Part shown: positions 1 to 64,000 of the stretch, in pieces
How the letters are laid out: each line of letters begins with the position of its first letter
Position numbering within the stretch: position 1 is the first letter of the stretch
Assembly: GCA_005879805.1 (NCBI GenBank)
Contig: VBKL01000065.1
Location: 1-64,000 of the forward strand
Origin: Deltaproteobacteria bacterium
Lineage (GTDB): Bacteria > Myxococcota > Myxococcia > Myxococcales > 40CM-4-68-19
Direction: 5' to 3'
Length of the DNA: 64,000 bases
Made by a program: the position numbers and the translations under genes
Notes under the pieces: generated by a model
Database searches by the model: none
What the model saw: only the letters and a program-made list of their open reading frames with translations
Told to the model about the DNA's origin: nothing

Positions 1-746
1 GGCATGATGACCGTGCCGCTGCCGCCTTTCGGCACGAGGTCGAGACCGTGGTCGAAGAACTGTCCGAAGAACGTGAACATTAGGTTGAACGGCGCACCGA
101 GGCCGAAGTTGGGGGTGATGTTGGGGATGAACAGCGCTCCGGAATCGGCGTCGGGCGGCGTCGGGTCCTGGCACACGAAGCCGCCCGAGCCGCACGGATG
201 CGCGGCAGCGGCGGCAGCGGCCGGGTTGGCCGCCGATTGGTCGACGATCAGGTTGCTGATGATGCGCGGCTGGGAGTCGAAGACGTTGGTGTTCGTCTTG
301 TCCGCGTACGAGGTTCCCTGTTCCGCTGGGCGGAAGTTGGGCGTGGTCAGACGCGGAAAGAGCCGATCCGCGGCGCCGAACATGTGCTGATCGGGGATCG
401 GGACCAGGTTGTTGAACGACCCGTCGACGGTACGCAGACCGACTGGCTGCTGCGGATCCGAGGGGCAGGCCGCCCCCGCGGGGTCACAGGCCGCGGAGAT
501 GGGAGTGCGGAGGTTGACCTGGAATGGTCCGGGCCCGAGGAGCGGGTTGCCGGCGGCGTTGAACTGGGCCACTTCGATCGCGTGAAAGATGAACCGCAGA
601 TCCTCACCGTTGATGACGAATCCGTTTCCGACCGGTGCGGTCTGCGCGTGCGCGGACGTCCCCGGGTACAGAGCCAGCAGCAGAAGCTGGCCGACCACGA
701 GTGTGTTGCGCCACCTGCTCTTGGCAGTCATTCTCATGAGACTCAT
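1..746 (-). CDS. Animal-type heme peroxidase family protein, N-terminal part (runs off the window edge)
   Basis: Manual minus-strand translation from ATG at 746 is open to base 1: MSLMRMTAKSRWRNTLVVGQLLLLALYPGTSAHAQ...NLMFTFFGQFFDHGLDLVPKGGSGTVIM. It has a signal peptide and the GQFFDHGLDL motif of animal heme peroxidases. Missing from the ORF track because it has no stop in the window. Confidence 0.8.
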   Translation of the reverse strand, partial: MSLMRMTAKSRWRNTLVVGQLLLLALYPGTSAHAQTAPVGNGFVINGEDLRFIFHAIEVAQFNAAGNPLLGPGPFQVNLRTPISAACDPAGAACPSDPQQPVGLRTVDGSFNNLVPIPDQHMFGAADRLFPRLTTPNFRPAEQGTSYADKTNTNVFDSQPRIISNLIVDQSAANPAAAAAAAHPCGSGGFVCQDPTPPDADSGALFIPNITPNFGLGAPFNLMFTFFGQFFDHGLDLVPKGGSGTVIM

Positions 747-1463
747 CTGCAAAACCCCCCATTTCCGTTGAAGTGTTCCGAGTGAAGGCGTTCCACGAGT
801 AGCGTTGCAATCGAGCGCATTAATTCCTCTGATGGGCCGTATCGAGAGTCGATACGCCCTCGAGCTTTACAATTTGTTGAAGTTGGGAACCGTCGCGAGC
901 GAGTCGAGCGGAGGCTCCGCGAGCGAAGAAAGCAATCCCGATCCTGCCGCGGCAGGCCGACGAGCGCGTATGTTTCATGAGCCCCCCGTTGATAAGACGA
1001 TCGGGGAGTGCAAAATGATAGCGCCGCGGTTTCGCCGCACCGGGACTTGATGACGCCGCGTCGTTTGCGAAAGTCTGGAATGCAAAGCGGCGGAGAAGAT
1101 GAGCAGCAGATGGCTTGCAACCGGCGGCGTCGTTTTTCGCGAAGTGCGCGCTCGCGTCCTGCCGCCTGCGGCGCCCCCGCGTCATCTCGCGACGCGGGGT
1201 AGGGAGGATCATCCGCGCTGCAGGGCCGCAGCTCCGTGGGATCGATGCTCCTCCTGCGCGACGTCCGCTACCCGCGAGGATGGATCGAGATCGGGCTCGC
1301 CCGCCGACTGAAATCGGCGAGACTTCCGTCTCGTGTGCGCCGCACCCACATTGTGCGTATGCGCTGCGTCAAACCGACATCTAAGTGCTCTTGATGATGC
1401 CCGGTTCGGCGCGCTGGTTCAGCGATAAGTCCATATGACCAGGATGTAATAATTGTGTGATGG

Positions 1464-2240
1464 TTGACTGTCCACACCCGACCTTGGTACCAACTTCCAC
1501 GTATCGTACGTCGCGGCGCGGGAGGGTGTTTGCCAAGGCGGATCGTCCCCATCATTGCCGGCATGTTGGCGCTCGCGGGTAACGCTCCCGCGAGAACGGC
1601 GTCGCGCGGTGCGTACCGATCGGTTCGCTCGACTTCGAGGCGCAAGGCCTCGTGCGAGCTCTCGGCAGACACGGTCGAGAGCCTCCACGCGTTCGTAGAG
1701 CGCCTCGTCCCGGATCCCGCCGACGCCGCGGACATCGCGCAGCAGGCGCTGCTCGTCGCGTGCTCCGAGCAGCGCGTAAGCCGCATCGGTAACGTCGATG
1801 CCTGGCTGCGCTGCATCGCGCGCCATCTCATCGTCGATCACTTTCGCGCCGGTAATCGCTACAGCTCCGTCGAGCTGCGCGACGCGCTGGCGGACTCCGA
1901 ACCAGTCCTGCGAACGCGACCCGATCTCCCCCTCGCCATCCGCGAGTCGCGCGAGCGGCTCTTCAGCCTGCTCAACGACGCGACCGGGCAGCTCTGCCTC
2001 GTACATCAGATCGCGCTCTTGCTCGCGGAGGTGTACGGACATTGCGACAAGCACTCCGCCGCGGTCCTGCAGATGAGCGTGCCTTGCTACAAGCTCGTCC
2101 TCCATCGCGCGCGCTCGGCAGTGCGCGCGAGCAGGCCCGAGCCGGCACACCCGACGGGCTGGCTCGGAGTTACCTGCCATCTCTCGAGGGCGCAGCTCGT
2201 CGCGCTACGCAGAGAGCTCCTGGAAGGTCTGGTGACGTAG
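1464..2240 (+). CDS. ECF-type RNA polymerase sigma factor (divergent); true start probably downstream of 1464
   Basis: Region-2-like VDAWLRCIARHLIVDHFRAGNR and region-4-like LLLAEVYGHCDKHSAAVLQMSVPCYKLVLHRARSAVR. Confidence 0.7.
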   Translation: MTVHTRPWYQLPRIVRRGAGGCLPRRIVPIIAGMLALAGNAPARTASRGAYRSVRSTSRRKASCELSADTVESLHAFVERLVPDPADAADIAQQALLVACSEQRVSRIGNVDAWLRCIARHLIVDHFRAGNRYSSVELRDALADSEPVLRTRPDLPLAIRESRERLFSLLNDATGQLCLVHQIALLLAEVYGHCDKHSAAVLQMSVPCYKLVLHRARSAVRASRPEPAHPTGWLGVTCHLSRAQLVALRRELLEGLVT

Positions 2241-2246
2241 CCGCGG

Positions 2247-3002
2247 TCAGGACGATGCTTCCGGCCCGAACCTCGAGGGCTTCCTCGGCGGGCGCGGGAC
2301 CAGCATCGATACCTGCTCGCGATACGCCTCGTACTGCGCCCCGTGCGCGCGCACCATGTCGCGCTCCTCGAGCCTGATGGCGACGAGGATGTACACGGTC
2401 GTCGCGACGGCGAAAACGAGGTGGGCCACGGTCATGCGCGGCGTCGCCCAGAAGGCGATGATGAACCCGAGATAGATGGGATGACGCACGTACCCGTACC
2501 AGCCGCGGGCAACGAACGGCACCGGCGTGTACGGAATGCCGCGCAAGTACAGGACCACCTGGCGCAGCCCGAAGAGATCGAAGTGGTCGATGAGGAACGT
2601 GCTGATGAGCACGATGATCCAGCCCAGAAGCGATAGCCCCTGAAGGAACAAGCTCGCTGATTGCTCCTGCCAGATCACGCCGCCGATCGGCTCCCACTTC
2701 CAGAACAGCAGCAAAAGCGCCGCGCTCGCCGCCAGCACGTAGGTGCTCCGCTCGACAGGCTTCGGCACGATCTTCGTCCATACCGACTTGAATCCCTGCC
2801 GCGCCATCACGCTGTGCTGCAGCGCGAAGATGGCGAGCAGCGCCGCGTCGGTGATCAGGGCGACGCCGAGCGGCGCCGACGGCGTGGAGTCGATCGACTT
2901 CGGCACGGCGATGCCGGCAACGAATCCGATGGCGTAGAGAAACGTGCCCAGGAAAATCGAGTAAGCGACCAGACCATACAGAAAGAACGCGACCCGCTTC
3001 AT
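2247..3002 (-). CDS. NnrU/isoprenylcysteine methyltransferase-like membrane protein, methanethiol S-methyltransferase (MddA)-like
   Basis: Multi-TM protein with RGWYGYVRHPIYLGFIIAFWATP...LEERDMVRAHGAQYEAYR. Confidence 0.65.
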   Translation of the reverse strand: MKRVAFFLYGLVAYSIFLGTFLYAIGFVAGIAVPKSIDSTPSAPLGVALITDAALLAIFALQHSVMARQGFKSVWTKIVPKPVERSTYVLAASAALLLLFWKWEPIGGVIWQEQSASLFLQGLSLLGWIIVLISTFLIDHFDLFGLRQVVLYLRGIPYTPVPFVARGWYGYVRHPIYLGFIIAFWATPRMTVAHLVFAVATTVYILVAIRLEERDMVRAHGAQYEAYREQVSMLVPRPPRKPSRFGPEASS

Positions 3003-3084
3003 GAATGCCTCCTTTGCGAGGCACTCTTAGCGGCGCTGCGGCGGTGAAGCCTTTGGCGACCCTTGGATCTCGCTGAGATGTAGC

Positions 3085-4353
3085 TCAGGAAGCGCGGGTC
3101 TCGGCGAGGAACCCCTCGAACTCGGCGGTGAAGCGGCCCCAGGCCGGTTCATCCGCGAGCCAGACGTGGTTTGCGCTCTCGATCTCGACGAAGCGCGCCC
3201 CCGGAATGCCCGTCGCCAGCTCGATACCGTTGTTGATCGGGATGACCGCGTCGTGGCGGCTGTGCAGCACCAACGTCGGCGCCTTGACCAAGGGTAGCTC
3301 CTTGCGGATGTCGAGGTCGCCCAGCGCCGACAAGATGGTCGCGGCGTTCTCCGGCGACGTGGTTCGCCGCTGCAATTCGTTGAACGACTCCGTGTCGTCC
3401 TTCGACGCGCCAGGAAAGAACGCAGTGGTGAAGATCTGTCGGAAGGCGGGGTTCCGCCCGCCCCACCCCTGCCGCATCAACTGGATCAGCGCCTCGAACT
3501 TCTGCGTGACGCGGTCGCTGCCAACGGTTCGCCAGCCGCGGGTGCAGCCGCCGATCAGGACCAGCGCCGAGACGCGCTCCGGGTGCCGGGCGGCATAGGC
3601 CGCCGCCACCGAGGCGCCCTGCGAGATGCCGAGAACGGGCGCCCGCGCGATTCCCGACGCGTCGAAGATGGTCCCGAGGTCCGCGACGAAATCCTCGAAG
3701 GTGATCGAAGGCGGGTTCCAGTCGGAGAGACCGTTGCCGCGCGCGTCGTAGCGGACGAGATTCCGGCCGCGGCTCAGCAGGTCGAGCCAGTGCGCCCACA
3801 ACGTGCCGGTCAACTCCAGCTCGACATGGCTCAGCCAGTTCGCGGCCTTGACCAGCGGCGGTCCGTGGCCGAGGAATGCGTAGGCGAGCCGGGCGCCGTC
3901 GTGGGCGGTAGCGAAATGGACGCGCTGCTGGCGGGCGGGCGGCGCCGCGCTCGATGCGTGGACTTCGGCGACCAGCCGATAACCCTGGCCGCGCACAGTC
4001 TGGATCTCGATGCCGGGGGCGCCGGCCAGCGCGCGCCGGACCTGCGACACGTTGTACTGAAGGTTGTTCTGCTCGACGGTGACGTCGGGCCAGAGCTGAT
4101 CCATCAGCCACTCTTGCTTGCGCAGCGACCCGGCGCCTTCGATCAGCAGGCGCAGCGTGTCGAAGGCCTTGCTGGTGAGCGGGACGAGCTGGCCGTCGCG
4201 CAGCAGGCGCCGCTCGCCGGCCTCGAGCCGGAACGGGCCGAAGCAATAGACCCCGCCTGCGGCGCTCCCGGGCACGCGACCGAATCTAGCACCGATGGCG
4301 CTACGGCGACCGGCTCTTCGAGAATTCGCGCCGCGGGCTCGCGAACACAACAT
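3085..4353 (-). CDS. OmpR-type winged-helix DNA-binding domain fused to alpha/beta hydrolase
   Basis: YCFGPFRLEAGERRLLRDGQLVPLTSKAFDTLRLLIE (Trans_reg_C), then an alpha/beta hydrolase with nucleophile elbow GISQGAS. Confidence 0.8.
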   Translation of the reverse strand: MLCSRARGANSRRAGRRSAIGARFGRVPGSAAGGVYCFGPFRLEAGERRLLRDGQLVPLTSKAFDTLRLLIEGAGSLRKQEWLMDQLWPDVTVEQNNLQYNVSQVRRALAGAPGIEIQTVRGQGYRLVAEVHASSAAPPARQQRVHFATAHDGARLAYAFLGHGPPLVKAANWLSHVELELTGTLWAHWLDLLSRGRNLVRYDARGNGLSDWNPPSITFEDFVADLGTIFDASGIARAPVLGISQGASVAAAYAARHPERVSALVLIGGCTRGWRTVGSDRVTQKFEALIQLMRQGWGGRNPAFRQIFTTAFFPGASKDDTESFNELQRRTTSPENAATILSALGDLDIRKELPLVKAPTLVLHSRHDAVIPINNGIELATGIPGARFVEIESANHVWLADEPAWGRFTAEFEGFLAETRAS

Positions 4354-4377
4354 CTCTTGACAGGCATATGACCGTAT

Positions 4378-4740
4378 GTGCATATACGTGTCGTGGAATC
4401 CGCATTCGCAGTCCTCGCCGAACCGCACCGCCGGGCGATCCTGAGCATGCTCTCCTCTTCCGAGCGCTCGGTGGGCGAGCTGATGCACCATCTTCGCCTG
4501 CCGCAACCATCCGTCTCCAAGCACCTCAAGGTATTGCGCGACGGTGGCTTCGTCGAATCTCGCGTGGAGGCCCAGCGGCGGGTCTATCGCCTCAATCCCA
4601 GACCGCTCCAGGAAATCGACGCCTGGCTTCTGCCCTTCCGCCGCTTCTGGTCGAGGCACGTCGATGCGCTGGAGCAACAACTGGAGCGGATGGAGGAGAA
4701 CTCATCTGTGAAAGGAAAGAAGAGACATGGGAAGCCGTGA
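4378..4740 (+). CDS. ArsR-family transcriptional regulator
   Basis: AVLAEPHRRAILSMLSSSERSVGELMHHLRLPQPSVSKHLKVLRDGGFV. Confidence 0.9.
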   Translation: MHIRVVESAFAVLAEPHRRAILSMLSSSERSVGELMHHLRLPQPSVSKHLKVLRDGGFVESRVEAQRRVYRLNPRPLQEIDAWLLPFRRFWSRHVDALEQQLERMEENSSVKGKKRHGKP

Positions 4741-5296
4741 CCAGTACGCGCCGGGCGCCGCCTTTGGCGCCGAGGTCCGAAAAGACGGGGAGGAGTGGAC
4801 GCTCGTCCTCGTCCGCGACCTCCGCCACCCTCCCGCGAGGGTCTGGAAGGCGCTCACCGACCCCGAGCATCTTCGCGAATGGGCTCCGTTCGATTCCGAT
4901 CGGAACCTCGGTACCGTTGGCACCGCAAAGCTCTCGACAGTCGGGGCGGGGGCGCCGCAGGTATCCGAGACCCGGGTGAAGCGGGCCGACGCGCCCAAGG
5001 TGCTCGAATTCAGCTGGGGGAAACAGGACATCCGCTGGGAACTGGAGCCGCTGGAAGGCGGCGGCACCCGGCTCATGCTCTGGCACAACATCGACCGTCG
5101 CTTCATTTCGATGGGCGCTGCCGGCTGGCACATCTGCTTCGACGTGCTGGATCGCCTTCTCGCCGGTCAGCCGATTGGACGCATCGTCGGTGCCGATGCC
5201 ATGAAGTCCGGTGGCTGGCAGCGATTGAACGCCGAGTACGCAAAGCAGTTCGGCGTCGAGTCTCCAGGTTGGCCGACCAACACCTCGAACCGTTGA
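4727..5296 (+). CDS. SRPBCC/AHSA1 family protein
   Basis: RDLRHPPARVWKALTDPEHLREWAPF; overlaps the upstream arsR. Confidence 0.85.
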   Translation: MGSRDQYAPGAAFGAEVRKDGEEWTLVLVRDLRHPPARVWKALTDPEHLREWAPFDSDRNLGTVGTAKLSTVGAGAPQVSETRVKRADAPKVLEFSWGKQDIRWELEPLEGGGTRLMLWHNIDRRFISMGAAGWHICFDVLDRLLAGQPIGRIVGADAMKSGGWQRLNAEYAKQFGVESPGWPTNTSNR

Positions 5297-5315
5297 ACCG
5301 CTCAGGAAGAACGCC

Positions 5316-5723
5316 ATGGAATCGACCCTGCACAAGCCGATTGTCGCCGCCGAGACGACCCTCAAAGCCAACATCATCGTCTATTGGATCGTAACCGCGC
5401 TCTTCTGCCTGCAGATGAGCTTCACCGCCTACGCGCAACTGCGCCTGCCGCAAGTGGCGGAAGCGTTCACTCACCTCGGGTTCCCTGCCTACTTCCGGGT
5501 GGAGCTCTCGTGGGCCAAGCTCCTCGGAGTGGTGCTGCTGCTTGCGCCGGTGCCCGCGCGGCTCAAGGAGTGGGCCTACGCCGGCTTCGCCATCGACCTC
5601 GGCTCTGCGCTCATCGCCCACCTGCTGGTTGGCGATGGCCCGGCGGCCTGGGGCTGGGCGGCGGCCACCGGTGTTCTGTGGGCGCTCTCGTACCTCTTCT
5701 GGCGCCGGTCGGAGAGATCATGA
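5316..5723 (+). CDS. DoxX-like membrane protein
   Basis: Four-TM protein, YFRVELSWAKLLGVVLLLAPVPARLKEWAYAGFAIDLGSALIAH. Confidence 0.8.
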   Translation: MESTLHKPIVAAETTLKANIIVYWIVTALFCLQMSFTAYAQLRLPQVAEAFTHLGFPAYFRVELSWAKLLGVVLLLAPVPARLKEWAYAGFAIDLGSALIAHLLVGDGPAAWGWAAATGVLWALSYLFWRRSERS

Positions 5724-6139
5724 CGACGAAACCTGCCCCGAACAGCGCGGCCGCTTCGAAGAACATCACGAAGAGGATCGAGGAGCTGGGAGACTGGAGG
5801 GGCGAGACGCTCGCCAGGGTCCGCCAGCTCATCCACCAGGCGGACCCCGGGATCCAGGAGGAGTGGAAATGGGAGAAGCCCTCTTCCGGCGGGACTCCCG
5901 TCTGGTCCCATGACGGCGGCGTGTGCACCGGGGAGTCGTACAAGCAGGTCGTGAAGCTCACCTTCTTCCGAGGCGCCTCCCTGAAGGACCCACGGAAGCT
6001 GTTCAACTCCAGTCTCGAGGGAAACACGCGCCGGGCCATCGACATCCGCGAAGGCGAGAAGCTCGACGAGGCCGCCTTCAAGGAATTGATCCGGTCCGCG
6101 GTGGCGGCCAACTCCGCGGCTCGGCCCCGACGCGCATGA
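5720..6139 (+). CDS. DUF1801 domain protein
   Basis: ITKRIEELGDWRGETLARVRQLIHQADPGIQEEWKWEKPSSGGTPVWSHDGGVCTGESYKQVVKLTFFRGASL; ATGA overlap with DoxX. Confidence 0.8.
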   Translation: MTTKPAPNSAAASKNITKRIEELGDWRGETLARVRQLIHQADPGIQEEWKWEKPSSGGTPVWSHDGGVCTGESYKQVVKLTFFRGASLKDPRKLFNSSLEGNTRRAIDIREGEKLDEAAFKELIRSAVAANSAARPRRA

Positions 6140-6936
6140 ACCGTCTTGCAACCTCCCTTCTCGCGACGCTCCTCATCGCGGCGTGCTCCAGCGTGCCCGT
6201 CGTATCCACGAGCGATGTGGCTCCGAAAGGTGCACTGCGCGTGGCGATCGGCGTAGGCCCTGCGGCCTCGCCCTTCTGGGCGACGCGCGACAGCGGCACC
6301 GGCGGCGCGCGCGGCGTAACGGTCGAGCTCGGGAAAGCCGCCGCAGCAAGGCTCGGAGTGCCGCTGAAGCTCGTCGTCTACCAGAACTCGGGCGAGATCA
6401 CGGCGGCCGCGTCGCAGGACGCATGGGACATCTCCTTCATGCCGCAGGACGCCGAGCGCGAGAAGTTCGTGGACGTTGGCCCCGCATACGTCGTGTACGA
6501 GAGCAGCTATCTGGTGCGCGCCGGCTCCGACATCCGCAGCGCTGTCGAGGTGGACCGCGACGGCATTCGCGTCGGCGCCGTGGAGGGAACGAGCACCTCC
6601 CGCACGGTGGCGAAATCCCTGAAGCACGCGACGCTCACGTTGTTCCCCAAGCCGGACGACGCCGTCGAGCTCCTCGCACAGCGGCAGCTCGACGCGATCG
6701 CCATGGGACGCGAGTCGCTGATCGGTTTCTCGAAGAAGCTTCCGGGTACGCGCCTGCTCGACGACATCATCCAGTCGACCGGCGTCGTCGTGGTGGTGCC
6801 CAAGAACCGGCCCGCCGCGCGCGAGTGGGCGGCGCGCTTCGTCGAGGAGGCGAAGGCGAACGGCACGGTGCGGCGCGTTCTGGACGGAGCCGGCTTCACG
6901 AACGCGGCGGTGGCGCCGCCGGCCGCGAAACGCTAA
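6136..6936 (+). CDS. ABC-type substrate-binding lipoprotein
   Basis: Lipobox LLIAACSS; GALRVAIGVGPAASPFW...GVTVELGKAAAARLGVPLKLVVY. Confidence 0.8.
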   Translation: MNRLATSLLATLLIAACSSVPVVSTSDVAPKGALRVAIGVGPAASPFWATRDSGTGGARGVTVELGKAAAARLGVPLKLVVYQNSGEITAAASQDAWDISFMPQDAEREKFVDVGPAYVVYESSYLVRAGSDIRSAVEVDRDGIRVGAVEGTSTSRTVAKSLKHATLTLFPKPDDAVELLAQRQLDAIAMGRESLIGFSKKLPGTRLLDDIIQSTGVVVVVPKNRPAAREWAARFVEEAKANGTVRRVLDGAGFTNAAVAPPAAKR

Positions 6937-6953
6937 TCGTTCCTCTCAGCGAC

Positions 6954-7721
6954 ATGGACCAGGCGCAACAGCTCAAGGTGTACTGGCGGCCCGGCTGCTC
7001 GAGCTGCGTGAAGGTGAAGGAGTTCCTGACCAAGCTAGGAGTGGAGTTCGAGTCCGTGAACGTCTCCTCCCGTCCGGAGGCAATGGAAGAGCTGAGCGCG
7101 CTCGGCGTGCGCACGGTACCGGTGGTCGCACGCGGGCGCGAGTACGTCTTCGCGCAGGAGCTTGCCGACGTATCCGCGTTCGTGGGGCGCGCGGTGGATT
7201 TCCAGCGGCTACCGCCCGAGGCCCTGATGCGCAAGTGGCGCACGGTGCTCTCGGCCGCGCAGCGGCACGTCCTGCAGATCCCCGCGGAGCGCCTCGCGGA
7301 GCGCGCGACCGAAGGCCGCGACCGGAGCATCCGGGACCTCGCGTACCACGTCCACCAGGTGCCCGACTCGTTCTTGCAAGCCGTCGAGGACGGCGTCCAG
7401 GACCTGACGTCCGTGTACAACAGGCCGCCGCCTGCGCAGGTGACGGCGGTGGGCCATATCCACGATTACGCCGTTTCGGTGCTGGAGCGGCTGAACCGCT
7501 GGTGGGAGCGCGAGGGCGCCGCCAACGCCGCGACCGGGAAGCTCGAGACCTACTATGGCGAGCAGAAGCTGCACCACGTGATGGAGCGCTGCACCTGGCA
7601 TTCGGCGCAGCATGCGCGGCAAATCATCGCCGTGCTCGAGCGTTTCGGGATTCCCGCGGAGGGCCCGCTCACCCGCGAGGACTATGCGGGGCTGCCCATG
7701 CCGGACGCACTGTGGGAGTAG
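6954..7721 (+). CDS. Glutaredoxin domain fused to DinB-like domain
   Basis: VYWRPGCSSCVKVKEFLTKLGVEFESVNV, then a DinB-like helical region ...HDYAVSVLERLNRWW...HVMERCTWHSAQHARQI. Confidence 0.75.
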   Translation: MDQAQQLKVYWRPGCSSCVKVKEFLTKLGVEFESVNVSSRPEAMEELSALGVRTVPVVARGREYVFAQELADVSAFVGRAVDFQRLPPEALMRKWRTVLSAAQRHVLQIPAERLAERATEGRDRSIRDLAYHVHQVPDSFLQAVEDGVQDLTSVYNRPPPAQVTAVGHIHDYAVSVLERLNRWWEREGAANAATGKLETYYGEQKLHHVMERCTWHSAQHARQIIAVLERFGIPAEGPLTREDYAGLPMPDALWE

Positions 7722-7767
7722 GGCTGCTTCGCAGGAATCTCCGGAGCCGTCGCGCGTTCCCCGGTCG

Positions 7768-8280
7768 ATGGTCGCTGCGCGCCGCATCACGATCCGGAAA
7801 CTCGCCCTCTCCGGTTTCTCCTGCGCGCTCGCTTGCGCGGCACCTCGCCCATCCGGTCCACGCGCCGATTGCGAGCTCACGCGCGACGACCTCGAGCGCG
7901 CGCGGACCGTCATCACGGCGTATCGCGACGCATGGTTGGACGCCGACGCCACCGCCGTCCTCGCTCTGTTCACGCGCGACGCTGTCCTGCTGCCTCATCA
8001 CGGCGACCCGCCGGTCGTGGGCGAGGCTGCGATACGCGCCTTCTGGTGGCCCCCGGGAAGCGGTCCATTCAAGCTACTGAGCATGGAGGTCAGCGTCGAC
8101 GAGGTCGGCGGGAGCTGCGGCACGGCGTTCGCGCGAGGCACCGACCAGATCGCCTGGGCGTCCGGTGGAAAGACCTATCGCCAGCGGGGGACCTACCTGA
8201 ACGTGCTCCGCAAAATGCCGGACGGTTCCTGGAAGATCTCGCACCACATGTGGGACGATCCTGCACCACAGGTGGAATGA
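7768..8280 (+). CDS. SnoaL-like/DUF4440 NTF2-fold protein
   Basis: ITAYRDAWLDADATAVLALFTRDAVLLPHHGDPPVVGEAAIRAFWWP...DGSWKISHHMWDD. Confidence 0.75.
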   Translation: MVAARRITIRKLALSGFSCALACAAPRPSGPRADCELTRDDLERARTVITAYRDAWLDADATAVLALFTRDAVLLPHHGDPPVVGEAAIRAFWWPPGSGPFKLLSMEVSVDEVGGSCGTAFARGTDQIAWASGGKTYRQRGTYLNVLRKMPDGSWKISHHMWDDPAPQVE

Positions 8281-8326
8281 AGCCCGGCGCTTGGCAGGAT
8301 GCGGTTTGCGTGGAAGAAGAGGCGCC

Positions 8327-10241
8327 GTGGCTGAGCCTCTGAGGGACATCGAGAAGAGTGAGCGTCTGCTGCGGCTCGTTCTCGACACGCTGCCGGTCGG
8401 CGTGGTGGTCCTCAACGCTGCCGGCGATGTCGTGGTCGCCAACGCCGTTTCCAGCCGGATCTGGGCCGGCATGATTCACTCGGGAAAAGAGCGGTGGGCG
8501 CGCCGCATGGGTACCTGGCGCGACTCGGGAAGGCCGGTCGCCGAGTGGCCCTCCGAGAGCGCGCTGTCGCGCGGAGAGAGCAGGCTCAACGAGGTCATCG
8601 ACATCGAGACTCTCGACGGCAAGCACAAGACCATCCGCGCCTCCGCGGTACCCATCCGCGACCACGATCAGGCGATCATCGGCGCGGTGGTCGTGAACGA
8701 GGATGTCACCGAGCGCACGCGCGCCGAGGAGGCGCTGCGCAAGAGCGAAAAGCTCCTCACCGAGACGGAGGCGCTCGGCCATACCGGGAGCTGGGAGTTC
8801 GACCTGATCAGCGGAGACATCTTCAGCACCGCCGAGAACCGCCGCATCTTCTTCGGAGACGACCGCAGCAAGGGGGCCAGGGTAGAGGACTACGTCGCGA
8901 CCTATCATCCCGATGACGCCGAGCGGCTGCTGCGCCGCCACGCCGACATCCGCGATGGAGGCATGACCGGTGAGATCGAGTTTCGCATCCTCCGGCCGGA
9001 CGGCAGTCTGCGCTGGATTCTCGGCCGCGTGCAGACGGTCCGCGAGGAGAATGGCAAGCCGGTGCGGGCCTACGGAACGAACACCGACATCACCGAGCGC
9101 AAGCACGCCGAGGAGGCGCTCCGCGAGGCGGAGAAGCAACTGCGGCAGGCGCACAAGATGGAGGCCATCGGCAGGCTTGCCGGCGGCGTCGCGCACGACT
9201 TCAACAACCTTCTCTCGGTCATCCTGAGCTACGCGGAGATGCTGGCCTCCGACATGGACCCGCAGGACCCGTCGCGTTCCGATGTCGAGGAGATCCATGC
9301 CGCGGGCAGGCGCGCCTCGACGCTCACCCGGCAGCTGCTCGCGTTCAGCCGGCACAACGTGCTGCAACCGAAGGTGATCGATCTCAACGAGATCGTCGCG
9401 GGAATGGAAACCCTCCTCCAGAGACTGATCGGCGAGGACATCGAATTGATGGTCGCCCCCTCACCGGTTCCCTCGTACGTCCACGCCGATCCGGGGCAGA
9501 TGGAGCAGGTGGTAATGAATCTCGCGGTCAATGCGCGAGATGCGATGCCGCAGGGCGGGACGCTGGCCATCGAAATCGCGAACCGGAGCCTGGACGCGGC
9601 GAACGGTCCGCCACCCGGCTTGTCCCCTGGCAGGTACGTGACGCTCTCGGTCAAGGATACCGGAGCCGGAATGGACGAGCGCACGCAGGCGCGCATCTTC
9701 GAGCCGTTCTTCACCACCAAGGAGGTCGGCAAGGGAACGGGTCTCGGGCTCTCCACCGTTTTCGGGATCGTCCGCCAGAGCGGAGGGACCATCGCGGTGG
9801 AAAGCACGCCCGCCCGCGGCGCGACCTTCCGGATCTACTTGCCGGCAGTAGATCCGCAAAGCGCGGCCGGACTCTCGGGCCGGGCGGAGGGCAAGCCCGC
9901 ACGCCGGACTGGATCCGAGACCATCCTGCTGGTGGACGACGACGACCACGTTCGCAAAGTGGCCCACGCGATTCTCGAGCGGGAAGGCTCGCATACTCGA
10001 TGCCCGCACGGCTGCAGACGCCCTCCGTTTGTGCGAGCGCCATCCCGAACGGATCGATCTGTTGCTCGCGGACGTGGTCATGCCTCACATGTCGGGAGGG
10101 GACCTCTCGGAAAAGGTCCGGAGCCTCCGTCCCGAGACGCGCGTCCTGTACATGTCAGGCTATCCGGACGACGCCCTGGTCCAGCGCGGCCTCCTCCGTC
10201 GGACTCGAGACCGCTTACCCCCGTGCCTTCAGGCAGCGTGA
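8327..10241 (+). pseudogene. PAS-PAS hybrid sensor histidine kinase with frameshifted, truncated receiver domain
   Basis: PAS, HisKA (GGVAHDFNNLLSVILSYAEML) and HATPase intact; REC starts ILLVDDDDHVRKVAHAILEREG then changes frame near 9990 (RILDARTAADALRLCERHPERIDLLLADVVMPHMSGGDL) and ends abruptly near 10195. Confidence 0.75.
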
Positions 10242-10794
10242 GCCGGGCGAGCACCCGTCCGTCGCCGGGGTCGATTCGGCGGATATCGCTCTCGTCGCCT
10301 TCCCAGGTGCCGTGCCACAGCTTCCCGTCCACCCAGGTGACGCCGGTGACGAAACGATTCGATTCGACGGTGCGCAGGATGGCGCCCGTTTCGGGATCGA
10401 TCTGGTGGATCTTGCGGCTGCGATTCTGCCCCACCCACAAGGTGCCCTCGGCCCAGGTGAGGCCGGAGTCCCCGCCCTTTCCCGGTGCCGCGATCGTCGC
10501 GATCACCTGGCCCGTGACAGGATCGATCTTCTGGATGCGGTCCTCGCTCAGCTGGTACAGGTGCCGGCCATCGAAGGCGGTGCCCGCATCGCAGGCCATC
10601 TCGATGGATCGGACGGGCTTGCCAGTTCCGGGATCGAATGCCTGGAGCTTCTCGCCGCTCGCAAACCAGACATGGGTTCCGTCCCAGGTCACACCGTTCA
10701 CCCGCGGCGCACCCGGAAATGGGCCGTACTCGCGAACGATCTCCGCCGGCCGGGTAAGCTCGGCCTCGCCCGCCTCGTTTTTCGTCTTGCCCAT
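10078..10794 (-). pseudogene. Vgb/SMP-30/glutamine-cyclotransferase-like beta-propeller, apparently 3'-truncated
   Basis: PFPGAPRVNGVTWDGTHVWFASGEKLQAFDPGTG...GDGRVLARLTLPEGTGVSGLESDGG; residues beyond about 10195 read through the antisense of the receiver domain. Confidence 0.65.
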
Positions 10795-10819
10795 TCCCGG
10801 TCTCCCTTCGAACGGATCC

Positions 10820-12043
10820 CTAGCCCAACGCCGGGAAGGCGGGGAGTAACAAAGTAGTCGTGAAGCCACTCACCGGCGGCGAGAGCCAGCGCTTGGTGCG
10901 CCCCCGGCCGAGGCCGCGCACCTTTCCCGCCTCCTCCAGCGCGGACAGCGCCCGCTGCACGGTACGCTGGCTCGATCCCAGGGCCAGGGCGAGAGCCGAA
11001 GTCGACCAGGCCTCGCCGTCGGCGAGCAGCGCCAGGACGTCCGCATCCGCGCCTTCGATCGGCGGCGCCAGGACCAGGACTTCCTCGTCCGGGCGCCGGG
11101 GCGCGAGGAGGAAACCATGGGGCGTGGCGCGGACCTCTCCGAGCCCGCGCAGCGCCTTGCGCAAGCGGCCCAGCTCGACCCTGAGCCGTGCGCGGTGGGA
11201 TGCATTCCCGCGCCGCGCGCCGAATGCCCGCCAGATCAGGAGCTCACGTGCGGTCTCACCGGGCCAGGCTTCCGCCAGGGCACGCAGGAGCGCGAACAAC
11301 ACGGGACGCCTGGCGAGCGCGATCACCTGTCGTCCGGAGCGCGCCGCGCGCCGGCAAGCGTCGACGACCAGGTTCTTCGAGGCGAGCACGGCCTCCACTT
11401 CCTCGAGCAGGATCGACCGTTCTTCGCCTCTCGCGATCAGCCGCGCGGCCGGTATGGCGAGGAGCCCCATGGCCTGCTCCACTTCCGCCGACAGCGACGG
11501 GATGTTCGCTCGTTCCGCCGCATGCCGCGCGCGCTCGAGGGCTGCGCGCGCGGACCGCGTATCTACCCGGCGCAGGCCGATCTCGAACGACACGAGCTCC
11601 GCGATGGCCACCAGCAGGGCGGGGGCAGTGCGCAGATCGATCCGCGATAGCGCCAGCTCGGCGCCGGCCATCTGACCGAGCAACAGGAGCCGCCGCGTCT
11701 GGAGGAGCCGGGCATACAGCTCATTCTCGCGATCGCCGTGGGCGGCGAACGTGCGCAGGGCCTCGTCGAGCGCGCGCGCCGGCCATCCGAGGTCCCGGGC
11801 GGCGAGCGCCACTTCGGCCTCGGCCGTCAGGCATCGCGCACGCGCGACGCTTTCCCGGGGACCGAAAGCGCGCGCGGCCCGGCGCAAGAGCGGTTTCGCC
11901 TTCGCCAGCTCGCCCAGTTGAGCCATGGCGATTCCGCGCAGCGCCAGGGCCGGCGCGTCTTCGCGCAGCGCAACCCGTTTGAGCGCACCGAGGGGATCAC
12001 CCGCTCGCAGCGCCCGCGCCGCGGCCGAGACCAGCGAATCCAT
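10820..12043 (-). CDS. Helix-turn-helix/TPR-like transcriptional regulator
   Basis: Helical-repeat N-terminus; C-terminal wHTH LADGEAWSTSALALALGSSQRTVQRALSALEEAGKVRGLGRGRTKRW. Confidence 0.7.
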   Translation of the reverse strand: MDSLVSAAARALRAGDPLGALKRVALREDAPALALRGIAMAQLGELAKAKPLLRRAARAFGPRESVARARCLTAEAEVALAARDLGWPARALDEALRTFAAHGDRENELYARLLQTRRLLLLGQMAGAELALSRIDLRTAPALLVAIAELVSFEIGLRRVDTRSARAALERARHAAERANIPSLSAEVEQAMGLLAIPAARLIARGEERSILLEEVEAVLASKNLVVDACRRAARSGRQVIALARRPVLFALLRALAEAWPGETARELLIWRAFGARRGNASHRARLRVELGRLRKALRGLGEVRATPHGFLLAPRRPDEEVLVLAPPIEGADADVLALLADGEAWSTSALALALGSSQRTVQRALSALEEAGKVRGLGRGRTKRWLSPPVSGFTTTLLLPAFPALG

Positions 12044-12142
12044 GCCTCATCCTATGTCGGTTGCAAGGAACCGAGCTGCTGCGCGGGCCGGAAAGCCCGT
12101 CGCATTTGTTACTCCCTACCCACCGGCCGGAACGGTTACGCC

Positions 12143-12913
12143 ATGGTCGACACAAACGCGGAGCTGGCTGCGAACGAAGTTTCGACCAAGGAGAAGACCA
12201 TGGACAAGAACGAGGAGAGGAAGATGCCGGAAGTGGTTTCGCGCGAGGCGTGGCTGCGCGCGCGCAAGGAGCTGCTCGTCAAGGAGAAGGAGTGGAACCA
12301 GAGGCGCGATGCGCTCAGCGCCGAGCGCCGCAACCTCCCGATGGTGCGGCTCGAGAAGGACTACGTCTTCGAGGGACCGGATGGCCGGCGCACGCTCGGC
12401 GACCTCTTCCAGGGTAGGCGCCAGCTGATCGTCTACCACTTCATGTTCGACCCGGCCTGGGAGGACGGATGCAAGGCCTGCTCGTTCGTCGCCGACAACT
12501 TCGCCGGAGCGCTCGTGCACCTCGCCGCCCGCGATACGTCGTTCGCGGTGATCTCGCGCGCGCCGATCGCGAAGATCGAGCGCTTCAAGAAGCGCATGGG
12601 ATGGAACTTCCCGTGGCTTTCGTCATACGGCGGCGACTTCAATCACGACTTCCAGGTCACCGTCGACGAGGCGCAGCCCGAGTACAACTATCGAGCGCAC
12701 TACCACCAGCCGGACGCGCAGGGGCCCGAGGGCGAGAGGGAGGGACTGAGCGTCTTCCTCCGCGACGGAAAACACCTCTTCCACGCCTACTCGACCTATG
12801 CGCGGGGCGTCGATCCCTTCCTCAACACTTACAACTTCCTCGATCACACGCCGCTCGGCCGACAGGAAGACGGCGAGCCAATGGCGTGGCTGCGGCACCA
12901 TGACCGGTACTAG
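12143..12913 (+). CDS. DUF899 family thioredoxin-like protein
   Basis: LVKEKEWNQRRDALSAERRNLPMVRLEKDYVFEGPDG...YHFMFDPAWEDGCKACSFVADN. Confidence 0.9.
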   Translation: MVDTNAELAANEVSTKEKTMDKNEERKMPEVVSREAWLRARKELLVKEKEWNQRRDALSAERRNLPMVRLEKDYVFEGPDGRRTLGDLFQGRRQLIVYHFMFDPAWEDGCKACSFVADNFAGALVHLAARDTSFAVISRAPIAKIERFKKRMGWNFPWLSSYGGDFNHDFQVTVDEAQPEYNYRAHYHQPDAQGPEGEREGLSVFLRDGKHLFHAYSTYARGVDPFLNTYNFLDHTPLGRQEDGEPMAWLRHHDRY

Positions 12914-13397
12914 CGCGCCACTGGTCAGGCGTTTCGGGCCGGGCCTCGCGACGCTTCCAGGCGTCGCGCTCGGCCTGCTGCCGAAGATCGCTTGCCCCGC
13001 GTGCTGGCCGGCCTGGGCGAGCGTGTTCACGTCGCTCGGGCTCGGATTCTCGCTGAACGTCCGATGGCTCTTCCCGGCCACCGCGGTGTTCCTGTTCATC
13101 GCGGTGGCCGCGCTCGCCTTCCGCGCGCGCCGGCGCAGGGGCTTCGGGCCCTTCTTCGTCGGGCTGGGCGCGTCCGCCATCGTCCTCGGAGGCAAGTTCG
13201 GATTCGGCGCCCACGCCGCGATGTATGCGGGGCTTCCCCTCCTCGCGGGGGCTTCGATCTGGAACACGTGGCCGAAGCGAACCGCTCCTATCGGCGTAGA
13301 AACCGACTCCACCAGCGCGGCTTCACCCGGAGCGGCCCGCGGATCGGATGCTCGCGCACGTACTCGATCGCCTCCTCGACGCTCATTGCCCGCATGA
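12900..13397 (+). CDS. MerC-like membrane protein
   Basis: GLLPKIACPACWPAWASVFTSLGLGFSLNVRWLFP; several TM segments; tail overlaps antisense glycosyltransferase. Confidence 0.6.
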   Translation: MTGTSAPLVRRFGPGLATLPGVALGLLPKIACPACWPAWASVFTSLGLGFSLNVRWLFPATAVFLFIAVAALAFRARRRRGFGPFFVGLGASAIVLGGKFGFGAHAAMYAGLPLLAGASIWNTWPKRTAPIGVETDSTSAASPGAARGSDARARTRSPPRRSLPA

Positions 13398-14109
13398 GGA
13401 TGGCGGCGAGCTGCTGGTGCACGGCGGCGTCGTACGCCGGCTTGTTTCCCCAGTAGTGATCGATCCACGGCGCCGCTTCCCTCAGCCGGCCGGTGGATTG
13501 CAGCACGACGCTTTGCGCGAGCTGTTCCACCAGCCGGTTTTGCACGCCCGCTGCCGTCATCGCGTCGCAAAGCGCGAGGGACTTTTCTACCAGGTGCACG
13601 TTCTCCGCGCCGAGAGCGACCACCCCGGAGTTCCAGATCTCGGTTCGCTCGTCGATGCGAAAGCCTTGGAAGGTGCGGCCGCGCACCTGCTTCCACAAGC
13701 GGCGATGATCCCCGCCGCGGCGGGACAGCACGGACTCCTTCTTGTCGAGGCACACAGCACCGGATTGCAAGAGACCGATCAGATCGTCGAGCGGCCGTCG
13801 CACCAGGGTATCGACGTCGACATAGAGCAGATTGGCGAACGGGGGCTGGCGCGCGATCTCCGCGATCGCCTTCAGCACCACGCGCCAGACGAATCGCTGC
13901 GGACCGCTCCACTCTTCGATCCGTTCCGGCGTGAGCAGCTCGATGCGTACCCGATGGCCGAACCAGCGGTAGCGTTCCGGCCGATCGGTCGCCACGACGA
14001 TTTCGTACGGCGGCAGGATCCAGCCGAGCGCCGTGAGGATGGAGAGATGGGCCTCCGCGTACCATTCGTCGCGATCGCCGAAACTCACCAGGCACAGACG
14101 GCTCTGCAC
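13288..14109 (-). CDS. Glycosyltransferase (GT-A-like)
   Basis: CLVSFGDRDEWYAEAHLSILTALG...NLLYVDVDTLVRRPLDDL. Confidence 0.7.
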   Translation of the reverse strand: MQSRLCLVSFGDRDEWYAEAHLSILTALGWILPPYEIVVATDRPERYRWFGHRVRIELLTPERIEEWSGPQRFVWRVVLKAIAEIARQPPFANLLYVDVDTLVRRPLDDLIGLLQSGAVCLDKKESVLSRRGGDHRRLWKQVRGRTFQGFRIDERTEIWNSGVVALGAENVHLVEKSLALCDAMTAAGVQNRLVEQLAQSVVLQSTGRLREAAPWIDHYWGNKPAYDAAVHQQLAAILMRAMSVEEAIEYVREHPIRGPLRVKPRWWSRFLRR

Positions 14110-14110
14110 G

Positions 14111-15286
14111 TCAGACGGTCCGCAGCACTTCCACGGCCGTCGTCACCACCCGGTCCACATCGCCATCGGACATCTGGAAGTAGAGCGGCAGGCGGACCAG
14201 GCATTCCGAGAGCCTCTCGGATTGCGGCAACGCGCGGCCGTCGTGCAGCTTGCGACCCATCGGCGATGTGTGCAGCGCCGTGAAGTGGAAGCGGCAGGAG
14301 ATCCCTTTTTCCCCCATCTGGCCGATGAAATGGTTGCGCTGGGCGCCGCTCCGGAACACGAAAGCGAAGAGGTGGCCGTTCGGCGAGCCGTCCTTGCGGC
14401 CGCGCACGACATATCCGCCCGCGCGCTCGACGGGAGCCTCCAGTTCCTTCGCGTAGAAGTCCCAGATCCACTGGCGGCGCGATTGGATCCGCGGCAACTC
14501 CTCGAGCTGCGCGCTGAGCCACGCGGCGTTCAGCTCGCTGAGCGTGTAGCTCGAGCCGACGTCGACCCAGGTGTACCGGCCGACGAGGCCGAGCTCGAAA
14601 CGGCGGCGGTCGGTCCCTTTCTCGCGGATCTGATCGGCGCGGTCGACCAGCGACGGATCGCCGAATACGAGGGCGCCTCCCTCGCCGCAGCCGATATTCT
14701 TGGTCTCGTGGAAGCTGATCGCCCCGCAAGCGCCGAAGGTACCGAGCGGGGTTCCGCGAAACGCGGCTCCGATCGCCTGCGCCGCATCCTCGATGAGCGG
14801 AATCGAGCCCGCCACCGTGCGCAGGTGATCCATGTCGCAGGAGTGGCCGCCGTAATGCACGGGGACCACGGCGCGCGTCCGTCGGGAGAGGAGGCGAGCC
14901 ACTTCCGCGGGATCGATGTTGCCCGAGCGATCTACGTCGGCGAAGACCGGCTTCGCGCCGCGCAGCAGGAAGGCATTCGCCGTCGAGGAGATGGTGTAGG
15001 CGGGCACGATCACTTCGTCGCCGGCGCCGATCCCGAGAAGGACCGCGGCCATCTCCAGAGCGTGGGTCGCGGAGGTGACGAGCAGCGCGGGCCGGTCCAG
15101 CATTCCCTGGAGCAATTCCTCGCAGCGTCGACCGAACCGGCGGCCACCGCCCGTCGGCGCATCGAGGACTTCTACGATCCGGGACAGTTCGCTGCCCGTC
15201 CGTACAGGTCGCGAGAAGGGAATGTTTCGGTTTGGTTCCGATTGTGTCACGACCGAAATAAACAGGAGTAGATCGGCAGAACGCAA
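14111..15286 (-). CDS. wecE: DegT/DnrJ/EryC1/StrS aminotransferase, WecE/RffA-like (dTDP-4-amino-4,6-dideoxygalactose transaminase)
   Basis: NIPFSRPVRTGSEL...VTSATHALEMAAVLLGIGAGDEVIVPAYTISSTANAFLLRGAKPVFADVD...SFHETKNIGCGEGGAL (PLP lysine in HETKN). Confidence 0.8.
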   Translation of the reverse strand: MRSADLLLFISVVTQSEPNRNIPFSRPVRTGSELSRIVEVLDAPTGGGRRFGRRCEELLQGMLDRPALLVTSATHALEMAAVLLGIGAGDEVIVPAYTISSTANAFLLRGAKPVFADVDRSGNIDPAEVARLLSRRTRAVVPVHYGGHSCDMDHLRTVAGSIPLIEDAAQAIGAAFRGTPLGTFGACGAISFHETKNIGCGEGGALVFGDPSLVDRADQIREKGTDRRRFELGLVGRYTWVDVGSSYTLSELNAAWLSAQLEELPRIQSRRQWIWDFYAKELEAPVERAGGYVVRGRKDGSPNGHLFAFVFRSGAQRNHFIGQMGEKGISCRFHFTALHTSPMGRKLHDGRALPQSERLSECLVRLPLYFQMSDGDVDRVVTTAVEVLRTV

Positions 15287-15306
15287 CCGACCTTACGCGG
15301 AGGCCG

Positions 15307-16182
15307 TCATCTGGCTCTAATCACCAGGAAAGCCCAGCTCCGCGCACGGAGGGCCTTTGGCAGCCGACGGCCGAGCGGAAACTCCACCGCCAGTCCGAGC
15401 GCCGACGCCCAGTCTTCGATGTCTGCTTTCGAACTCAAGTAGACCGCATCGTAGTCGGGCAGGGTGACTGTCGGGTGATCGAGCGCGACCGGCGCCAGGT
15501 TGACGGGGAACGGTCCGATCCGGTCGCGGGATCGGCGCAGCGCGCGAGGAAGACGGAACTTCTGGTCGTAAACGGTGATCGCGGCGTCTAGCCACCGCCC
15601 GCGCTCGAGCTTCGTCCGCGCTCGTCCCGGAGACAGGCCGGTCAGCTGCGATCCAAGCCGGCCCGATTCGACGAAGTCGGGGAACAGCAGCACCAGACGT
15701 CCGCCGGGCTTCAATACGCGGAGCATTTCCGCGAGCGCCTTTTCGGGATGGACGAACGATTCCACGACGCCGTACGAGAAGCAGACGTCGAACGAGCCTC
15801 CCGCCAGCGGGATGTCGTAGGCCGAGGCCGCGATCCAGCTCGCGTCCGGATGCCGGCGCCTGCAGTCCTCGACGATCCAACCGGCGACTTCCGTCCCGAG
15901 ATACTTCCCGGTGAATCCGGCTCGCCGCAGCGTGCGGAAGAACCGGCCGTTCCCGCAACCGATCTCGAGAGCCGCCGCCGGATGGAGATGCAAAAGGTAT
16001 TTCGCCACCTGGCGCTCGAACGGATGATCGAAGCTCTCCGCCTCGCGCTTGTCGATGTACTCCTGGTACGCCTCGCGGACCTCGGGCCGGCGGTAGAAGC
16101 GGTCCATTTGCTGCTGCAAGCTCGAGAGCAGCGCCGGGTCTCCGCGCGAGCTGGAAATCCAATCGAAGCGGCGCGACGACAT
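15307..16182 (-). CDS. Class I SAM-dependent methyltransferase
   Basis: AALEIGCGNGRFFRTLRRAGFTGKYLGTEVA...FSYGVVESFVHPEKALAEMLRVLKPGGRLVLLFPDF. Confidence 0.85.
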   Translation of the reverse strand: MSSRRFDWISSSRGDPALLSSLQQQMDRFYRRPEVREAYQEYIDKREAESFDHPFERQVAKYLLHLHPAAALEIGCGNGRFFRTLRRAGFTGKYLGTEVAGWIVEDCRRRHPDASWIAASAYDIPLAGGSFDVCFSYGVVESFVHPEKALAEMLRVLKPGGRLVLLFPDFVESGRLGSQLTGLSPGRARTKLERGRWLDAAITVYDQKFRLPRALRRSRDRIGPFPVNLAPVALDHPTVTLPDYDAVYLSSKADIEDWASALGLAVEFPLGRRLPKALRARSWAFLVIRAR

Positions 16183-16282
16183 GGGCGGCGGCGCATTGAG
16201 CCCGGAAACCGCTTGCGCGCGCAAGGCGCTAACGCAGGTCGCTCGCGACCTCGGCTGGAGTATCCTCGCCGCCCGGACCCCC

Positions 16283-19153
16283 ATGGCCAACGACCGGATC
16301 GGCAATCCCGCTCTCGCCTCGCGCCTGCGGAAGTCGCTGCGCGGCGACGTCCTCTTCGACGCCTTCGACCGTGGCCGCTACTCGACGGACGCGTCCATCT
16401 ACCAGATCGAGCCCATCGGAGTGGCCCTTCCGAAAGGCGTCGAGGATATCGAAGCCGCCATCGCCATCGCCCGCGAAGAAGGCTTCCCGGTCATCGCGCG
16501 CGGCGGCGGAAGCTCGCAGAACGGACAGACCCTGGGCGAGGCGCTGGTGATGGACACCAGTCGCTACATGAACGAGGTGCTGGAGATCGACACCGCCGCG
16601 GGGACCGCGACGGTGCAGCCCGGCATCGTGCTCGACGAGCTGAATCGCAAGCTGAAGGGCACCGGCTGGTACTACCCGGTGGACGTCTCTACCTCGGCCA
16701 ACGCCACCATCGGTGGAATGACGGGCAACAACTCGGCGGGCACGCGGTCGATCAAGTACGGGATCATGGTCCACAACGTCCTCGAGGTGGAGGCCGTGCT
16801 CGCCGACGGCTCCCGCCTCGTCTTCGGCGAGGTCCCGGACGATCTCGCGAGCTCCCCCCGGCGGCTCGCCGGGATCGTGCAGGCGATGCGCGACCTCTAC
16901 CGCAACAACGCCGAGGAGATCGCGCTCCGCGTGCCGCGCCTGCTCCGCAAGGTGGGCGGTTACAACCTCGAGACCCTGGGCGGGCCGCGCCAGAACCTCG
17001 CCAAGCTCCTGGTCGGTTCCGAGGGCACGCTGGGGTTCTTCACCCGCATCAAGCTCAAGCTGCACCGGATCCCCAAGCACAAGGTCGGCGCGATCTGCCA
17101 TTTCAAGAAGTTCTACGACGCGATGGACATGACGCGGTTCATCGTGCCGCTCGGACCGTCGGCCGTCGAGGTCGTGGACCGGACCATGCTCGAGCTCGCC
17201 CGGCAGATCGCCACCTTCCGGGCGGCGATCGAGCGTCACGTCAAGGGTTCGCCCGACGCCATCCTGCTGGTCGAGTTCGCCGGCGAGGATCAGGCCCCGC
17301 TTCTCGAGTCGATCGGACGCCTCGAGGAATTGCTCGCCGATCACGGATATCCGGATTCGGTGGTGCGCACCCTCGACGCGAAATCGCAGGCCGACATGAC
17401 CGCGGTGCGCAAGGCGGGCCTCAACATCATGATGTCGATGAAGGGCGACGGGAAACCGATCTCCTTCATCGAGGACTGCGCCGTTCCCCTCGACGATCTC
17501 GCCAACTTCACCGACCGGTTGACGAAGGTCTTCCACAAGCACGGCACCGAGGGCACCTGGTACGCCCACGCTTCGGTCGGATGCCTGCACGTCCGCCCCA
17601 TCCTCAACATGAAGGACGAGGCCGGCGCGAGGAAGATGCGGGCCATCGCCGAAGAGGCCTTCGCGATCGTCAAGGAGTACAAGGGCTCGCACTCCGGCGA
17701 GCACGGCGACGGCCTCAGCCGTTCCGAGTTCCACGAGATGATGTTCGGCGAGCGCCTGGTGCGCGCGTTCGAAGCGGTCAAGGACGCGTTCGATCCCGGG
17801 CGACTGCTCAATCCCGGGAAGATCGTCCGCGCCCCGAAGATGGATGACCGCACGCTCTTCCGTTACAAGCCCGGTTATCGGGCCCTACCGATGACGACCG
17901 CGCTCGACTGGTCCGGATCGGGCGGATTCCTCGCCGCGACGGAGATGTGCAACAACAACGGGAACTGCCGGAAGTTCGAAGCGGTGATGTGCCCGAGCTA
18001 CCAGGCTACGCTCGAAGAAAAGGACGTGACCCGCGGCCGAGCCAACAGCCTGCGGCTGGCGCTGAGCGGCCAGCTCGGTCCGGATGCCCTGGTCTCCGAC
18101 GAGATGAAGGAGACTCTCGACCTCTGCGTCGCCTGCAAGGCCTGCCGGCGCGAATGTCCCGTCGGCGTCGACGTCTCGCGGATGAAGATCGAGTTCCTGC
18201 ACCACTGGCACGCGCGCCACGGCATTTCCGCCAAATCGAGACTGACGGCCTATCTGCCCCGCTACGCCAGGATGGCAAGCCGGCTCGCGCCGCTCATCAA
18301 CCTGCGCAACTCGGCGGGCCCGCTGGCCGCTCTGGGCGAGAAGCTCACCGGGATGAGCGCCAAGCGGAAACTCCCGGCCTGGCGGCGCGACTTCTATCGC
18401 GCGCCACCAACCAAGCAGGCGGGAAGGGAAGTGGCGCTCTTCGTCGATTGCTTCTCCCGGTACTTCGAGCCGGAGAACGCACGCGCCGCGCGATCGGTCC
18501 TCGAGGCCGGCGGATACACCGTGGTGGAGGACGGCTCCGCGCGGCCGCTGTGCTGCGGGCGCACCTTCCTGAGCGCCGGGCTCGTGGACGAGGCTCGAGA
18601 GGAGTTGACCCGCGTCGTCGCCGCGCTCGGCACCAAGGCGGAGCAGGGCGTGCCCATCGTCGGCCTCGAGCCATCTTGCCTCCTCACCTTGCGCGACGAG
18701 CTACCGGTGGTCGTGAAGGACGGCCCCCTCGAGGCGATCGGCAAGCAAGCGATGCTCTTCGAGGAGTTCCTCGCCGGCGAAGCCCGTCGCAAGACTCTCT
18801 CGCTGCCGTTCCGGAAGAACGGCGCTCGCAAGGCATATCTGCACGGGCACTGTCACCAGAAGGCGCTCGGGACCATGCCCGACGTCATCGCCGCGCTCCA
18901 GCTCGTGCCCGGCCTCTCCGTGGAAGTGATCGAGTCGAGCTGCTGCGGGATGGCGGGCGCGTTCGGCTACGAGGCGGAGCACTACGACGTCTCGATGCGC
19001 ATGGCGGAGCGGAGCTTGCTCCCGGCAGTCCGCGCCGCGCCGCCCGATGCGCTCATCGTCGCCGACGGGACCAGCTGCCGGCACCAGATTGCGGACGGAA
19101 CGGGCCGGCGCGCGGAGCACGTCGCGCGGATCTTCGCCTCCGCGCTGACATAG
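16283..19153 (+). CDS. FAD-binding and (Fe-S)-binding oxidoreductase (GlcD/YdiJ-like, D-lactate/glycolate dehydrogenase family)
   Basis: FAD_binding_4 (PVIARGGGSSQNGQTLGEALVMD), FAD-oxidase_C, [4Fe-4S] Cys motif CVACKACRRECPVGVD and CCG domains (ESSCCGMAGAFGYE). Confidence 0.9.
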   Translation: MANDRIGNPALASRLRKSLRGDVLFDAFDRGRYSTDASIYQIEPIGVALPKGVEDIEAAIAIAREEGFPVIARGGGSSQNGQTLGEALVMDTSRYMNEVLEIDTAAGTATVQPGIVLDELNRKLKGTGWYYPVDVSTSANATIGGMTGNNSAGTRSIKYGIMVHNVLEVEAVLADGSRLVFGEVPDDLASSPRRLAGIVQAMRDLYRNNAEEIALRVPRLLRKVGGYNLETLGGPRQNLAKLLVGSEGTLGFFTRIKLKLHRIPKHKVGAICHFKKFYDAMDMTRFIVPLGPSAVEVVDRTMLELARQIATFRAAIERHVKGSPDAILLVEFAGEDQAPLLESIGRLEELLADHGYPDSVVRTLDAKSQADMTAVRKAGLNIMMSMKGDGKPISFIEDCAVPLDDLANFTDRLTKVFHKHGTEGTWYAHASVGCLHVRPILNMKDEAGARKMRAIAEEAFAIVKEYKGSHSGEHGDGLSRSEFHEMMFGERLVRAFEAVKDAFDPGRLLNPGKIVRAPKMDDRTLFRYKPGYRALPMTTALDWSGSGGFLAATEMCNNNGNCRKFEAVMCPSYQATLEEKDVTRGRANSLRLALSGQLGPDALVSDEMKETLDLCVACKACRRECPVGVDVSRMKIEFLHHWHARHGISAKSRLTAYLPRYARMASRLAPLINLRNSAGPLAALGEKLTGMSAKRKLPAWRRDFYRAPPTKQAGREVALFVDCFSRYFEPENARAARSVLEAGGYTVVEDGSARPLCCGRTFLSAGLVDEAREELTRVVAALGTKAEQGVPIVGLEPSCLLTLRDELPVVVKDGPLEAIGKQAMLFEEFLAGEARRKTLSLPFRKNGARKAYLHGHCHQKALGTMPDVIAALQLVPGLSVEVIESSCCGMAGAFGYEAEHYDVSMRMAERSLLPAVRAAPPDALIVADGTSCRHQIADGTGRRAEHVARIFASALT

Positions 19154-19206
19154 TGCCCCGACCGCGGCACTCGCGATCGCACGCAACTTTTGCGCGAGTC
19201 CGCGAT

Positions 19207-20061
19207 TTACGCGCAAAAATCGGCGATCGCTCGCAGCGCGTCCGGGTGCGCCACGACGCCGTAGTGGTTGGCGTCGACCTCGACTGCCTGCGCCGAAGGC
19301 ACCGCGGCGAGGAATGCGTCGCGCAGCGCGGCTCCGACGATGAAACCGGTGCCCGGCAACAGGGGGCGTGCTGCTCGCACGAGCAGCACCGGCATGCGGA
19401 GCCATTTCCAGAAATGGCCGGCGTCGTGGGTGCTTCCATAGACCGCGTCCTCGAGCACCGCCTCCTTGGAGGTCCTGGAACGTACCCCGCCCGGGACCTC
19501 TTCTAGATCGTAGAGATAAGCGGGTCCCCACACCTCCCACGGGACCGCCGCGCCGATCTTGCGGATGGTTTCGCAATACACCTCGGCGCTGGGAAAGACG
19601 GCTCCCAGCCGCTCGACGGCCGCGCGGATGGGCGGGATGGCCGCCGCCTCCGGCACCCCGACGCCGTCGATGAGGACCAGGCGGCGGATGCGGCCGGCAT
19701 CGATCGCTGCGACTTCCATAGAGACGAAGGCGCCCATGGAATGCCCGACCAGGTCGAAGGACTCGAACCCGAGGAGGCGCGCCGCCGCGAGGACGTCCTC
19801 TGCGTGGCGCCGCCAGCCGTACGTGCCGGGAGCGGTCGGCGGGCTGAAGCCCCGGCCCCGCAAGTCCAGGGCGACGACGGGACGGCCCCGCGCTACCAGC
19901 GTGCGCGCGACGGAGTCGAAGCTGCGCGCGTTGGCGGAGAGGCCGGGTACGCAAAGCACGGGAACGCCCGTCCCGGCCCCATGGCGGAGAGCCCGCATCG
20001 TGCCGGAGGGAAGCTGCAAGTCGAGGGAGTCGGCCATCTGGTGTTGCGATGCAACATCCAT
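19207..20061 (-). CDS. Alpha/beta hydrolase
   Basis: VLCVPGLSANARSFDSVARTL...VALDLRGRGFS...LVGHSMGAFVSMEVA...NHYGVVAHPDAL. Confidence 0.85.
   Translation of the reverse strand: MDVASQHQMADSLDLQLPSGTMRALRHGAGTGVPVLCVPGLSANARSFDSVARTLVARGRPVVALDLRGRGFSPPTAPGTYGWRRHAEDVLAAARLLGFESFDLVGHSMGAFVSMEVAAIDAGRIRRLVLIDGVGVPEAAAIPPIRAAVERLGAVFPSAEVYCETIRKIGAAVPWEVWGPAYLYDLEEVPGGVRSRTSKEAVLEDAVYGSTHDAGHFWKWLRMPVLLVRAARPLLPGTGFIVGAALRDAFLAAVPSAQAVEVDANHYGVVAHPDALRAIADFCA
20042..20056. promoter_or_regulatory. Putative PhaR operator, TGTTGC-N3-GCAACA inverted repeat upstream of phaR
   Basis: TGTTGCGATGCAACA, perfect 6-bp arms, 27 bp upstream of the phaR start codon. Confidence 0.6.
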
Positions 20062-20082
20062 GATAGTGCCCGCGGAGGAAAC

Positions 20083-20562
20083 GTGCTCATCAAGAAGTAT
20101 GGCAACCGCCGTCTCTACGATACCGTCCAGAGCCGATACATCACGCTCGAGGAGTTGGGCGGGCTCATCCGGGACGGCCAGGACGTGCGCGTCGCCGACG
20201 CCAGGACCGGCGAGGACCTGACCACCGCCACCCTGGCCCAGATCATCATCGAGGGACGCGGTGCGGCGCGCCTGCTGCCCGTTCCGCTCCTCGTGCAACT
20301 CATCCGCATGGGAGACGATGCGCTGGCGGAATTCCTCGGCCAGTACGTGACCTGGGCGCTGGAAGTGTACCTGCAGGCCCGGCAAGGATTGCAGACCATG
20401 GCTCCGTTCAATCCGCTGCTCGCTTTCGCTCCGGGCGGTCTTTCGCGTGCGTTCGGGACGGGCGCGCCGCCGCCCCGGCCGGCGCCGCCTTCCGACGAGG
20501 TTGCCGAGTTGCGTCGCGAGATCGAGGACCTGAAGAAAACCGTGAAGAAACGCCGCCGTTGA
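20083..20562 (+). CDS. phaR: Polyhydroxyalkanoate synthesis regulator PhaR
   Basis: VLIKKYGNRRLYDTVQSRYITLEELGGLIRDGQDVRVADARTGEDLT (PHA/PHB accumulation DNA-binding domain). GTG start with GGAGGAA ribosome-binding site. Confidence 0.9.
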   Translation: MLIKKYGNRRLYDTVQSRYITLEELGGLIRDGQDVRVADARTGEDLTTATLAQIIIEGRGAARLLPVPLLVQLIRMGDDALAEFLGQYVTWALEVYLQARQGLQTMAPFNPLLAFAPGGLSRAFGTGAPPPRPAPPSDEVAELRREIEDLKKTVKKRRR

Positions 20563-20622
20563 TGGTGCATCGCAACATCCATCTTGACAGCACGTCGGGC
20601 CGCGTTATGTTGCGCTGCACAA
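20563..20622 (+). promoter_or_regulatory. Phasin promoter region: two PhaR-like sites plus TTGACA-N16-TATGTT
   Basis: TGGTGCATCGCAACA (20563-20577), TTGACA (20584-20589), TATGTT (20606-20611), TGTTGCGCTGCACAA (20608-20622). Confidence 0.55.
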
Positions 20623-20670
20623 GAGAAACCGGCGGTGCGCAGGGCCCCGCCGAAAACCAAGGAGCAGACC

Positions 20671-20937
20671 ATGGCGGAGTTCAAGGCGCAGGTGGAGCAG
20701 GCGGCGAATTCGTTCGAGAAGGCGGTCTCGGAGCAGACCACCAGGTTCGAGGCGGCGGTCTCGGAATGGACCAAGCTGCAGAGCAAGGGGTTCGCGCAGG
20801 CGAACGCGATCTTCGAGGACTTCGCCCGCGTGGCCCGCGAGCAGATCGCTTTCGCCGATCAGCTGGGCGGCGAGTGGCGCAAGGTCGTTCTCGCCTCGGC
20901 GAAGAGCGCCAGCGAAGTTCTTGCGCCAAAGGCGTAG
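20671..20937 (+). CDS. phaP: Phasin family protein
   Basis: MAEFKAQVEQAANSFEKAVSEQTTRFEAAVSEWTKLQSKGFAQANAIFEDFARVAREQIAFADQLGGEWRK, in PHA cluster; GGAG ribosome-binding site. Confidence 0.75.
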   Translation: MAEFKAQVEQAANSFEKAVSEQTTRFEAAVSEWTKLQSKGFAQANAIFEDFARVAREQIAFADQLGGEWRKVVLASAKSASEVLAPKA

Positions 20938-20950
20938 AGTGACCTTTCCT

Positions 20951-20976
20951 GGCCAGGCGGCGGTGGCTGCCTGGCC
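20951..20976 (+). terminator. Hairpin between phasin and phaB (possible attenuator or RNA-processing site)
   Basis: GGCCAGGC-N10-GCCTGGCC perfect 8-bp stem; no U-tract. Confidence 0.35.
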
Positions 20977-21054
20977 TGCAGGTCCCTGGCTCGCTTACTG
21001 CATCGGGCCTCCACGGGCGCCATCGCCCATTACCCGATCGCAGGAGGGGTTCCC

Positions 21055-21801
21055 TTGGCTGCAAAGCTGGAAGGAAGAGTCGCGCTCGTCACGGGCGCGT
21101 CGCGAGGACTGGGACGTGCCATCGCGCTGAAGCTCGCGGAGGAAGGCGCTCGGGTCGCGCTCAACTACCGCAGCGGTGAGCTCGAAGCGCGACAGGTCGC
21201 GGACGAGATCATCGCGCGAGGCGGGACGACCTTCCTCCTCCGCGGGGACGTGAGCGTGAAGGAGGAAGCGCGCGCCCTCGTCGCCAAGACCATCGAGCAC
21301 TGGGGACGTCTCGACATCCTCGTCAACAACGCCGGGATCACCCGCGACAAATCGCTCAAGAAGCTCACCGACGACGACTGGACCGAGGTCATCGCCGTCA
21401 ACCTGAACAGCGTGTACTACTGCACGAGCGCGGCGATGAAGGCGATGTCCGATCAGAAGTTCGGGCGCATCGTCAACATCAGCTCGTTCGTCGGCCAGGC
21501 GGGGAACTTCGGCCAGACCAACTACTCGGCCTCGAAGGGCGGCATCATCGCCTTCACCAAGAGCGCCGCCATCGAGCTCGCCAAGTTCAACATCACCGTC
21601 AACGCCATCGCTCCGGGCTTCACCGAGACCGACATGCTCGCCAAGGTCGCCGAGCCGGTCAGGCAGCAGATCCTGGCGAAGATCCCGATGGGCAGATTCG
21701 GCAAGCCGGAAGAGATCGCGAAGGCCGTGGCGTTCCTCTGCACCGACGGCGACTACATCACCGGCCAGCAGATCAACGTCAACGGCGGCGTCTACATGTG
21801 A
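21055..21801 (+). CDS. phaB: Acetoacetyl-CoA/3-oxoacyl reductase, PhaB/FabG-like SDR
   Basis: VALVTGASRGLGRAIALKLAEEG...NNAGITRD...YSASKGGIIAFTKSAAIELA; PHA gene context. Confidence 0.85.
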   Translation: MAAKLEGRVALVTGASRGLGRAIALKLAEEGARVALNYRSGELEARQVADEIIARGGTTFLLRGDVSVKEEARALVAKTIEHWGRLDILVNNAGITRDKSLKKLTDDDWTEVIAVNLNSVYYCTSAAMKAMSDQKFGRIVNISSFVGQAGNFGQTNYSASKGGIIAFTKSAAIELAKFNITVNAIAPGFTETDMLAKVAEPVRQQILAKIPMGRFGKPEEIAKAVAFLCTDGDYITGQQINVNGGVYM

Positions 21802-22199
21802 AAGAGGGAACCGTGCCCTTTGCATTCGATTTGATGGGAAAGTTGCGCAAGGCCCGCGACCAGGGAATGGAGTCGTGGGCCAAAACAGCCATCCAGCTCA
21901 CCAGCTCGGAGCCGTACGCGAGAGCGAACTACCTGCTCTCGCAGCCCTGGCTCATCGCCGCAGGCATCTTCCGCAAGTCGCGCGAGAAGGCGATGTCGCA
22001 GGTGCTCGCCCAGCTCAACATGCCTTCCCGTGAGGAGGTGCTGGGGCTCTCCCAGCGCCTCACCCACATCGAGATGGTGCTCGACGATCTGGGCGCGGCG
22101 ATCGAGGCGGCGCGGTCCGCACCCGCCGAGCCCGAAGCTCCCCGCGCGGCGCAGGGGAACGGTGCACGCGTCCGCCCGCTCGCGGCCGGAGAGGGATGA
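21798..22199 (+). CDS. PhaE-like/PHA synthase-associated protein
   Basis: Helical protein ending LNMPSREEVLGLSQRLTHIEMVLDDLGAAIE, similar to PhaE C-termini, directly before phaC. Confidence 0.55.
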   Translation: MKEGTVPFAFDLMGKLRKARDQGMESWAKTAIQLTSSEPYARANYLLSQPWLIAAGIFRKSREKAMSQVLAQLNMPSREEVLGLSQRLTHIEMVLDDLGAAIEAARSAPAEPEAPRAAQGNGARVRPLAAGEG

Positions 22200-22201
22200 G
22201 C

Positions 22202-23075
22202 ATGGCCGGACCCCAGGGAGTCTCCGGCGGCTTCGCTGACGCCTTCGAGCGGCTTTCCCTCGCCGCCCGCAACGCGCTCAAGGTCAGCACCACCCGGGCG
22301 ACGATCGGGAACACCCGGACCGGAGGACAGCGATCTCGGGCTCGAAGATTACGTGCTCGAGTACCTGCCCCGCGCGCTCCGGAAGGTGAAGGCGGTCTCG
22401 GGATCGAGCTCCTTCACCGTCCTCGGATGGTGCATCGGCGCCATCCTCTCGACGCTCTACGCCGCGCTCCGGCCGGACGACGGGATCGAAAACCTCATCC
22501 TCCTCACCGCGCCGCTCGACTTCGCCAACAAGGAAGCGATCAAGCTCTCCCGCATGACCGCGGAGCGCAATTTCGACGTCGATCGCATGCTCGACGCCCA
22601 CGGAAACATGCCGGCCGAGTTGCTCGACTACGGCGCGAAGATGCTCAAGCCGGTGGAGAACTTCATCGGCAGCTACGTGCGGCTCTTCGACAACCTCCAC
22701 GATCCGAAGGTCGTCGATTCCTGGCACGCCATGAACACCTGGGTGTCGGACGGCATCCCGATGGCGGCCCGGACGTACCGCCAGCTGGTGGTCGAGTTCT
22801 ACCGCGAGAACCGGCTGATGAACGGCACCCTGTCGCTGCGGGGCGAGAAGGTGGATCTCGGCCGGCTGCGCGCGAACCTGCTCGACGTCATCGCGGAGGA
22901 CGACCACATCACGCCGCCTTGCCAGTCGGAGACGGTGGTCGAGAAGGTGGGCAGCGCCGACAAGACGTTGCTGCGGGTTCCCGGCGGCCACATCGGAATG
23001 ATGGTGGGCGGCGCGGCCGCCCGGTCGACGTGGCCGAAGATCGAAGGCTGGCTTTCGGCGCGATCGAAGGGGTAG
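22202..23075 (+). pseudogene. phaC: Class III-like PHA synthase PhaC with apparent internal deletion and frame change
   Basis: N-terminal stub MAGPQGVSGGFADAFERLSLAARNALKVSTTRATIGNT joins directly, out of frame, to (P)GPEDSDLGLEDYVLEYLPRALRKV...GWCIGA...EDDHITPP...GGHIGMMVG, where Cys, Asp and His motifs are present. Confidence 0.75.
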
Positions 23076-23080
23076 TGCGT

Positions 23081-24295
23081 TCAGGAGCCGCGAATGAAGC
23101 TGGCGATGCGGGGAGCGATCTCCTCTCGCCAGCGCCTTCCGCTGAAGACTCCGTAGTGGCCCGCGCCGGACTGCACGTACTCTTGCCGGCGTCCCGCGGG
23201 GATCGACGTGCAGAGATCGTGCGCCGCAAAGGTCTGGCCGGCCCCGGTGATGTCGTCCTTCTCGCCCTCGATGGTGAACAGCGCCGTCGCCTCGATGGCC
23301 GTGGGGCGGACCGGCCGCTTTCCGCGCCAGACCATCTCGCCGCGCGCCAGATCGTGGCGCTGGAAGACGCTGGCGATGGTCTGCAGGTAGTACTCGGCGG
23401 GCAGGTCCATCACCGCCAGGTAGTCGTCGTAGAAGCGCCGCACGACCTCCGCGCTCTCTTCGTCGCCCGCGAGGAGGTCGCGGTACAGGCGGCGGTGGGC
23501 ATCGGCGTGGCGGCCGACGTTGAGCGAGACGAACGCGGTGAGTTGCAAGAAACCCGGATAGACCTTGCGCAAGAAGCCCGGCTCGCCGGCCGGGACGCGC
23601 TGGATGGCCGTCATCTCGAACCAGCGCAACGAGCGGGTGGTCGCGACGCGGTCGACCTGCGTCGGGTTCTTGCGCGCGTCGATGGGCCCGGCCATGAGCG
23701 TCATGCTCCGCGGCGTCGCGGGATCCCGATCCTCGGCGAGGAGCGAGACGGCCGCGAGGACCGGAACGCTCGGCTGGCACACCGCGATGACATGCACGTC
23801 GGGTCCCAGGGCCTGCAGGAACCGCCGCACGAGATCGACGTAGTCGTCCAGATCGAACCGGCCCGCCGAGAGCGGGACGAGGCGGGCATCGATCCAGTCG
23901 GTGAGGTAGAGGTCGTGATCGGGCAGGAGCCGCTGGACGGTGTCGCGCAAGAGCGATGCGTGGTGGCCCGAGAGCGGAGCGACCACCAGCACCTTCGGGT
24001 CGCGGCGGCGCGCGTCGCGCTCGAAGTGGACCAGATTGCAGAACGGCGTGCCCAGGCAGACCACTTCCCGCACCGCGACGGTACGGCCGTCGATCCCGGT
24101 CGTCTCGAGCCCGAAGGGCGGCTTCGCGTAGCTGCGCGTCGCCCTCTCGAGAAGCTCGCTCGCCGACGCGACCGACCGGCCGAAAAGCGTTCCCGCTCCG
24201 GGGAAGGCGGGGTGCGACCAGAGGGCCTGCACCGCCGAGGCCCACGAGTTGACCGGAGCAACCATCGCGCGGCCGAGGCTGTAGGAACCGTACAT
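23081..24295 (-). CDS. phaZ: Intracellular polyhydroxyalkanoate depolymerase
   Basis: PKVLVVAPLSGHHASLLRDTVQRLLPDHDLYLTDWIDARLVPLSAGRFDLDDYVDLVRRF...CQPSVPVLAAVSLLAE; C-terminal SGAGHYGVFSGRRWREEI. Confidence 0.9.
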   Translation of the reverse strand: MYGSYSLGRAMVAPVNSWASAVQALWSHPAFPGAGTLFGRSVASASELLERATRSYAKPPFGLETTGIDGRTVAVREVVCLGTPFCNLVHFERDARRRDPKVLVVAPLSGHHASLLRDTVQRLLPDHDLYLTDWIDARLVPLSAGRFDLDDYVDLVRRFLQALGPDVHVIAVCQPSVPVLAAVSLLAEDRDPATPRSMTLMAGPIDARKNPTQVDRVATTRSLRWFEMTAIQRVPAGEPGFLRKVYPGFLQLTAFVSLNVGRHADAHRRLYRDLLAGDEESAEVVRRFYDDYLAVMDLPAEYYLQTIASVFQRHDLARGEMVWRGKRPVRPTAIEATALFTIEGEKDDITGAGQTFAAHDLCTSIPAGRRQEYVQSGAGHYGVFSGRRWREEIAPRIASFIRGS

Positions 24296-24414
24296 GGCGA
24301 AACCCTAGCCCAGAACTGCGCGCGCCGGGCATTCGTCGCGCAAGACTGTCGGGTGGCCGCCGTCTTGCTTGGTTTGCGTCGAGGTCGCCTGTCCAAATCG
24401 CGAAGGATTTGCCG

Positions 24415-26364
24415 ATGAAGCCGTTCGTGCTGAACCGTCAGGGACGTCTCGTCTTTCCCTCGAACTTCTTCCCCGAGCTCGATTTCAGCGTCTTCGACAC
24501 ACTCGAGCAGTTCGAGTCGGTGATCGAGCGCGACTTCGAGACCAAGGCTCCGACGGGGTCGGACATCCTCAAACGTGTGCAGTCGGCGGCGTATCCGACC
24601 CGCCTGGAGCTCTTGCGCGATCTGGCCCTCAATCTCCTCTGGGTGAATCGCTACGCGATCACCATGTACGTGAAGCGGCCGGCGCGCTGGCAGGACGTCC
24701 CGCGCACGCGCGACGACGTCTTCCTGCCGGTGCTCACTCCCTGGGAGGAGGGCGAGAAGAAGGTGGCCGCGGTGGAGAGCGCCTACCGCTCGCTGCCGGC
24801 GCGCTGGGACGCGAGTCTCGAGGACGCCATCTTCGACGCGCTCTTCGGGCTCTTCCGCCACCGGCGCCACCAGGCGACCGACCTCCCGGCGATCCCACCC
24901 ACGGTGAAGGAGGCGCTGAGCGATCCGTCGAACCGCACCTATCACCTGCGCCAGCACGATCCGGATTACCCGGTCCATTCGACGCAGGCGATCCTCGATT
25001 GCGAAGGCCCGGTGCCCGAGCTGGAGGCACTCAGCCGGTGGGCGATGGTGCTGCAGAACCAGCATCCCTGGGAGCGGGCGCAGTCCCGCCTCGCGCCGCT
25101 CTCGGAGCTGCGCGGCGACGACTTCGTCATCCTCTACCGGCCTCGCTCGCCCGAAGTGATGGGCTTCATCGAGCGGGTGCGGGCGGGCCGCCCGCGACCT
25201 GCGCCGCGCCCCGCGAGGCCTGCCAGCCCGCCAGTGAAACCGTACCCGCCGCTCCAGGTGGCGAAGCGCTTCGCCGTGCAGCCGCGCATCGAGGCGCTCG
25301 CGGCGGTGAACGGCGAGCACGAGTGCACCAACGAGGACCTCATCCGGAACACCGCCTTCAACTGGTCGCCCATGTCGGCCGAGGAGATCCGCGAGAAGAC
25401 CGGGATCGAGTCGCGCCGGTACACCGAGCGATCGCTGGAGGAGATCTCGCTCGAGGCGGCGGAGATCGCGCTCGCGAAGTCGGGCCGCAAGCCGGAGGAG
25501 ATCGGGGCAGTCCTCTTCTGCTCCTGCACCAGCACGCGCCTCATCCCCTCGGTCGCGACCTGGATCTCCGGCCAGCTCGGCATGCTGCAGACCCATGCCT
25601 CCTGCGACATCGTCGCTGCCTGCGCGGGCCTGCCCTACGGACTCTCGGAGGCCGTGCGCCTGCTCCAGGAAGTCGAGAGGCCCGTGCTGCTCGTCTGCGC
25701 GGAGAAGTTCTCCGACAAGATCGGGACGGTGCGCACCTCGCGCATGATCTTCGGCGACGGCGCGGCCGCGCTGGTCGTCGGCCCGGCGCCCCTCGGAACG
25801 CAAACCGACGTCGAGGTCCTGCAGACGTACGCGAGCGGGCCGGTGAGCGAGGTGAACTCGATCATCTGGCCGAACCCCGAGTTCGACAACAACATCACCG
25901 TCTTCGGCCCCGAGGTGAAATCGCTCGCCCAGAGGTACCTGAAGCAGATGATCGGAGAGCTCTCCGAGCTCCCGGGTCCGGACGGGACGGGAAGGCTCCT
26001 CGACGCCGTCGACCTGGTCGTGCCGCACCAGGCAAACAAGACGATGGTGAGCAAGATGGCCGCCGCCGTCGGTCTCGCGCAGGACCGGCTCTACTTCAAC
26101 ATCGAGCGGGTGGGTAACGCCTCCTCGGCGAGCATCCCGCTGGCGATTCGCGACGCCGTTCGCGACGGCGTCATCGACCGCCCGATGCTGATCTTCGCCC
26201 CCGGTTTTGGCGCTGGCGCCGTCGGCGGGTACGCGGTGCTGCGGATCGATCCGGCGATCGTGGCGCTGGAGCAGCCTCTTGCGGCTCGAGCGCCGGCCGC
26301 AGCCGCTGTGGAGCGGCCCGTCACCACTTCCTCGGAGGACGTGCGCAAAGCCTTCGGCGACTGA
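24415..26364 (+). CDS. Beta-ketoacyl-ACP synthase III (FabH/NphT7-like) with about 250-aa N-terminal extension of unknown function
   Basis: C-terminal KASIII with complete Cys-His-Asn triad: SCDIVAACAGLPYGL, VVPHQANKTM, ERVGNASSASIPLAI. N-terminal domain not recognised. Confidence 0.85.
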   Translation: MKPFVLNRQGRLVFPSNFFPELDFSVFDTLEQFESVIERDFETKAPTGSDILKRVQSAAYPTRLELLRDLALNLLWVNRYAITMYVKRPARWQDVPRTRDDVFLPVLTPWEEGEKKVAAVESAYRSLPARWDASLEDAIFDALFGLFRHRRHQATDLPAIPPTVKEALSDPSNRTYHLRQHDPDYPVHSTQAILDCEGPVPELEALSRWAMVLQNQHPWERAQSRLAPLSELRGDDFVILYRPRSPEVMGFIERVRAGRPRPAPRPARPASPPVKPYPPLQVAKRFAVQPRIEALAAVNGEHECTNEDLIRNTAFNWSPMSAEEIREKTGIESRRYTERSLEEISLEAAEIALAKSGRKPEEIGAVLFCSCTSTRLIPSVATWISGQLGMLQTHASCDIVAACAGLPYGLSEAVRLLQEVERPVLLVCAEKFSDKIGTVRTSRMIFGDGAAALVVGPAPLGTQTDVEVLQTYASGPVSEVNSIIWPNPEFDNNITVFGPEVKSLAQRYLKQMIGELSELPGPDGTGRLLDAVDLVVPHQANKTMVSKMAAAVGLAQDRLYFNIERVGNASSASIPLAIRDAVRDGVIDRPMLIFAPGFGAGAVGGYAVLRIDPAIVALEQPLAARAPAAAAVERPVTTSSEDVRKAFGD

Positions 26365-26458
26365 CGGGCGGGAAGGCCCGCAGGATTTGCACCGGCCCGG
26401 AGCGAAGCACCGCGAAACGGACGGCACCGGCGATGCAAGGTGGGCATCGGGAGGAGCG

Positions 26459-26704
26459 ATGACCATGCGGACTGAGACGATGACATGGGCGGGGCCGTTG
26501 CCGGACGAGATGGATCCGACCGCCGAGGCGATGTGGGAGGGGCCGATGACCTTCGCCGGCCACTGGGCCGCAAAGAGCGCCGCCGCATCCCCGCCGTCGA
26601 ACGGGATCGATCCCATCGTCTGGGCCGGCCCGCTGCCCGCCGAGGCGCCGGTCCAGTCCTTGTTTCTCGAGAAACGCCGGCAGTTCACAGCGGCGGCACG
26701 CTGA
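26459..26704 (+). CDS. 81-aa small protein with three W-x-G-P repeats, function unknown
   Basis: MTMRTETMTWAGPLPDEMDPTAEAMWEGPMTFAGHWAAKSAAASPPSNGIDPIVWAGPLPAEAPVQSLFLEKRRQFTAAAR; GGGAGGAG ribosome-binding site, same strand between KASIII and carboxylase. Confidence 0.65.
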   Translation: MTMRTETMTWAGPLPDEMDPTAEAMWEGPMTFAGHWAAKSAAASPPSNGIDPIVWAGPLPAEAPVQSLFLEKRRQFTAAAR

Positions 26705-26737
26705 GCGAGGATGCTCGGCGCCAGCCGGGGAGGCGCC

Positions 26738-28915
26738 ATGGCGCATCCGATCGTGGGGCTCGGTCGCGTCGGAGTAGTGCAGGGCGAGGAAGCAGCTCGC
26801 GCCGCACGGATTGTTCGCGAGATCGCTCGAGCGGGGCAGGCGACCGTCGCGGTGCCGATCCGTCTCCAGCCTGGAGAGCCGGTCGAGAATGCCCTTCGCG
26901 AGGCGAAGGTCGACAGCGCCTGGCTCGGGCCCGCGCCGTTGCGCGACCGCGCTGCGTTCGCCCGGGCCTGCATCAGGGCGGGAGCGACGCACGTCGGGCC
27001 GCCCGCCGACGTACTCGCGCAGCTTTCCGATCGAGAAGGGATCGCGCGGCTCGCGGCGCAGATCGGGGCACCGCTCGCGGTCGAGAGCCATTCCCGCGCC
27101 CGTCTCTTCGAGATCGTCGTCGCGCGCGACCATCGCGGCAGCCTTCGCGCGCTGGGCGTCGGCGATGCCTCGTTACGATTCGATGGGCGCGCGGTGCTCG
27201 TCGAGTCGCCACCCGCGCTCCTCACCGAGAACGAGCGCAGGGAGGCTCGAGATCTCGCTGCCCGCGCGTGCGAAGCGACGGGCTGGACGGGAATCTGCGC
27301 GGTGCGGCTTCTCCTCTTCCCCGCCGGGTCCACGTCGCGCTGGTCGCTTGCCGGCCTCGATTGCTTCGCCGACGCGGCGCCCGCCATCGAAGCGGTCGCG
27401 AGCGTCGATTTCGTCCGACTGGCGTTCCAGATCGCAGCCGGGGTTCCGCTCGGCGACCGCTCGCCGGTCGAGCAGGGCCATGCGTTCGCGGCCCGCATCA
27501 TCGCTCGCGATCCCGAGTCGGAAGCCATTGCCCGGCCTGGTCCCGTCGAAGTCCTCGCGATGCCGTCGGGCCCTGGGCTGCGGGCGGACGTCGAAGTCCG
27601 GCATGGCCAGAGTCCCGAGGGACCAGGGAGCGTGCTCGTCACGCTCGTGAGCCATGGCGCCGGCAGGGAAGAGGCGTCGCAGCGGTTGCAAGAGGCGCTC
27701 GCCGAAGGCGATCTGCTCCTGCGCGGCAGCGGCACCTCGAAAGCATGGCTCCGCGCGCTCGCCGGCCGGCCGGAAATCGCCGCCGGCGAGACGTCGATCG
27801 GCCTCCTCGATCGGCTCGCCTCGTCGGGAAAGCTGGTCGAGCCTCGTCGTGAGGCGGCGCTGCTGGCCGCGGCCATCGAGGCGTACCACGCCGAGGAGGA
27901 TCTGGAGCGGGCCCGCTTCCTCGCCGAGGCCAGGCGCGGCAGACCGCGCGTCGGTCCCTCTTCCGGCCGCGCCGTGGAGCTGACCTGTCTCGGACGCCGG
28001 TATCGGCTGGAAGTGCGCCAGCTGGGTCCGAACGAGTACCGCGTCGAGAGCGGGCTCGAGGCCCCGGCGGCCGTGCGGCTGGAGCGGCTCGGCCGCTTCG
28101 AGCAGCGGCTCGAGTGGCAAGGCCTTCTGCATCGGGTCTTCCTCTCGACGGACGGGCTCCGTCAACTCGTCCAGGTGGACGACGTCGCGCATCTCGTCTC
28201 CCGCGAGCCGGCCGGGATCGTGGCGGCGCCGATGCCCGCGGTGGTAGCGGCGATCCAGGTGGAGGTCGGACAGCAGGTGGCGCCCGGCGATCCGCTGGTG
28301 CGCATCGAGTCGATGAAGGTGCAGGTGGAGGTGACCGCCCCGGCTGCCGGGACGGTGCGCGAGATCCTGGTGGCGGGCGCGCGGGCTCGCGGTGCGCTGG
28401 CGCGAGCTCTCCGCCGCTGCTCCGCGCGACGATGCCGGAGTCCTCCGAGCCGAGAACGCCGCGCTCTGCGCGTTCGTGGATCTCCAGTCGCTCTTCAGCC
28501 GCAAGGCGCCCCTCGAGGGCGGCGCGGCGCCGCCCCTCGAAGAGCTCTGGCGCTACCTGCACGAGCCGGAAGCCCGCGGCGCGGGGCTTTCCCCGGCGTT
28601 CGTCGCGCTGCTGCGCCCGGCGCTCGCGCAGTACCGCGTCTCGATGGATGCGCCGGGCCGCGATCTGGAACTGGCCCTCCTCCGCATCCAGAAATCCCGG
28701 GAGCGGGTGGGCGAGCAGCCGGGACCCATCGCGTCGATCCTCGAGCGCTGGCTCGCCTCGGACGATCCGCTGCCCGCCGAAGGCGGGACTTCGCGAGAGA
28801 CGCTCGACAGGCTGGTCGACCTCGGACACGAGCGCTTCCCGGCAGTCGCCGATCTCGCCCGCGAAGCGCGGTACCGGAATTTCGACAAGCCGGCGCTGGA
28901 CCGGGTGCGCGCTGA
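26738..28915 (+). CDS. Fused acyl-CoA carboxylase-like protein, part 1: degenerate biotin carboxylase plus biotinyl domain
   Basis: BC-like segments (ATHVGPPADVLAQLSDREGIARLAAQIGAPL; GHAFAARIIARDPES; SGPGLRADVEVRHGQ) without the ATP-grasp Gly-rich loop; biotinyl motif VRIESMKVQVEVTAPAAG. Homology changes frame near 28,385. Confidence 0.7.
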   Translation: MAHPIVGLGRVGVVQGEEAARAARIVREIARAGQATVAVPIRLQPGEPVENALREAKVDSAWLGPAPLRDRAAFARACIRAGATHVGPPADVLAQLSDREGIARLAAQIGAPLAVESHSRARLFEIVVARDHRGSLRALGVGDASLRFDGRAVLVESPPALLTENERREARDLAARACEATGWTGICAVRLLLFPAGSTSRWSLAGLDCFADAAPAIEAVASVDFVRLAFQIAAGVPLGDRSPVEQGHAFAARIIARDPESEAIARPGPVEVLAMPSGPGLRADVEVRHGQSPEGPGSVLVTLVSHGAGREEASQRLQEALAEGDLLLRGSGTSKAWLRALAGRPEIAAGETSIGLLDRLASSGKLVEPRREAALLAAAIEAYHAEEDLERARFLAEARRGRPRVGPSSGRAVELTCLGRRYRLEVRQLGPNEYRVESGLEAPAAVRLERLGRFEQRLEWQGLLHRVFLSTDGLRQLVQVDDVAHLVSREPAGIVAAPMPAVVAAIQVEVGQQVAPGDPLVRIESMKVQVEVTAPAAGTVREILVAGARARGALARALRRCSARRCRSPPSRERRALRVRGSPVALQPQGAPRGRRGAAPRRALALPARAGSPRRGAFPGVRRAAAPGARAVPRLDGCAGPRSGTGPPPHPEIPGAGGRAAGTHRVDPRALARLGRSAARRRRDFARDARQAGRPRTRALPGSRRSRPRSAVPEFRQAGAGPGAR

Positions 28916-29717
28916 AACGTTGGAGCGGGCGCAGAGCGATCTCGCGCGCCTTCCCGATTCCTCCGGCGACGAGCGGGAGGCGATCCTCGACCGGCTGGTC
29001 GCCTGCACGCAGCCGATTTCGACGACGCTCATCTCGCATATCGCCGCAACGGAATCGCCGGCGCTCCGGGCCCGGCTCGTGGAAACGCTGGTCCGCCGCT
29101 ATTACCGGTTCCGGGCGCTCGAACGGGTGGCCTCCTCCGACGTCGAGGGCATCCCGTGCGCGTGGGTGGATTACGAGCTTCGCGGCGTCCGTTACCGGCT
29201 CTTCGCCTGCTCGGCTCCGGCCGCCGGCGTCTCGGAGGGTGCGCGCAAGCTTGCGCGGCTCGCGAGCGACGTGCCCCAGGAGCGCGAGATCCTGCTCGAC
29301 CTGTACCTCGGAGAGCAGGGTCCGCGGAGCCCGCCCGACCAGGTCGCCGATTCGCTGCGGGACGTCTTGCTGAAGACGTCGTTCGCCCGTCCGCCGCGAC
29401 GGATCTCGATGGTGGTGGCAGGCGGCCTGCGCGAAGGCCGCAGGCAGTCTCCGCAGCAGAGGTCCGCGATCTCACGCCGGTCCGCGATGCGGCCGGCCAC
29501 GTCATCGAGCTTCCCGAACTGGAGCGCATCCTCCACGAGGCGCTCGGAGGGATGCGGGTCCACCAGGCGCAGCGGGCGCCGCACGAGCGGATGGAATGGA
29601 ATCGCGTGCAGCTCACGCTCACGCCGCCCCTCGATCTGCCGCGCGAGGAGGTCGAGCGCATCGCCGCCCGGCTCGCTCCGGCCACCGAGGGCCTGGGGCT
29701 GGAGATGGTCTCCTTGA
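28392..29717 (+). CDS. Fused carboxylase-like protein, part 2: central region (different frame from parts 1 and 3)
   Basis: VRWRELSAAAPRDDAGVLRAENAALCAFVDLQSLFSRKAPLEGG...RALERVASSDVEGIPCAWVDYELRGVRYRLF; coding-like to about 29,440. Confidence 0.55.
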   Translation: MRWRELSAAAPRDDAGVLRAENAALCAFVDLQSLFSRKAPLEGGAAPPLEELWRYLHEPEARGAGLSPAFVALLRPALAQYRVSMDAPGRDLELALLRIQKSRERVGEQPGPIASILERWLASDDPLPAEGGTSRETLDRLVDLGHERFPAVADLAREARYRNFDKPALDRVRAETLERAQSDLARLPDSSGDEREAILDRLVACTQPISTTLISHIAATESPALRARLVETLVRRYYRFRALERVASSDVEGIPCAWVDYELRGVRYRLFACSAPAAGVSEGARKLARLASDVPQEREILLDLYLGEQGPRSPPDQVADSLRDVLLKTSFARPPRRISMVVAGGLREGRRQSPQQRSAISRRSAMRPATSSSFPNWSASSTRRSEGCGSTRRSGRRTSGWNGIACSSRSRRPSICRARRSSASPPGSLRPPRAWGWRWSP

Positions 29718-31558
29718 CCGCGCGCGTGCCCGATCCCGGGACCGGGCAATTGCGCGAGACACTCTTGCGCGTCGTCGCACCGGGCCAGGGCCTCAGCATC
29801 CGCTGGGACGAGCCCACCGAAGAGCCGCTGCAGCCGATGTCGCAATACCAGCAGAAGGTGGTCCAGCTTCGCCGCCGCGGGCTGGTCCATCCCTTCGAGC
29901 TCGTACGGATGCTGGCGCAGCCGGCCGGAGTCCACGCCGCCGCGCCGCCGGGCGAATTCGTCGAATACGATCTGGACGCCTCGAACGCGCTGGTTCCCGT
30001 GCAGCGGCCGCCCGGAAGCAACACCGCCAACGTGGTGGTCGGCGTGGTGCGCAACTTCACCAGGCGGTACCCGGAAGGCATGGAGCGGGTGGTGCTGCTC
30101 GGCGATCCCGGCCGCGAGATGGGATCGGTCGCCGAGCCCGAATGCCGGCGCATCGCCGCCGCTCTCGATCTGGCGGAGAAGCTCCGGGCCCCGGTGGAAT
30201 GGTTCGAGGTGTGCGCGGGCGCGAAGATCTCGATGACGAGCGGCACCGAGAACATGGACTGGGTCTCGCGCGTCCTGCGCCGGATCATCGAGTTCACCCA
30301 GCGGGGAGGCGAGATCAACGTGGTGGTGCTGGGAATCGCCGTCGGCGCGCAGCCGTACTGGAACGCCGAAGCGACCATGCTCATGCACACCAAGGGGATC
30401 CTGGTGATGGCCCCCGGATCGACCATGGTGCTCACCGGGAAGCAGGCCCTCGAGTATTCCGGGAGCGTCTCCGCCGAGGACAACGAAGGCATCGGCGGCT
30501 ACGACCGCATCATGGGCCCGAACGGCCAGGCGCAGTACCGGGCGGGCAGCGTCTCCGAGGCGCTGCAGATCCTGCTTCGCCATTACGATCACTGCTACGT
30601 CGCGCCGGGGGAACGGTTCCCGCGGCGCGCGGAGACGGCCGATCCGCGCGATCGCGACGTGCGCGACGACCCGCACGGTCCGGAGGGCGGCGCGGGTTTC
30701 GCGACCGTCGGCGAGATCTTCAGCGCCGAGCACAACCCCGATCGCAAGAAGCCGTTCGAGATCCGCAAGGTGATGGGAGCGGCGATCGATCGCGACTTCC
30801 CGCCTCTCGAGCGCTGGCGCGATCTGCGCGGCGGCGAGACGGCGGTGGTCTGGGACGCGCATCTGGGCGGCTGGCCGGTGTGCCTCATCGGCATCCAGTC
30901 CCGGCCGCTGCCGCGGCTGGAGTTCGTGCCCGCCGACGGTCCGGAGCTGTGGTCGGCGGGAACGCTGTTCCCGCAGTCGTCGAAGAAGATCGCTCGCGCG
31001 GTGAACTCCGCGAGCGGCAACCGGCCGCTCGTGATCCTCGCCAATCTTTCCGGCTTCGACGGATCGCCCGAGTCCATGCGGCGCCTGCAACTCGAATACG
31101 GTGCCGAGATCGGGCGCGCCGTGGTCAACTTCCAGGGGCCCATCGCCTTTTGCGTCGTCTCGCGCTACCACGGCGGCGCTTTCGTCGTCTTCGCCCGGAC
31201 GCTGACGGAGAGCATCGAGATCGCGGCCATCGAAGGAGCGCGCGCCTCCGTGATCGGCGGCGCGCCGGCGGCGGCCGTGGTCTTCGCTCGCGAGGTGGAG
31301 ACCCGGACGCGGAAGGATCCCCGCGTCCTCGCAGCGGAGAAGAGCGCTTCGCGGGGACACGCCCGGGGCGTCGCGCAGATGATAGAGGCGGTCCGTTCGG
31401 AAAAACTCGGCGAGGTGGGCGAGGAGTACGATCGGGTCCACTCGGTCGAGCGGGCCCTGAAGGTCGGGTCCCTGGACCAGATCATCGCCCCCCGCGAATT
31501 ACGACCCTACTTGATCGATGTTGTCGAGCGGGGAATCGCGCGATTCACGAAAAACTGA
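29156..31558 (+). CDS. Fused carboxylase-like protein, part 3: carboxyltransferase domain (coding from about 29,440)
   Basis: NVVVLGIAVGAQPYWNAEATMLMHTKGILVMAPGSTMVLTGKQALEYSGSVSAEDNEGIGGYDRIMGPNGQAQYRA, characteristic acyl-CoA carboxyltransferase. Confidence 0.8.
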   Translation: MRVGGLRASRRPLPALRLLGSGRRRLGGCAQACAARERRAPGARDPARPVPRRAGSAEPARPGRRFAAGRLAEDVVRPSAATDLDGGGRRPARRPQAVSAAEVRDLTPVRDAAGHVIELPELERILHEALGGMRVHQAQRAPHERMEWNRVQLTLTPPLDLPREEVERIAARLAPATEGLGLEMVSLTARVPDPGTGQLRETLLRVVAPGQGLSIRWDEPTEEPLQPMSQYQQKVVQLRRRGLVHPFELVRMLAQPAGVHAAAPPGEFVEYDLDASNALVPVQRPPGSNTANVVVGVVRNFTRRYPEGMERVVLLGDPGREMGSVAEPECRRIAAALDLAEKLRAPVEWFEVCAGAKISMTSGTENMDWVSRVLRRIIEFTQRGGEINVVVLGIAVGAQPYWNAEATMLMHTKGILVMAPGSTMVLTGKQALEYSGSVSAEDNEGIGGYDRIMGPNGQAQYRAGSVSEALQILLRHYDHCYVAPGERFPRRAETADPRDRDVRDDPHGPEGGAGFATVGEIFSAEHNPDRKKPFEIRKVMGAAIDRDFPPLERWRDLRGGETAVVWDAHLGGWPVCLIGIQSRPLPRLEFVPADGPELWSAGTLFPQSSKKIARAVNSASGNRPLVILANLSGFDGSPESMRRLQLEYGAEIGRAVVNFQGPIAFCVVSRYHGGAFVVFARTLTESIEIAAIEGARASVIGGAPAAAVVFAREVETRTRKDPRVLAAEKSASRGHARGVAQMIEAVRSEKLGEVGEEYDRVHSVERALKVGSLDQIIAPRELRPYLIDVVERGIARFTKN

Positions 31559-31711
31559 ATAAATTTACGGTCCTACCCGATATCGGCTCGTTTCCTGACC
31601 GGCCGGTATATTTGCGGTGACTCTGCGTATGTTGGTATGAAACTGTAATGGCTCCGACCAATGGCGGGGTCCCGTGAACGCCGTCGGATCGCTCCCGGGG
31701 GGGAGACCAAC

Positions 31712-31903
31712 ATGCTCCGAACCATCGTGCTCGCTTCTGCCTTCGCGTTCCTCATCGCAGTTCCCGCCCTTGCGGACAGAGATGATCACGGCCACGGAGG
31801 CGGTCACCACGACGCGCCCGAGCCCCTGACGATGATCGGCCTCGGCGCGGGCGGTGCCGGCCTGGCCTACGCGAAGTGGAAGAAGAGCCGGGCCAGGCGA
31901 TAA
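31712..31903 (+). CDS. 63-aa PEP-CTERM sorting-signal protein with His/Asp-rich mature segment
   Basis: MLRTIVLASAFAFLIAVPALA|DRDDHGHGGGHHDA|PEP-LTMIGLGAGGAGLAYAKW-KKSRARR: signal peptide, short linker, PEP, TM helix, basic tail. Confidence 0.8.
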   Translation: MLRTIVLASAFAFLIAVPALADRDDHGHGGGHHDAPEPLTMIGLGAGGAGLAYAKWKKSRARR

Positions 31904-31914
31904 GGGCCCCGCAA

Positions 31915-32748
31915 GTGACATCGCGCATCGCAGTGTTCCGCGCCGCGGCGATCGCCGTCGCCGCCATACAGCTTGCGCTCGCTGCACGCTCCGGAGCGGA
32001 AGAGTTCTGGCTCATTTCCTTCCTCGCTTGGGGCGGCGCGCGGCTCGTGGCCCGCGCCGGCGGGGACGAGACGCCTGCCTTCGCGGTTCGGATCGCGGGA
32101 GGCGTCCTGCTCGCGTCGTCGCTCTTCGAGCTGGCGATTGCGCAGCAGTACCAGATGGGTCATCGCCTCGCGCCGCTCGCCGGCGGGCTCGGGCTCCTGC
32201 TCCTCGCCGGGGGCTTCCTATGGGTCCGCGCGAACGGGCGCGCCCTCGTGCTGCTTTGCTTGCCGATGCTGCATCCGCCGCCGGTGGCCGTGCGGGAGCT
32301 CCTCGACACCTCTCGCGCCACGGCGTTCGTGAGCGCCCTGTTCCTGCGCCTGTCCGGCGTGGCGGTCGAGCGGCGCGGGACGCTGCTCGTATTGCCGGAC
32401 TCTTCCTTGAGCGTCGGGGGCGCCTGCTCGGGCATCAACCAGATTTTCCAGCTGCTCGCGCTCGCGGTGCTCGCCGCGATCATCCTCGAGGTGACGCCGC
32501 GGCGCGCGGCGTGGCTCGCAGGGAGCGCCGTCGCTGTGGGCCTTGCCGTAAATGCCCTGCGCATCGCCTTTCTCGCGGTGCTCGCCAATCGGGGGGAGAC
32601 CCGGCTCTTCGACCTGTGGCACCAGGGGCCACCCGCGCTGCTCGTCTCGGCCGCCGCTACCGCCGTGTGGGGCGGGCTCTCGCTGCTCGTCTCCCGGTCC
32701 GGCGGCGGCGCGCCTACCGGGTCAGCCACGAGCGCGACCGCGCCGTGA
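31915..32748 (+). CDS. Exosortase/archaeosortase family protein
   Basis: Polytopic; LSVGGACSGINQIFQLLAL (catalytic Cys), VGLAVNALRIAFLAVLANRG (Arg), LFDLWHQGPPALLVS (His). Confidence 0.85.
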   Translation: MTSRIAVFRAAAIAVAAIQLALAARSGAEEFWLISFLAWGGARLVARAGGDETPAFAVRIAGGVLLASSLFELAIAQQYQMGHRLAPLAGGLGLLLLAGGFLWVRANGRALVLLCLPMLHPPPVAVRELLDTSRATAFVSALFLRLSGVAVERRGTLLVLPDSSLSVGGACSGINQIFQLLALAVLAAIILEVTPRRAAWLAGSAVAVGLAVNALRIAFLAVLANRGETRLFDLWHQGPPALLVSAAATAVWGGLSLLVSRSGGGAPTGSATSATAP

Positions 32749-33988
32749 ACGCGGCGTAGGGAAGGTTCCAGAAGAGCGCCACGGCGGAGAAGCAGGCGTA
32801 GAGCACGCCGTAGACGAGATCCATCGAGCGCTCGCTGTGCAGGTAGAAGAGGAGGACGAACGCGGTCCCCATTCCGCCGAGCGCGATGAGTCGCGTCAGC
32901 AAGATCGGATCATTCCAGACGAGCCCGAGCCAGAGGTACGAGCTGACGTATCCGATGGGAAAGCGCAGGTTGGTGAGCACCGTCTCGAAGAGCGAAGCGG
33001 CACGCGCCAGAGGCGGCCGCTTCCAGACGATGCGGAAGAAGCGCAACTCCTCGCGTATGTAGCTGCGGTCCCAGCGCAGGTACATCTTGGCGAGCTTCCA
33101 GTAGGTGGTCGGGACGATGGTGTGGACCACCGCCGATCGCTGGTAGAGCGTGTCCCAGCCGCGGTCGAGCAGGTAGTTGGTGAGCGCCCGATCCTCTCCG
33201 TATGTGCAGGGCGCGCCGAGGAACTTCTGCGCCTTCCACTCGTCGAGCACTTCGATCACGGCCGCGCGCCGATAGGCCGCGAGCGCGCCCGGGCAGCAGT
33301 AAACGGTCCCGTACACCGACTGCACCGCGCGCAAGAGATCGAAGGAGAGAACGAAGTGCACGTGCAGCATGCGCGGGAGGAGTCCCGAGCGGCGATTGTA
33401 GACGCTCACCTTGCCGGCCACCGCGCCGACTCGCGGATCGCGGAACACACCGGCGAGCGAGAGAAGCGCTCCGCGATCGATCACGCTGTCGGAATCGATG
33501 GTGACCACCACGTCGCCCGACGCTCGCCGGAACCCCGCCTCGAGGGCGGCGCGTTTGCCGCGATTCTCGGGGAACCGGACTGCGGTGACCAGTCCGGGCC
33601 GTCGGCCGGCGGCGCGCCCGATGTGCTCCCAGGTGTCGTCGGTGCTCCCGTCGTCGACGACGAGGATCTGGAGGCGGCCGTGCGGATACTCGGCCGCCGC
33701 AGCCGATTCGATGGCTTCCAGCACCATCGCTCCCTCGTTGTAGGCGGGGATGATCACCGTCATCGCCGGCGCGTCGGCGAGCGTGGCGGGCGGCGCCGCC
33801 CGATAGCGGAACCAGAGCACGGTCCGGAAGCAGAGCAGGAGCATGCCCGACGCCGCCCAGAGGACTCCCGGTCCGCGGACCGGGCTGCGCAGGTGCGCAA
33901 CGAAATTGTCGCGGAAGAAGACCAGGACGATGGCGCACAGACCGCAGACGATGGCCGTACGGACGATCCGTTCCCAACGCTCGTTCAC
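32714..33988 (-). CDS. Glycosyltransferase family 2, hyaluronan/chitin-synthase-like
   Basis: MTVIIPAYNEGAMVLEAIESAAA...LVVDDGSTDDTWE...GDVVVTIDSDSVID...GEDRALTNYLLDRGWDTLYQRSAVVHT. Confidence 0.85.
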   Translation of the reverse strand: MNERWERIVRTAIVCGLCAIVLVFFRDNFVAHLRSPVRGPGVLWAASGMLLLCFRTVLWFRYRAAPPATLADAPAMTVIIPAYNEGAMVLEAIESAAAAEYPHGRLQILVVDDGSTDDTWEHIGRAAGRRPGLVTAVRFPENRGKRAALEAGFRRASGDVVVTIDSDSVIDRGALLSLAGVFRDPRVGAVAGKVSVYNRRSGLLPRMLHVHFVLSFDLLRAVQSVYGTVYCCPGALAAYRRAAVIEVLDEWKAQKFLGAPCTYGEDRALTNYLLDRGWDTLYQRSAVVHTIVPTTYWKLAKMYLRWDRSYIREELRFFRIVWKRPPLARAASLFETVLTNLRFPIGYVSSYLWLGLVWNDPILLTRLIALGGMGTAFVLLFYLHSERSMDLVYGVLYACFSAVALFWNLPYAAFTARSRSWLTR

Positions 33989-34110
33989 GTGCCGGTGGAC
34001 ACCGGCCGCCGCAGTGCGATGCGTCGCGAAACGAAAGTGAAACGAGGGCGGTCCGCGGAGATGCGCGAGGCAGGCGTCGAGCTGGTGCGGAGCGCGGAGG
34101 TTCGCGCCGA

Positions 34111-34809
34111 TCAGACCGCCGCACGGCCGGCGAATCGGTAGAGCTCGGCCGGCCGGTGATAGACCTCGCGCTGCGCCTCGCCCGTCGCCTCCAGCTGACC
34201 GGAGGCGACCATGCGCCGGCGGAACGAGTCCTTGTTGAGCGGCCGCTGCAGCACCGTCTCATGGACGCGCTGCAGGTCGAGCAGGGTGAAGGTCTCGGGA
34301 AGCAGGTGGAAGGCGATGGGCGTGTACTCGAGCTTGCCGCGCAGCCGCTGCACGGCCATTCCGAGCATGGCGGCATGATCGAAGGCGAGTCCCAGCTCGC
34401 CGCCGTCGGTCTTCGCCCCGACCGGTCCTCCGGTCTCCCCCTCCCAGGGGACGTCCAGGCGCGCAAGCGTGAAGGCGTCCTGCACCGGGACCCGGCTACG
34501 CGGCACGAGCGCGAAGTAGACGACGGAGAGTACCCGCCCGCGCGGATGGCGCCGCGGCGCTCCGAAGGTGTACAGCTGCTCGACGTAGACCCGCTTCAAC
34601 CCGGTCTGCTCCCGCAGGATGCGCCTCGCGGCGTCGTCGAGCGACTCGTCCCCTTGCAAGAACCCGCCGGGAATCGCATAGCGACCCCGGAAGGGGCTCT
34701 CCCGGCGGCGGCGCAAGAGCGTCCACAGCGCCTCGTCGAAGGCGGACAGGAAGATCACGTCCACCGACACCGAGAGCCGGTGGAATGCCAGCGTACCGTT
34801 GTTCGCCAT
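34111..34809 (-). CDS. NrtR-type NUDIX-like regulator with C-terminal winged helix
   Basis: RRRESPFRGRYAIPGGFLQGDESLDDAARRILREQTGL; C-terminal HLLPETFTLLDLQRVHETVLQRPLNKDSFRRRM. Confidence 0.8.
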   Translation of the reverse strand: MANNGTLAFHRLSVSVDVIFLSAFDEALWTLLRRRRESPFRGRYAIPGGFLQGDESLDDAARRILREQTGLKRVYVEQLYTFGAPRRHPRGRVLSVVYFALVPRSRVPVQDAFTLARLDVPWEGETGGPVGAKTDGGELGLAFDHAAMLGMAVQRLRGKLEYTPIAFHLLPETFTLLDLQRVHETVLQRPLNKDSFRRRMVASGQLEATGEAQREVYHRPAELYRFAGRAAV

Positions 34810-34879
34810 CCTTCCCCCGGGCGGCGATCGTGCGTGCGCCACGATTCTATGCATGGTGCAGATTCGTCAAGCTGGTAGC

Positions 34880-35506
34880 ATGCGCGCCATGATCCGATTC
34901 GCAATGCTCGCAGCTGCGGCCGCCCTGCTCGCCGCCCCCAAGGACAAACCCTCGAAAGGGTCCAAGGAGGTCTACGCGACCTTCGTCACGAGCGAAGGCA
35001 AGATCGGCGTCCGTCTTTTTCCCGACCAGAAGCCCAACGCCGTGAAGAACTTCGTCGATCTGGCCCAGGGCAAGAAGGAGTGGACCGACCCGCGGAACGG
35101 CAAGAAATCGAAGAAACCGCTCTACGACGGGACCGTTTTCCATCGCGTGATCGAGGGGTTCATGATCCAGGGCGGGGACCCGCTCGGGCAGGGCACCGGT
35201 GGCCCGGGTTACTCGATCCCCGACGAGATCTCCCAGGGCGAGCGGTACTTCGACAAGGCTTGCCAGCTCGCCTACGCAAACTCGGGACCCAACACCAATG
35301 GATCACAATTCTTCATCACCGAGGTCCCGGCTGCACACTTGAATGCGCGCCGATGCCCGGACAGCCCTTCCGGCGTCTGCGGCTACGTGCGTTTCGGCGA
35401 AGGCGTGTGCGGGTGCGATCTCGTCGCGAAGATCGCGGCCCTCGGGAACGACAAGACGACGCTCAAGAAGGTGGAGATCTCCAGCAAGAAGCCGACCTGC
35501 AAGTAG
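34880..35506 (+). CDS. Cyclophilin-type peptidylprolyl isomerase
   Basis: FVTSEGKIGVRLFPDQKPNAVKNFVDLAQG...LYDGTVFHRVIEGFMIQGGDPLGQGTGGPGY...NTNGSQFFIT. Confidence 0.92.
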   Translation: MRAMIRFAMLAAAAALLAAPKDKPSKGSKEVYATFVTSEGKIGVRLFPDQKPNAVKNFVDLAQGKKEWTDPRNGKKSKKPLYDGTVFHRVIEGFMIQGGDPLGQGTGGPGYSIPDEISQGERYFDKACQLAYANSGPNTNGSQFFITEVPAAHLNARRCPDSPSGVCGYVRFGEGVCGCDLVAKIAALGNDKTTLKKVEISSKKPTCK

Positions 35507-35510
35507 CGAG

Positions 35511-37010
35511 TCAGCCCCACTTCTTCAGCGCGTACCCATAGGCGAGGTTGGTGCGCCCGGCGCCGCCCTCGGCGTAACGCACCTTGTAGTTGGAGAGCTG
35601 ATCGGTATCGAGCTCGGCCCGCCACGACGGCTTGTAGTCGTAGATGCGGGCGTTGTTCGCGCCGAAGATCGCGTTCTTCACCGGGCCGTCGGCCGGACCG
35701 AGCGGCGCGAGCGCGTACTTCTTCTGCATGTCGGCGGGGATCTCCAGCCGCCGCAGCGCTTCGATCTGCCACTGCGGCGAGCCGGTCCAGATGGCATCGG
35801 TGCCCCAGCAGACGTGGTCCGCGCCGAGGCCCTTGACGAGCTGTCCCATCATGAAGGCGGTCACGCGCGGGTCGGCGATGGTGGACTGGGCGAAGAGCTG
35901 TCCCACGTCGGCGTAGACGTTCTTGACGCCGAACTTCGCCGGCACCTCGGCGAGATCGGTCACCCATTCGATGCGGCCGGTGTTCTCGATCTGCGCCCAG
36001 GCCTGCTCGATGGGGGCGCCCGACCATCGAAAACCGCCGTGGTAGATGATGAAGTTGAGCTTGGGCCAGTCCTTCGCGGCCTTGCCGACGTCCCGGACGT
36101 CCGAGTATTCGAGCAGGTGTGGGTACTGCTTCTCGACCGAGGGCGGGAACAGCCCCTTGTGCACGCAGACGTTCTTCAAGCCGGCCTTGAGGAACTTCTC
36201 GTACGCGGGATAGACGAGCTTCTCGTCGTCCATCAGCCACGGATGCTTGGAGAGGTTCTTGTTGGTGTTGTCGCCGATCGTGTAGCCCTTCATCGAGTCG
36301 GGCTTCAGGTCCGCAATCGCGTGATCGATGCTCTCCATCCAGCCCGGATATCCGGGCGTGAAGATGGCGTGCGAGAGCATGCGCCGGGTGCCGGAAAGCC
36401 CGTTCACGTCGGCCCGCGCCTGCGCCTTCATCTCGTTGGTGAGGAACCAGTCCTCCGGCACTTCCGAGGGAGCGCCGCTGATGCAGGCCACCTTGGTATC
36501 GCTGTCGAGATAGATCTCCTTGAGGTAGTTCGCGAACATCAGATCGTCGATCGTCTGCTGCTTCTGCCCCAGCGCCGGATTCCATCCCGCCTTGCCCACC
36601 GCGTTGCGCTGGTTGACGAAGGTCTGGATCCGCGTTCCCGGCCGGAGGAAGTGCGTGTGCATGTCCATGATGAACTGCTTGGAGAGCTTCTTCGCCCGCG
36701 CATCGGCGTGCTCGGGGGTGGCCGCCTCCGCCTCGGACACGCCGAAGAGGCGCCCGTAGGTGCGGTTCATGGCGAGGAACGCCGTCGCCATTCCCGCGGC
36801 CGACTGGAAGAAGCGACGCCGGCTCATGCCGAGATGGGCCGCGGCCTCGGTGCCCATCGCCTTCACTCGCGCTTCGAACTCGCGCTGCTTGGGCGTCTGC
36901 GGACCCGGCATGAACTCATCGCTCGAGACGCTCTGCACCGGGATCGGCGCCGGAAACAGCGACTCCGCAGAGACGAGCTTCGCAAGCTCTTCCTCGGAAA
37001 GGAACCCCAT
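35511..37010 (-). CDS. Amidohydrolase family protein with Tat-like signal
   Basis: MSRRRFFQSAAGMATAFLA; MDMHTHFLRPGT; VNGLSGTRRMLSHAIFTPGYPGW; HVCWGTDAIWTGSPQWQIEALRRLEIP. Confidence 0.8.
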   Translation of the reverse strand: MGFLSEEELAKLVSAESLFPAPIPVQSVSSDEFMPGPQTPKQREFEARVKAMGTEAAAHLGMSRRRFFQSAAGMATAFLAMNRTYGRLFGVSEAEAATPEHADARAKKLSKQFIMDMHTHFLRPGTRIQTFVNQRNAVGKAGWNPALGQKQQTIDDLMFANYLKEIYLDSDTKVACISGAPSEVPEDWFLTNEMKAQARADVNGLSGTRRMLSHAIFTPGYPGWMESIDHAIADLKPDSMKGYTIGDNTNKNLSKHPWLMDDEKLVYPAYEKFLKAGLKNVCVHKGLFPPSVEKQYPHLLEYSDVRDVGKAAKDWPKLNFIIYHGGFRWSGAPIEQAWAQIENTGRIEWVTDLAEVPAKFGVKNVYADVGQLFAQSTIADPRVTAFMMGQLVKGLGADHVCWGTDAIWTGSPQWQIEALRRLEIPADMQKKYALAPLGPADGPVKNAIFGANNARIYDYKPSWRAELDTDQLSNYKVRYAEGGAGRTNLAYGYALKKWG

Positions 37011-37089
37011 GGGAGATCTCCCTCAAGACGGATATGGCAGTGTGGTCCAGATCGCTGGTCCAGGAAAAGGGGGCCCCATGGCAGGTACC

Positions 37090-37340
37090 ATCTCCTCGCT
37101 CAGCTACGCGCCGCGCTGGAAGGCGATCTCGATCGGGTCGCGAATTGCGTCAGCGTCCGAGGTTTCGTGAACGCCACGCCGGAGTTCCTCGATCATCCGA
37201 AGGTCGTCAACGGCGCCTCCGAGCTGTTCGTCTCCGTCTTCGGTGAGGCGGGGCGGCACGCCCGCACCGCCATCGGCGCCGGAGGTCTTCCCTACGGCGT
37301 CGCGGTCGAGGTGGACGCCGTGTTCGCAGTCGCGAAATGA
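37090..37340 (+). pseudogene. RidA-family C-terminal fragment
   Basis: HLLAQLRAALEGDLDRVANCVSVRGFVNATPEFLDHPKVVNGASELFVSVFGEAGRHARTAIGAGGLPYGVAVEVDAVFAVAK; N-terminal half not found upstream in any frame. Confidence 0.65.
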
Positions 37341-37359
37341 GGCGTTAGAATCCTCCGCG

Positions 37360-37926
37360 ATGCCGTCGAGAAGCGAGATGCTGGCCGTCCTGGGCGAGAA
37401 GCGGCGCGCGTTTCTTTCCTTCCTGGAAAAGCGCGTCGGCCGCAAGGATCTCGCTGAGGACGTGCTCCAGGATGCCTTCTCGCGCAGCCTCGACAAGGTG
37501 CCGCTCGAGGGAGAGGAGTCGGCGGTGGCCTGGTTCTACCGGGCGCTGCGCAACGCGGTAGTCGACCACTACCGGCGAAACGGGGCGAACGACCGCGCAC
37601 TCGCGACGCTGGCGCGCGAGTTGGAAGAGCAGGTCGAGCCCGATCTCGACGAGCGGAACGCCGTGTGCCGCTGCGTGTCGCGCCTGTCCGAGACATTGAA
37701 GCCGGAATATGCCGCGGCGCTGCGGCGCATCGACGTGGACGGCGTGCCGGTCCAGGACTACGCGGCGGAAGCGGGCATCACCGCCAACAACGCGGGCGTC
37801 CGCGTCTTCCGCGCCCGCCAGGCGCTCCGCAAGCGGGTCGTCCGCTGGTGCGGTTCCTGCGCGGAGCGCGGCTGCATCGACTGCACTTGCGGGGAGCCCG
37901 GCAGTACGGGCTGCGCGCACTCCTGA
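37360..37926 (+). CDS. ECF sigma factor with C-terminal Cys-rich tail
   Basis: RKDLAEDVLQDAFSRSLDK...AVAWFYRALRNAVVDHYRR...YAAEAGITANNAGVRVFRARQALRKRVVRWCGSCAERGCIDCTCGEPGSTGCAHS. Confidence 0.85.
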   Translation: MPSRSEMLAVLGEKRRAFLSFLEKRVGRKDLAEDVLQDAFSRSLDKVPLEGEESAVAWFYRALRNAVVDHYRRNGANDRALATLARELEEQVEPDLDERNAVCRCVSRLSETLKPEYAAALRRIDVDGVPVQDYAAEAGITANNAGVRVFRARQALRKRVVRWCGSCAERGCIDCTCGEPGSTGCAHS

Positions 37927-37967
37927 GCGACGGGGAGCGACCGCCTCCCCGCCGCCTCAGGCCGCGG

Positions 37968-38063
37968 TTACTTCGTGGTGGGGCAGGCGCACGCGCCGCC
38001 GCAGGTGCAGTTCGTCTGGCAAGCGCAGTTCTCGCAGCGGGTCTGGTTCTTGTTCGAAGTCAT
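37968..38063 (-). CDS. 31-aa Cys-rich metallothionein-like peptide (below ORF-track length cutoff)
   Basis: Manual translation MTSNKNQTRCENCACQTNCTCGGACACPTTK*: 7 Cys in C-x2-C-x-C-x3-C-x-C-x3-C-x-C spacing; AGGAGA ribosome-binding site upstream of the ATG. Confidence 0.65.
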   Translation of the reverse strand: MTSNKNQTRCENCACQTNCTCGGACACPTTK

Positions 38064-38135
38064 CGGGTCTTCTCCTGTTCGCGGCGCGCCGTCTTGCGCG
38101 CTGTCACAGGGGCAAACGCAGACCGCGCCGCCGCA

Positions 38136-40733
38136 TTACACCTGGTGCAGGCTTTCTTCCGCCCACGCTTCCTGCGAGGTGGAACGCTGCGCTGTGGAAA
38201 GGAAGCGCGCGAGATAGGACGCCGTGCGGCTCTGCCGTGAGCGCGAAACGTCGGCGGGCGTTCCCGCGGCGACGATGCGGCCACCCTCCTCGCCCGCGCC
38301 CGGTCCGATGTCGATGACGTAGTCGCTCGCCGCGACGACGCGCATGTCGTGCTCGACGACGATCACGGTGTTGCCCGCTTCGACCATGCCGTCCAGCTGA
38401 GCCAGGAGACGCTCCACGTCCGCGGGATGGAGGCCCGTGGTCGGCTCGTCGAGGACGTAGAGGGTGTCGCCCCGCTGCATGCGCTGCAGCTCGGTGGCGA
38501 GCTTGATCCGCTGCGCCTCGCCGCCCGACAGCTCCGTCGCGGGCTGTCCCAATCGCAGATACCCGAGCCCGACTTCACGCAACACGTCGAGCGCGCGTGC
38601 CACCTGAGGCTCCGCGGCAAAGAATTCCCGCGCTCCGTCGACCGTCATGCCGAGGACCTCGGCGATGTTCTTGCCACGGTATTGGATCTCGAGCGTGTCC
38701 GCGTTGTAGCGCCTGCCGTGGCAGACGGGGCACGGCGCGTACACGCTCGGGAGGAAGAGCAGCTCCACGAAGACGAATCCCTCGCCCTCGCAGTTCTCGC
38801 AGCGTCCCTTGGCGACGTTGAAGGAGAACCGCCCCGCGTCGTAACGACGGGCGCGGGCCGCCTTGGTGGCCGCGAATAGCTTGCGCACGTGATCGAAGAG
38901 GCCCGTGTAGGTGGCGAGGTTCGAGCGTGGCGTGCGGCCGATCGGTTTCTGATCGACGCGAACGAGGCGCTTGATGTGTTCCATGCCGCCCGCGATCCGT
39001 CCGATGGTGGCGGGCAGTGGGTGCGCTGGCCCTTCCGTCTCTTCTGCTTCGGCGGATAGATCGTCGCCGAGGTGGGGCGCGACGAGCTCGACGAGGACCT
39101 GGCTCACCAGGCTCGACTTGCCGGATCCCGAGATGCCGGTCACCGCGGTGAGCGTGCCGAGCGGGAACTCCACGTCCAGATCGTGGAGGTTGTTCCGCGT
39201 GACGCCTTCGAGGCCCAACCAGCCGTGCGGCTCGCGCGGCTGCCTCGGCGGAGGCGGACCTTCGCGGAACAGGTAGCGCCCCGTCTCCGACACGGCCACC
39301 TCGGCGAGCCCTTCCGGCGGACCGCTGTAGAGGATCTTCCCGCCGTGCTCGCCGGCTTTCGGGCCGACGTCCACGATCCAGTCGGCGCGCCGGACCACGT
39401 CGAGATCGTGCTCGACGACAAAGAGCGAGTTCCCCGATGCCTTGAGCTTGTCGAGCGCCCGCAGCAGCGCTTCGGTGTCGGCGGGATGCAGCCCCGCGCA
39501 CGGCTCGTCGAGCACGTAGACGACGCCGAAGAGATTCGACCGCACCTGGGTGGCGAGGCGGAGTCGCTGCAGCTCCCCGGGCGATAGCGTCGGAGTGCTC
39601 CGCTCCATCGCGAGATACCCGAGGCCGAGGTCGAGGAGCACTTCGATGCGGGAGACCATGTCCTCGGCGATGCGCCGCGCGACGATGGCCTTCTCCGGGT
39701 GCTCCGCGGCCATTTTCCATAGGAGAGCGGCGGTGCCGTCCTCCGTCGGAGCGAGCAGCGCGGCGAGGCGCGCGAGCGGCAGGCGGGAGATCTCCGCGAT
39801 GTCGAGCCCCGCGAAGGTGACCGAGAGTGCCTCCGGGCGCAGGCGCTTCCCGTGGCACGTCGGGCACGCGCTAGAGATCATGTAGCGGGCAACGCGTTTT
39901 TTGATCGAGGCGCTCTCGGTGTTAGCGAAAGTGTCGAGGACGTACTTCTTCGCGCTGGTGAAGGTGCCCTGGTAGTCGGGAGGCTCGCGCCGCCGGATCG
40001 CTCGCTTGATCTCCGCGTGGTCGAGGCCGCCGTACACCGGAACCGTCGGCTGCTCGTCGGTGAAGAGGATCCACTGGCGGTCCTTCCTGGGCAGTTCGCG
40101 CCAGGGACGGTCGACGTCGTAGCCGAGGGTGATGAGGATGTCGCGCAGGTTCTGGCCGTGCCAGGCGGGAGGCCAGGCCGCGATGGCGCGCTCGCGGATG
40201 GTGAGCGAATCGTCCGGGACCATCGACCGCTCCGTCACCTGGTAGATCCGTCCCAGCCCGTGGCAGGAAGGGCAAGCGCCCTGGGGTGTGTTGGGCGAGA
40301 ACGACTCGGCGTCGAGGTGCTCTTGATCGGGCGGATAATTGCCGGCCCGCGAGTAGAGCATGCGCAGGAGGTTGGAAAGCGTGGTGACGCTGCCGACCGA
40401 GGAGCGCGAGGTCGCCGCCCCGCGCTGCTGCTGCAGGGCCACGGCGGGCGGCAGGCCGTCGATCTCGTCCACCTCCGGGACGCCCATCTGATCGAAGAGG
40501 CGCCTCGCGTAGGGGGTGACCGATTCGAGGTATCTGCGCTGCGCTTCGGCGTAGAGGGTGCCGAAGGCGAGCGAGGACTTGCCCGACCCCGAAATGCCGC
40601 TGAAGACGACCAGGGCGTCCCGGGGAATGCGCAGGTCGACGTTCTTGAGATTGTGGGTGCGCGCCCCGCGTACGCGCACGAACCCGCCGTCCCTGCTTGC
40701 GGCTGCTCGGTCGACCCGGGGCGGCAACTTCAT
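38136..40733 (-). CDS. UvrA-like excinuclease ATPase (UvrA2 class)
   Basis: VVFSGISGSGKSSLAFGTLYAEAQRRYLES...TPQGACPSCHGLGR...TELSGGEAQRIKLATELQR...LYVLDEPTTGLHPADVERLL. Confidence 0.9.
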   Translation of the reverse strand: MKLPPRVDRAAASRDGGFVRVRGARTHNLKNVDLRIPRDALVVFSGISGSGKSSLAFGTLYAEAQRRYLESVTPYARRLFDQMGVPEVDEIDGLPPAVALQQQRGAATSRSSVGSVTTLSNLLRMLYSRAGNYPPDQEHLDAESFSPNTPQGACPSCHGLGRIYQVTERSMVPDDSLTIRERAIAAWPPAWHGQNLRDILITLGYDVDRPWRELPRKDRQWILFTDEQPTVPVYGGLDHAEIKRAIRRREPPDYQGTFTSAKKYVLDTFANTESASIKKRVARYMISSACPTCHGKRLRPEALSVTFAGLDIAEISRLPLARLAALLAPTEDGTAALLWKMAAEHPEKAIVARRIAEDMVSRIEVLLDLGLGYLAMERSTPTLSPGELQRLRLATQVRSNLFGVVYVLDEPCAGLHPADTEALLRALDKLKASGNSLFVVEHDLDVVRRADWIVDVGPKAGEHGGKILYSGPPEGLAEVAVSETGRYLFREGPPPPRQPREPHGWLGLEGVTRNNLHDLDVEFPLGTLTAVTGISGSGKSSLVSQVLVELVAPHLGDDLSAEAEETEGPAHPLPATIGRIAGGMEHIKRLVRVDQKPIGRTPRSNLATYTGLFDHVRKLFAATKAARARRYDAGRFSFNVAKGRCENCEGEGFVFVELLFLPSVYAPCPVCHGRRYNADTLEIQYRGKNIAEVLGMTVDGAREFFAAEPQVARALDVLREVGLGYLRLGQPATELSGGEAQRIKLATELQRMQRGDTLYVLDEPTTGLHPADVERLLAQLDGMVEAGNTVIVVEHDMRVVAASDYVIDIGPGAGEEGGRIVAAGTPADVSRSRQSRTASYLARFLSTAQRSTSQEAWAEESLHQV

Positions 40734-40754
40734 CTGTGGAAAGTAGGTCGCGGA

Positions 40755-41765
40755 TCAGGGGATGAGCACGGCCCGGAAGCGGATGCGATTGTCCATCACC
40801 TTGGCGAGCGCGGCGTCCGCCTGATCGAGCTTGAACGTCTCCGTCCGCGGGCGCACGCCTGTCAGCGCGCTGAACGACATCGTCTCCTCGGAGTCGATCG
40901 AGCTTCCGCTCGGCCAGCCCGCTATGGTCCTTCCGCTGAGGAGCGCGAAGGCCGACACCGTCAGAGGCTCGAACGGCGCCGCGACCAGGAGCAGCTTTCC
41001 CCGCGGCTTGAGCCCGTCGATGGTGCTGGTGATGGCCTCGCTGTGCGGCGCCGTGGCGAGCACCAGGTCCGCTCCGCCCAGCTTCTTCAGCCCTTCGGCG
41101 GCCGAGATCTTCTCGGTGTCCAGGTACTCGTGCGCTCCGAGGTGCCGGGCCAGGTCCTCCTTGTCGGCGCCGCGGGAGATGGCGACCGTGCGGAACCCCA
41201 TGTTGGCGGAGTACTGGAGCGCGAGATGGCCGAGGCCGCCGATTCCCTGCACGGCCACGGTATCCCCCGCCCGCGCACCGCTGTTGCGTAGCGAGTTGTA
41301 GGTGGTGACCCCGGCGCACAGCAGGGGAGCCGCCTCGAGCGCGGTCAGCTTGTCGGGAAGGCGCGCCACCGCCTCGACGGGCGAGACCATGTATTCCGCA
41401 AATCCGCCATCGTGGCTGATTCCAGTGATCTTCGCCTGCTCGCAATTGATGAACCATCCCTTCCGGCAGGCCGTGCATCGGAAGCAATGGCCGCCGTGCC
41501 AACCCACACCCACGCGCTCGCCCGTCTTCCACCCGGTCACTCCCGACCCGACGGCGTGAATGCGTCCGGCGATCTCGTGCCCGGGTACGCGCGGTAGCTG
41601 GAGGCCGGGGAAGGCGCCGGCCTTGATCATGGCGTCGCTGTGACATACGCCACACGCCTCCACCTTGATCCGCAGCTGTCCCGGTCCCGGCTCGGGGATG
41701 TCGCGGTCCACGAGCTCGAACGGAGCCCCCGCCTTCGAAACCTGGACGGCCTTCATGGTCGGCAT
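40755..41765 (-). CDS. Zinc-dependent alcohol dehydrogenase
   Basis: VEACGVCHSDAMIKAG...PRVPGHEIAGRIHAVG...VGVGWHGGHCFRCTACRKGWFINC...VQGIGGLGHLALQYSANMG. Confidence 0.92.
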   Translation of the reverse strand: MPTMKAVQVSKAGAPFELVDRDIPEPGPGQLRIKVEACGVCHSDAMIKAGAFPGLQLPRVPGHEIAGRIHAVGSGVTGWKTGERVGVGWHGGHCFRCTACRKGWFINCEQAKITGISHDGGFAEYMVSPVEAVARLPDKLTALEAAPLLCAGVTTYNSLRNSGARAGDTVAVQGIGGLGHLALQYSANMGFRTVAISRGADKEDLARHLGAHEYLDTEKISAAEGLKKLGGADLVLATAPHSEAITSTIDGLKPRGKLLLVAAPFEPLTVSAFALLSGRTIAGWPSGSSIDSEETMSFSALTGVRPRTETFKLDQADAALAKVMDNRIRFRAVLIP

Positions 41766-41845
41766 CGGTCCTCCTCGCCATGACTTCCATCACCAAGGGA
41801 TTCCGGCTGCAAGCGCGAGTCGTGCGCGCTATGCTTCGCCCTCCG

Positions 41846-43594
41846 ATGGAGGTGGGGATCACGCTGCTCGAAGAGCTGAAGCGCCGGCGCGTCTTCCGGG
41901 CGCTGGTGAGCTACGGCATTGCCGCCTTCGCGGTGCTGCAGATCATCGAGCCCGTCATGCACGGCCTGCATTGGTCCGAGGCGGTGCTCTCCTACGTGGT
42001 GGCGGGTCTCGCCGGCGGCTTCCCGGTGGTCGTTGCGCTGGCCTGGATCTTCGACGTGAACTCCGGCCGCATCGAGCGGACCGCGCCCGGCTCACTTCGC
42101 GGGGCCCGCGCCGGGATGATCCTCGCCGCCATTGCTCTCCTCGCTGCCTCGCCGATGGTCGTCTGGTACTTCGTGCACCGGGCGCGCACGGCCGAATCGC
42201 CGGCCGCGACGTCGGGCGCGGCCCCGGGAGCTTCCATCGCCGTGCTCCCCCTCGTGAACCTCAGCTCCGACAAGGAGCAGGAGTACTTCTCCGACGGGCT
42301 TTCCGAGGAGCTGCTCAATCTCCTCGCCAAGGTGCCCAACCTCAGGGTCGCGGCGCGTACCTCGACCTTTGCCTTCAAGGGCAAGAACGAGGACGTGAGC
42401 ACCATCGCCCAGAAGCTGCACGTCGCCACGGTGCTCGAAGGAAGCGTGCGCAAGGCGGGGGATCAGATCCGCATCACCACCCAGCTCGTGAACGCGAGCG
42501 ATGGGTACCACCTCTGGTCGGAGACCTACGATCGGAAGGTCACCGACGTCTTCGCCGTCCAGGACGAGATCGCCGGCGCCGTCGTCTCGGCGTTGAAGCT
42601 CAAGCTCCTCCACTCGCCGACGTCGGAAGAGCGCCGCACGGTTCCCGAGGCATACACGCAGTACCTGCTCGGCACGCAGTACTTCCACCGCAACAACGTA
42701 GAAAGCTTCCGCAACGCGCTCGAGGCGTACGAGAAGGCGGTCGCGCTCGATCCCCGGTATGCACCGGCCTGGGCGGGAGTCGCCATGGCCTCGTTCTGGG
42801 TGGCCGACAACGGACCAACCGCGGCGGCGGTCGCGGCCGGCCAGGAGCGCGCGCTGGCGGCGGCGGAGAAAGCGATCGCTCTCGGTCCCGATCTGCCCGA
42901 CGGGTACCTCGCGCGCGGGTTCGTACGGGTTCCCGTCCAGTGGGAATGGGAGGGCGCCCGCGCGGATCTGCAGAAGGCGCTCGCGCTCAAGCCCGACGAT
43001 CCGGACGTCTTGCACACCTACGCGCAGATCATCTTGCGACCGATGGGCCGGCTCCCGGAGGCCATTGCCAGCCTGCGCAAGGCGGCCGATCTCGATCCGC
43101 TCAATGCACGGGTGTGGAGCAGCCTGGGCGCGTCGCTCTTCCTCGACGGCCAGTTCACCGCGGCTCGCGAGGCCCTCTACCGCTCACTCGAGGTGAGCCC
43201 CGAGCAATCGTTCACGCCCTTCTACCTGGGCACCACGTTCCTGCTCGACGGCCAGCCCGCCAAGGCGAAGGCAATCTACGCGCGCTCGACGAACGAGGTG
43301 TTCACTCTCGCCGGTGCCGCGCTCGCCGACTACGAGCTGAGCAATGCCGTCGAGTCGCAGCGAGCGCTCGACGATCTGGTAACGCGTTTCCCGCACTCGG
43401 GGGCGTACCAGATTGCCCAGGTATACGCGTGGCGTAGGGAGAACGATCGCGCCTTCCAGTGGCTAGAGCGCGCCCGCGTCCAGCGCGACGGCGGACTCGT
43501 CAACGTGAAGGTCGATCTGCTGCTGCGCAACCTGCGCGGCGATCCCCGTTTCGCCGCGATGCTCCGGCGCGTCAACCTTCCCGTCGATCCGTGA
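41846..43594 (+). CDS. Membrane-anchored TPR protein with FlgO/adenylate-cyclase-associated N-terminal domain
   Basis: ELKRRRVFRALVSYGIAAFAVLQIIEPV; SIAVLPLVNLSSDKEQEYFSDGLSEELLNLLAKVPNLRVAARTSTFAFKGKNEDVSTIAQKL; TPR repeats. Confidence 0.85.
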   Translation: MEVGITLLEELKRRRVFRALVSYGIAAFAVLQIIEPVMHGLHWSEAVLSYVVAGLAGGFPVVVALAWIFDVNSGRIERTAPGSLRGARAGMILAAIALLAASPMVVWYFVHRARTAESPAATSGAAPGASIAVLPLVNLSSDKEQEYFSDGLSEELLNLLAKVPNLRVAARTSTFAFKGKNEDVSTIAQKLHVATVLEGSVRKAGDQIRITTQLVNASDGYHLWSETYDRKVTDVFAVQDEIAGAVVSALKLKLLHSPTSEERRTVPEAYTQYLLGTQYFHRNNVESFRNALEAYEKAVALDPRYAPAWAGVAMASFWVADNGPTAAAVAAGQERALAAAEKAIALGPDLPDGYLARGFVRVPVQWEWEGARADLQKALALKPDDPDVLHTYAQIILRPMGRLPEAIASLRKAADLDPLNARVWSSLGASLFLDGQFTAAREALYRSLEVSPEQSFTPFYLGTTFLLDGQPAKAKAIYARSTNEVFTLAGAALADYELSNAVESQRALDDLVTRFPHSGAYQIAQVYAWRRENDRAFQWLERARVQRDGGLVNVKVDLLLRNLRGDPRFAAMLRRVNLPVDP

Positions 43595-43658
43595 GCGCCC
43601 GTCTGAAGAAATAGGAAGGGTCGCTCGTTCGTAGCAGCGCCCAGTCCCGGGAGGTCCC

Positions 43659-44654
43659 TTGCCGCGCATCTTCGTCGCCGCGCTCTGCTGCGCTTCGGCC
43701 GCCAGCGCGTTCACCCGGCCGCCCGACTTCGCCGTTGCTCCCGCGCAGCGCACCGAGCTCGTCGAGGGCGTGTACCAACACCTGCAGCAGTACTACGTCT
43801 TTCCCGAGCGTCTCGGCACGGCCCTTCCGGCGCTGCGCCAGAAGTGGGATTCGGAGACGTTCCGCAAGCTCGACCACGCGCACGCCCTCGTCGACCGCAT
43901 GAACGAGGATCTGAAGAACGTCTTCCACGACGGGCATCTCAGCGTGCGCCTCGCCGCAGCGCTCCCGCCCGGCTTTTTCGACGATCCGGATCATCCGGAT
44001 CCGAAGATGGTCGCCGAGGAGGAAGAGTTCGAACGGCGTACCAATTTCGGGATCGGCAAGGTCGAGGTGCTACCCGACGGCATCGGCTACCTGGAAATCA
44101 AGGGATTTGCCGGGAGGTCCAGAGGCGAGCAGCAGGCCTATGCCAAGGCAATGACGGAGCTGAAGGACTCCCGGGCTCTCGTCATCGATCTTCGCGGGAA
44201 TGGCGGGGGAGACGGGGACACGGTCGCGGACCTGGTCGGTTACCTCCTCGACAAGAAGACCTTGCTGCAATGGGACATCCAACGCGGCGGCAAGGAGCTC
44301 GAGCACTTCAGCGCCGAGAAGGTGGATGGCCCGCGCTACGGCGAGAAGCGGCCGGTCTACGTGCTCACGTCCAACCGGACCTTCTCCGCCGCCGAGGAGT
44401 GCGCCTACGATCTGCAGACGCAGAAGCGCGCCGTCATCGTCGGCGAGCACACCGGCGGCGGCGCGAACCACAACCGCTTCTTCCGCATCGCCAAGGACTT
44501 CGCCGTCTCCATTCCCTACATGACGACGAAGAACGCGGTCACGGGAAAGAACTGGGAAGGGACTGGCGTGCAGCCGGACGTCGCGGCGCTGCAGATCAAT
44601 GCGTTGGATGCCGCGCGGCGGCTCGCGGCGGAAAAGCTCGCCGCCAGCAAATGA
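43659..44654 (+). CDS. S41 family peptidase
   Basis: GIGYLEIKGFA...DSRALVIDLRGNGGGDGDTVADLVGYLLD...YVLTSNRTFSAAEECAYDLQTQKRAVIVGEHTGGGAN. Confidence 0.9.
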   Translation: MPRIFVAALCCASAASAFTRPPDFAVAPAQRTELVEGVYQHLQQYYVFPERLGTALPALRQKWDSETFRKLDHAHALVDRMNEDLKNVFHDGHLSVRLAAALPPGFFDDPDHPDPKMVAEEEEFERRTNFGIGKVEVLPDGIGYLEIKGFAGRSRGEQQAYAKAMTELKDSRALVIDLRGNGGGDGDTVADLVGYLLDKKTLLQWDIQRGGKELEHFSAEKVDGPRYGEKRPVYVLTSNRTFSAAEECAYDLQTQKRAVIVGEHTGGGANHNRFFRIAKDFAVSIPYMTTKNAVTGKNWEGTGVQPDVAALQINALDAARRLAAEKLAASK

Positions 44655-46448
44655 TCACTTCCTCTTGGGGACGTACAGATCGGTAATCGTCCCCTCGTAC
44701 GCCTCGGCCGAGAAGGCCACCGTCTCCGAAAGCGTCGGATGCGGGTGGATGGTCTTGCCGATGTCGACGGCATCCGCGCCCATCTCGATGGCGAGTGCGA
44801 CCTCCGCGATGAGGTCGCCCGCGTTGGTGCCGACGATCCCGCCGCCGATGATCCGGTGCGTCTCCTCGTCGAAGAGGAGCTTGGTCATGCCTTCGTCGCG
44901 GCCGAGGGAAAGCGAGCGGCCCGAGGCAGCCCAGGGGAAGGTTCCCTTGCCGTACTTGGTGCCCTTCGCCTTGGCTTCCTCCTCGGTGACTCCGACCCAG
45001 GCCACCTCGGGATCGGTGTACGCGACCGAGGGAATCACTCGCGCGTCGAAGTAGGACTTCATCCCGCTCGCGGCCTCCGCCGCCACGTGCCCTTCGTGCA
45101 CGGCCTTGTGCGCGAGCATCGGCTGTCCGACCACGTCGCCGATGGCGAAGATGTGCGAGACGTTGGTGCGGAGCTGGTTGTCGGCCGGGATGAAACCTTG
45201 CTCGGTGACGGTTACGCCCGCCTTCTCCGCGGCCACCATCTTTCCGTTGGGTGCGCGGCCCACGGCGACGAGGACGCGATCGTAGGTCTGCGGCTCGGCC
45301 GGCGCGTTCTTGCCTTCGAACCAGACGTGCACGCCGTCCTTGGCCGCCTCGGCGCGCACGACTTTCGTTTGCAGGAGGATCTTCTCGTACCGCTTCCCGA
45401 CGCGCCGCGCGAGCGGGCGGACGAGATCCGGATCGGCGCCGGTCATGAGCTGCGGCAAGAGCTCGACCACGGTGATCCGCGTCCCGAGCGATGCGTACAC
45501 CTGCGCCATCTCCATCCCGATGATCCCGCCGCCGATGACCAGCATCTTTGCGGGCACGCCTTGCAACTCGAGCGCACCGGTGGAGTCGATGATGCGCGGA
45601 TCGGGTGGAAGGAACGGCAGCTTCACCGCGCGTGAACCCACCGCGATGATGCAATGATCGAAGCGGACCACCTGCTTCTTGTCACCGGCGGTCACCTCGA
45701 CGTGGTGCGGATCGAGGAACTGCGCGACGCCATTGACCACCGTGACCTTGCGCTGCTTGGCGAGTTGCACGAGGCCAGAGGTGAGCTTCTTGACGACGGT
45801 CTCCTTCCAGCCGCGCAGCTTGTCGGTGTCGAGACCGGGCTTGCCGTACGTCACGCCGAAGTGACCGACCTCCTCGACCTCGTCCATGACGCGGGCGACG
45901 TGGAGGAGCGCCTTGGAAGGGATGCAGCCGACGTTGAGGCAGACGCCGCCGAGCGACTGATACCGCTCGACGAGCACGGTCTTCATGCCGAGGTCCGCCG
46001 CGCGGAACGCGGCGCTGTAACCGCCGGGACCGGACCCGATCACGAGCATCGCGCCCTCGACGTCCGCCTGGCCGCGGTACGCCGGGCCGGCGGCCGGAGC
46101 GGGCGCTGCCGGGCGCGGGGCAGCCGCGGGCGCCGGTCTGGCAACCTCTCGCGCGGGAGCCTCGGGCTTCTTCTCCGGAGCCTCCGTCTTCTTCGCCGGA
46201 GCGCCGGCTTCCGCGGTCTCCAGCACCAGGATGGAGGTTCCCTTGCTCACGCGGTCGCCGACCTTGACCTTGACTTCCTTCACCTTCCCGCTCGCCGGCG
46301 AGGGAACGTCCATGGTGGCCTTGTCGGACTCCAGCGAGACGAGAGGGTCCTCCTTCTTCACCTCGTCGCCCGGCTTGACGAACACCTGGATGACGGGGAC
46401 GTCCTTGAAATCGCCGATATCGGGGACCTGTACTTCCTGCATCGCCAT
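44655..46448 (-). CDS. lpdA: Dihydrolipoyl dehydrogenase with N-terminal lipoyl domain
   Basis: LVSLESDKATMDVPSP (lipoyl); GGVCLNVGCIPSKALLH; HPHPTLSETVAFSAEAYEG. Confidence 0.93.
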   Translation of the reverse strand: MAMQEVQVPDIGDFKDVPVIQVFVKPGDEVKKEDPLVSLESDKATMDVPSPASGKVKEVKVKVGDRVSKGTSILVLETAEAGAPAKKTEAPEKKPEAPAREVARPAPAAAPRPAAPAPAAGPAYRGQADVEGAMLVIGSGPGGYSAAFRAADLGMKTVLVERYQSLGGVCLNVGCIPSKALLHVARVMDEVEEVGHFGVTYGKPGLDTDKLRGWKETVVKKLTSGLVQLAKQRKVTVVNGVAQFLDPHHVEVTAGDKKQVVRFDHCIIAVGSRAVKLPFLPPDPRIIDSTGALELQGVPAKMLVIGGGIIGMEMAQVYASLGTRITVVELLPQLMTGADPDLVRPLARRVGKRYEKILLQTKVVRAEAAKDGVHVWFEGKNAPAEPQTYDRVLVAVGRAPNGKMVAAEKAGVTVTEQGFIPADNQLRTNVSHIFAIGDVVGQPMLAHKAVHEGHVAAEAASGMKSYFDARVIPSVAYTDPEVAWVGVTEEEAKAKGTKYGKGTFPWAASGRSLSLGRDEGMTKLLFDEETHRIIGGGIVGTNAGDLIAEVALAIEMGADAVDIGKTIHPHPTLSETVAFSAEAYEGTITDLYVPKRK

Positions 46449-46457
46449 TCTGCCCCT

Positions 46458-47873
46458 CTACAGCATCGCTCGCCGCATGTCGGCGAGCAGGGTCGTCAGG
46501 AAGGCGGTGAACCGCGCAGCTGCGGCGCCGTCGATCACGCGGTGGTCGTAGGACAGGGAGAGCGGCACCACGAGCCGGGGCGCGAACTGCTTTCCGTCCC
46601 AGACGGGCTTCTGCAGGCTCTTCGAGACTCCGAGGATGGCCACCTCCGGAGCGTTGATGATGGGCGTGAAGGCGGTCCCGCCGATGCCTCCCAGGCTGGA
46701 GATGGACATCGAACCGCCCTGCATGTCGGCCGGCGAGAGCTTTCCTTCGCGGGCCTTGCCGGCGAGCGACGCTGTCTCCTGCGCGATCTCCAGGACGCCT
46801 TTCCTGTCGGCATCGCGGATCACCGGCACGACGAGCCCGTTGGGTGTGTCGGCGGCGAAGCCGATGTGGAAGTACTTCTTGAGGACCAGGTTGTCGCCCT
46901 CGAGGGACGCGTTGAACTCGGGGTATTTCTTCAAGGCCGCAACGCACGCCTTGATGAGGAAGGCGAGCAGCGTCACCTTGATCCCCGCCTTCTCGTTCTC
47001 CTTGTTGAGCTGGACGCGCAGCGCCTCGAGATCGGTGATGTCCGCCTCGTCGAACTGCGTGACGTGCGGAATCATCACCCAGTTGCGAGCGAGATTCGCG
47101 CCCGCGATCTTCTTGATGCGCGAGAGCGGCTTGGTCTCCACCTGCCCGAACTTGGCGAAATCGACCCGCGGCCAGGGCAGGAGGTTCAGCCCTCCACCCG
47201 TGGCCGGCGCCGCCGGCGTCCCGGTCGAGAGCGCCTGCTTCACGAACCCCTGGACGTCCTCCTGGAGGATCCGCTCTTTGGGCCCCGAGCCCTTGACCAC
47301 GGAAAGATCGACGCCCAGCTCCCGCGCGAACTTCCGCACCGAGGGCGAGGCGTGGGCCTTCTTGAAGGCTTCGGTCTCGATCGGTTGCGCCGCGGGCTGG
47401 GCGGCCGCGTCCGTTTTGGAAGCGGGCTGCGTCTCGCGTGGGCGGTCTTCTGGCGGGGGCCGCTTCTCTTCGGGAGCGGGAGCGGGAGCGGGAGCGCGGG
47501 CCGGAGCCGAGGCCGGGGCTTGTGCGCGCTCGCCGCCACGAGCTTCCGCGGCGGGCGGTTTCGCGGCGGGCGCGGCGCTCTGCGCGGAAGCCGCGGACTG
47601 CCCGTTGCCGCCCGACGGCGCCGCCTTGGCGTCCCCCGCGGCGTCGAGCACCAGGATCACTTTCCCTTGGCTCACCCGGTCGCCGACCTTCACCTTGAGG
47701 TCCTTCACCGTCCCGGCGGAGGGCGAAGGCACGTCCATCGTCGCCTTGTCGGACTCGAGAGCGATGAGCGGATCCTCCGCCTTCACCGCGTCGCCCGGTT
47801 TGACGAACACCTCGATGATCGGGACGTCCTTGAAGTCGCCGATGTCGGGGACCTTGATCTCGACCGTGCTCAT
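46458..47873 (-). CDS. aceF: Pyruvate dehydrogenase E2, dihydrolipoyllysine acetyltransferase
   Basis: Lipoyl LIALESDKATMDVPSPSAG; Ala/Pro/Glu linker; E3-binding domain; catalytic LSLSYDHRVIDGAAAARF. Confidence 0.93.
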   Translation of the reverse strand: MSTVEIKVPDIGDFKDVPIIEVFVKPGDAVKAEDPLIALESDKATMDVPSPSAGTVKDLKVKVGDRVSQGKVILVLDAAGDAKAAPSGGNGQSAASAQSAAPAAKPPAAEARGGERAQAPASAPARAPAPAPAPEEKRPPPEDRPRETQPASKTDAAAQPAAQPIETEAFKKAHASPSVRKFARELGVDLSVVKGSGPKERILQEDVQGFVKQALSTGTPAAPATGGGLNLLPWPRVDFAKFGQVETKPLSRIKKIAGANLARNWVMIPHVTQFDEADITDLEALRVQLNKENEKAGIKVTLLAFLIKACVAALKKYPEFNASLEGDNLVLKKYFHIGFAADTPNGLVVPVIRDADRKGVLEIAQETASLAGKAREGKLSPADMQGGSMSISSLGGIGGTAFTPIINAPEVAILGVSKSLQKPVWDGKQFAPRLVVPLSLSYDHRVIDGAAAARFTAFLTTLLADMRRAML

Positions 47874-47888
47874 CGCGCTCTCCGGGCC

Positions 47889-50552
47889 TCAGACGGTCCA
47901 GGGCGCCGGACGATTCGCGTCGACGCCATACTTTTCGATCGCTTCGGCGACTTTCTTTGCAGGGATCGCCCCGTCGTCCGCAAGCGCCTTCAGCGCCGCG
48001 ACGGCGACGTGGAACCGATCCACCTCGAAGAAGCTGCGCAGCTTCTCGCGGGTATCGGAGCGGCCGAATCCGTCGGTGCCGAGGACCACGTACCGCCGCG
48101 GGACATAGCCGCGGATCTGGTCGGCGAACGACCGTACGTAGTCGGTCGCGGCGACGACCGGCCCTTCCATCTCCCCGAGCAGCCGCTCGACGTACGCACG
48201 CTTCGGCGTCTCCTCCGGATGGAGCAGGTTCCAGCGGGTGGTCGCGCGCGCCTCGCGGCCAAGCTCGTTGAAGCTCGGGCAGGCCCAGAGATCGGACTCG
48301 ACGCCGAAGTCGTTCCGGAGCAGATCCGCCGCCGCGATCACCTCGCGGAAGATGGCTCCGCAACCGAGAAGCTGCACGCGGGGCGCCTTCTTGTTGCCGC
48401 CCTCGCCGCGGCGGAACAGGTACATCCCGCGCACGATTCCGTCGGGCGCGTGCTTGGGCATCGCAGGCTGCGGGTAATTCTCGTTGAGGACCGTCAGGTA
48501 GTAATAGACGTCCTGCTGCTCGGCGTACATGCGGCGCAGCCCGTCCTGGACGATGACCGCCACTTCGTAACCGAAGGTCGGGTCGTAGGAGATGCAGTTC
48601 GGGACCGTGCCCGAGAGGATGTGCGAATGCCCGTCCTCGTGCTGCAGGCCCTCGCCGTTGAGGGTGGTCCGGCCCGAGGTCCCGCCGACGAGGAATCCCC
48701 GGGAGCGCATGTCGCCCGCCGCCCAGCAGAAGTCGCCGATGCGCTGGAACCCGAACATCGAGTAGAAGACGAAGAAGGGGATCATCTGCACGCCGTGCGT
48801 GGAGTAGGCGGTCGCGGCGGCGATGAAGTCGCACATCGACCCTGCCTCGGAGATGCCCTCCTCGAGGAACTGCCCCTTCTTGTCCTCCTTGTAGAACATG
48901 AGCTGCTCGGCATCCTGCGGCGTGTACCGCTGGCCGGTGTGGCTCCAGATCCCGAGCTGCCGGAACATCCCCTCCATGCCGAAGGTCCGCGCCTCGTCCG
49001 GCACGATGGGCACGACGTACTTCCCGATGTTCTTGTCGCGGGCGAGCATCTGCAGGATCTGCACGAGCACCACGGTGGTGGAAGGCTCGCGATCCTCGGT
49101 GCTCTGGAAGAAGCGCTCGAAGGCCGACAGCTCGGGAACGACGAGAGGCTGCGCCTCGGTGCGGCGCGAGGGCAGGTAGCCGCCGAGGGCCTGCCTCCGT
49201 CCGCGCATGTACTCGAGCTCGGGCGAGCCCTTCTCGAACTCGAGATACGGGATCTCTTCCAGCGTGTCTTCGGGAACAGGGAGGTTGAACCGATCGCGGA
49301 TCTTCTTGATGGTGGTGGACGAGAGCTTCTTGATCTGGTGGGCGGTGTTCATGCCCTCGCCTTCGTCGCCCATCTGGTAGCCCTTGATGGTCTTGGCGAG
49401 GATCACCGTCGGCTGCCCCGTGTGGTTCACGGCGGCGTGGTAGGCGGCGTACACCTTGAACGGGTCGTGGCCCCCGCGATTGAGGTTCCAGATGTCCTCG
49501 TCGGAGTAGTCCTTCACCAGCTCCTTCAGCTCGGGCGTGTTGAAGAAGTGCTCGCGCACGTAGGCGCCGTCGCGGCTCTTGTAGACCTGGTACTCGCCGT
49601 CGACGGCCTCCATCATCCGCTTGCGCAGGATGCCGTTCTTGTCGCGGGCGAGGAGCGGATCCCAGTGCCGGCCCCAGATCACCTTGATCACGTTCCAGCC
49701 GGCGCCGCGGAAGGCGCCTTCCAGCTCCTGGATGATCTTCCCGTTGCCGCGCACCGGACCGTCGAGGCGCTGCAGGTTGCAGTTGACGACGAAGATGAGG
49801 TTGTCGAGCTGCTCGCGGCCGGCGAGGCTGATGCCGCCCATCGATTCGGGCTCGTCCATCTCGCCGTCGCCGCAGAACACCCAGACCTTGCGGCCTGCGG
49901 TGTCCACCAGCTCGCGGTCCTGCAGGTAGCGCATGAAGCGCGCCTGGTAGATGGCCATGAGCGGTCCGAGGCCCATCGACACCGTCGGAAACTGCCAGAA
50001 CTTCGGCATCAGCCAGGGATGCGGATACGAGGCGATCCCCTTGCCATCGACTTCCTGGCGGAAGTTGTCCAGCTGCTCCTTGGTCAGGCGTCCGAGCAGG
50101 AAGGCGCGCGCGTAGATGCCCGGGGACGAATGACCCTGGACGAAGACCAGGTCCCCGCCGTGCTGCTCGGAGGTCCCGCGCCAGAAGTGGTTGTAGCCGA
50201 CGTCGTAGAGCGTCGCGGCGGAAGCGAAGCTGGAGAGGTGGCCGCCGACGTTGGTGTGCTTGTTGGCGCGCACCACCATCGCCATCGCGTTCCACCGCGT
50301 ATAGGAGTGGATGCGCTGCTCGATGTTCAGGTCGCCGGGGAACTTGACCTGCTTCTCGAGCGGGATGGTGTTGATGTAGTCGGTCGTGGCGGAGAAGGGC
50401 AGGAGCGTTCCGGCGCGGCGCGCCTCGTCGATCAGTTTCTGGATGAGGTAGTGGGCGCGCTCGGTCCCTTCCTTCTCGAGCACGGCGTCCAAAGCATCGA
50501 GCCATTCGCGAGTTTCCTGGGGGTCGCGATCCTGTTGTTCAGTGGATGGCAT
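47889..50552 (-). CDS. aceE: Pyruvate dehydrogenase E1, homodimeric type
   Basis: GGHLSSFASAATLYDVGYNHFWRG...VFCGDGEMDEPESMGGISLAGREQLDNLIFVVNCNLQRLDGPVRGNGKIIQELE. Confidence 0.95.
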   Translation of the reverse strand: MPSTEQQDRDPQETREWLDALDAVLEKEGTERAHYLIQKLIDEARRAGTLLPFSATTDYINTIPLEKQVKFPGDLNIEQRIHSYTRWNAMAMVVRANKHTNVGGHLSSFASAATLYDVGYNHFWRGTSEQHGGDLVFVQGHSSPGIYARAFLLGRLTKEQLDNFRQEVDGKGIASYPHPWLMPKFWQFPTVSMGLGPLMAIYQARFMRYLQDRELVDTAGRKVWVFCGDGEMDEPESMGGISLAGREQLDNLIFVVNCNLQRLDGPVRGNGKIIQELEGAFRGAGWNVIKVIWGRHWDPLLARDKNGILRKRMMEAVDGEYQVYKSRDGAYVREHFFNTPELKELVKDYSDEDIWNLNRGGHDPFKVYAAYHAAVNHTGQPTVILAKTIKGYQMGDEGEGMNTAHQIKKLSSTTIKKIRDRFNLPVPEDTLEEIPYLEFEKGSPELEYMRGRRQALGGYLPSRRTEAQPLVVPELSAFERFFQSTEDREPSTTVVLVQILQMLARDKNIGKYVVPIVPDEARTFGMEGMFRQLGIWSHTGQRYTPQDAEQLMFYKEDKKGQFLEEGISEAGSMCDFIAAATAYSTHGVQMIPFFVFYSMFGFQRIGDFCWAAGDMRSRGFLVGGTSGRTTLNGEGLQHEDGHSHILSGTVPNCISYDPTFGYEVAVIVQDGLRRMYAEQQDVYYYLTVLNENYPQPAMPKHAPDGIVRGMYLFRRGEGGNKKAPRVQLLGCGAIFREVIAAADLLRNDFGVESDLWACPSFNELGREARATTRWNLLHPEETPKRAYVERLLGEMEGPVVAATDYVRSFADQIRGYVPRRYVVLGTDGFGRSDTREKLRSFFEVDRFHVAVAALKALADDGAIPAKKVAEAIEKYGVDANRPAPWTV

Positions 50553-50672
50553 GGAGACGAACCTCCTGGGGTCCCGGTTCTACTCGATCCGCGGACGTTC
50601 GGGTCGGATTGTGGCAGCCGGGCCCCGCGGGGCTTTTCACTGCCAGTGAAATACGGTAGGAAGCAGTCCCGA

Positions 50673-50927
50673 ATGGCATCGGGGATGCGGTGGTCCGTCC
50701 GCTTCGAGTGCACCTTGCCTGCCGCCCTGCTTCGTCTCCGCAACCAGATCGCAGAGCGCTTGATCGAGGTCGCCCAGGCGCTGGCCGATCTCATCCACCC
50801 GCAGAGCCCGTTCTGGACCCACGAGCAGGGTCTCGAGATGCACTTCGAGGGCTACCGGATTGGCTATCGCGTCGATCTCCCGCAGGCGCGCATCGCGGTC
50901 ACCGATGTCCGGCGGAAACCACCGTAG
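50673..50927 (+). CDS. Hypothetical protein, 84 aa
   Basis: MASGMRWSVRFECTLPAALLRLRNQIAERLIEVAQALADLIHPQSPFWTHEQGLEMHFEGYRIGYRVDLPQARIAVTDVRRKPP; plausible composition, no recognised domain. Confidence 0.4.
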   Translation: MASGMRWSVRFECTLPAALLRLRNQIAERLIEVAQALADLIHPQSPFWTHEQGLEMHFEGYRIGYRVDLPQARIAVTDVRRKPP

Positions 50928-51153
50928 GCTGCGGCCGCTCCGGGCGGCGCGTGCTCCGCTTTCGCGGTGGTTCGTCCTTGGCCTCTTGCGCCTACGTCGA
51001 GGTGGCTGGCGCGGTCGATAGCGGCTCCACTGGCGACCGCGAGGCCATTCGTGATCGCCGGTCCCCAGCGCGAGCATGCGCGTCGAGCCACTCCGCCGGG
51101 TCTCGCTCTGGCGCGGCGATGGTTGCCGCCGGTAGCCGGAAGAACACAGTTCC

Positions 51154-51244
51154 CGACGATCCCGCGCCGTGTGAAGCGCGTGGGTCGGTCCGGTGGCGTG
51201 CGTTTGCCCCGTCCCCCGCGCCGTTGCGCAGCGCGGGATCGTCG
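51154..51244. repeat. 14-bp perfect inverted repeat with 63-nt loop in noncoding DNA
   Basis: CGACGATCCCGCGC (51154-51167) and GCGCGGGATCGTCG (51231-51244). Confidence 0.6.
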
Positions 51245-51291
51245 AAGATCACGGCAGCTCGAACACGCGCGCCGAGCCGCCCGGGATTTCG

Positions 51292-51307
51292 GCTACCGCT
51301 CGGTAGC
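51292..51307 (-). terminator. Hairpin immediately after the cytochrome c stop codon
   Basis: GCTACC-GCTC-GGTAGC at the end of the xox-like operon; weak downstream U-tract. Confidence 0.35.
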
Positions 51308-51717
51308 TATTGCGACGGAAACGCCTCCCACCAGTGGAAGAAGGTCGGTTCGTTGGGCGTGCCTAGCGATGCGAGGTATGCCTCGATGTCGTCGAGCTCC
51401 TGGTCGGTCACGCGTCCCCTGAAATTGGGCATCCCCGTCGGGGTACCCTCGTGGACGACGTCGACGTCGACCTCGCGGCCGCGCAAATTGGGGCACATGC
51501 CGCCTTGGGCGATCTGTCCGTGGCAGCTGTAGCAATTCTCCCGGAGGAAGACCTTGCGTCCGTTGATCTGGGCCGGGGTCGACGCCGCAGGGCTCCTCGC
51601 AGAATCGACGTGCATCTGCCCGCCGGCCGGGTCGCCAGGCGGCTGTGCGCTGCACCCAGCCAGGAGCGCGGTCGCCAGCCCAGCAACCGCTCCGGAAAAG
51701 CTAGACACTGTTCGCAT
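51307..51717 (-). CDS. c-type cytochrome (XoxG-like by position)
   Basis: NGRKVFLRENCYSCHGQIAQGGMCPNLRG (CxxCH); lipobox LLAGCS. Confidence 0.8.
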   Translation of the reverse strand: MRTVSSFSGAVAGLATALLAGCSAQPPGDPAGGQMHVDSARSPAASTPAQINGRKVFLRENCYSCHGQIAQGGMCPNLRGREVDVDVVHEGTPTGMPNFRGRVTDQELDDIEAYLASLGTPNEPTFFHWWEAFPSQ

Positions 51718-51763
51718 ATCCGTTCTCCTCGTGTTTCGGTTTCCCAAACGTTCGTTCGCCCAG

Positions 51764-52588
51764 CTACCGCTCGGCCGCGCTCTGTGGCGGCTCGACGAGC
51801 GGCACTCCGTACTTCTCCAGGATCCGGCGGATGTCGCCTCGCTTGCGATCCAGGATCGCTTCCAGCTCCCGCTTGAAGGGCTCCTCGCCCCGCCTCACGC
51901 CCATCGCGATGTCGAAGACGAAAACGAAGGGCGGATCGACGGAGGGCGAGACGGGGACCACCTCGAGCTTGCGGTGCTGCCGCTGCGCGAAGTAGCCGCC
52001 GAAGGGGCCCCAGACGATCCCCACGTCGATGTCGCCGGCGGCGACCGATTCCACGATCCTCTGCGGAGGCGTTCCCGAGGGCCCCGCGTCCGCCTGCGCG
52101 AATCCGACGACGTTCCCGAACATTCCGCGGCGCTCGAGCGCGTGGGCAGGCGGCGTGTTGCCGCCGGCGTGCGAGAAGGCATGGAGGCCTATGCGCAGCT
52201 CTCGCAGCGCCGGGTCGTCGAAGGACCGCAGATGGATGTCCTTGTCTGCCGGGTAGACGAATACGTACGTCGATCGATAATACGGCTTCGTCGCGAGCAC
52301 CTCGTCGTAACCCGCCGGAACACCCATGACGAGGTCGCATTCCTTCGCCTTCAAGGTGCGACGGATGAAGCCGCGCCTCTGGGGTTTGAAGGTGTACCGG
52401 AGCGTCGCGTGCATCTCGCGGGCGAGCAGCTTCGCGATCCGGTCCTCGAATCCTTCCTGCTTCTGGTTGGAGAAGGGAAGGTTGTCGGGGTCCGCGCAAA
52501 CGCGAAGCTCGCGCTTCGCCGCCGCCGCTCCCGCGAACAGAAGAACGGCGACCGCGGCTGCCCGCTGCCAGTTGCCGACTCGAGCCAT
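51764..52588 (-). CDS. Quinoprotein dehydrogenase-associated periplasmic binding protein (MoxJ/XoxJ-like)
   Basis: RELRVCADPDNLPFSNQKQEGFEDRIAKLLAREM...CDLVMGVPAGYDEVLATKPYYRSTYVFV. Confidence 0.85.
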   Translation of the reverse strand: MARVGNWQRAAAVAVLLFAGAAAAKRELRVCADPDNLPFSNQKQEGFEDRIAKLLAREMHATLRYTFKPQRRGFIRRTLKAKECDLVMGVPAGYDEVLATKPYYRSTYVFVYPADKDIHLRSFDDPALRELRIGLHAFSHAGGNTPPAHALERRGMFGNVVGFAQADAGPSGTPPQRIVESVAAGDIDVGIVWGPFGGYFAQRQHRKLEVVPVSPSVDPPFVFVFDIAMGVRRGEEPFKRELEAILDRKRGDIRRILEKYGVPLVEPPQSAAER

Positions 52589-52598
52589 GGAACGCCTC

Positions 52599-54293
52599 TC
52601 AGGGCAGCTTGAACACATGCACGATGGCGGCGGTGTGCGTCACGGCCACGGGAGGCGCGCCGCCCGCTCCCGAGTAGATGGCGACGCGCTGGCGCCCGTC
52701 GGGGCCGAGGAAGGTCATCGGTTGCCCGATGATTCCCGCATCGAGCGTCGTCTGGAACAGCACCCGGCCCGTGCGGGCGTCGACGGCCTTGAAGAACCTG
52801 TCCAGCGTCCCGTAGAACACCACGTCACCGGCGGTGGCCAGGGCTCCGCTCCAGACCGGTAACGCCTCCAGGATTTCCCACGCCTTCGTTCCGGTAGCCG
52901 CGTTCCAGGCCATGAACGTGCCGCCGAAGCCTCCCGGCCCCTGATTGAACGCGAGGGCCACGCCCATGAACGGCGCTCCCTCGAAGAGGTTCACCTTCAG
53001 CGCATGGTAGTCCTGGCAGAAGTTGTTGGTAGGGACGTAGAACAGGTTCGTCCGGGGCGAGAACGCGGCGGGCTGGAAATCCTTCCCTCCCGATGCCGCG
53101 GGGCAGATGTCCTTGACGTTCACACCCTCGTGCGTCTGCTTGGCGGGGTTCTTGATGGGCGCTCCCGTCGCCAGGTCCACGCCGCTCGCCCAGTTGAGGA
53201 AGATATAGGCCTTCGCCACCAGCACCTGGCCCGTGGTGCGATCCATCGTGTACGCGAATCCGTTCCGATCGAAGTGCACGTTCACCTGGCGAGTGACGCC
53301 GCCGATGGGCAGGTCGGCGACGATGTTCTCGTTGACGCCGTCGTAGTCCCAGCTGTCGTGGGGCGTGAATTGATAGGCCCAGATGGCGTCGCCCGTGTCG
53401 GGATTGCGCGCCAGCACGGTGCTCGACCACTTGTTGTCGCCGGGTCGCAGATCGGGGTTCCACACCCCCGGGTTGGCAGTGCCGTGATAGAGGAGGTTGC
53501 TCACCGGATCGTAGGTGATCCAGGCCCACACCGTGCTGCCGCCGTGGAGCCAGAGGTCACCGCCCCAGGTCGTCGACCCCAGGTTCGTACCCCGATCCTT
53601 CGCGTAGAACGGATGGAAGCGCGGACCGATCCGGACGTCCGCATCCGGGCCGGTGCTGAAGGCCTTCCATACCGGGGCGCCGGTATCGACGTTGAGCGCC
53701 TGGATGAAGCCTCGGACGCCCATCTCGCCCCCGCTGTTGCCGATGAAGACGTTGTTGCGGACGACGAGCGGAGCCATGGTCGTCGTCTGACCGGTCCGGG
53801 GGTCGCCAACCTTGGTGCGCCAGACCCCGTTTCCGGTGACGGCGTCGACGGCGACGACCGTGTTGTCCATCACGTTGTAGATGATCTTGCCGTTTGCGAA
53901 GACCGCTCCGCGGTTGACCCTGTCGCAGCAGGGCTTGTCCGTCGCGAACCGATCGGCGCGCGGATCGAACGTCCACTTCAACGCGCCCCCGCGGGCGAGA
54001 TCGAGCGCGAAGAGGCGGTTGGGGAACGGGCTCACCACGTACATGGTGGAGCCCACGACCAGGGGCGCCCCTTCAAAGCCGTCCACGACGCGGGTGTTGA
54101 ATTGGAACTCCTCCCGGAGCTGGGCGACGTTGCCGCTGTTGATCTGGTTCAGCGAGCTGAAGCGAGTGCCCTGGACGGTGCCCGCCGGCGTGGTCCATTC
54201 GGCGCCGGCGGCAGCCTGCGCCAGAGCGGCGCCGGCGGGAAATAGCACCGCCCAGAGCAAGAGAGCGGTCGACCCCACCCGATGACTCTTCAT
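52599..54293 (-). CDS. xoxF: PQQ-dependent methanol/alcohol dehydrogenase, XoxF-like (predicted lanthanide-dependent)
   Basis: Vicinal CC in KPCCDRVNRG; GNSGGEMGVRGF; GTANPGVWNP; FTPHDSWDYDGVNE with the extra Asp (D-Y-D) of XoxF-type enzymes. Confidence 0.85.
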   Translation of the reverse strand: MKSHRVGSTALLLWAVLFPAGAALAQAAAGAEWTTPAGTVQGTRFSSLNQINSGNVAQLREEFQFNTRVVDGFEGAPLVVGSTMYVVSPFPNRLFALDLARGGALKWTFDPRADRFATDKPCCDRVNRGAVFANGKIIYNVMDNTVVAVDAVTGNGVWRTKVGDPRTGQTTTMAPLVVRNNVFIGNSGGEMGVRGFIQALNVDTGAPVWKAFSTGPDADVRIGPRFHPFYAKDRGTNLGSTTWGGDLWLHGGSTVWAWITYDPVSNLLYHGTANPGVWNPDLRPGDNKWSSTVLARNPDTGDAIWAYQFTPHDSWDYDGVNENIVADLPIGGVTRQVNVHFDRNGFAYTMDRTTGQVLVAKAYIFLNWASGVDLATGAPIKNPAKQTHEGVNVKDICPAASGGKDFQPAAFSPRTNLFYVPTNNFCQDYHALKVNLFEGAPFMGVALAFNQGPGGFGGTFMAWNAATGTKAWEILEALPVWSGALATAGDVVFYGTLDRFFKAVDARTGRVLFQTTLDAGIIGQPMTFLGPDGRQRVAIYSGAGGAPPVAVTHTAAIVHVFKLP

Positions 54294-54534
54294 ATCGGTC
54301 CTCCTTTGCAACGATCGCGGATTGCAAACTAGCAACTGGGCCTCCGCAACCGATCTGTCAATACCGCGCGCATGGAATGCAAAATTGCACTATCGAAATT
54401 GGTTAACTAAAGTCTCCTTTTCCGTGGGTAGGATATGTCAGCACATACAAAACTGTCGTTGTGCGAATCGCCGACTCTCGTTCCCATCTCGGTATACGAT
54501 TGCAAATCACCAACACCGCACGGGTCATCGCGAT

Positions 54535-54652
54535 GTCCGCAGGAGCGCGGACTCCGGCGGCGCGGATCGACCACGGGCTGTCCGCTCTCTCGCGGACGCT
54601 GGACTACTCCGGCGGCGCAGATCGACCGTGCGCTGTCCGCTCTCTCGCGGAC
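54535..54652. repeat. Three imperfect tandem units each with a GTCCGC-N6-GCGGAC hairpin
   Basis: Stems at 54535-54552, 54580-54597 and 54635-54652, separated by TCCGGCGGCGC(G/A)GATCGACC-type sequence. Confidence 0.65.
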
Positions 54653-54658
54653 GGAGGA

Positions 54659-55582
54659 CTACCGGGATTCGCGCGCGGCCAGCTCGTGCGGCCAGAGCAG
54701 CGCGTAGAGCGCTTCGTGCGCCGGAACCGGCACCCGCCCCGCCGCCGCCCGCAGGACGGCGCCCACCAGGTCGTCGAGCTCGGAACGCCTTCCGGCGAGC
54801 AGATCGCGGTGCATGGAGGTGGTGCCCTCCGGCGGGAGCGCGTCGACGCGCGCCATCGCCGACGCGACCGCGGCGTCGGCGATCGAAGCGCCGCTCGCGT
54901 GTGCGACGGCCTGCACTTCCCGCATGGCGCGATCGAGCAGCGCTCGCGTCTCGCCGATCGACCGCAAGCGCCCGGCGGCGACCCGCGCCGCGGCCCCGAC
55001 CGCGCCGAGCGGGCCGACGAAGAGCAGCTTCTCCCAGAGCGCAGTCCGTATTTCCGCGGACACCGAGCACCCGGCGCCGGCGGCCCGGAGCGCCGCGCAC
55101 AGCTCCTCGAGTTTCTCCCGGCCATGGCCGAACAGCTCTCCCATGGTCACGCGGGGAGGGATTCCGGCCCTGCGAATCACGCCGGGAGCTTCGATCCAGG
55201 CGAAGACGTGGCAGAGCCCTCCGCACACGCGCTCCTTCCCGAGCGACGCGGCGAGGACATCGGCTGCCTCGACGCCGTTCAAGAGCGGCACTGCCACGCC
55301 GGACGGCTCGAGCAGGGCGCCGAGGCCAGGCAGCGCCGCCGGCAGCTGCCACGTCTTGACGGCGACGATGAGAGCCTGCGCGGGCGGCAGATCGGCAGGA
55401 GAGTCCGAGGCGTCGACGCGGGCGGTGACGGCGCCCTCAGGCGTCTCGACGCGGATCCCGTTCTCGCGGATCGAGCGGAGATGCTCCCCGCGGGCAAGGA
55501 GCGAGACCTGCGTTCCAGCCCTGGCGAGGAGTCCCGCGAGGAGACCGCCCACTCCTCCAGCACCAGCAATCGCAACGCGCAC
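54659..55582 (-). CDS. 2-dehydropantoate 2-reductase (ApbA/PanE family)
   Basis: MRVAIAGAGGVGGLLAGLLARAGTQVSLLARGEHLRSIRENGIRVETPEG...LWEKLLFVGPLGAVGA. Confidence 0.88.
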   Translation of the reverse strand: MRVAIAGAGGVGGLLAGLLARAGTQVSLLARGEHLRSIRENGIRVETPEGAVTARVDASDSPADLPPAQALIVAVKTWQLPAALPGLGALLEPSGVAVPLLNGVEAADVLAASLGKERVCGGLCHVFAWIEAPGVIRRAGIPPRVTMGELFGHGREKLEELCAALRAAGAGCSVSAEIRTALWEKLLFVGPLGAVGAAARVAAGRLRSIGETRALLDRAMREVQAVAHASGASIADAAVASAMARVDALPPEGTTSMHRDLLAGRRSELDDLVGAVLRAAAGRVPVPAHEALYALLWPHELAARESR

Positions 55583-55674
55583 GACCGACCCCTTAGCAGG
55601 TTGGCGAGTGCGGCGCAGCGCGGTGCTTCCTCGTGCGGCTCGCGATGCTCACCTTGGCGCGCAGGAGGTAGTCC

Positions 55675-56298
55675 ATGGACGCGATCGCTCTCTTGAAGAA
55701 AGACCACATGACCGTGAAGCGGCTCTTCGACCGCTTCGAGAAGGCCCGCAGCGGCAAGAAGGAGATCGCCGACCGCATCGTGAAGGAGCTGGCGGTGCAC
55801 GCCGCGATCGAGGAGCAGCTCTTCTATCCAGCCGCCCGCCTCAAGGCGAAGCGGAACGAGATGGAAGAAGCGGACGATCAGGTCCTCGAGGCCCTCGAGG
55901 AGCACCACGTGGCGAAGTGGCTGCTCTCCGAGATCGACAAGCTGGACGAGGACGACGAGCGGTTCGAGGCCAAGGTCTCCGTGCTCATCGAGTCGGTCAA
56001 GCACCACGTCAAGGAGGAGGAGGGAGCGCTCTTCCGCTACTGCCGCCGGTTGTTCACACGCGACGAACTGGTGACGCTCGGCCGGATGATGGCCAAGGCG
56101 AAGAAGATGGCCCCCACCCGGCCGCATCCGCGTGCGCCCGACCAGCCGCCCGGCAACCTGGTCGCCGGCGCGGCCGCGGCCATGTTCGACAAGGGCCTCG
56201 ACTTCATGCGCGACGCCGGCAAGCAGGCGATGTCCAAGGTCAACGGCCGCATGCGCCGCGTGGCGCGGCAAGCCCACCTCAACGATCCGCCGGGGTAG
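55675..56298 (+). CDS. Hemerythrin HHE-domain protein
   Basis: MDAIALLKKDHMTVKRLFDRFEK...AVHAAIEEQLFYPAAR...LEEHHVAKWLLSEI...VKHHVKEEEGALF. Confidence 0.9.
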   Translation: MDAIALLKKDHMTVKRLFDRFEKARSGKKEIADRIVKELAVHAAIEEQLFYPAARLKAKRNEMEEADDQVLEALEEHHVAKWLLSEIDKLDEDDERFEAKVSVLIESVKHHVKEEEGALFRYCRRLFTRDELVTLGRMMAKAKKMAPTRPHPRAPDQPPGNLVAGAAAAMFDKGLDFMRDAGKQAMSKVNGRMRRVARQAHLNDPPG

Positions 56299-57185
56299 AA
56301 CTTCGACTGCCCCCGCAACTCTCCGTCGACACCGGCGAGGATCTGCCGCATTTGCGCCGCCGACGTCCCGTAGGTGAGGCCGAGGACGGTGTAGAAGCGG
56401 AACCGATCCCGCGCGGCGTAGTTCTCCGTCCGGGTCTCGGCGAGCCGTCCGTTGGGAAAGCAGACCATCGTCCGCTCGGAAGTGCGGACGCGGGTGGAGC
56501 GAAGACCGATCGATTCCACCCATCCCTTGACCCCGTCGATCTGCACGAAGTCGCCTTCGCGGATGGGCTGGTCGAAGCCGATGGCGAAGGCGCCGAAGAG
56601 GTTTTCCACCGTCTTCTGCGCGGCGAGCGCGAGGGCGAGGCCTCCGATGCCCAGGCCCGCGATCAGGCTCGCGACCGGAAAGCCGAGCGCGGAGACGACC
56701 GCGATGATGGTCATCGCCGCCACGATCGCCTTCGCCACTCGCGAGCCGAGGGCGAGGAGCTGCCGGGAGGAGGGGTTCGCCGAGGCCCATCTGGATCGGT
56801 GGACGGCTTGTTTGCCGACGTCGACGAAACGGAAGAGCGCCCAGAAGAAAGCGAGGAAGAGGCCGCCGTTGATGGCGCGGATGGTGAAGAGCTCGGGCCG
56901 CGGCGGCAGCTCGATCAGGACGAGGAGCGCGTGCAGGGCCGCGAAGAACCAGGCGAGCACGATGGGGCCGGAAAGCCCTTCCACCATCTCGTCGTCGAAG
57001 GACGTCTCCGTGCGAGCGGCGAAGCGGGTGAGGACGGCGTGGGTCGCGCCTCCCAACAGGCGGGAGGCGATCCAGGCGGCGGCCGCGGTGGCGGGCAGGG
57101 CGAGCCACTGCCACAATGCGAGCTGGTAGGGCCCGGCGCGAAGGAGCGGAGCGGGGACCCAGGAGGGCGGATCGAAGGCGAGCAT
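56037..57185 (-). CDS. MscS-family mechanosensitive channel, apparently 3'-truncated near 56,300
   Basis: LIAGLGIGGLALALAAQKTVENLFGAFAIGFDQPIREGDFVQIDGVKGWVESIGLRSTRVRTSERTMVCFPNGRL; after QMRQILAGVDGELRG the ORF reads antisense to hemerythrin. Confidence 0.75.
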   Translation of the reverse strand: MLAFDPPSWVPAPLLRAGPYQLALWQWLALPATAAAAWIASRLLGGATHAVLTRFAARTETSFDDEMVEGLSGPIVLAWFFAALHALLVLIELPPRPELFTIRAINGGLFLAFFWALFRFVDVGKQAVHRSRWASANPSSRQLLALGSRVAKAIVAAMTIIAVVSALGFPVASLIAGLGIGGLALALAAQKTVENLFGAFAIGFDQPIREGDFVQIDGVKGWVESIGLRSTRVRTSERTMVCFPNGRLAETRTENYAARDRFRFYTVLGLTYGTSAAQMRQILAGVDGELRGQSKFYPGGSLRWACRATRRMRPLTLDIACLPASRMKSRPLSNMAAAAPATRLPGGWSGARGCGRVGAIFFALAIIRPSVTSSSRVNNRRQ

Positions 57186-57272
57186 GCGGCGACTCCGAGG
57201 GTAAAGAGGCCGCGTAGGGTACTCTGGGATCGTCCGGCCGGGCACACGCCACGGCTCACCTCGGAGGGTTGC

Positions 57273-57836
57273 ATGACGAAGGGCCATCGCCGACGCCTCT
57301 CGCTCCCACTGCTGGCCATCGCGGTCGCCGCGGCGGGCTGCGGATCGTCGCGGAAGGACCTGGGCGAAATCCAGGTGAAAACGCTCACTCCCCAGACGAC
57401 CAGCCAGCAATTCGACTACGTGAACTTCCACGTCGAGGACGGCAGGATGTTCGTCAGCTCGCCGCACACGCCAGTGGACTTCGACCTGGTCGCCATGGAC
57501 GACGGCTGCCTGCGGGGAAGCTCGGGGACGCAGCAACTCTACTTCTGCCCCGTCTCGCAAAGGCCCGATCCCGACGGCACCACCCACTGGCGCAGCGTGG
57601 GCCGCGACCTCGATGCGTTCTCGACCCGGTTCCGCGAGGGAGGACGGATCCTCGAGATCGAAGCGACCAGCTTTCGCGCCGAGCTCGAGCTCGGGAAGAC
57701 GCGGATCGACACCGAGATTCGCAGGCACCCCGGCCTGATCGGCGCCGCGTTCGCGCGAGGCCTCTTCCCAGCGTCGAAGGACGAGGAAGGCAGCGATTCC
57801 CTCCACCACGAGTGGAAGTACGTGCTGGCGCAGTGA
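57273..57836 (+). CDS. Hypothetical lipoprotein
   Basis: MTKGHRRRLSLPLLAIAVAAAGCGSS lipobox. Confidence 0.6.
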   Translation: MTKGHRRRLSLPLLAIAVAAAGCGSSRKDLGEIQVKTLTPQTTSQQFDYVNFHVEDGRMFVSSPHTPVDFDLVAMDDGCLRGSSGTQQLYFCPVSQRPDPDGTTHWRSVGRDLDAFSTRFREGGRILEIEATSFRAELELGKTRIDTEIRRHPGLIGAAFARGLFPASKDEEGSDSLHHEWKYVLAQ

Positions 57837-58946
57837 TCACGGCGCGTTCTGCAGCGCCGTCTCCTCCGGCTCGGTGACGTCGGGCGCCCGGGGCGGGCCG
57901 CCCGGCCGATAGTCGCGCTGGTAGATGCGCACGATGGCGAGGAAGACCGCCACCGCGATGGGACCCATCACCACTCCCAGGATGCCGAACGCCTCCACCC
58001 CTCCGAAGATGGCGATGAACACGAGCAGATCGTTCATGCGGATGCGGGTCCCGACCAGCTTGGGCCGCAGGATGTAGTCGGCGACGAAGACGACGACTAC
58101 CGCACCCCAGGCGAAGAGGCCGATTCCTGCCGCCAGATGGTGGGTCGCCATGAGGAAGATGGCGATCGGCACCCAGACGAGAGCGGTTCCGATGCCGGGA
58201 AGGATCGACGCGATGCCGGTGAGCGAGGCCCAGACGAGCGGGCTTTCCACGCGGAAGATCGAGTAGCCGACGAAAGCAGTGACGCCCTGGTAGAGGGCGG
58301 TGATGCCGGTGCCGACCAGCATCGCGCGGGTCACGTCGCGCACGTTCTGGACGAGCTCCCACATCTGGCCGTCGGGCAGCGGAACCACCTCGACGAACCA
58401 TTTGGTTCCTTCCTTTCCCTCGACGAGCAAGTAGTAGCTCGTCAGGGCCGTGAAGATGAAGATGAAGATGAGGCTGAAGGTCGCGGCGAGCAGGGTTGTC
58501 GCCGTCTTGCCCATCGCGCCCGCGACGTCGGCGGTCAATTCGCCAATGCGCTTCTGGACGGTGGCCGGATCGAGTCCGAATCGGGAGAGCAGCTGGCTCA
58601 GGTCGTCGCCGAGCAGGCCGGTCGCCCCTTTCTGCTGGTAGCGATCCGCCGCCTCGCGCAGGAAGTCGACGAGACGGCTTCCGACCACCACCACGAGGAA
58701 GAAGAGGATTCCGATTCCTATCGCCAGCACCAGCGCGGTGAGCAGCGCCGCGGCGATTCCCGGCTGCCTCCCGAGCCGCCCTTTCAGCATCCGTTCTTGT
58801 AGCGGGAAAACGGCCACGGCGATGGTCAACCCGAGGAAGACCGGAATCCAGATCGGTTCCAGCGTCCGCCAGAAGAGGTAGGCGCCCAACGCGAACATGA
58901 CGAGGAAGGTGCTGTTCTGGAGTGAATCACGCTGGAGTTTGGACAC
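57837..58946 (-). CDS. AI-2E family transporter/permease
   Basis: LIFIFIFTALTSYYLLVEGKEG...SPLVWASLTGIASILPGIGTALVWVPIAIFLM...DYILRPKLVGTRIRMNDLLVFIAIFGGVEAFGILGVVMGP. Confidence 0.9.
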   Translation of the reverse strand: MSKLQRDSLQNSTFLVMFALGAYLFWRTLEPIWIPVFLGLTIAVAVFPLQERMLKGRLGRQPGIAAALLTALVLAIGIGILFFLVVVVGSRLVDFLREAADRYQQKGATGLLGDDLSQLLSRFGLDPATVQKRIGELTADVAGAMGKTATTLLAATFSLIFIFIFTALTSYYLLVEGKEGTKWFVEVVPLPDGQMWELVQNVRDVTRAMLVGTGITALYQGVTAFVGYSIFRVESPLVWASLTGIASILPGIGTALVWVPIAIFLMATHHLAAGIGLFAWGAVVVVFVADYILRPKLVGTRIRMNDLLVFIAIFGGVEAFGILGVVMGPIAVAVFLAIVRIYQRDYRPGGPPRAPDVTEPEETALQNAP

Positions 58947-59080
58947 GGTTGCGACAGTACCTTGGCAATCGAGTTCTCCGCCGGTTTTCGCCGCATCGGT
59001 CAGTTGACCGCTCAACCCGCGAAGACCGTTCGTGGTTGGCTCGCCTCCAGCTTCCGCGAATGCGAAGCGAGGAGGGTGAG

Positions 59081-59545
59081 ATGATGAATGCGGCGTATCC
59101 AAAGGCCCCTTTCGACCGTCGTCTGCTTGCCACGCTGGTCGATGCGGCCATCGCCTGCGGCCCGCTGGGCGTCGCCGGCGCGCTGACGGCGGCGGCGGGC
59201 TGGGCCGGGTCCGCGGGCATGGCGATCCTGGTCGGCGTCGTTGCCGGAGCGCCGGCGTTCCTCTGGGCGGCGTACTACGGATTCGTCAAGGACGGCCAGG
59301 AGCGCGGACAGAGCATCGGCAAGAGAAGGCTCGGGCTCATGGTCGTCCATCTGGAGACGAACGCTCCTTGCAACCGGGCGCAGTCGGCCCTGCGCCAGCT
59401 GGTGATGGCCGGGACCAATGTCATTCCGTACATCGGCTGGCTGGTCGAGCCCGTCGCGGCGATGGCGGCGGACGGCGGGCGCCGTCTGGGCGATCACGCT
59501 GCCGGTACGCAGGTCATTGCCGTCGAGAGTTATCGGGCTCGATAG
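59081..59545 (+). CDS. RDD family membrane protein
   Basis: KAPFDRRLLATLVDAAIACGPLG...DGQERGQSIGKRRLGLMVVH...DGGRRLGDHAAGTQVI. Confidence 0.8.
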   Translation: MMNAAYPKAPFDRRLLATLVDAAIACGPLGVAGALTAAAGWAGSAGMAILVGVVAGAPAFLWAAYYGFVKDGQERGQSIGKRRLGLMVVHLETNAPCNRAQSALRQLVMAGTNVIPYIGWLVEPVAAMAADGGRRLGDHAAGTQVIAVESYRAR

Positions 59546-59604
59546 AAGATAGAAGCTTTGCGAGCGGCTCCCGGCCGCGCTATGCCCCGCGGCCGGGAGA
59601 TTCC

Positions 59605-60921
59605 ATGCTCGCACTCGCACTGCTCTTCGCCGCAGCCGACGTTCCCCGCATACCGTTCGAGAAGTATCAACTGGCGAACGGCCTCACCGTCATCCTCTCC
59701 GAGGACCACCGCGCTCCGGTCGTCGGGGTGGACGTCTGGTACCACGTCGGCGCGGCCAACGAGGGGGCCGGAAAGAGCGGTTTCGCGCACCTCTTCGAGC
59801 ACCTCATGTTCCAGGGGACGAAGCACGTCACCGGCGATGAGCGCGCCTTCTTCAACCATCTCGAGCGCAACGGCGCGACCAACCTCAACGCCACGACCGA
59901 GTTCGATCGCACCAACTATTTCGAGACCATGCCCTCCGATCGGCTGGAGATCGCGCTCTGGCTGGAGAGCGATCGGATGGGCTTCCTCCTCGACGCGGTG
60001 GACCAGAAGAAGCTCGACACCCAGCGCGAGGTGGTGCGCAACGAGCGCCGGCAGAGCATCGAGAATGCGCCGTATCAAAAGGCCGAGGTGCGGCTGGTCG
60101 AGCTGCTCTTCCCCTCGCCGCACCCGTACTTCGGGGCAGTGATCGGATCGCACGCCGATCTGCAAGCGGCACGGCTCGACGACGTGCGCGCCTTCTTCCG
60201 CACGTACTACGCGCCGAACAACGCCAGCCTGGCCCTGGTCGGGGACTTCGACCCCGCCAAGGTGAAGCCCATCGTCGAGAAGTGGTTCGGCCCCATTCCG
60301 CGGGGGCCGGAGCCGCCCGCGCTGCAGCAGGCTGCCGCCCTCCGCGCGGCGCCGCGCAGGGAGAAGCTGGGTGATCAGGTGCAGCTTTCCAAGGTGATCT
60401 TCGGCTGGGTGGGACCCAGGCCGACCGAGGGCGACGCGCTGCAGATTGCCATGCGCATCCTGGGCGCCGGCAAGTCGAGCCGGCTCTACCAGGCGCTGGT
60501 GCACGAGCAGCGCGTGGCGCAGGACGTGAGCGCCACCAGCACCCCGGCCCAGCTCGGAGGCGAGATCGAGATCGAGGCCACCGTGCAGGTGGGGCATTCC
60601 CCCGAGGAAGTGGAGAAGTCGCTCGCTGCGCAGATCGCCAAGCTGCGCGACGCTCTCCCCTCGGAGGAAGAGCTCCTGCGCGCCCGGCGCAACCTCGTCG
60701 CCTCGCTCTTCTCCTCGCTCGAGAACGTGGGAGGTGGCGGCAAGGCGGACCTGCTCAACTACTTCGAGATGTGGAGGCGCGACCCGGGGTTCTTGAGCGA
60801 GCAGATCGCCCGCGCGCAGGCGGTGACCGCGGCGGACGTGCAAAAAGCCGCAGAGCAATGGCTGGCGGACGACGCGCGGGTGACCTTGCACGTCGTTCCC
60901 GAGCAAGGAGCGACGCGATGA
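59605..60921 (+). CDS. M16 family zinc metallopeptidase, catalytic
   Basis: HLFEHLMFQGTKHV (HxxEH); NATTEFDRTNYFETMPSDRLEIALWLESDRM. Confidence 0.92.
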   Translation: MLALALLFAAADVPRIPFEKYQLANGLTVILSEDHRAPVVGVDVWYHVGAANEGAGKSGFAHLFEHLMFQGTKHVTGDERAFFNHLERNGATNLNATTEFDRTNYFETMPSDRLEIALWLESDRMGFLLDAVDQKKLDTQREVVRNERRQSIENAPYQKAEVRLVELLFPSPHPYFGAVIGSHADLQAARLDDVRAFFRTYYAPNNASLALVGDFDPAKVKPIVEKWFGPIPRGPEPPALQQAAALRAAPRREKLGDQVQLSKVIFGWVGPRPTEGDALQIAMRILGAGKSSRLYQALVHEQRVAQDVSATSTPAQLGGEIEIEATVQVGHSPEEVEKSLAAQIAKLRDALPSEEELLRARRNLVASLFSSLENVGGGGKADLLNYFEMWRRDPGFLSEQIARAQAVTAADVQKAAEQWLADDARVTLHVVPEQGATR

Positions 60922-62474
60922 GCCGCCTGCTCCTCGTCATGGCGCTCCTCGCTGGGTGCGCGAGCAAGCCTCCCGCGCCGGAGCGCACCGCTCCCGCCGC
61001 GTCCGATGCCGGCGTGTCCGATGGCGGCCTTGCCAGGACGGAAGCGCCGCCCGCCGGGGCCGAGCCGCAAGGAACTCCGGACGCGCCCTTCCGCGCGCAG
61101 CCGCCCGCGCCCTCCGCGGCCATTTCCTTCCACGCGCCGGTCCCGCGCATCGCCAAGCTCTCGAACGGCCTTCCGGTCTGGATCGTCGAGTACCACGAGG
61201 TGCCCCTCGTCACCGTCGACCTGGTGGTGAAGAGCGGCTCCGACACGGAAGGCCCGTCGCAGGCCGGCCTCGCCTCCTTCGTTCTCGATGCTCTCGACGA
61301 GGGGACGCAGACCCGCGACTCGGTCGGCATCGCCCGCGCCTTCGAGAACCTGGCGGCGCGTTACCGGACCGAGGCCGACGCCGACTCGTCCGAGGTCCTG
61401 GTGACCGCGCTCTCCTCGACGCTCCCTGAAGTTCTGCAGATCTTTGCCGACGTCGCGCTGCACCCGGCCTTCCGGCCTGCCGATGTCGAGCGGGTCCGCG
61501 AGCAGCGCCTTGGACAGATCGCGCAGATTCTCGACGATCCGGCCCAGGTGGCCGAGCGCGTCCTCCGCCGCGCGATCTACGGCGAGAAGCATCCCTGGGC
61601 CTATCCCTCCGAAGGAACGGCGCGGTCGATCGCCGCTCTGCAGCCGCCCACGCTCATGAAATGGCACGAGACCTGGTTCCGTCCCAACAATGCGGCACTG
61701 GTGGTCGCGGGAGACGTGAACGGCGACGCCCTCTTGCCGCTGCTGGAGAAATCGTTCGGCGGCTGGCGGCCGGGGAAGGTGCCGGCGGCGCGTACCAAGG
61801 CGCCCGCATCGGCCGGCGCGCCGCGGACGGTGATCGTCGTCGATCGGCCTGGCGCTCCGCAATCCCAGATCTTCGTGGGCGAGCTGGGCATCGAGAGCGC
61901 CGCCCCCGACCGGTTCGCCGCGCGGGTGATGAACCTGATCTTCGGCGGCAGCTTCAACTCGCGGCTCAACATCAACCTGCGCACCGAGCACGGCTGGTCG
62001 TACGGCGCCTTCAGCTTCTTCGAGGAGCACCGCCAGGCGGGTCCCTTCATCTCGGAGAGCGGGGTCATGGCCGACCACACCGCAGAGGCCCTCTCCGAAA
62101 CGTTTCGTGAGCTGAGGCGCATGCAGCAGGGAGAGGTGACCGACGCCGAGCTTTCCGACGCCAAGGAATCGCTCTTGCACACCATCCCCGCCCGCTTCAC
62201 GAGCGGAGAGAGCGTGGCCGAGCTTTTCGCCCGCGCCTTCGCCCATGGCCTGCCGCCCGACTACTTCGCGACGTACTCCCAGCAGGTGTCCGCGGTTAGC
62301 AAGGAGGACGTGGCCAGAGCGGCTCGCGAGCGGCTTCATCCCGATCGCGCGGCCATCGTGGTGGTCGGACCGCTGGCCGAGACGCGCAAGGCGCTAGGGT
62401 CTCTCGGACTCGGCGCGGTGGAAGTGCGCGACGCGCAGGGGGAGGCCATGCAAGCGAAGGCGCCGCAGCAGTGA
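60918..62474 (+). CDS. M16 family peptidase-like lipoprotein, HxxEH motif lost
   Basis: Lipobox LLAGCASK; SGSDTEGPSQAGLASFVLDALDEGTQTRD occupies the HxxEH position; overlaps the upstream gene by 4 nt. Confidence 0.88.
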   Translation: MSRLLLVMALLAGCASKPPAPERTAPAASDAGVSDGGLARTEAPPAGAEPQGTPDAPFRAQPPAPSAAISFHAPVPRIAKLSNGLPVWIVEYHEVPLVTVDLVVKSGSDTEGPSQAGLASFVLDALDEGTQTRDSVGIARAFENLAARYRTEADADSSEVLVTALSSTLPEVLQIFADVALHPAFRPADVERVREQRLGQIAQILDDPAQVAERVLRRAIYGEKHPWAYPSEGTARSIAALQPPTLMKWHETWFRPNNAALVVAGDVNGDALLPLLEKSFGGWRPGKVPAARTKAPASAGAPRTVIVVDRPGAPQSQIFVGELGIESAAPDRFAARVMNLIFGGSFNSRLNINLRTEHGWSYGAFSFFEEHRQAGPFISESGVMADHTAEALSETFRELRRMQQGEVTDAELSDAKESLLHTIPARFTSGESVAELFARAFAHGLPPDYFATYSQQVSAVSKEDVARAARERLHPDRAAIVVVGPLAETRKALGSLGLGAVEVRDAQGEAMQAKAPQQ

Positions 62475-62500
62475 CCGTTCCGGCGGGCACGCGGTGAAAC

Positions 62501-62941
62501 TCACAAGCTCGGCGTAGTCACTCGCGTGTGGATGTGGATCTCCGAGGTCAGCGTCCGGTGGACCGGGCACCGATCGGCGATCTCGCCGAGGCGCTTGCGC
62601 TGCTCCTCGCTCAGCGGACCGCCGACGATGACCTCGCGCTCGATCCGGTCGAGCCTTCCTTCCTTGGTCTCGCAGGTGACGCAGTCCTTGGCGTGGATCT
62701 TGTCGTGCGAGAGGCGCACCTCGACGGTCTCCAGCGGCCATCCCTTGTTGCGGGCGTAGAGTCGCAGCGTCATCGCCGTGCAGGCGCCCAGCGCGGCGAG
62801 GAGCATTGCGTACGGCGACGGGCCGAGGTCGGTGCCTCCGAACGAAACGGGCTCGTCCACGATCATGCGGTGCGCCCCGGCCTCGACGTCCTGGCGGAAT
62901 CCGTCGCCGGCGCTGCGGACCACGACCTCTTGTGGGCTCAT
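62501..62941 (-). CDS. OsmC family protein
   Basis: [50 protein letters not shown]...[11 protein letters not shown]. Confidence 0.9.
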
Positions 62942-62950
62942 GCGCCGATT

Positions 62951-63940
62951 CTACCGCGTAAGAACCGGCGGTAGCCGCACCACTTCGAACGCGCTGAGGG
63001 GAACCTCCTTCAGCTGATCGAGGTCGCGATCGTCCCAGCGCGAGTCGGTCGCACCAGATATCGCGGCGAAGGATCCTTCCGCTTCGTCGACGAGGAACAT
63101 CCCGTACCGCTGCAGGGCGAGGAGGATCACGCGCGACATCCCCGTCGCGCGCGAGAGATCGTACGAGGCCCGCAACCGGATCCGCGTCGCCATCGGAGGC
63201 GCGTCGGGCGCGTCGCTGTTGCCGGGATGGGTGCCGGGGTGCACGAATGCGCGGGCGGCCGTCCCGGCCGTGAAGGTGAGCGCGTGCCGGATCTCGCGCG
63301 CGACGGCGACCTCCTCGTAGCGCGCGAGTCCCGGAAGAATGGGAAGCCCCGAGGCGGTGGCGCTCGTCCAACCATCCGGGCGCAGGGCTCCGGTGCGCAG
63401 GTCGAAGAGAGCCCCCGAGCCGGCGCGGTATCCGAGCCCGGGACCGAGCCAATGCGTGTCGAAGGTCTCGTAGAGGAGGCACCGGCCGGAATCGACCACC
63501 ACCGCATGCCGGTCGCCGGGCGCATCGCGGCCGCCTTGAATCGGCACATCGTCGGGGAACGGATAGGGCCCGGGATCGCTCTGCGACGCGAAGGTGAAGG
63601 TCATCGGGACCCGCGGCTGCGAAGCAGCGACGACGACGTAGGGGATACCGGACTTCGGATCGGCGCCGAAGTCCGCGTGCAGGCTCAAGGCGCCCGCGCC
63701 CATGTGGCGCAGGAGCGCATCGGAGCGCGCATCGACGGGATCGGCGGACACGTCCCGGTTCCAATCGTTTCCGGCGGGAAAGATCGGGCAGCCGGCGATC
63801 TCGGGTCCGGGCGGTTCCGCGCGGGGCGGCGGCGGACCTGCATCGGGAGGTCCCGGCGGCACGGTCGAGGCGGCGCCTTGGGGACCGCTGCTGCCGCACG
63901 CGAATGCGAGCGCAACGGCGATGCAGAGGGAGGGTCTCAC
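62951..63940 (-). CDS. Hypothetical lipoprotein
   Basis: MRPSLCIAVALAFACGSSG lipobox and Pro-rich linker; no recognised catalytic domain. Confidence 0.6.
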   Translation of the reverse strand: MRPSLCIAVALAFACGSSGPQGAASTVPPGPPDAGPPPPRAEPPGPEIAGCPIFPAGNDWNRDVSADPVDARSDALLRHMGAGALSLHADFGADPKSGIPYVVVAASQPRVPMTFTFASQSDPGPYPFPDDVPIQGGRDAPGDRHAVVVDSGRCLLYETFDTHWLGPGLGYRAGSGALFDLRTGALRPDGWTSATASGLPILPGLARYEEVAVAREIRHALTFTAGTAARAFVHPGTHPGNSDAPDAPPMATRIRLRASYDLSRATGMSRVILLALQRYGMFLVDEAEGSFAAISGATDSRWDDRDLDQLKEVPLSAFEVVRLPPVLTR

Positions 63941-64000
63941 CGCCCTTACGGTAGGCCTTCCGTCAGGACCCGGGCCCGTTCGCCCGTCACGCTACCGAGC

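Follow-up and report, generated by a model that had tools for sequence, protein, structure and literature searches.

Textbook PHB synthesis starts with the reversible thiolase PhaA, and engineers have swapped PhaA for NphT7 to drive flux from malonyl-CoA. In engineered Synechocystis, NphT7 together with PhaB and PhaC makes PHB (PMC3899235). NphT7 is reported to be devoid of the ACP-binding Arg, which is given as the reason for its lacking KASIII activity, and its AGGSR motif has been suggested to serve in CoA recognition (PMC5432608). Among the hits listed in searches of open PMC papers, none describes a KASIII-PhaB-PhaC pathway that occurs in nature. Here, we analyze a stretch of 64,000 nucleotides (the window) from a genome of the Myxococcota, in which a PHA locus lies beside a KASIII gene and a biotin-dependent carboxylase. 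Judging from sequence comparison, we consider it probable that this KASIII acts as the dedicated acetoacetyl-CoA synthase of PHB synthesis, fed by the linked carboxylase and supplying PhaB.

When set beside NphT7 of Streptomyces sp. CL190 by published features, the window KASIII shares the KASIII fold, the Cys-His-Asn residues and the absence of the ACP-binding Arg, and the same reaction (acetyl-CoA plus malonyl-CoA to acetoacetyl-CoA) is proposed for it. Unlike NphT7, it has an extra N-terminal domain of 285 aa and no AGGSR, and KASIIIs of its type are encoded next to a carboxylase and to genes of PHA metabolism and are fused to PhaB in Acidobacteria. Within the PDB, FabH is nearest in both fold and sequence (approximately 30% identity over the C-terminal half of the KASIII), but the window protein is twice as long, is changed at the Arg249 position and lies in a PHA context, not a fab operon. 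With the classical PhaA/BktB-PhaB-PhaC arrangement the window shares PhaC/E, PhaR, PhaP, PhaZ and a PhaB of the same lineage, whereas in the Acidobacteria compared, KASIII and carboxylase occupy the thiolase position. The engineered NphT7-PhaB-PhaC pathway of Synechocystis (PMC3899235) leads from malonyl-CoA to PHB through the order of reactions proposed here, but was assembled from three organisms, whereas the window-type genes are naturally linked.

Composition of the locus

The following features make up the locus.

20083..20562, + strand: phaR, PHA accumulation regulator (PF07879, PHB_acc_N, E 4e-26; 78% DNA identity to the phaR adjoining phaZ in a same-family relative)
20671..20937, + strand: phasin-like ORF, phaP (60% identity, 81 aa, to the ORF adjoining phaZ in relative G010)
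21055..21801, + strand: phaB, acetoacetyl-CoA reductase (NF009546 and TIGR01829 among the top models, both slightly below their cut-offs)
21798..22199, + strand: phaE-like PHA synthase subunit (33-43% identity to Acidobacteria PhaE; weak match to PF09712, PHA_synth_III_E)
22196..23075, + strand: phaC, class III, internally shortened by ~69 residues and changing frame near 22330 (tblastn)
23081..24295, - strand: phaZ, intracellular PHB depolymerase, convergent (PF06850, PHB_depo_C, E 5e-86; 76% identity to phaZ of relative G003)
24409..25260, + strand: KASIII N-terminal domain, ~285 aa (AlphaFold pLDDT 86.9; without known family or fold)
25261..26364, + strand: KASIII ketosynthase domain with C405, H540 and N570 (PF08541, E 4e-20; PF08545, E 5e-11; top fold match E. 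coli FabH)
26459..26704, + strand: small ORF, 81 aa, between KASIII and carboxylase, not conserved
26711..28375, + strand: carboxylase part 1, degenerate biotin carboxylase and biotin carrier with ESMKV (PF02785, PF00364)
28377..29447, + strand: carboxylase part 2, frame-shifted central region (31-34% identity to intact relatives by tblastn)
29447..31558, + strand: carboxylase part 3, carboxyltransferase (PF01039, E 9e-33; 56-59% identity to actinobacterial KASIII-linked carboxylases)

The original prediction read a phaR-phaP-phaB-phaE-like-phaC run with a convergent phaZ, and profile matches together with identity to relatives bear out phaZ and the run as far as the phaE-like gene; of phaC, the class III C-terminal part is present, but ~69 residues are missing and the frame is changed. 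With PhaB, PhaC and PhaE together, the locus has the makeup of a class III PHB locus, phaC being damaged as assembled. The phasin-like ORF matches no Pfam family above cut-off, and the window PhaB also scores above the cut-off of a 3-oxoacyl-ACP reductase model. As predicted, no dedicated ketothiolase PhaA is found in the window locus, and the contig is without any thiolase. The KASIII is indeed divergent from phaZ, with 113-119 bp from start to start (originally given as 120 bp). The small protein predicted downstream exists as an ORF, but it has no Pfam match and no relative in any of 80 KASIII loci (0/80), and it was rejected as a conserved partner. The carboxylase, described as having an intact carboxyltransferase, retains that domain and the biotin site, but it contains two frame breaks and its biotin carboxylase is degenerate.

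A distinct KASIII family

The window KASIII has 651 aa, double the length of FabH, and is a member of a distinct family of ~650 residues, in which an N-terminal domain (~285 aa) precedes the ketosynthase; in the window protein, the C-terminal tail ends in SSEDVRKAFGD. The N-terminal domain, which the original prediction did not mention, has no match in Pfam or PHROG, and its AlphaFold model is confident yet has no PDB match at E <1. Cys405, His540 and Asn570, predicted to be intact, are invariant in an alignment of 29 sequences and, together with top fold matches to FabH, place the protein in the KASIII superfamily. Against the FabH model TIGR00747 it scores 140.8 bits, below the cut-off of 292.1. 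At the position of E. coli FabH Arg249, on the ACP-binding surface, 22 of the 29 sequences have Thr and none has Arg, the residues found across the family being Thr, Asn, Ser, Pro or Lys. This loss alongside an intact triad is the combination expected of an NphT7-type enzyme (PMC5432608); the AGGSR motif is absent from the 29-sequence alignment. Full-length relatives with 59-67% identity occur in several phyla, the identity being 60-67% across Actinobacteria, Rokubacteria, Acidobacteria and Dormibacterota, and named Geodermatophilus and Pseudonocardia strains encode the family, which makes the idea directly testable. Curated models see this family merely as a weak KASIII match.

Neighborhood and co-occurrence across phyla

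We observe that the neighborhood is conserved across phyla, a check proposed with the original prediction. Within the flanks examined of 80 KASIII loci, PhaB is found near the KASIII in 51 and a carboxylase in 47, as a multidomain form (37/80) or as separate CT/BCCP genes (10/80); a thiolase is found in only 2, and 23 have neither a pha nor a carboxylase neighbor. KASIII and PhaB form single-ORF fusions in 12 Acidobacteria, and a genome search added one more (L129). Several of these fusions sit inside a phaR-P-E-C locus, on longer contigs with CT/BCCP genes too, and another Acidobacteriota genome has the unfused order KASIII-phaB-phaC-phaE. No ACP gene was recognized among the recurring neighbor clusters. 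The CT gene of Acidobacteria matches methylmalonyl-CoA decarboxylase alpha, though under the cut-off (TIGR01117, 752 bits); a transcarboxylase 5S-like subunit is additionally present at two loci (NF008984, 762 bits; cut-off, 827). The actinobacterial carboxylase is of a different type, with an ACC_central-like region and intact biotin carboxylase motifs.

In two related KASIII-negative Acidobacteria, a thiolase adjoins a PhaB of the same lineage; the one thiolase tested is a BktB (NF006552, 645 bits; cut-off, 565). In the PhaB tree, the window PhaB groups with the KASIII-fused PhaB and with both thiolase-linked PhaB sequences. The flanks of 14 PHA-synthase loci from KASIII genomes hold no thiolase, and seven of these loci are from Rokubacteria/Methylomirabilota, with PhaB adjoining PhaC. 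Absence of a nearby thiolase alone proves little, since it is common in KASIII-free PHA loci of Acidobacteriota: in a wider sample most of these likewise lack one, and we dropped this feature as a mark of KASIII loci. The thiolase comparison is informative only inside a closely related locus type.

A PHA synthase is present in 47 of 49 KASIII genomes, a co-occurrence that counts for less as evidence in Actinobacteria. Within one class of 151 genomes, 5 have a synthase and 2 have the KASIII, both of the latter with a synthase. The proposed genome search for PhaA placed all five Thiolase_C matches of the window genome off this contig, but one of them is PhaA-like: it is closest to the PDB acetyl-CoA acetyltransferase 4o99 (PhaA of Ralstonia eutropha), although it adjoins a 3-oxoacid CoA-transferase subunit (ketone-body type), not PHA genes. 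The KASIII route may be an additional one, because every KASIII genome examined holds thiolase domains. One genome (G234) had appeared to be a thiolase-free PHB genome, lacking Thiolase_C, but a Thiolase_N domain was found in it and the claim was dropped.

Proposed pathway

In the proposed pathway, the linked biotin-dependent carboxylase would convert acetyl-CoA to malonyl-CoA, while Cys405 of the KASIII would take an acetyl group from acetyl-CoA; the acetylated Cys405 would then react with malonyl-CoA to give acetoacetyl-CoA and CO2, with His540 and Asn570 driving decarboxylation. PhaB would reduce acetoacetyl-CoA to (R)-3-hydroxybutyryl-CoA, which PhaC/PhaE would polymerize. The KASIII step would be effectively irreversible, unlike that of a thiolase, because CO2 is lost. 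Comparison thus favors the predicted thiolase-independent supply of acetoacetyl-CoA to PhaB through linkage, fusion, co-occurrence, residue conservation, replacement of the Arg and the thiolase in the same place at related KASIII-less loci; we infer the reaction itself, including which substrates the KASIII uses, that it prefers CoA to ACP and in which direction the carboxylase flux runs. A broader reading, to which we give an even chance, is that of an evolved, effectively irreversible PHB pathway independent of thiolase and horizontally spread over several phyla, in which the new KASIII family would pass acetoacetyl-CoA to PhaB (within one polypeptide in Acidobacteria), with malonyl-CoA made by a dedicated carboxylase or, by way of an ATP-free transcarboxylase in some Acidobacteria, derived from oxaloacetate. 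If confirmed, the pathway would assign a function to a family of 650 residues, offer an explanation for phaA-less PHA loci in several soil phyla and supply engineers of PHB and butanol-type pathways with enzymes already shaped by evolution, a KASIII-PhaB fusion among them.

Alternative explanations

The starter acyl group varies widely among KASIII enzymes, and BktB, the thiolase at this locus type, belongs to a class known for C5 products. Both points, together with the methylmalonyl-CoA decarboxylase-like CT and the 5S-like subunit of Acidobacteria, would suit a KASIII that feeds PhaB and PhaC from propionyl- or branched acyl-CoA starters or a methylmalonyl-CoA extender, yielding 3-hydroxyvalerate or a methylated monomer; we regard this as unlikely, as the carboxylase found in Actinobacteria differs in type and PhaB fits acetoacetyl-CoA reductase models. 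We find it very improbable that KASIII and carboxylase start a specialized ACP-based fatty-acid or lipid pathway, with the nearby reductase a FabG and the PHA link incidental. The PhaB and FabG families are near-identical, the window PhaB passes the ACP reductase cut-off, and the 23 loci without pha or carboxylase neighbors would fit such a role, but the replaced Arg, the lack of a recognized ACP gene, the fusion to PhaB within phaR/P/E/C loci and the frequency of PHA synthases in KASIII genomes argue against it.

In the assembly, the pathway genes of the window itself look damaged. Intact PhaC covers the window phaC by tblastn only at residues 102-355 (61-64% identity), and the missing ~69 residues follow from the joining of residues ~1-33 to ~102-355 with a changed frame; this is the sole PHA synthase found in a MAG that is 88% complete. 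The carboxylase is readable only across frame breaks near 28376 and 29447, and its biotin carboxylase is without the GGGGRG (ATP) loop and the E-x-N-x-R motif, both of which actinobacterial relatives keep, so that a working biotin carboxylase, as a biotin-dependent acetyl-CoA carboxylase needs beside its biotin site and CT, is not apparent. These lesions make it a real, if tentative, possibility that in this genome alone the locus is decaying or misassembled and the pathway idle, even if the family makes acetoacetyl-CoA elsewhere; KASIII, phaB, phaZ and the carboxyltransferase are, however, intact and well conserved, assembly error in GC-rich DNA can produce single-base breaks, and the degenerate biotin carboxylase frame is open across 1.6 kb. 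Any activity of the lesioned copy is likewise something we infer. Among 195 genomes searched in the window's phylum, the KASIII N-terminal domain was found in no other genome except for one marginal match, which would also be seen if the contig had been wrongly binned and the absence from relatives reflected binning instead of horizontal gain. We consider this quite unlikely: the contig also carries phaR and phaZ, which have 75-78% DNA identity to those of a same-family relative, and GC is even throughout the window. These observations agree better with a KASIII and a carboxylase gained horizontally than with misbinning.

A putative KASIII-based PHB route

We consider it likely that the carboxylase, KASIII, PhaB and PhaC/E constitute a PHB route, in which the carboxylase would produce malonyl-CoA, the KASIII would use it with acetyl-CoA to form acetoacetyl-CoA, PhaB would reduce the latter and PhaC/E would polymerise the PhaB product. 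The logic is workable, since its engineered counterpart, NphT7-PhaB-PhaC, produced PHB in Synechocystis (PMC3899235); no description of a natural KASIII-PhaB-PhaC pathway was found in openly accessible papers. The window locus is arranged as follows.

Genes of the window's PHA and KASIII locus
20083-20562, + strand, phaR
20671-20937, + strand, phasin-like ORF
21055-21801, + strand, phaB
21798-22199, + strand, phaE-like ORF
22196-23075, + strand, phaC
23081-24295, - strand, phaZ, convergent
24409 (likely ATG 24415) to 26364, + strand, KASIII of 651 residues, divergent from phaZ
26459-26704, + strand, 81-residue ORF after the KASIII
26711-31558, + strand, multidomain carboxylase after the 81-residue ORF

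Neighbourhoods and malonyl-CoA supply

Among 80 KASIII loci, PhaB (at least 42% identity, within 8.5 kb) is near in 51, a multidomain carboxylase of the window type in 37 and separate carboxyltransferase (CT) and biotin carrier (BCCP) genes in another 10, with a thiolase in the examined flank of only two. Linkage of the KASIII with PHA genes recurs across phyla; the sampled relatives of the window lack this KASIII. The order is phaB-carboxylase-KASIII in Geodermatophilaceae, many with a PHA synthase a few kb further on the opposite strand, and KASIII-carboxylase-phaB in many Pseudonocardia. In twelve Acidobacteria, KASIII and PhaB are fused in a single reading frame, about 890-940 residues long. 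In a fusion of this kind, the PhaB half fits reductase models, acetoacetyl-CoA reductase among them; where the contig is long enough, phaR, phaP, phaE, phaC and CT/BCCP genes lie alongside. A further Acidobacteriota genome (L170) has KASIII, phaB, phaC and phaE unfused, in a row.

In actinobacterial KASIII loci the multidomain carboxylase is complete and includes an ACC_central-like segment; Acidobacteria loci have a methylmalonyl-CoA decarboxylase alpha-like CT plus biotin carrier. In L087 and L098 these are joined by a subunit whose nearest match is transcarboxylase 5S (762 bits in L087, below the cut-off of 827), suggesting that carboxyl transfer from oxaloacetate to acetyl-CoA could possibly form malonyl-CoA without ATP. 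The fusion in L087, L098, L094, L102, L106, L107 and L129 is accompanied by CT, biotin carrier and a small protein whose N-terminus is hydrophobic.

Co-occurrence with PHA synthase and exchange with thiolase

A PHA synthase match is present in 47 of 49 KASIII-bearing genomes. In one Acidobacteria class, sampled evenly, 5/151 genomes have the synthase and 2/151 the KASIII, both of the latter with synthase and one being the sample's centre; across the phylum sample, synthases occur in 31 of 396 Acidobacteriota genomes and the KASIII in 3 of 33 synthase-bearing ones. Co-occurrence is weak evidence in Actinobacteria, where its weight depends on the base rate of synthases. The flanks of 14 PHA-synthase loci from KASIII genomes (Rokubacteria, Actinobacteria, others) contain no thiolase; in seven of these, from Rokubacteria/Methylomirabilota, PhaB is near PhaC and the KASIII elsewhere in the genome.

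Three KASIII-free genomes of the sampled class have a class III synthase 72-75% identical to the KASIII-locus synthase. In two of them (L126, L127), the PhaB type of KASIII loci (60-62% identical to window PhaB) has a thiolase as its immediate neighbour, within a same-type phaR/P/E/C locus; the one thiolase tested scores as BktB with NCBIfam (645 bits versus a cut-off of 565). The third (L128) lacks both thiolase and KASIII; a gene for a MaoC-type hydratase is close by. One clade (support 100/97) contains the window's PhaB together with the thiolase-linked and the KASIII-fused PhaB. Since a thiolase adjoins the same PhaB clade in KASIII-free loci, gene order and phylogeny indicate that the KASIII is in the thiolase's place in the lineage compared. 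This argument is tempered by the wider Acidobacteriota sample, where most other PHA loci are without a nearby thiolase, KASIII present or not.

CoA or ACP substrates

The original prediction of intact Cys-His-Asn residues is borne out, with Cys405, His540 and Asn570 invariant among 29 sequences, and the C-terminal half is a KASIII by sequence and fold. Aligned FabH chains have Arg two residues past the catalytic PHQAN, a position occupied in the KASIII family by Thr (22/29), otherwise Asn, Ser, Pro or Lys, and never Arg (0/29). NphT7 keeps Cys-His-Asn, is missing an important ACP-binding Arg and has no KASIII activity (PMC5432608); in our own reading the two Arg positions are the same. On that reading both share the Arg loss; the AGGSR motif, named for CoA recognition in NphT7 (PMC5432608), is absent from the 29 aligned family members. 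One of the two NphT7 sequence features is thus found; the KASIII probably works like NphT7, yet is not classed as a member. Among the rival readings, an ACP-dependent lipid role seems very improbable and action on other acyl substrates unlikely.

KASIII family and its distribution

Residues 1-285 match no Pfam or PHROGs family, and no PDB fold at E below 1; structure prediction is confident, many residues are invariant in 26-29 sequences, and the model possibly represents a new fold. Many unfused KASIII end in a tail like SSEDVRxAFGE/D, not in the matched stretches of PhaB-fused forms; this tail could serve as a peptide that docks to PhaB or the carboxylase.

Searching 85,462 species genomes, we find full-length relatives (about 59-67% identity) in Geodermatophilus, Blastococcus, Modestobacter, Pseudonocardia, Actinomycetospora, Micrococcaceae, Rokubacteria, Methylomirabilota, Acidobacteria, Dormibacterota and a few Pseudomonadota. 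Within the window's order, the 39 relatives compared give matches to FabH-like proteins only (about 30% identity); of 195 genomes searched in the window's phylum, none but the window's own has the N-terminal domain, one marginal match aside. The protein tree places the window no finer than in a broad group that includes Dormibacterota and Actinobacteria among others, which together with the absence from relatives suggests horizontal gain. Two members of the window's family (G003, G010) keep phaZ with phaR or phasin and no KASIII, G010 with another PhaB (about 40% identical) beside phaZ. A KASIII N-terminus piece (residues 21-68, 79% identical) at a contig end (G000:C207:30-173) raises the possibility of a second copy in this genome or bin.

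The window's own genome

The phaR-phaP-phaB-phaE-like-phaC order with convergent phaZ stands as predicted, and phaC is not intact: its N-terminal piece stops near residue 33, the frame changes, and alignment to intact class III synthases resumes only at residue 102, so about 69 residues are absent. This is the genome's sole PHA synthase match. The predicted carboxylase keeps its carboxyltransferase and biotin site, is readable only through two frame changes, and lacks the glycine-rich ATP loop and E-x-N-x-R motif of the biotin-carboxylase region, both present in actinobacterial relatives. The lesions may be assembly errors or real damage, and an inactive locus is a serious possibility, though short of even. 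The assembly is evidently metagenome-derived (5.02 Mb, 291 contigs, 87.9% complete; window part of contig C261); misbinning of the contig is improbable. Both doubts are compatible with the proposed PHB route, being limited to this genome.

Similar W-x-G-P motifs occur three times in the 81-residue ORF (WAGPLP, WEGPM, WAGPLP), which has no relative among the 80 KASIII loci. Directly downstream of the carboxylase, a short PEP-CTERM-like protein adjoins an exosortase gene (31694-31903 and 31876-32748).

The genome is not thiolase-free: no thiolase is on the window's contig, and the other contigs have five Thiolase_C matches, closest by NCBIfam to a 3-oxoadipyl-CoA thiolase, an acetyl-CoA acetyltransferase, a thiolase like BktB, an acyltransferase fragment and FadI. 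The acetyl-CoA acetyltransferase (L002) is PhaA-like, its nearest PDB entry being 4o99, which we take to be PhaA of Ralstonia eutropha. It adjoins an ORF that reads by eye as a 3-oxoacid CoA-transferase subunit, which suggests ketone-body metabolism.
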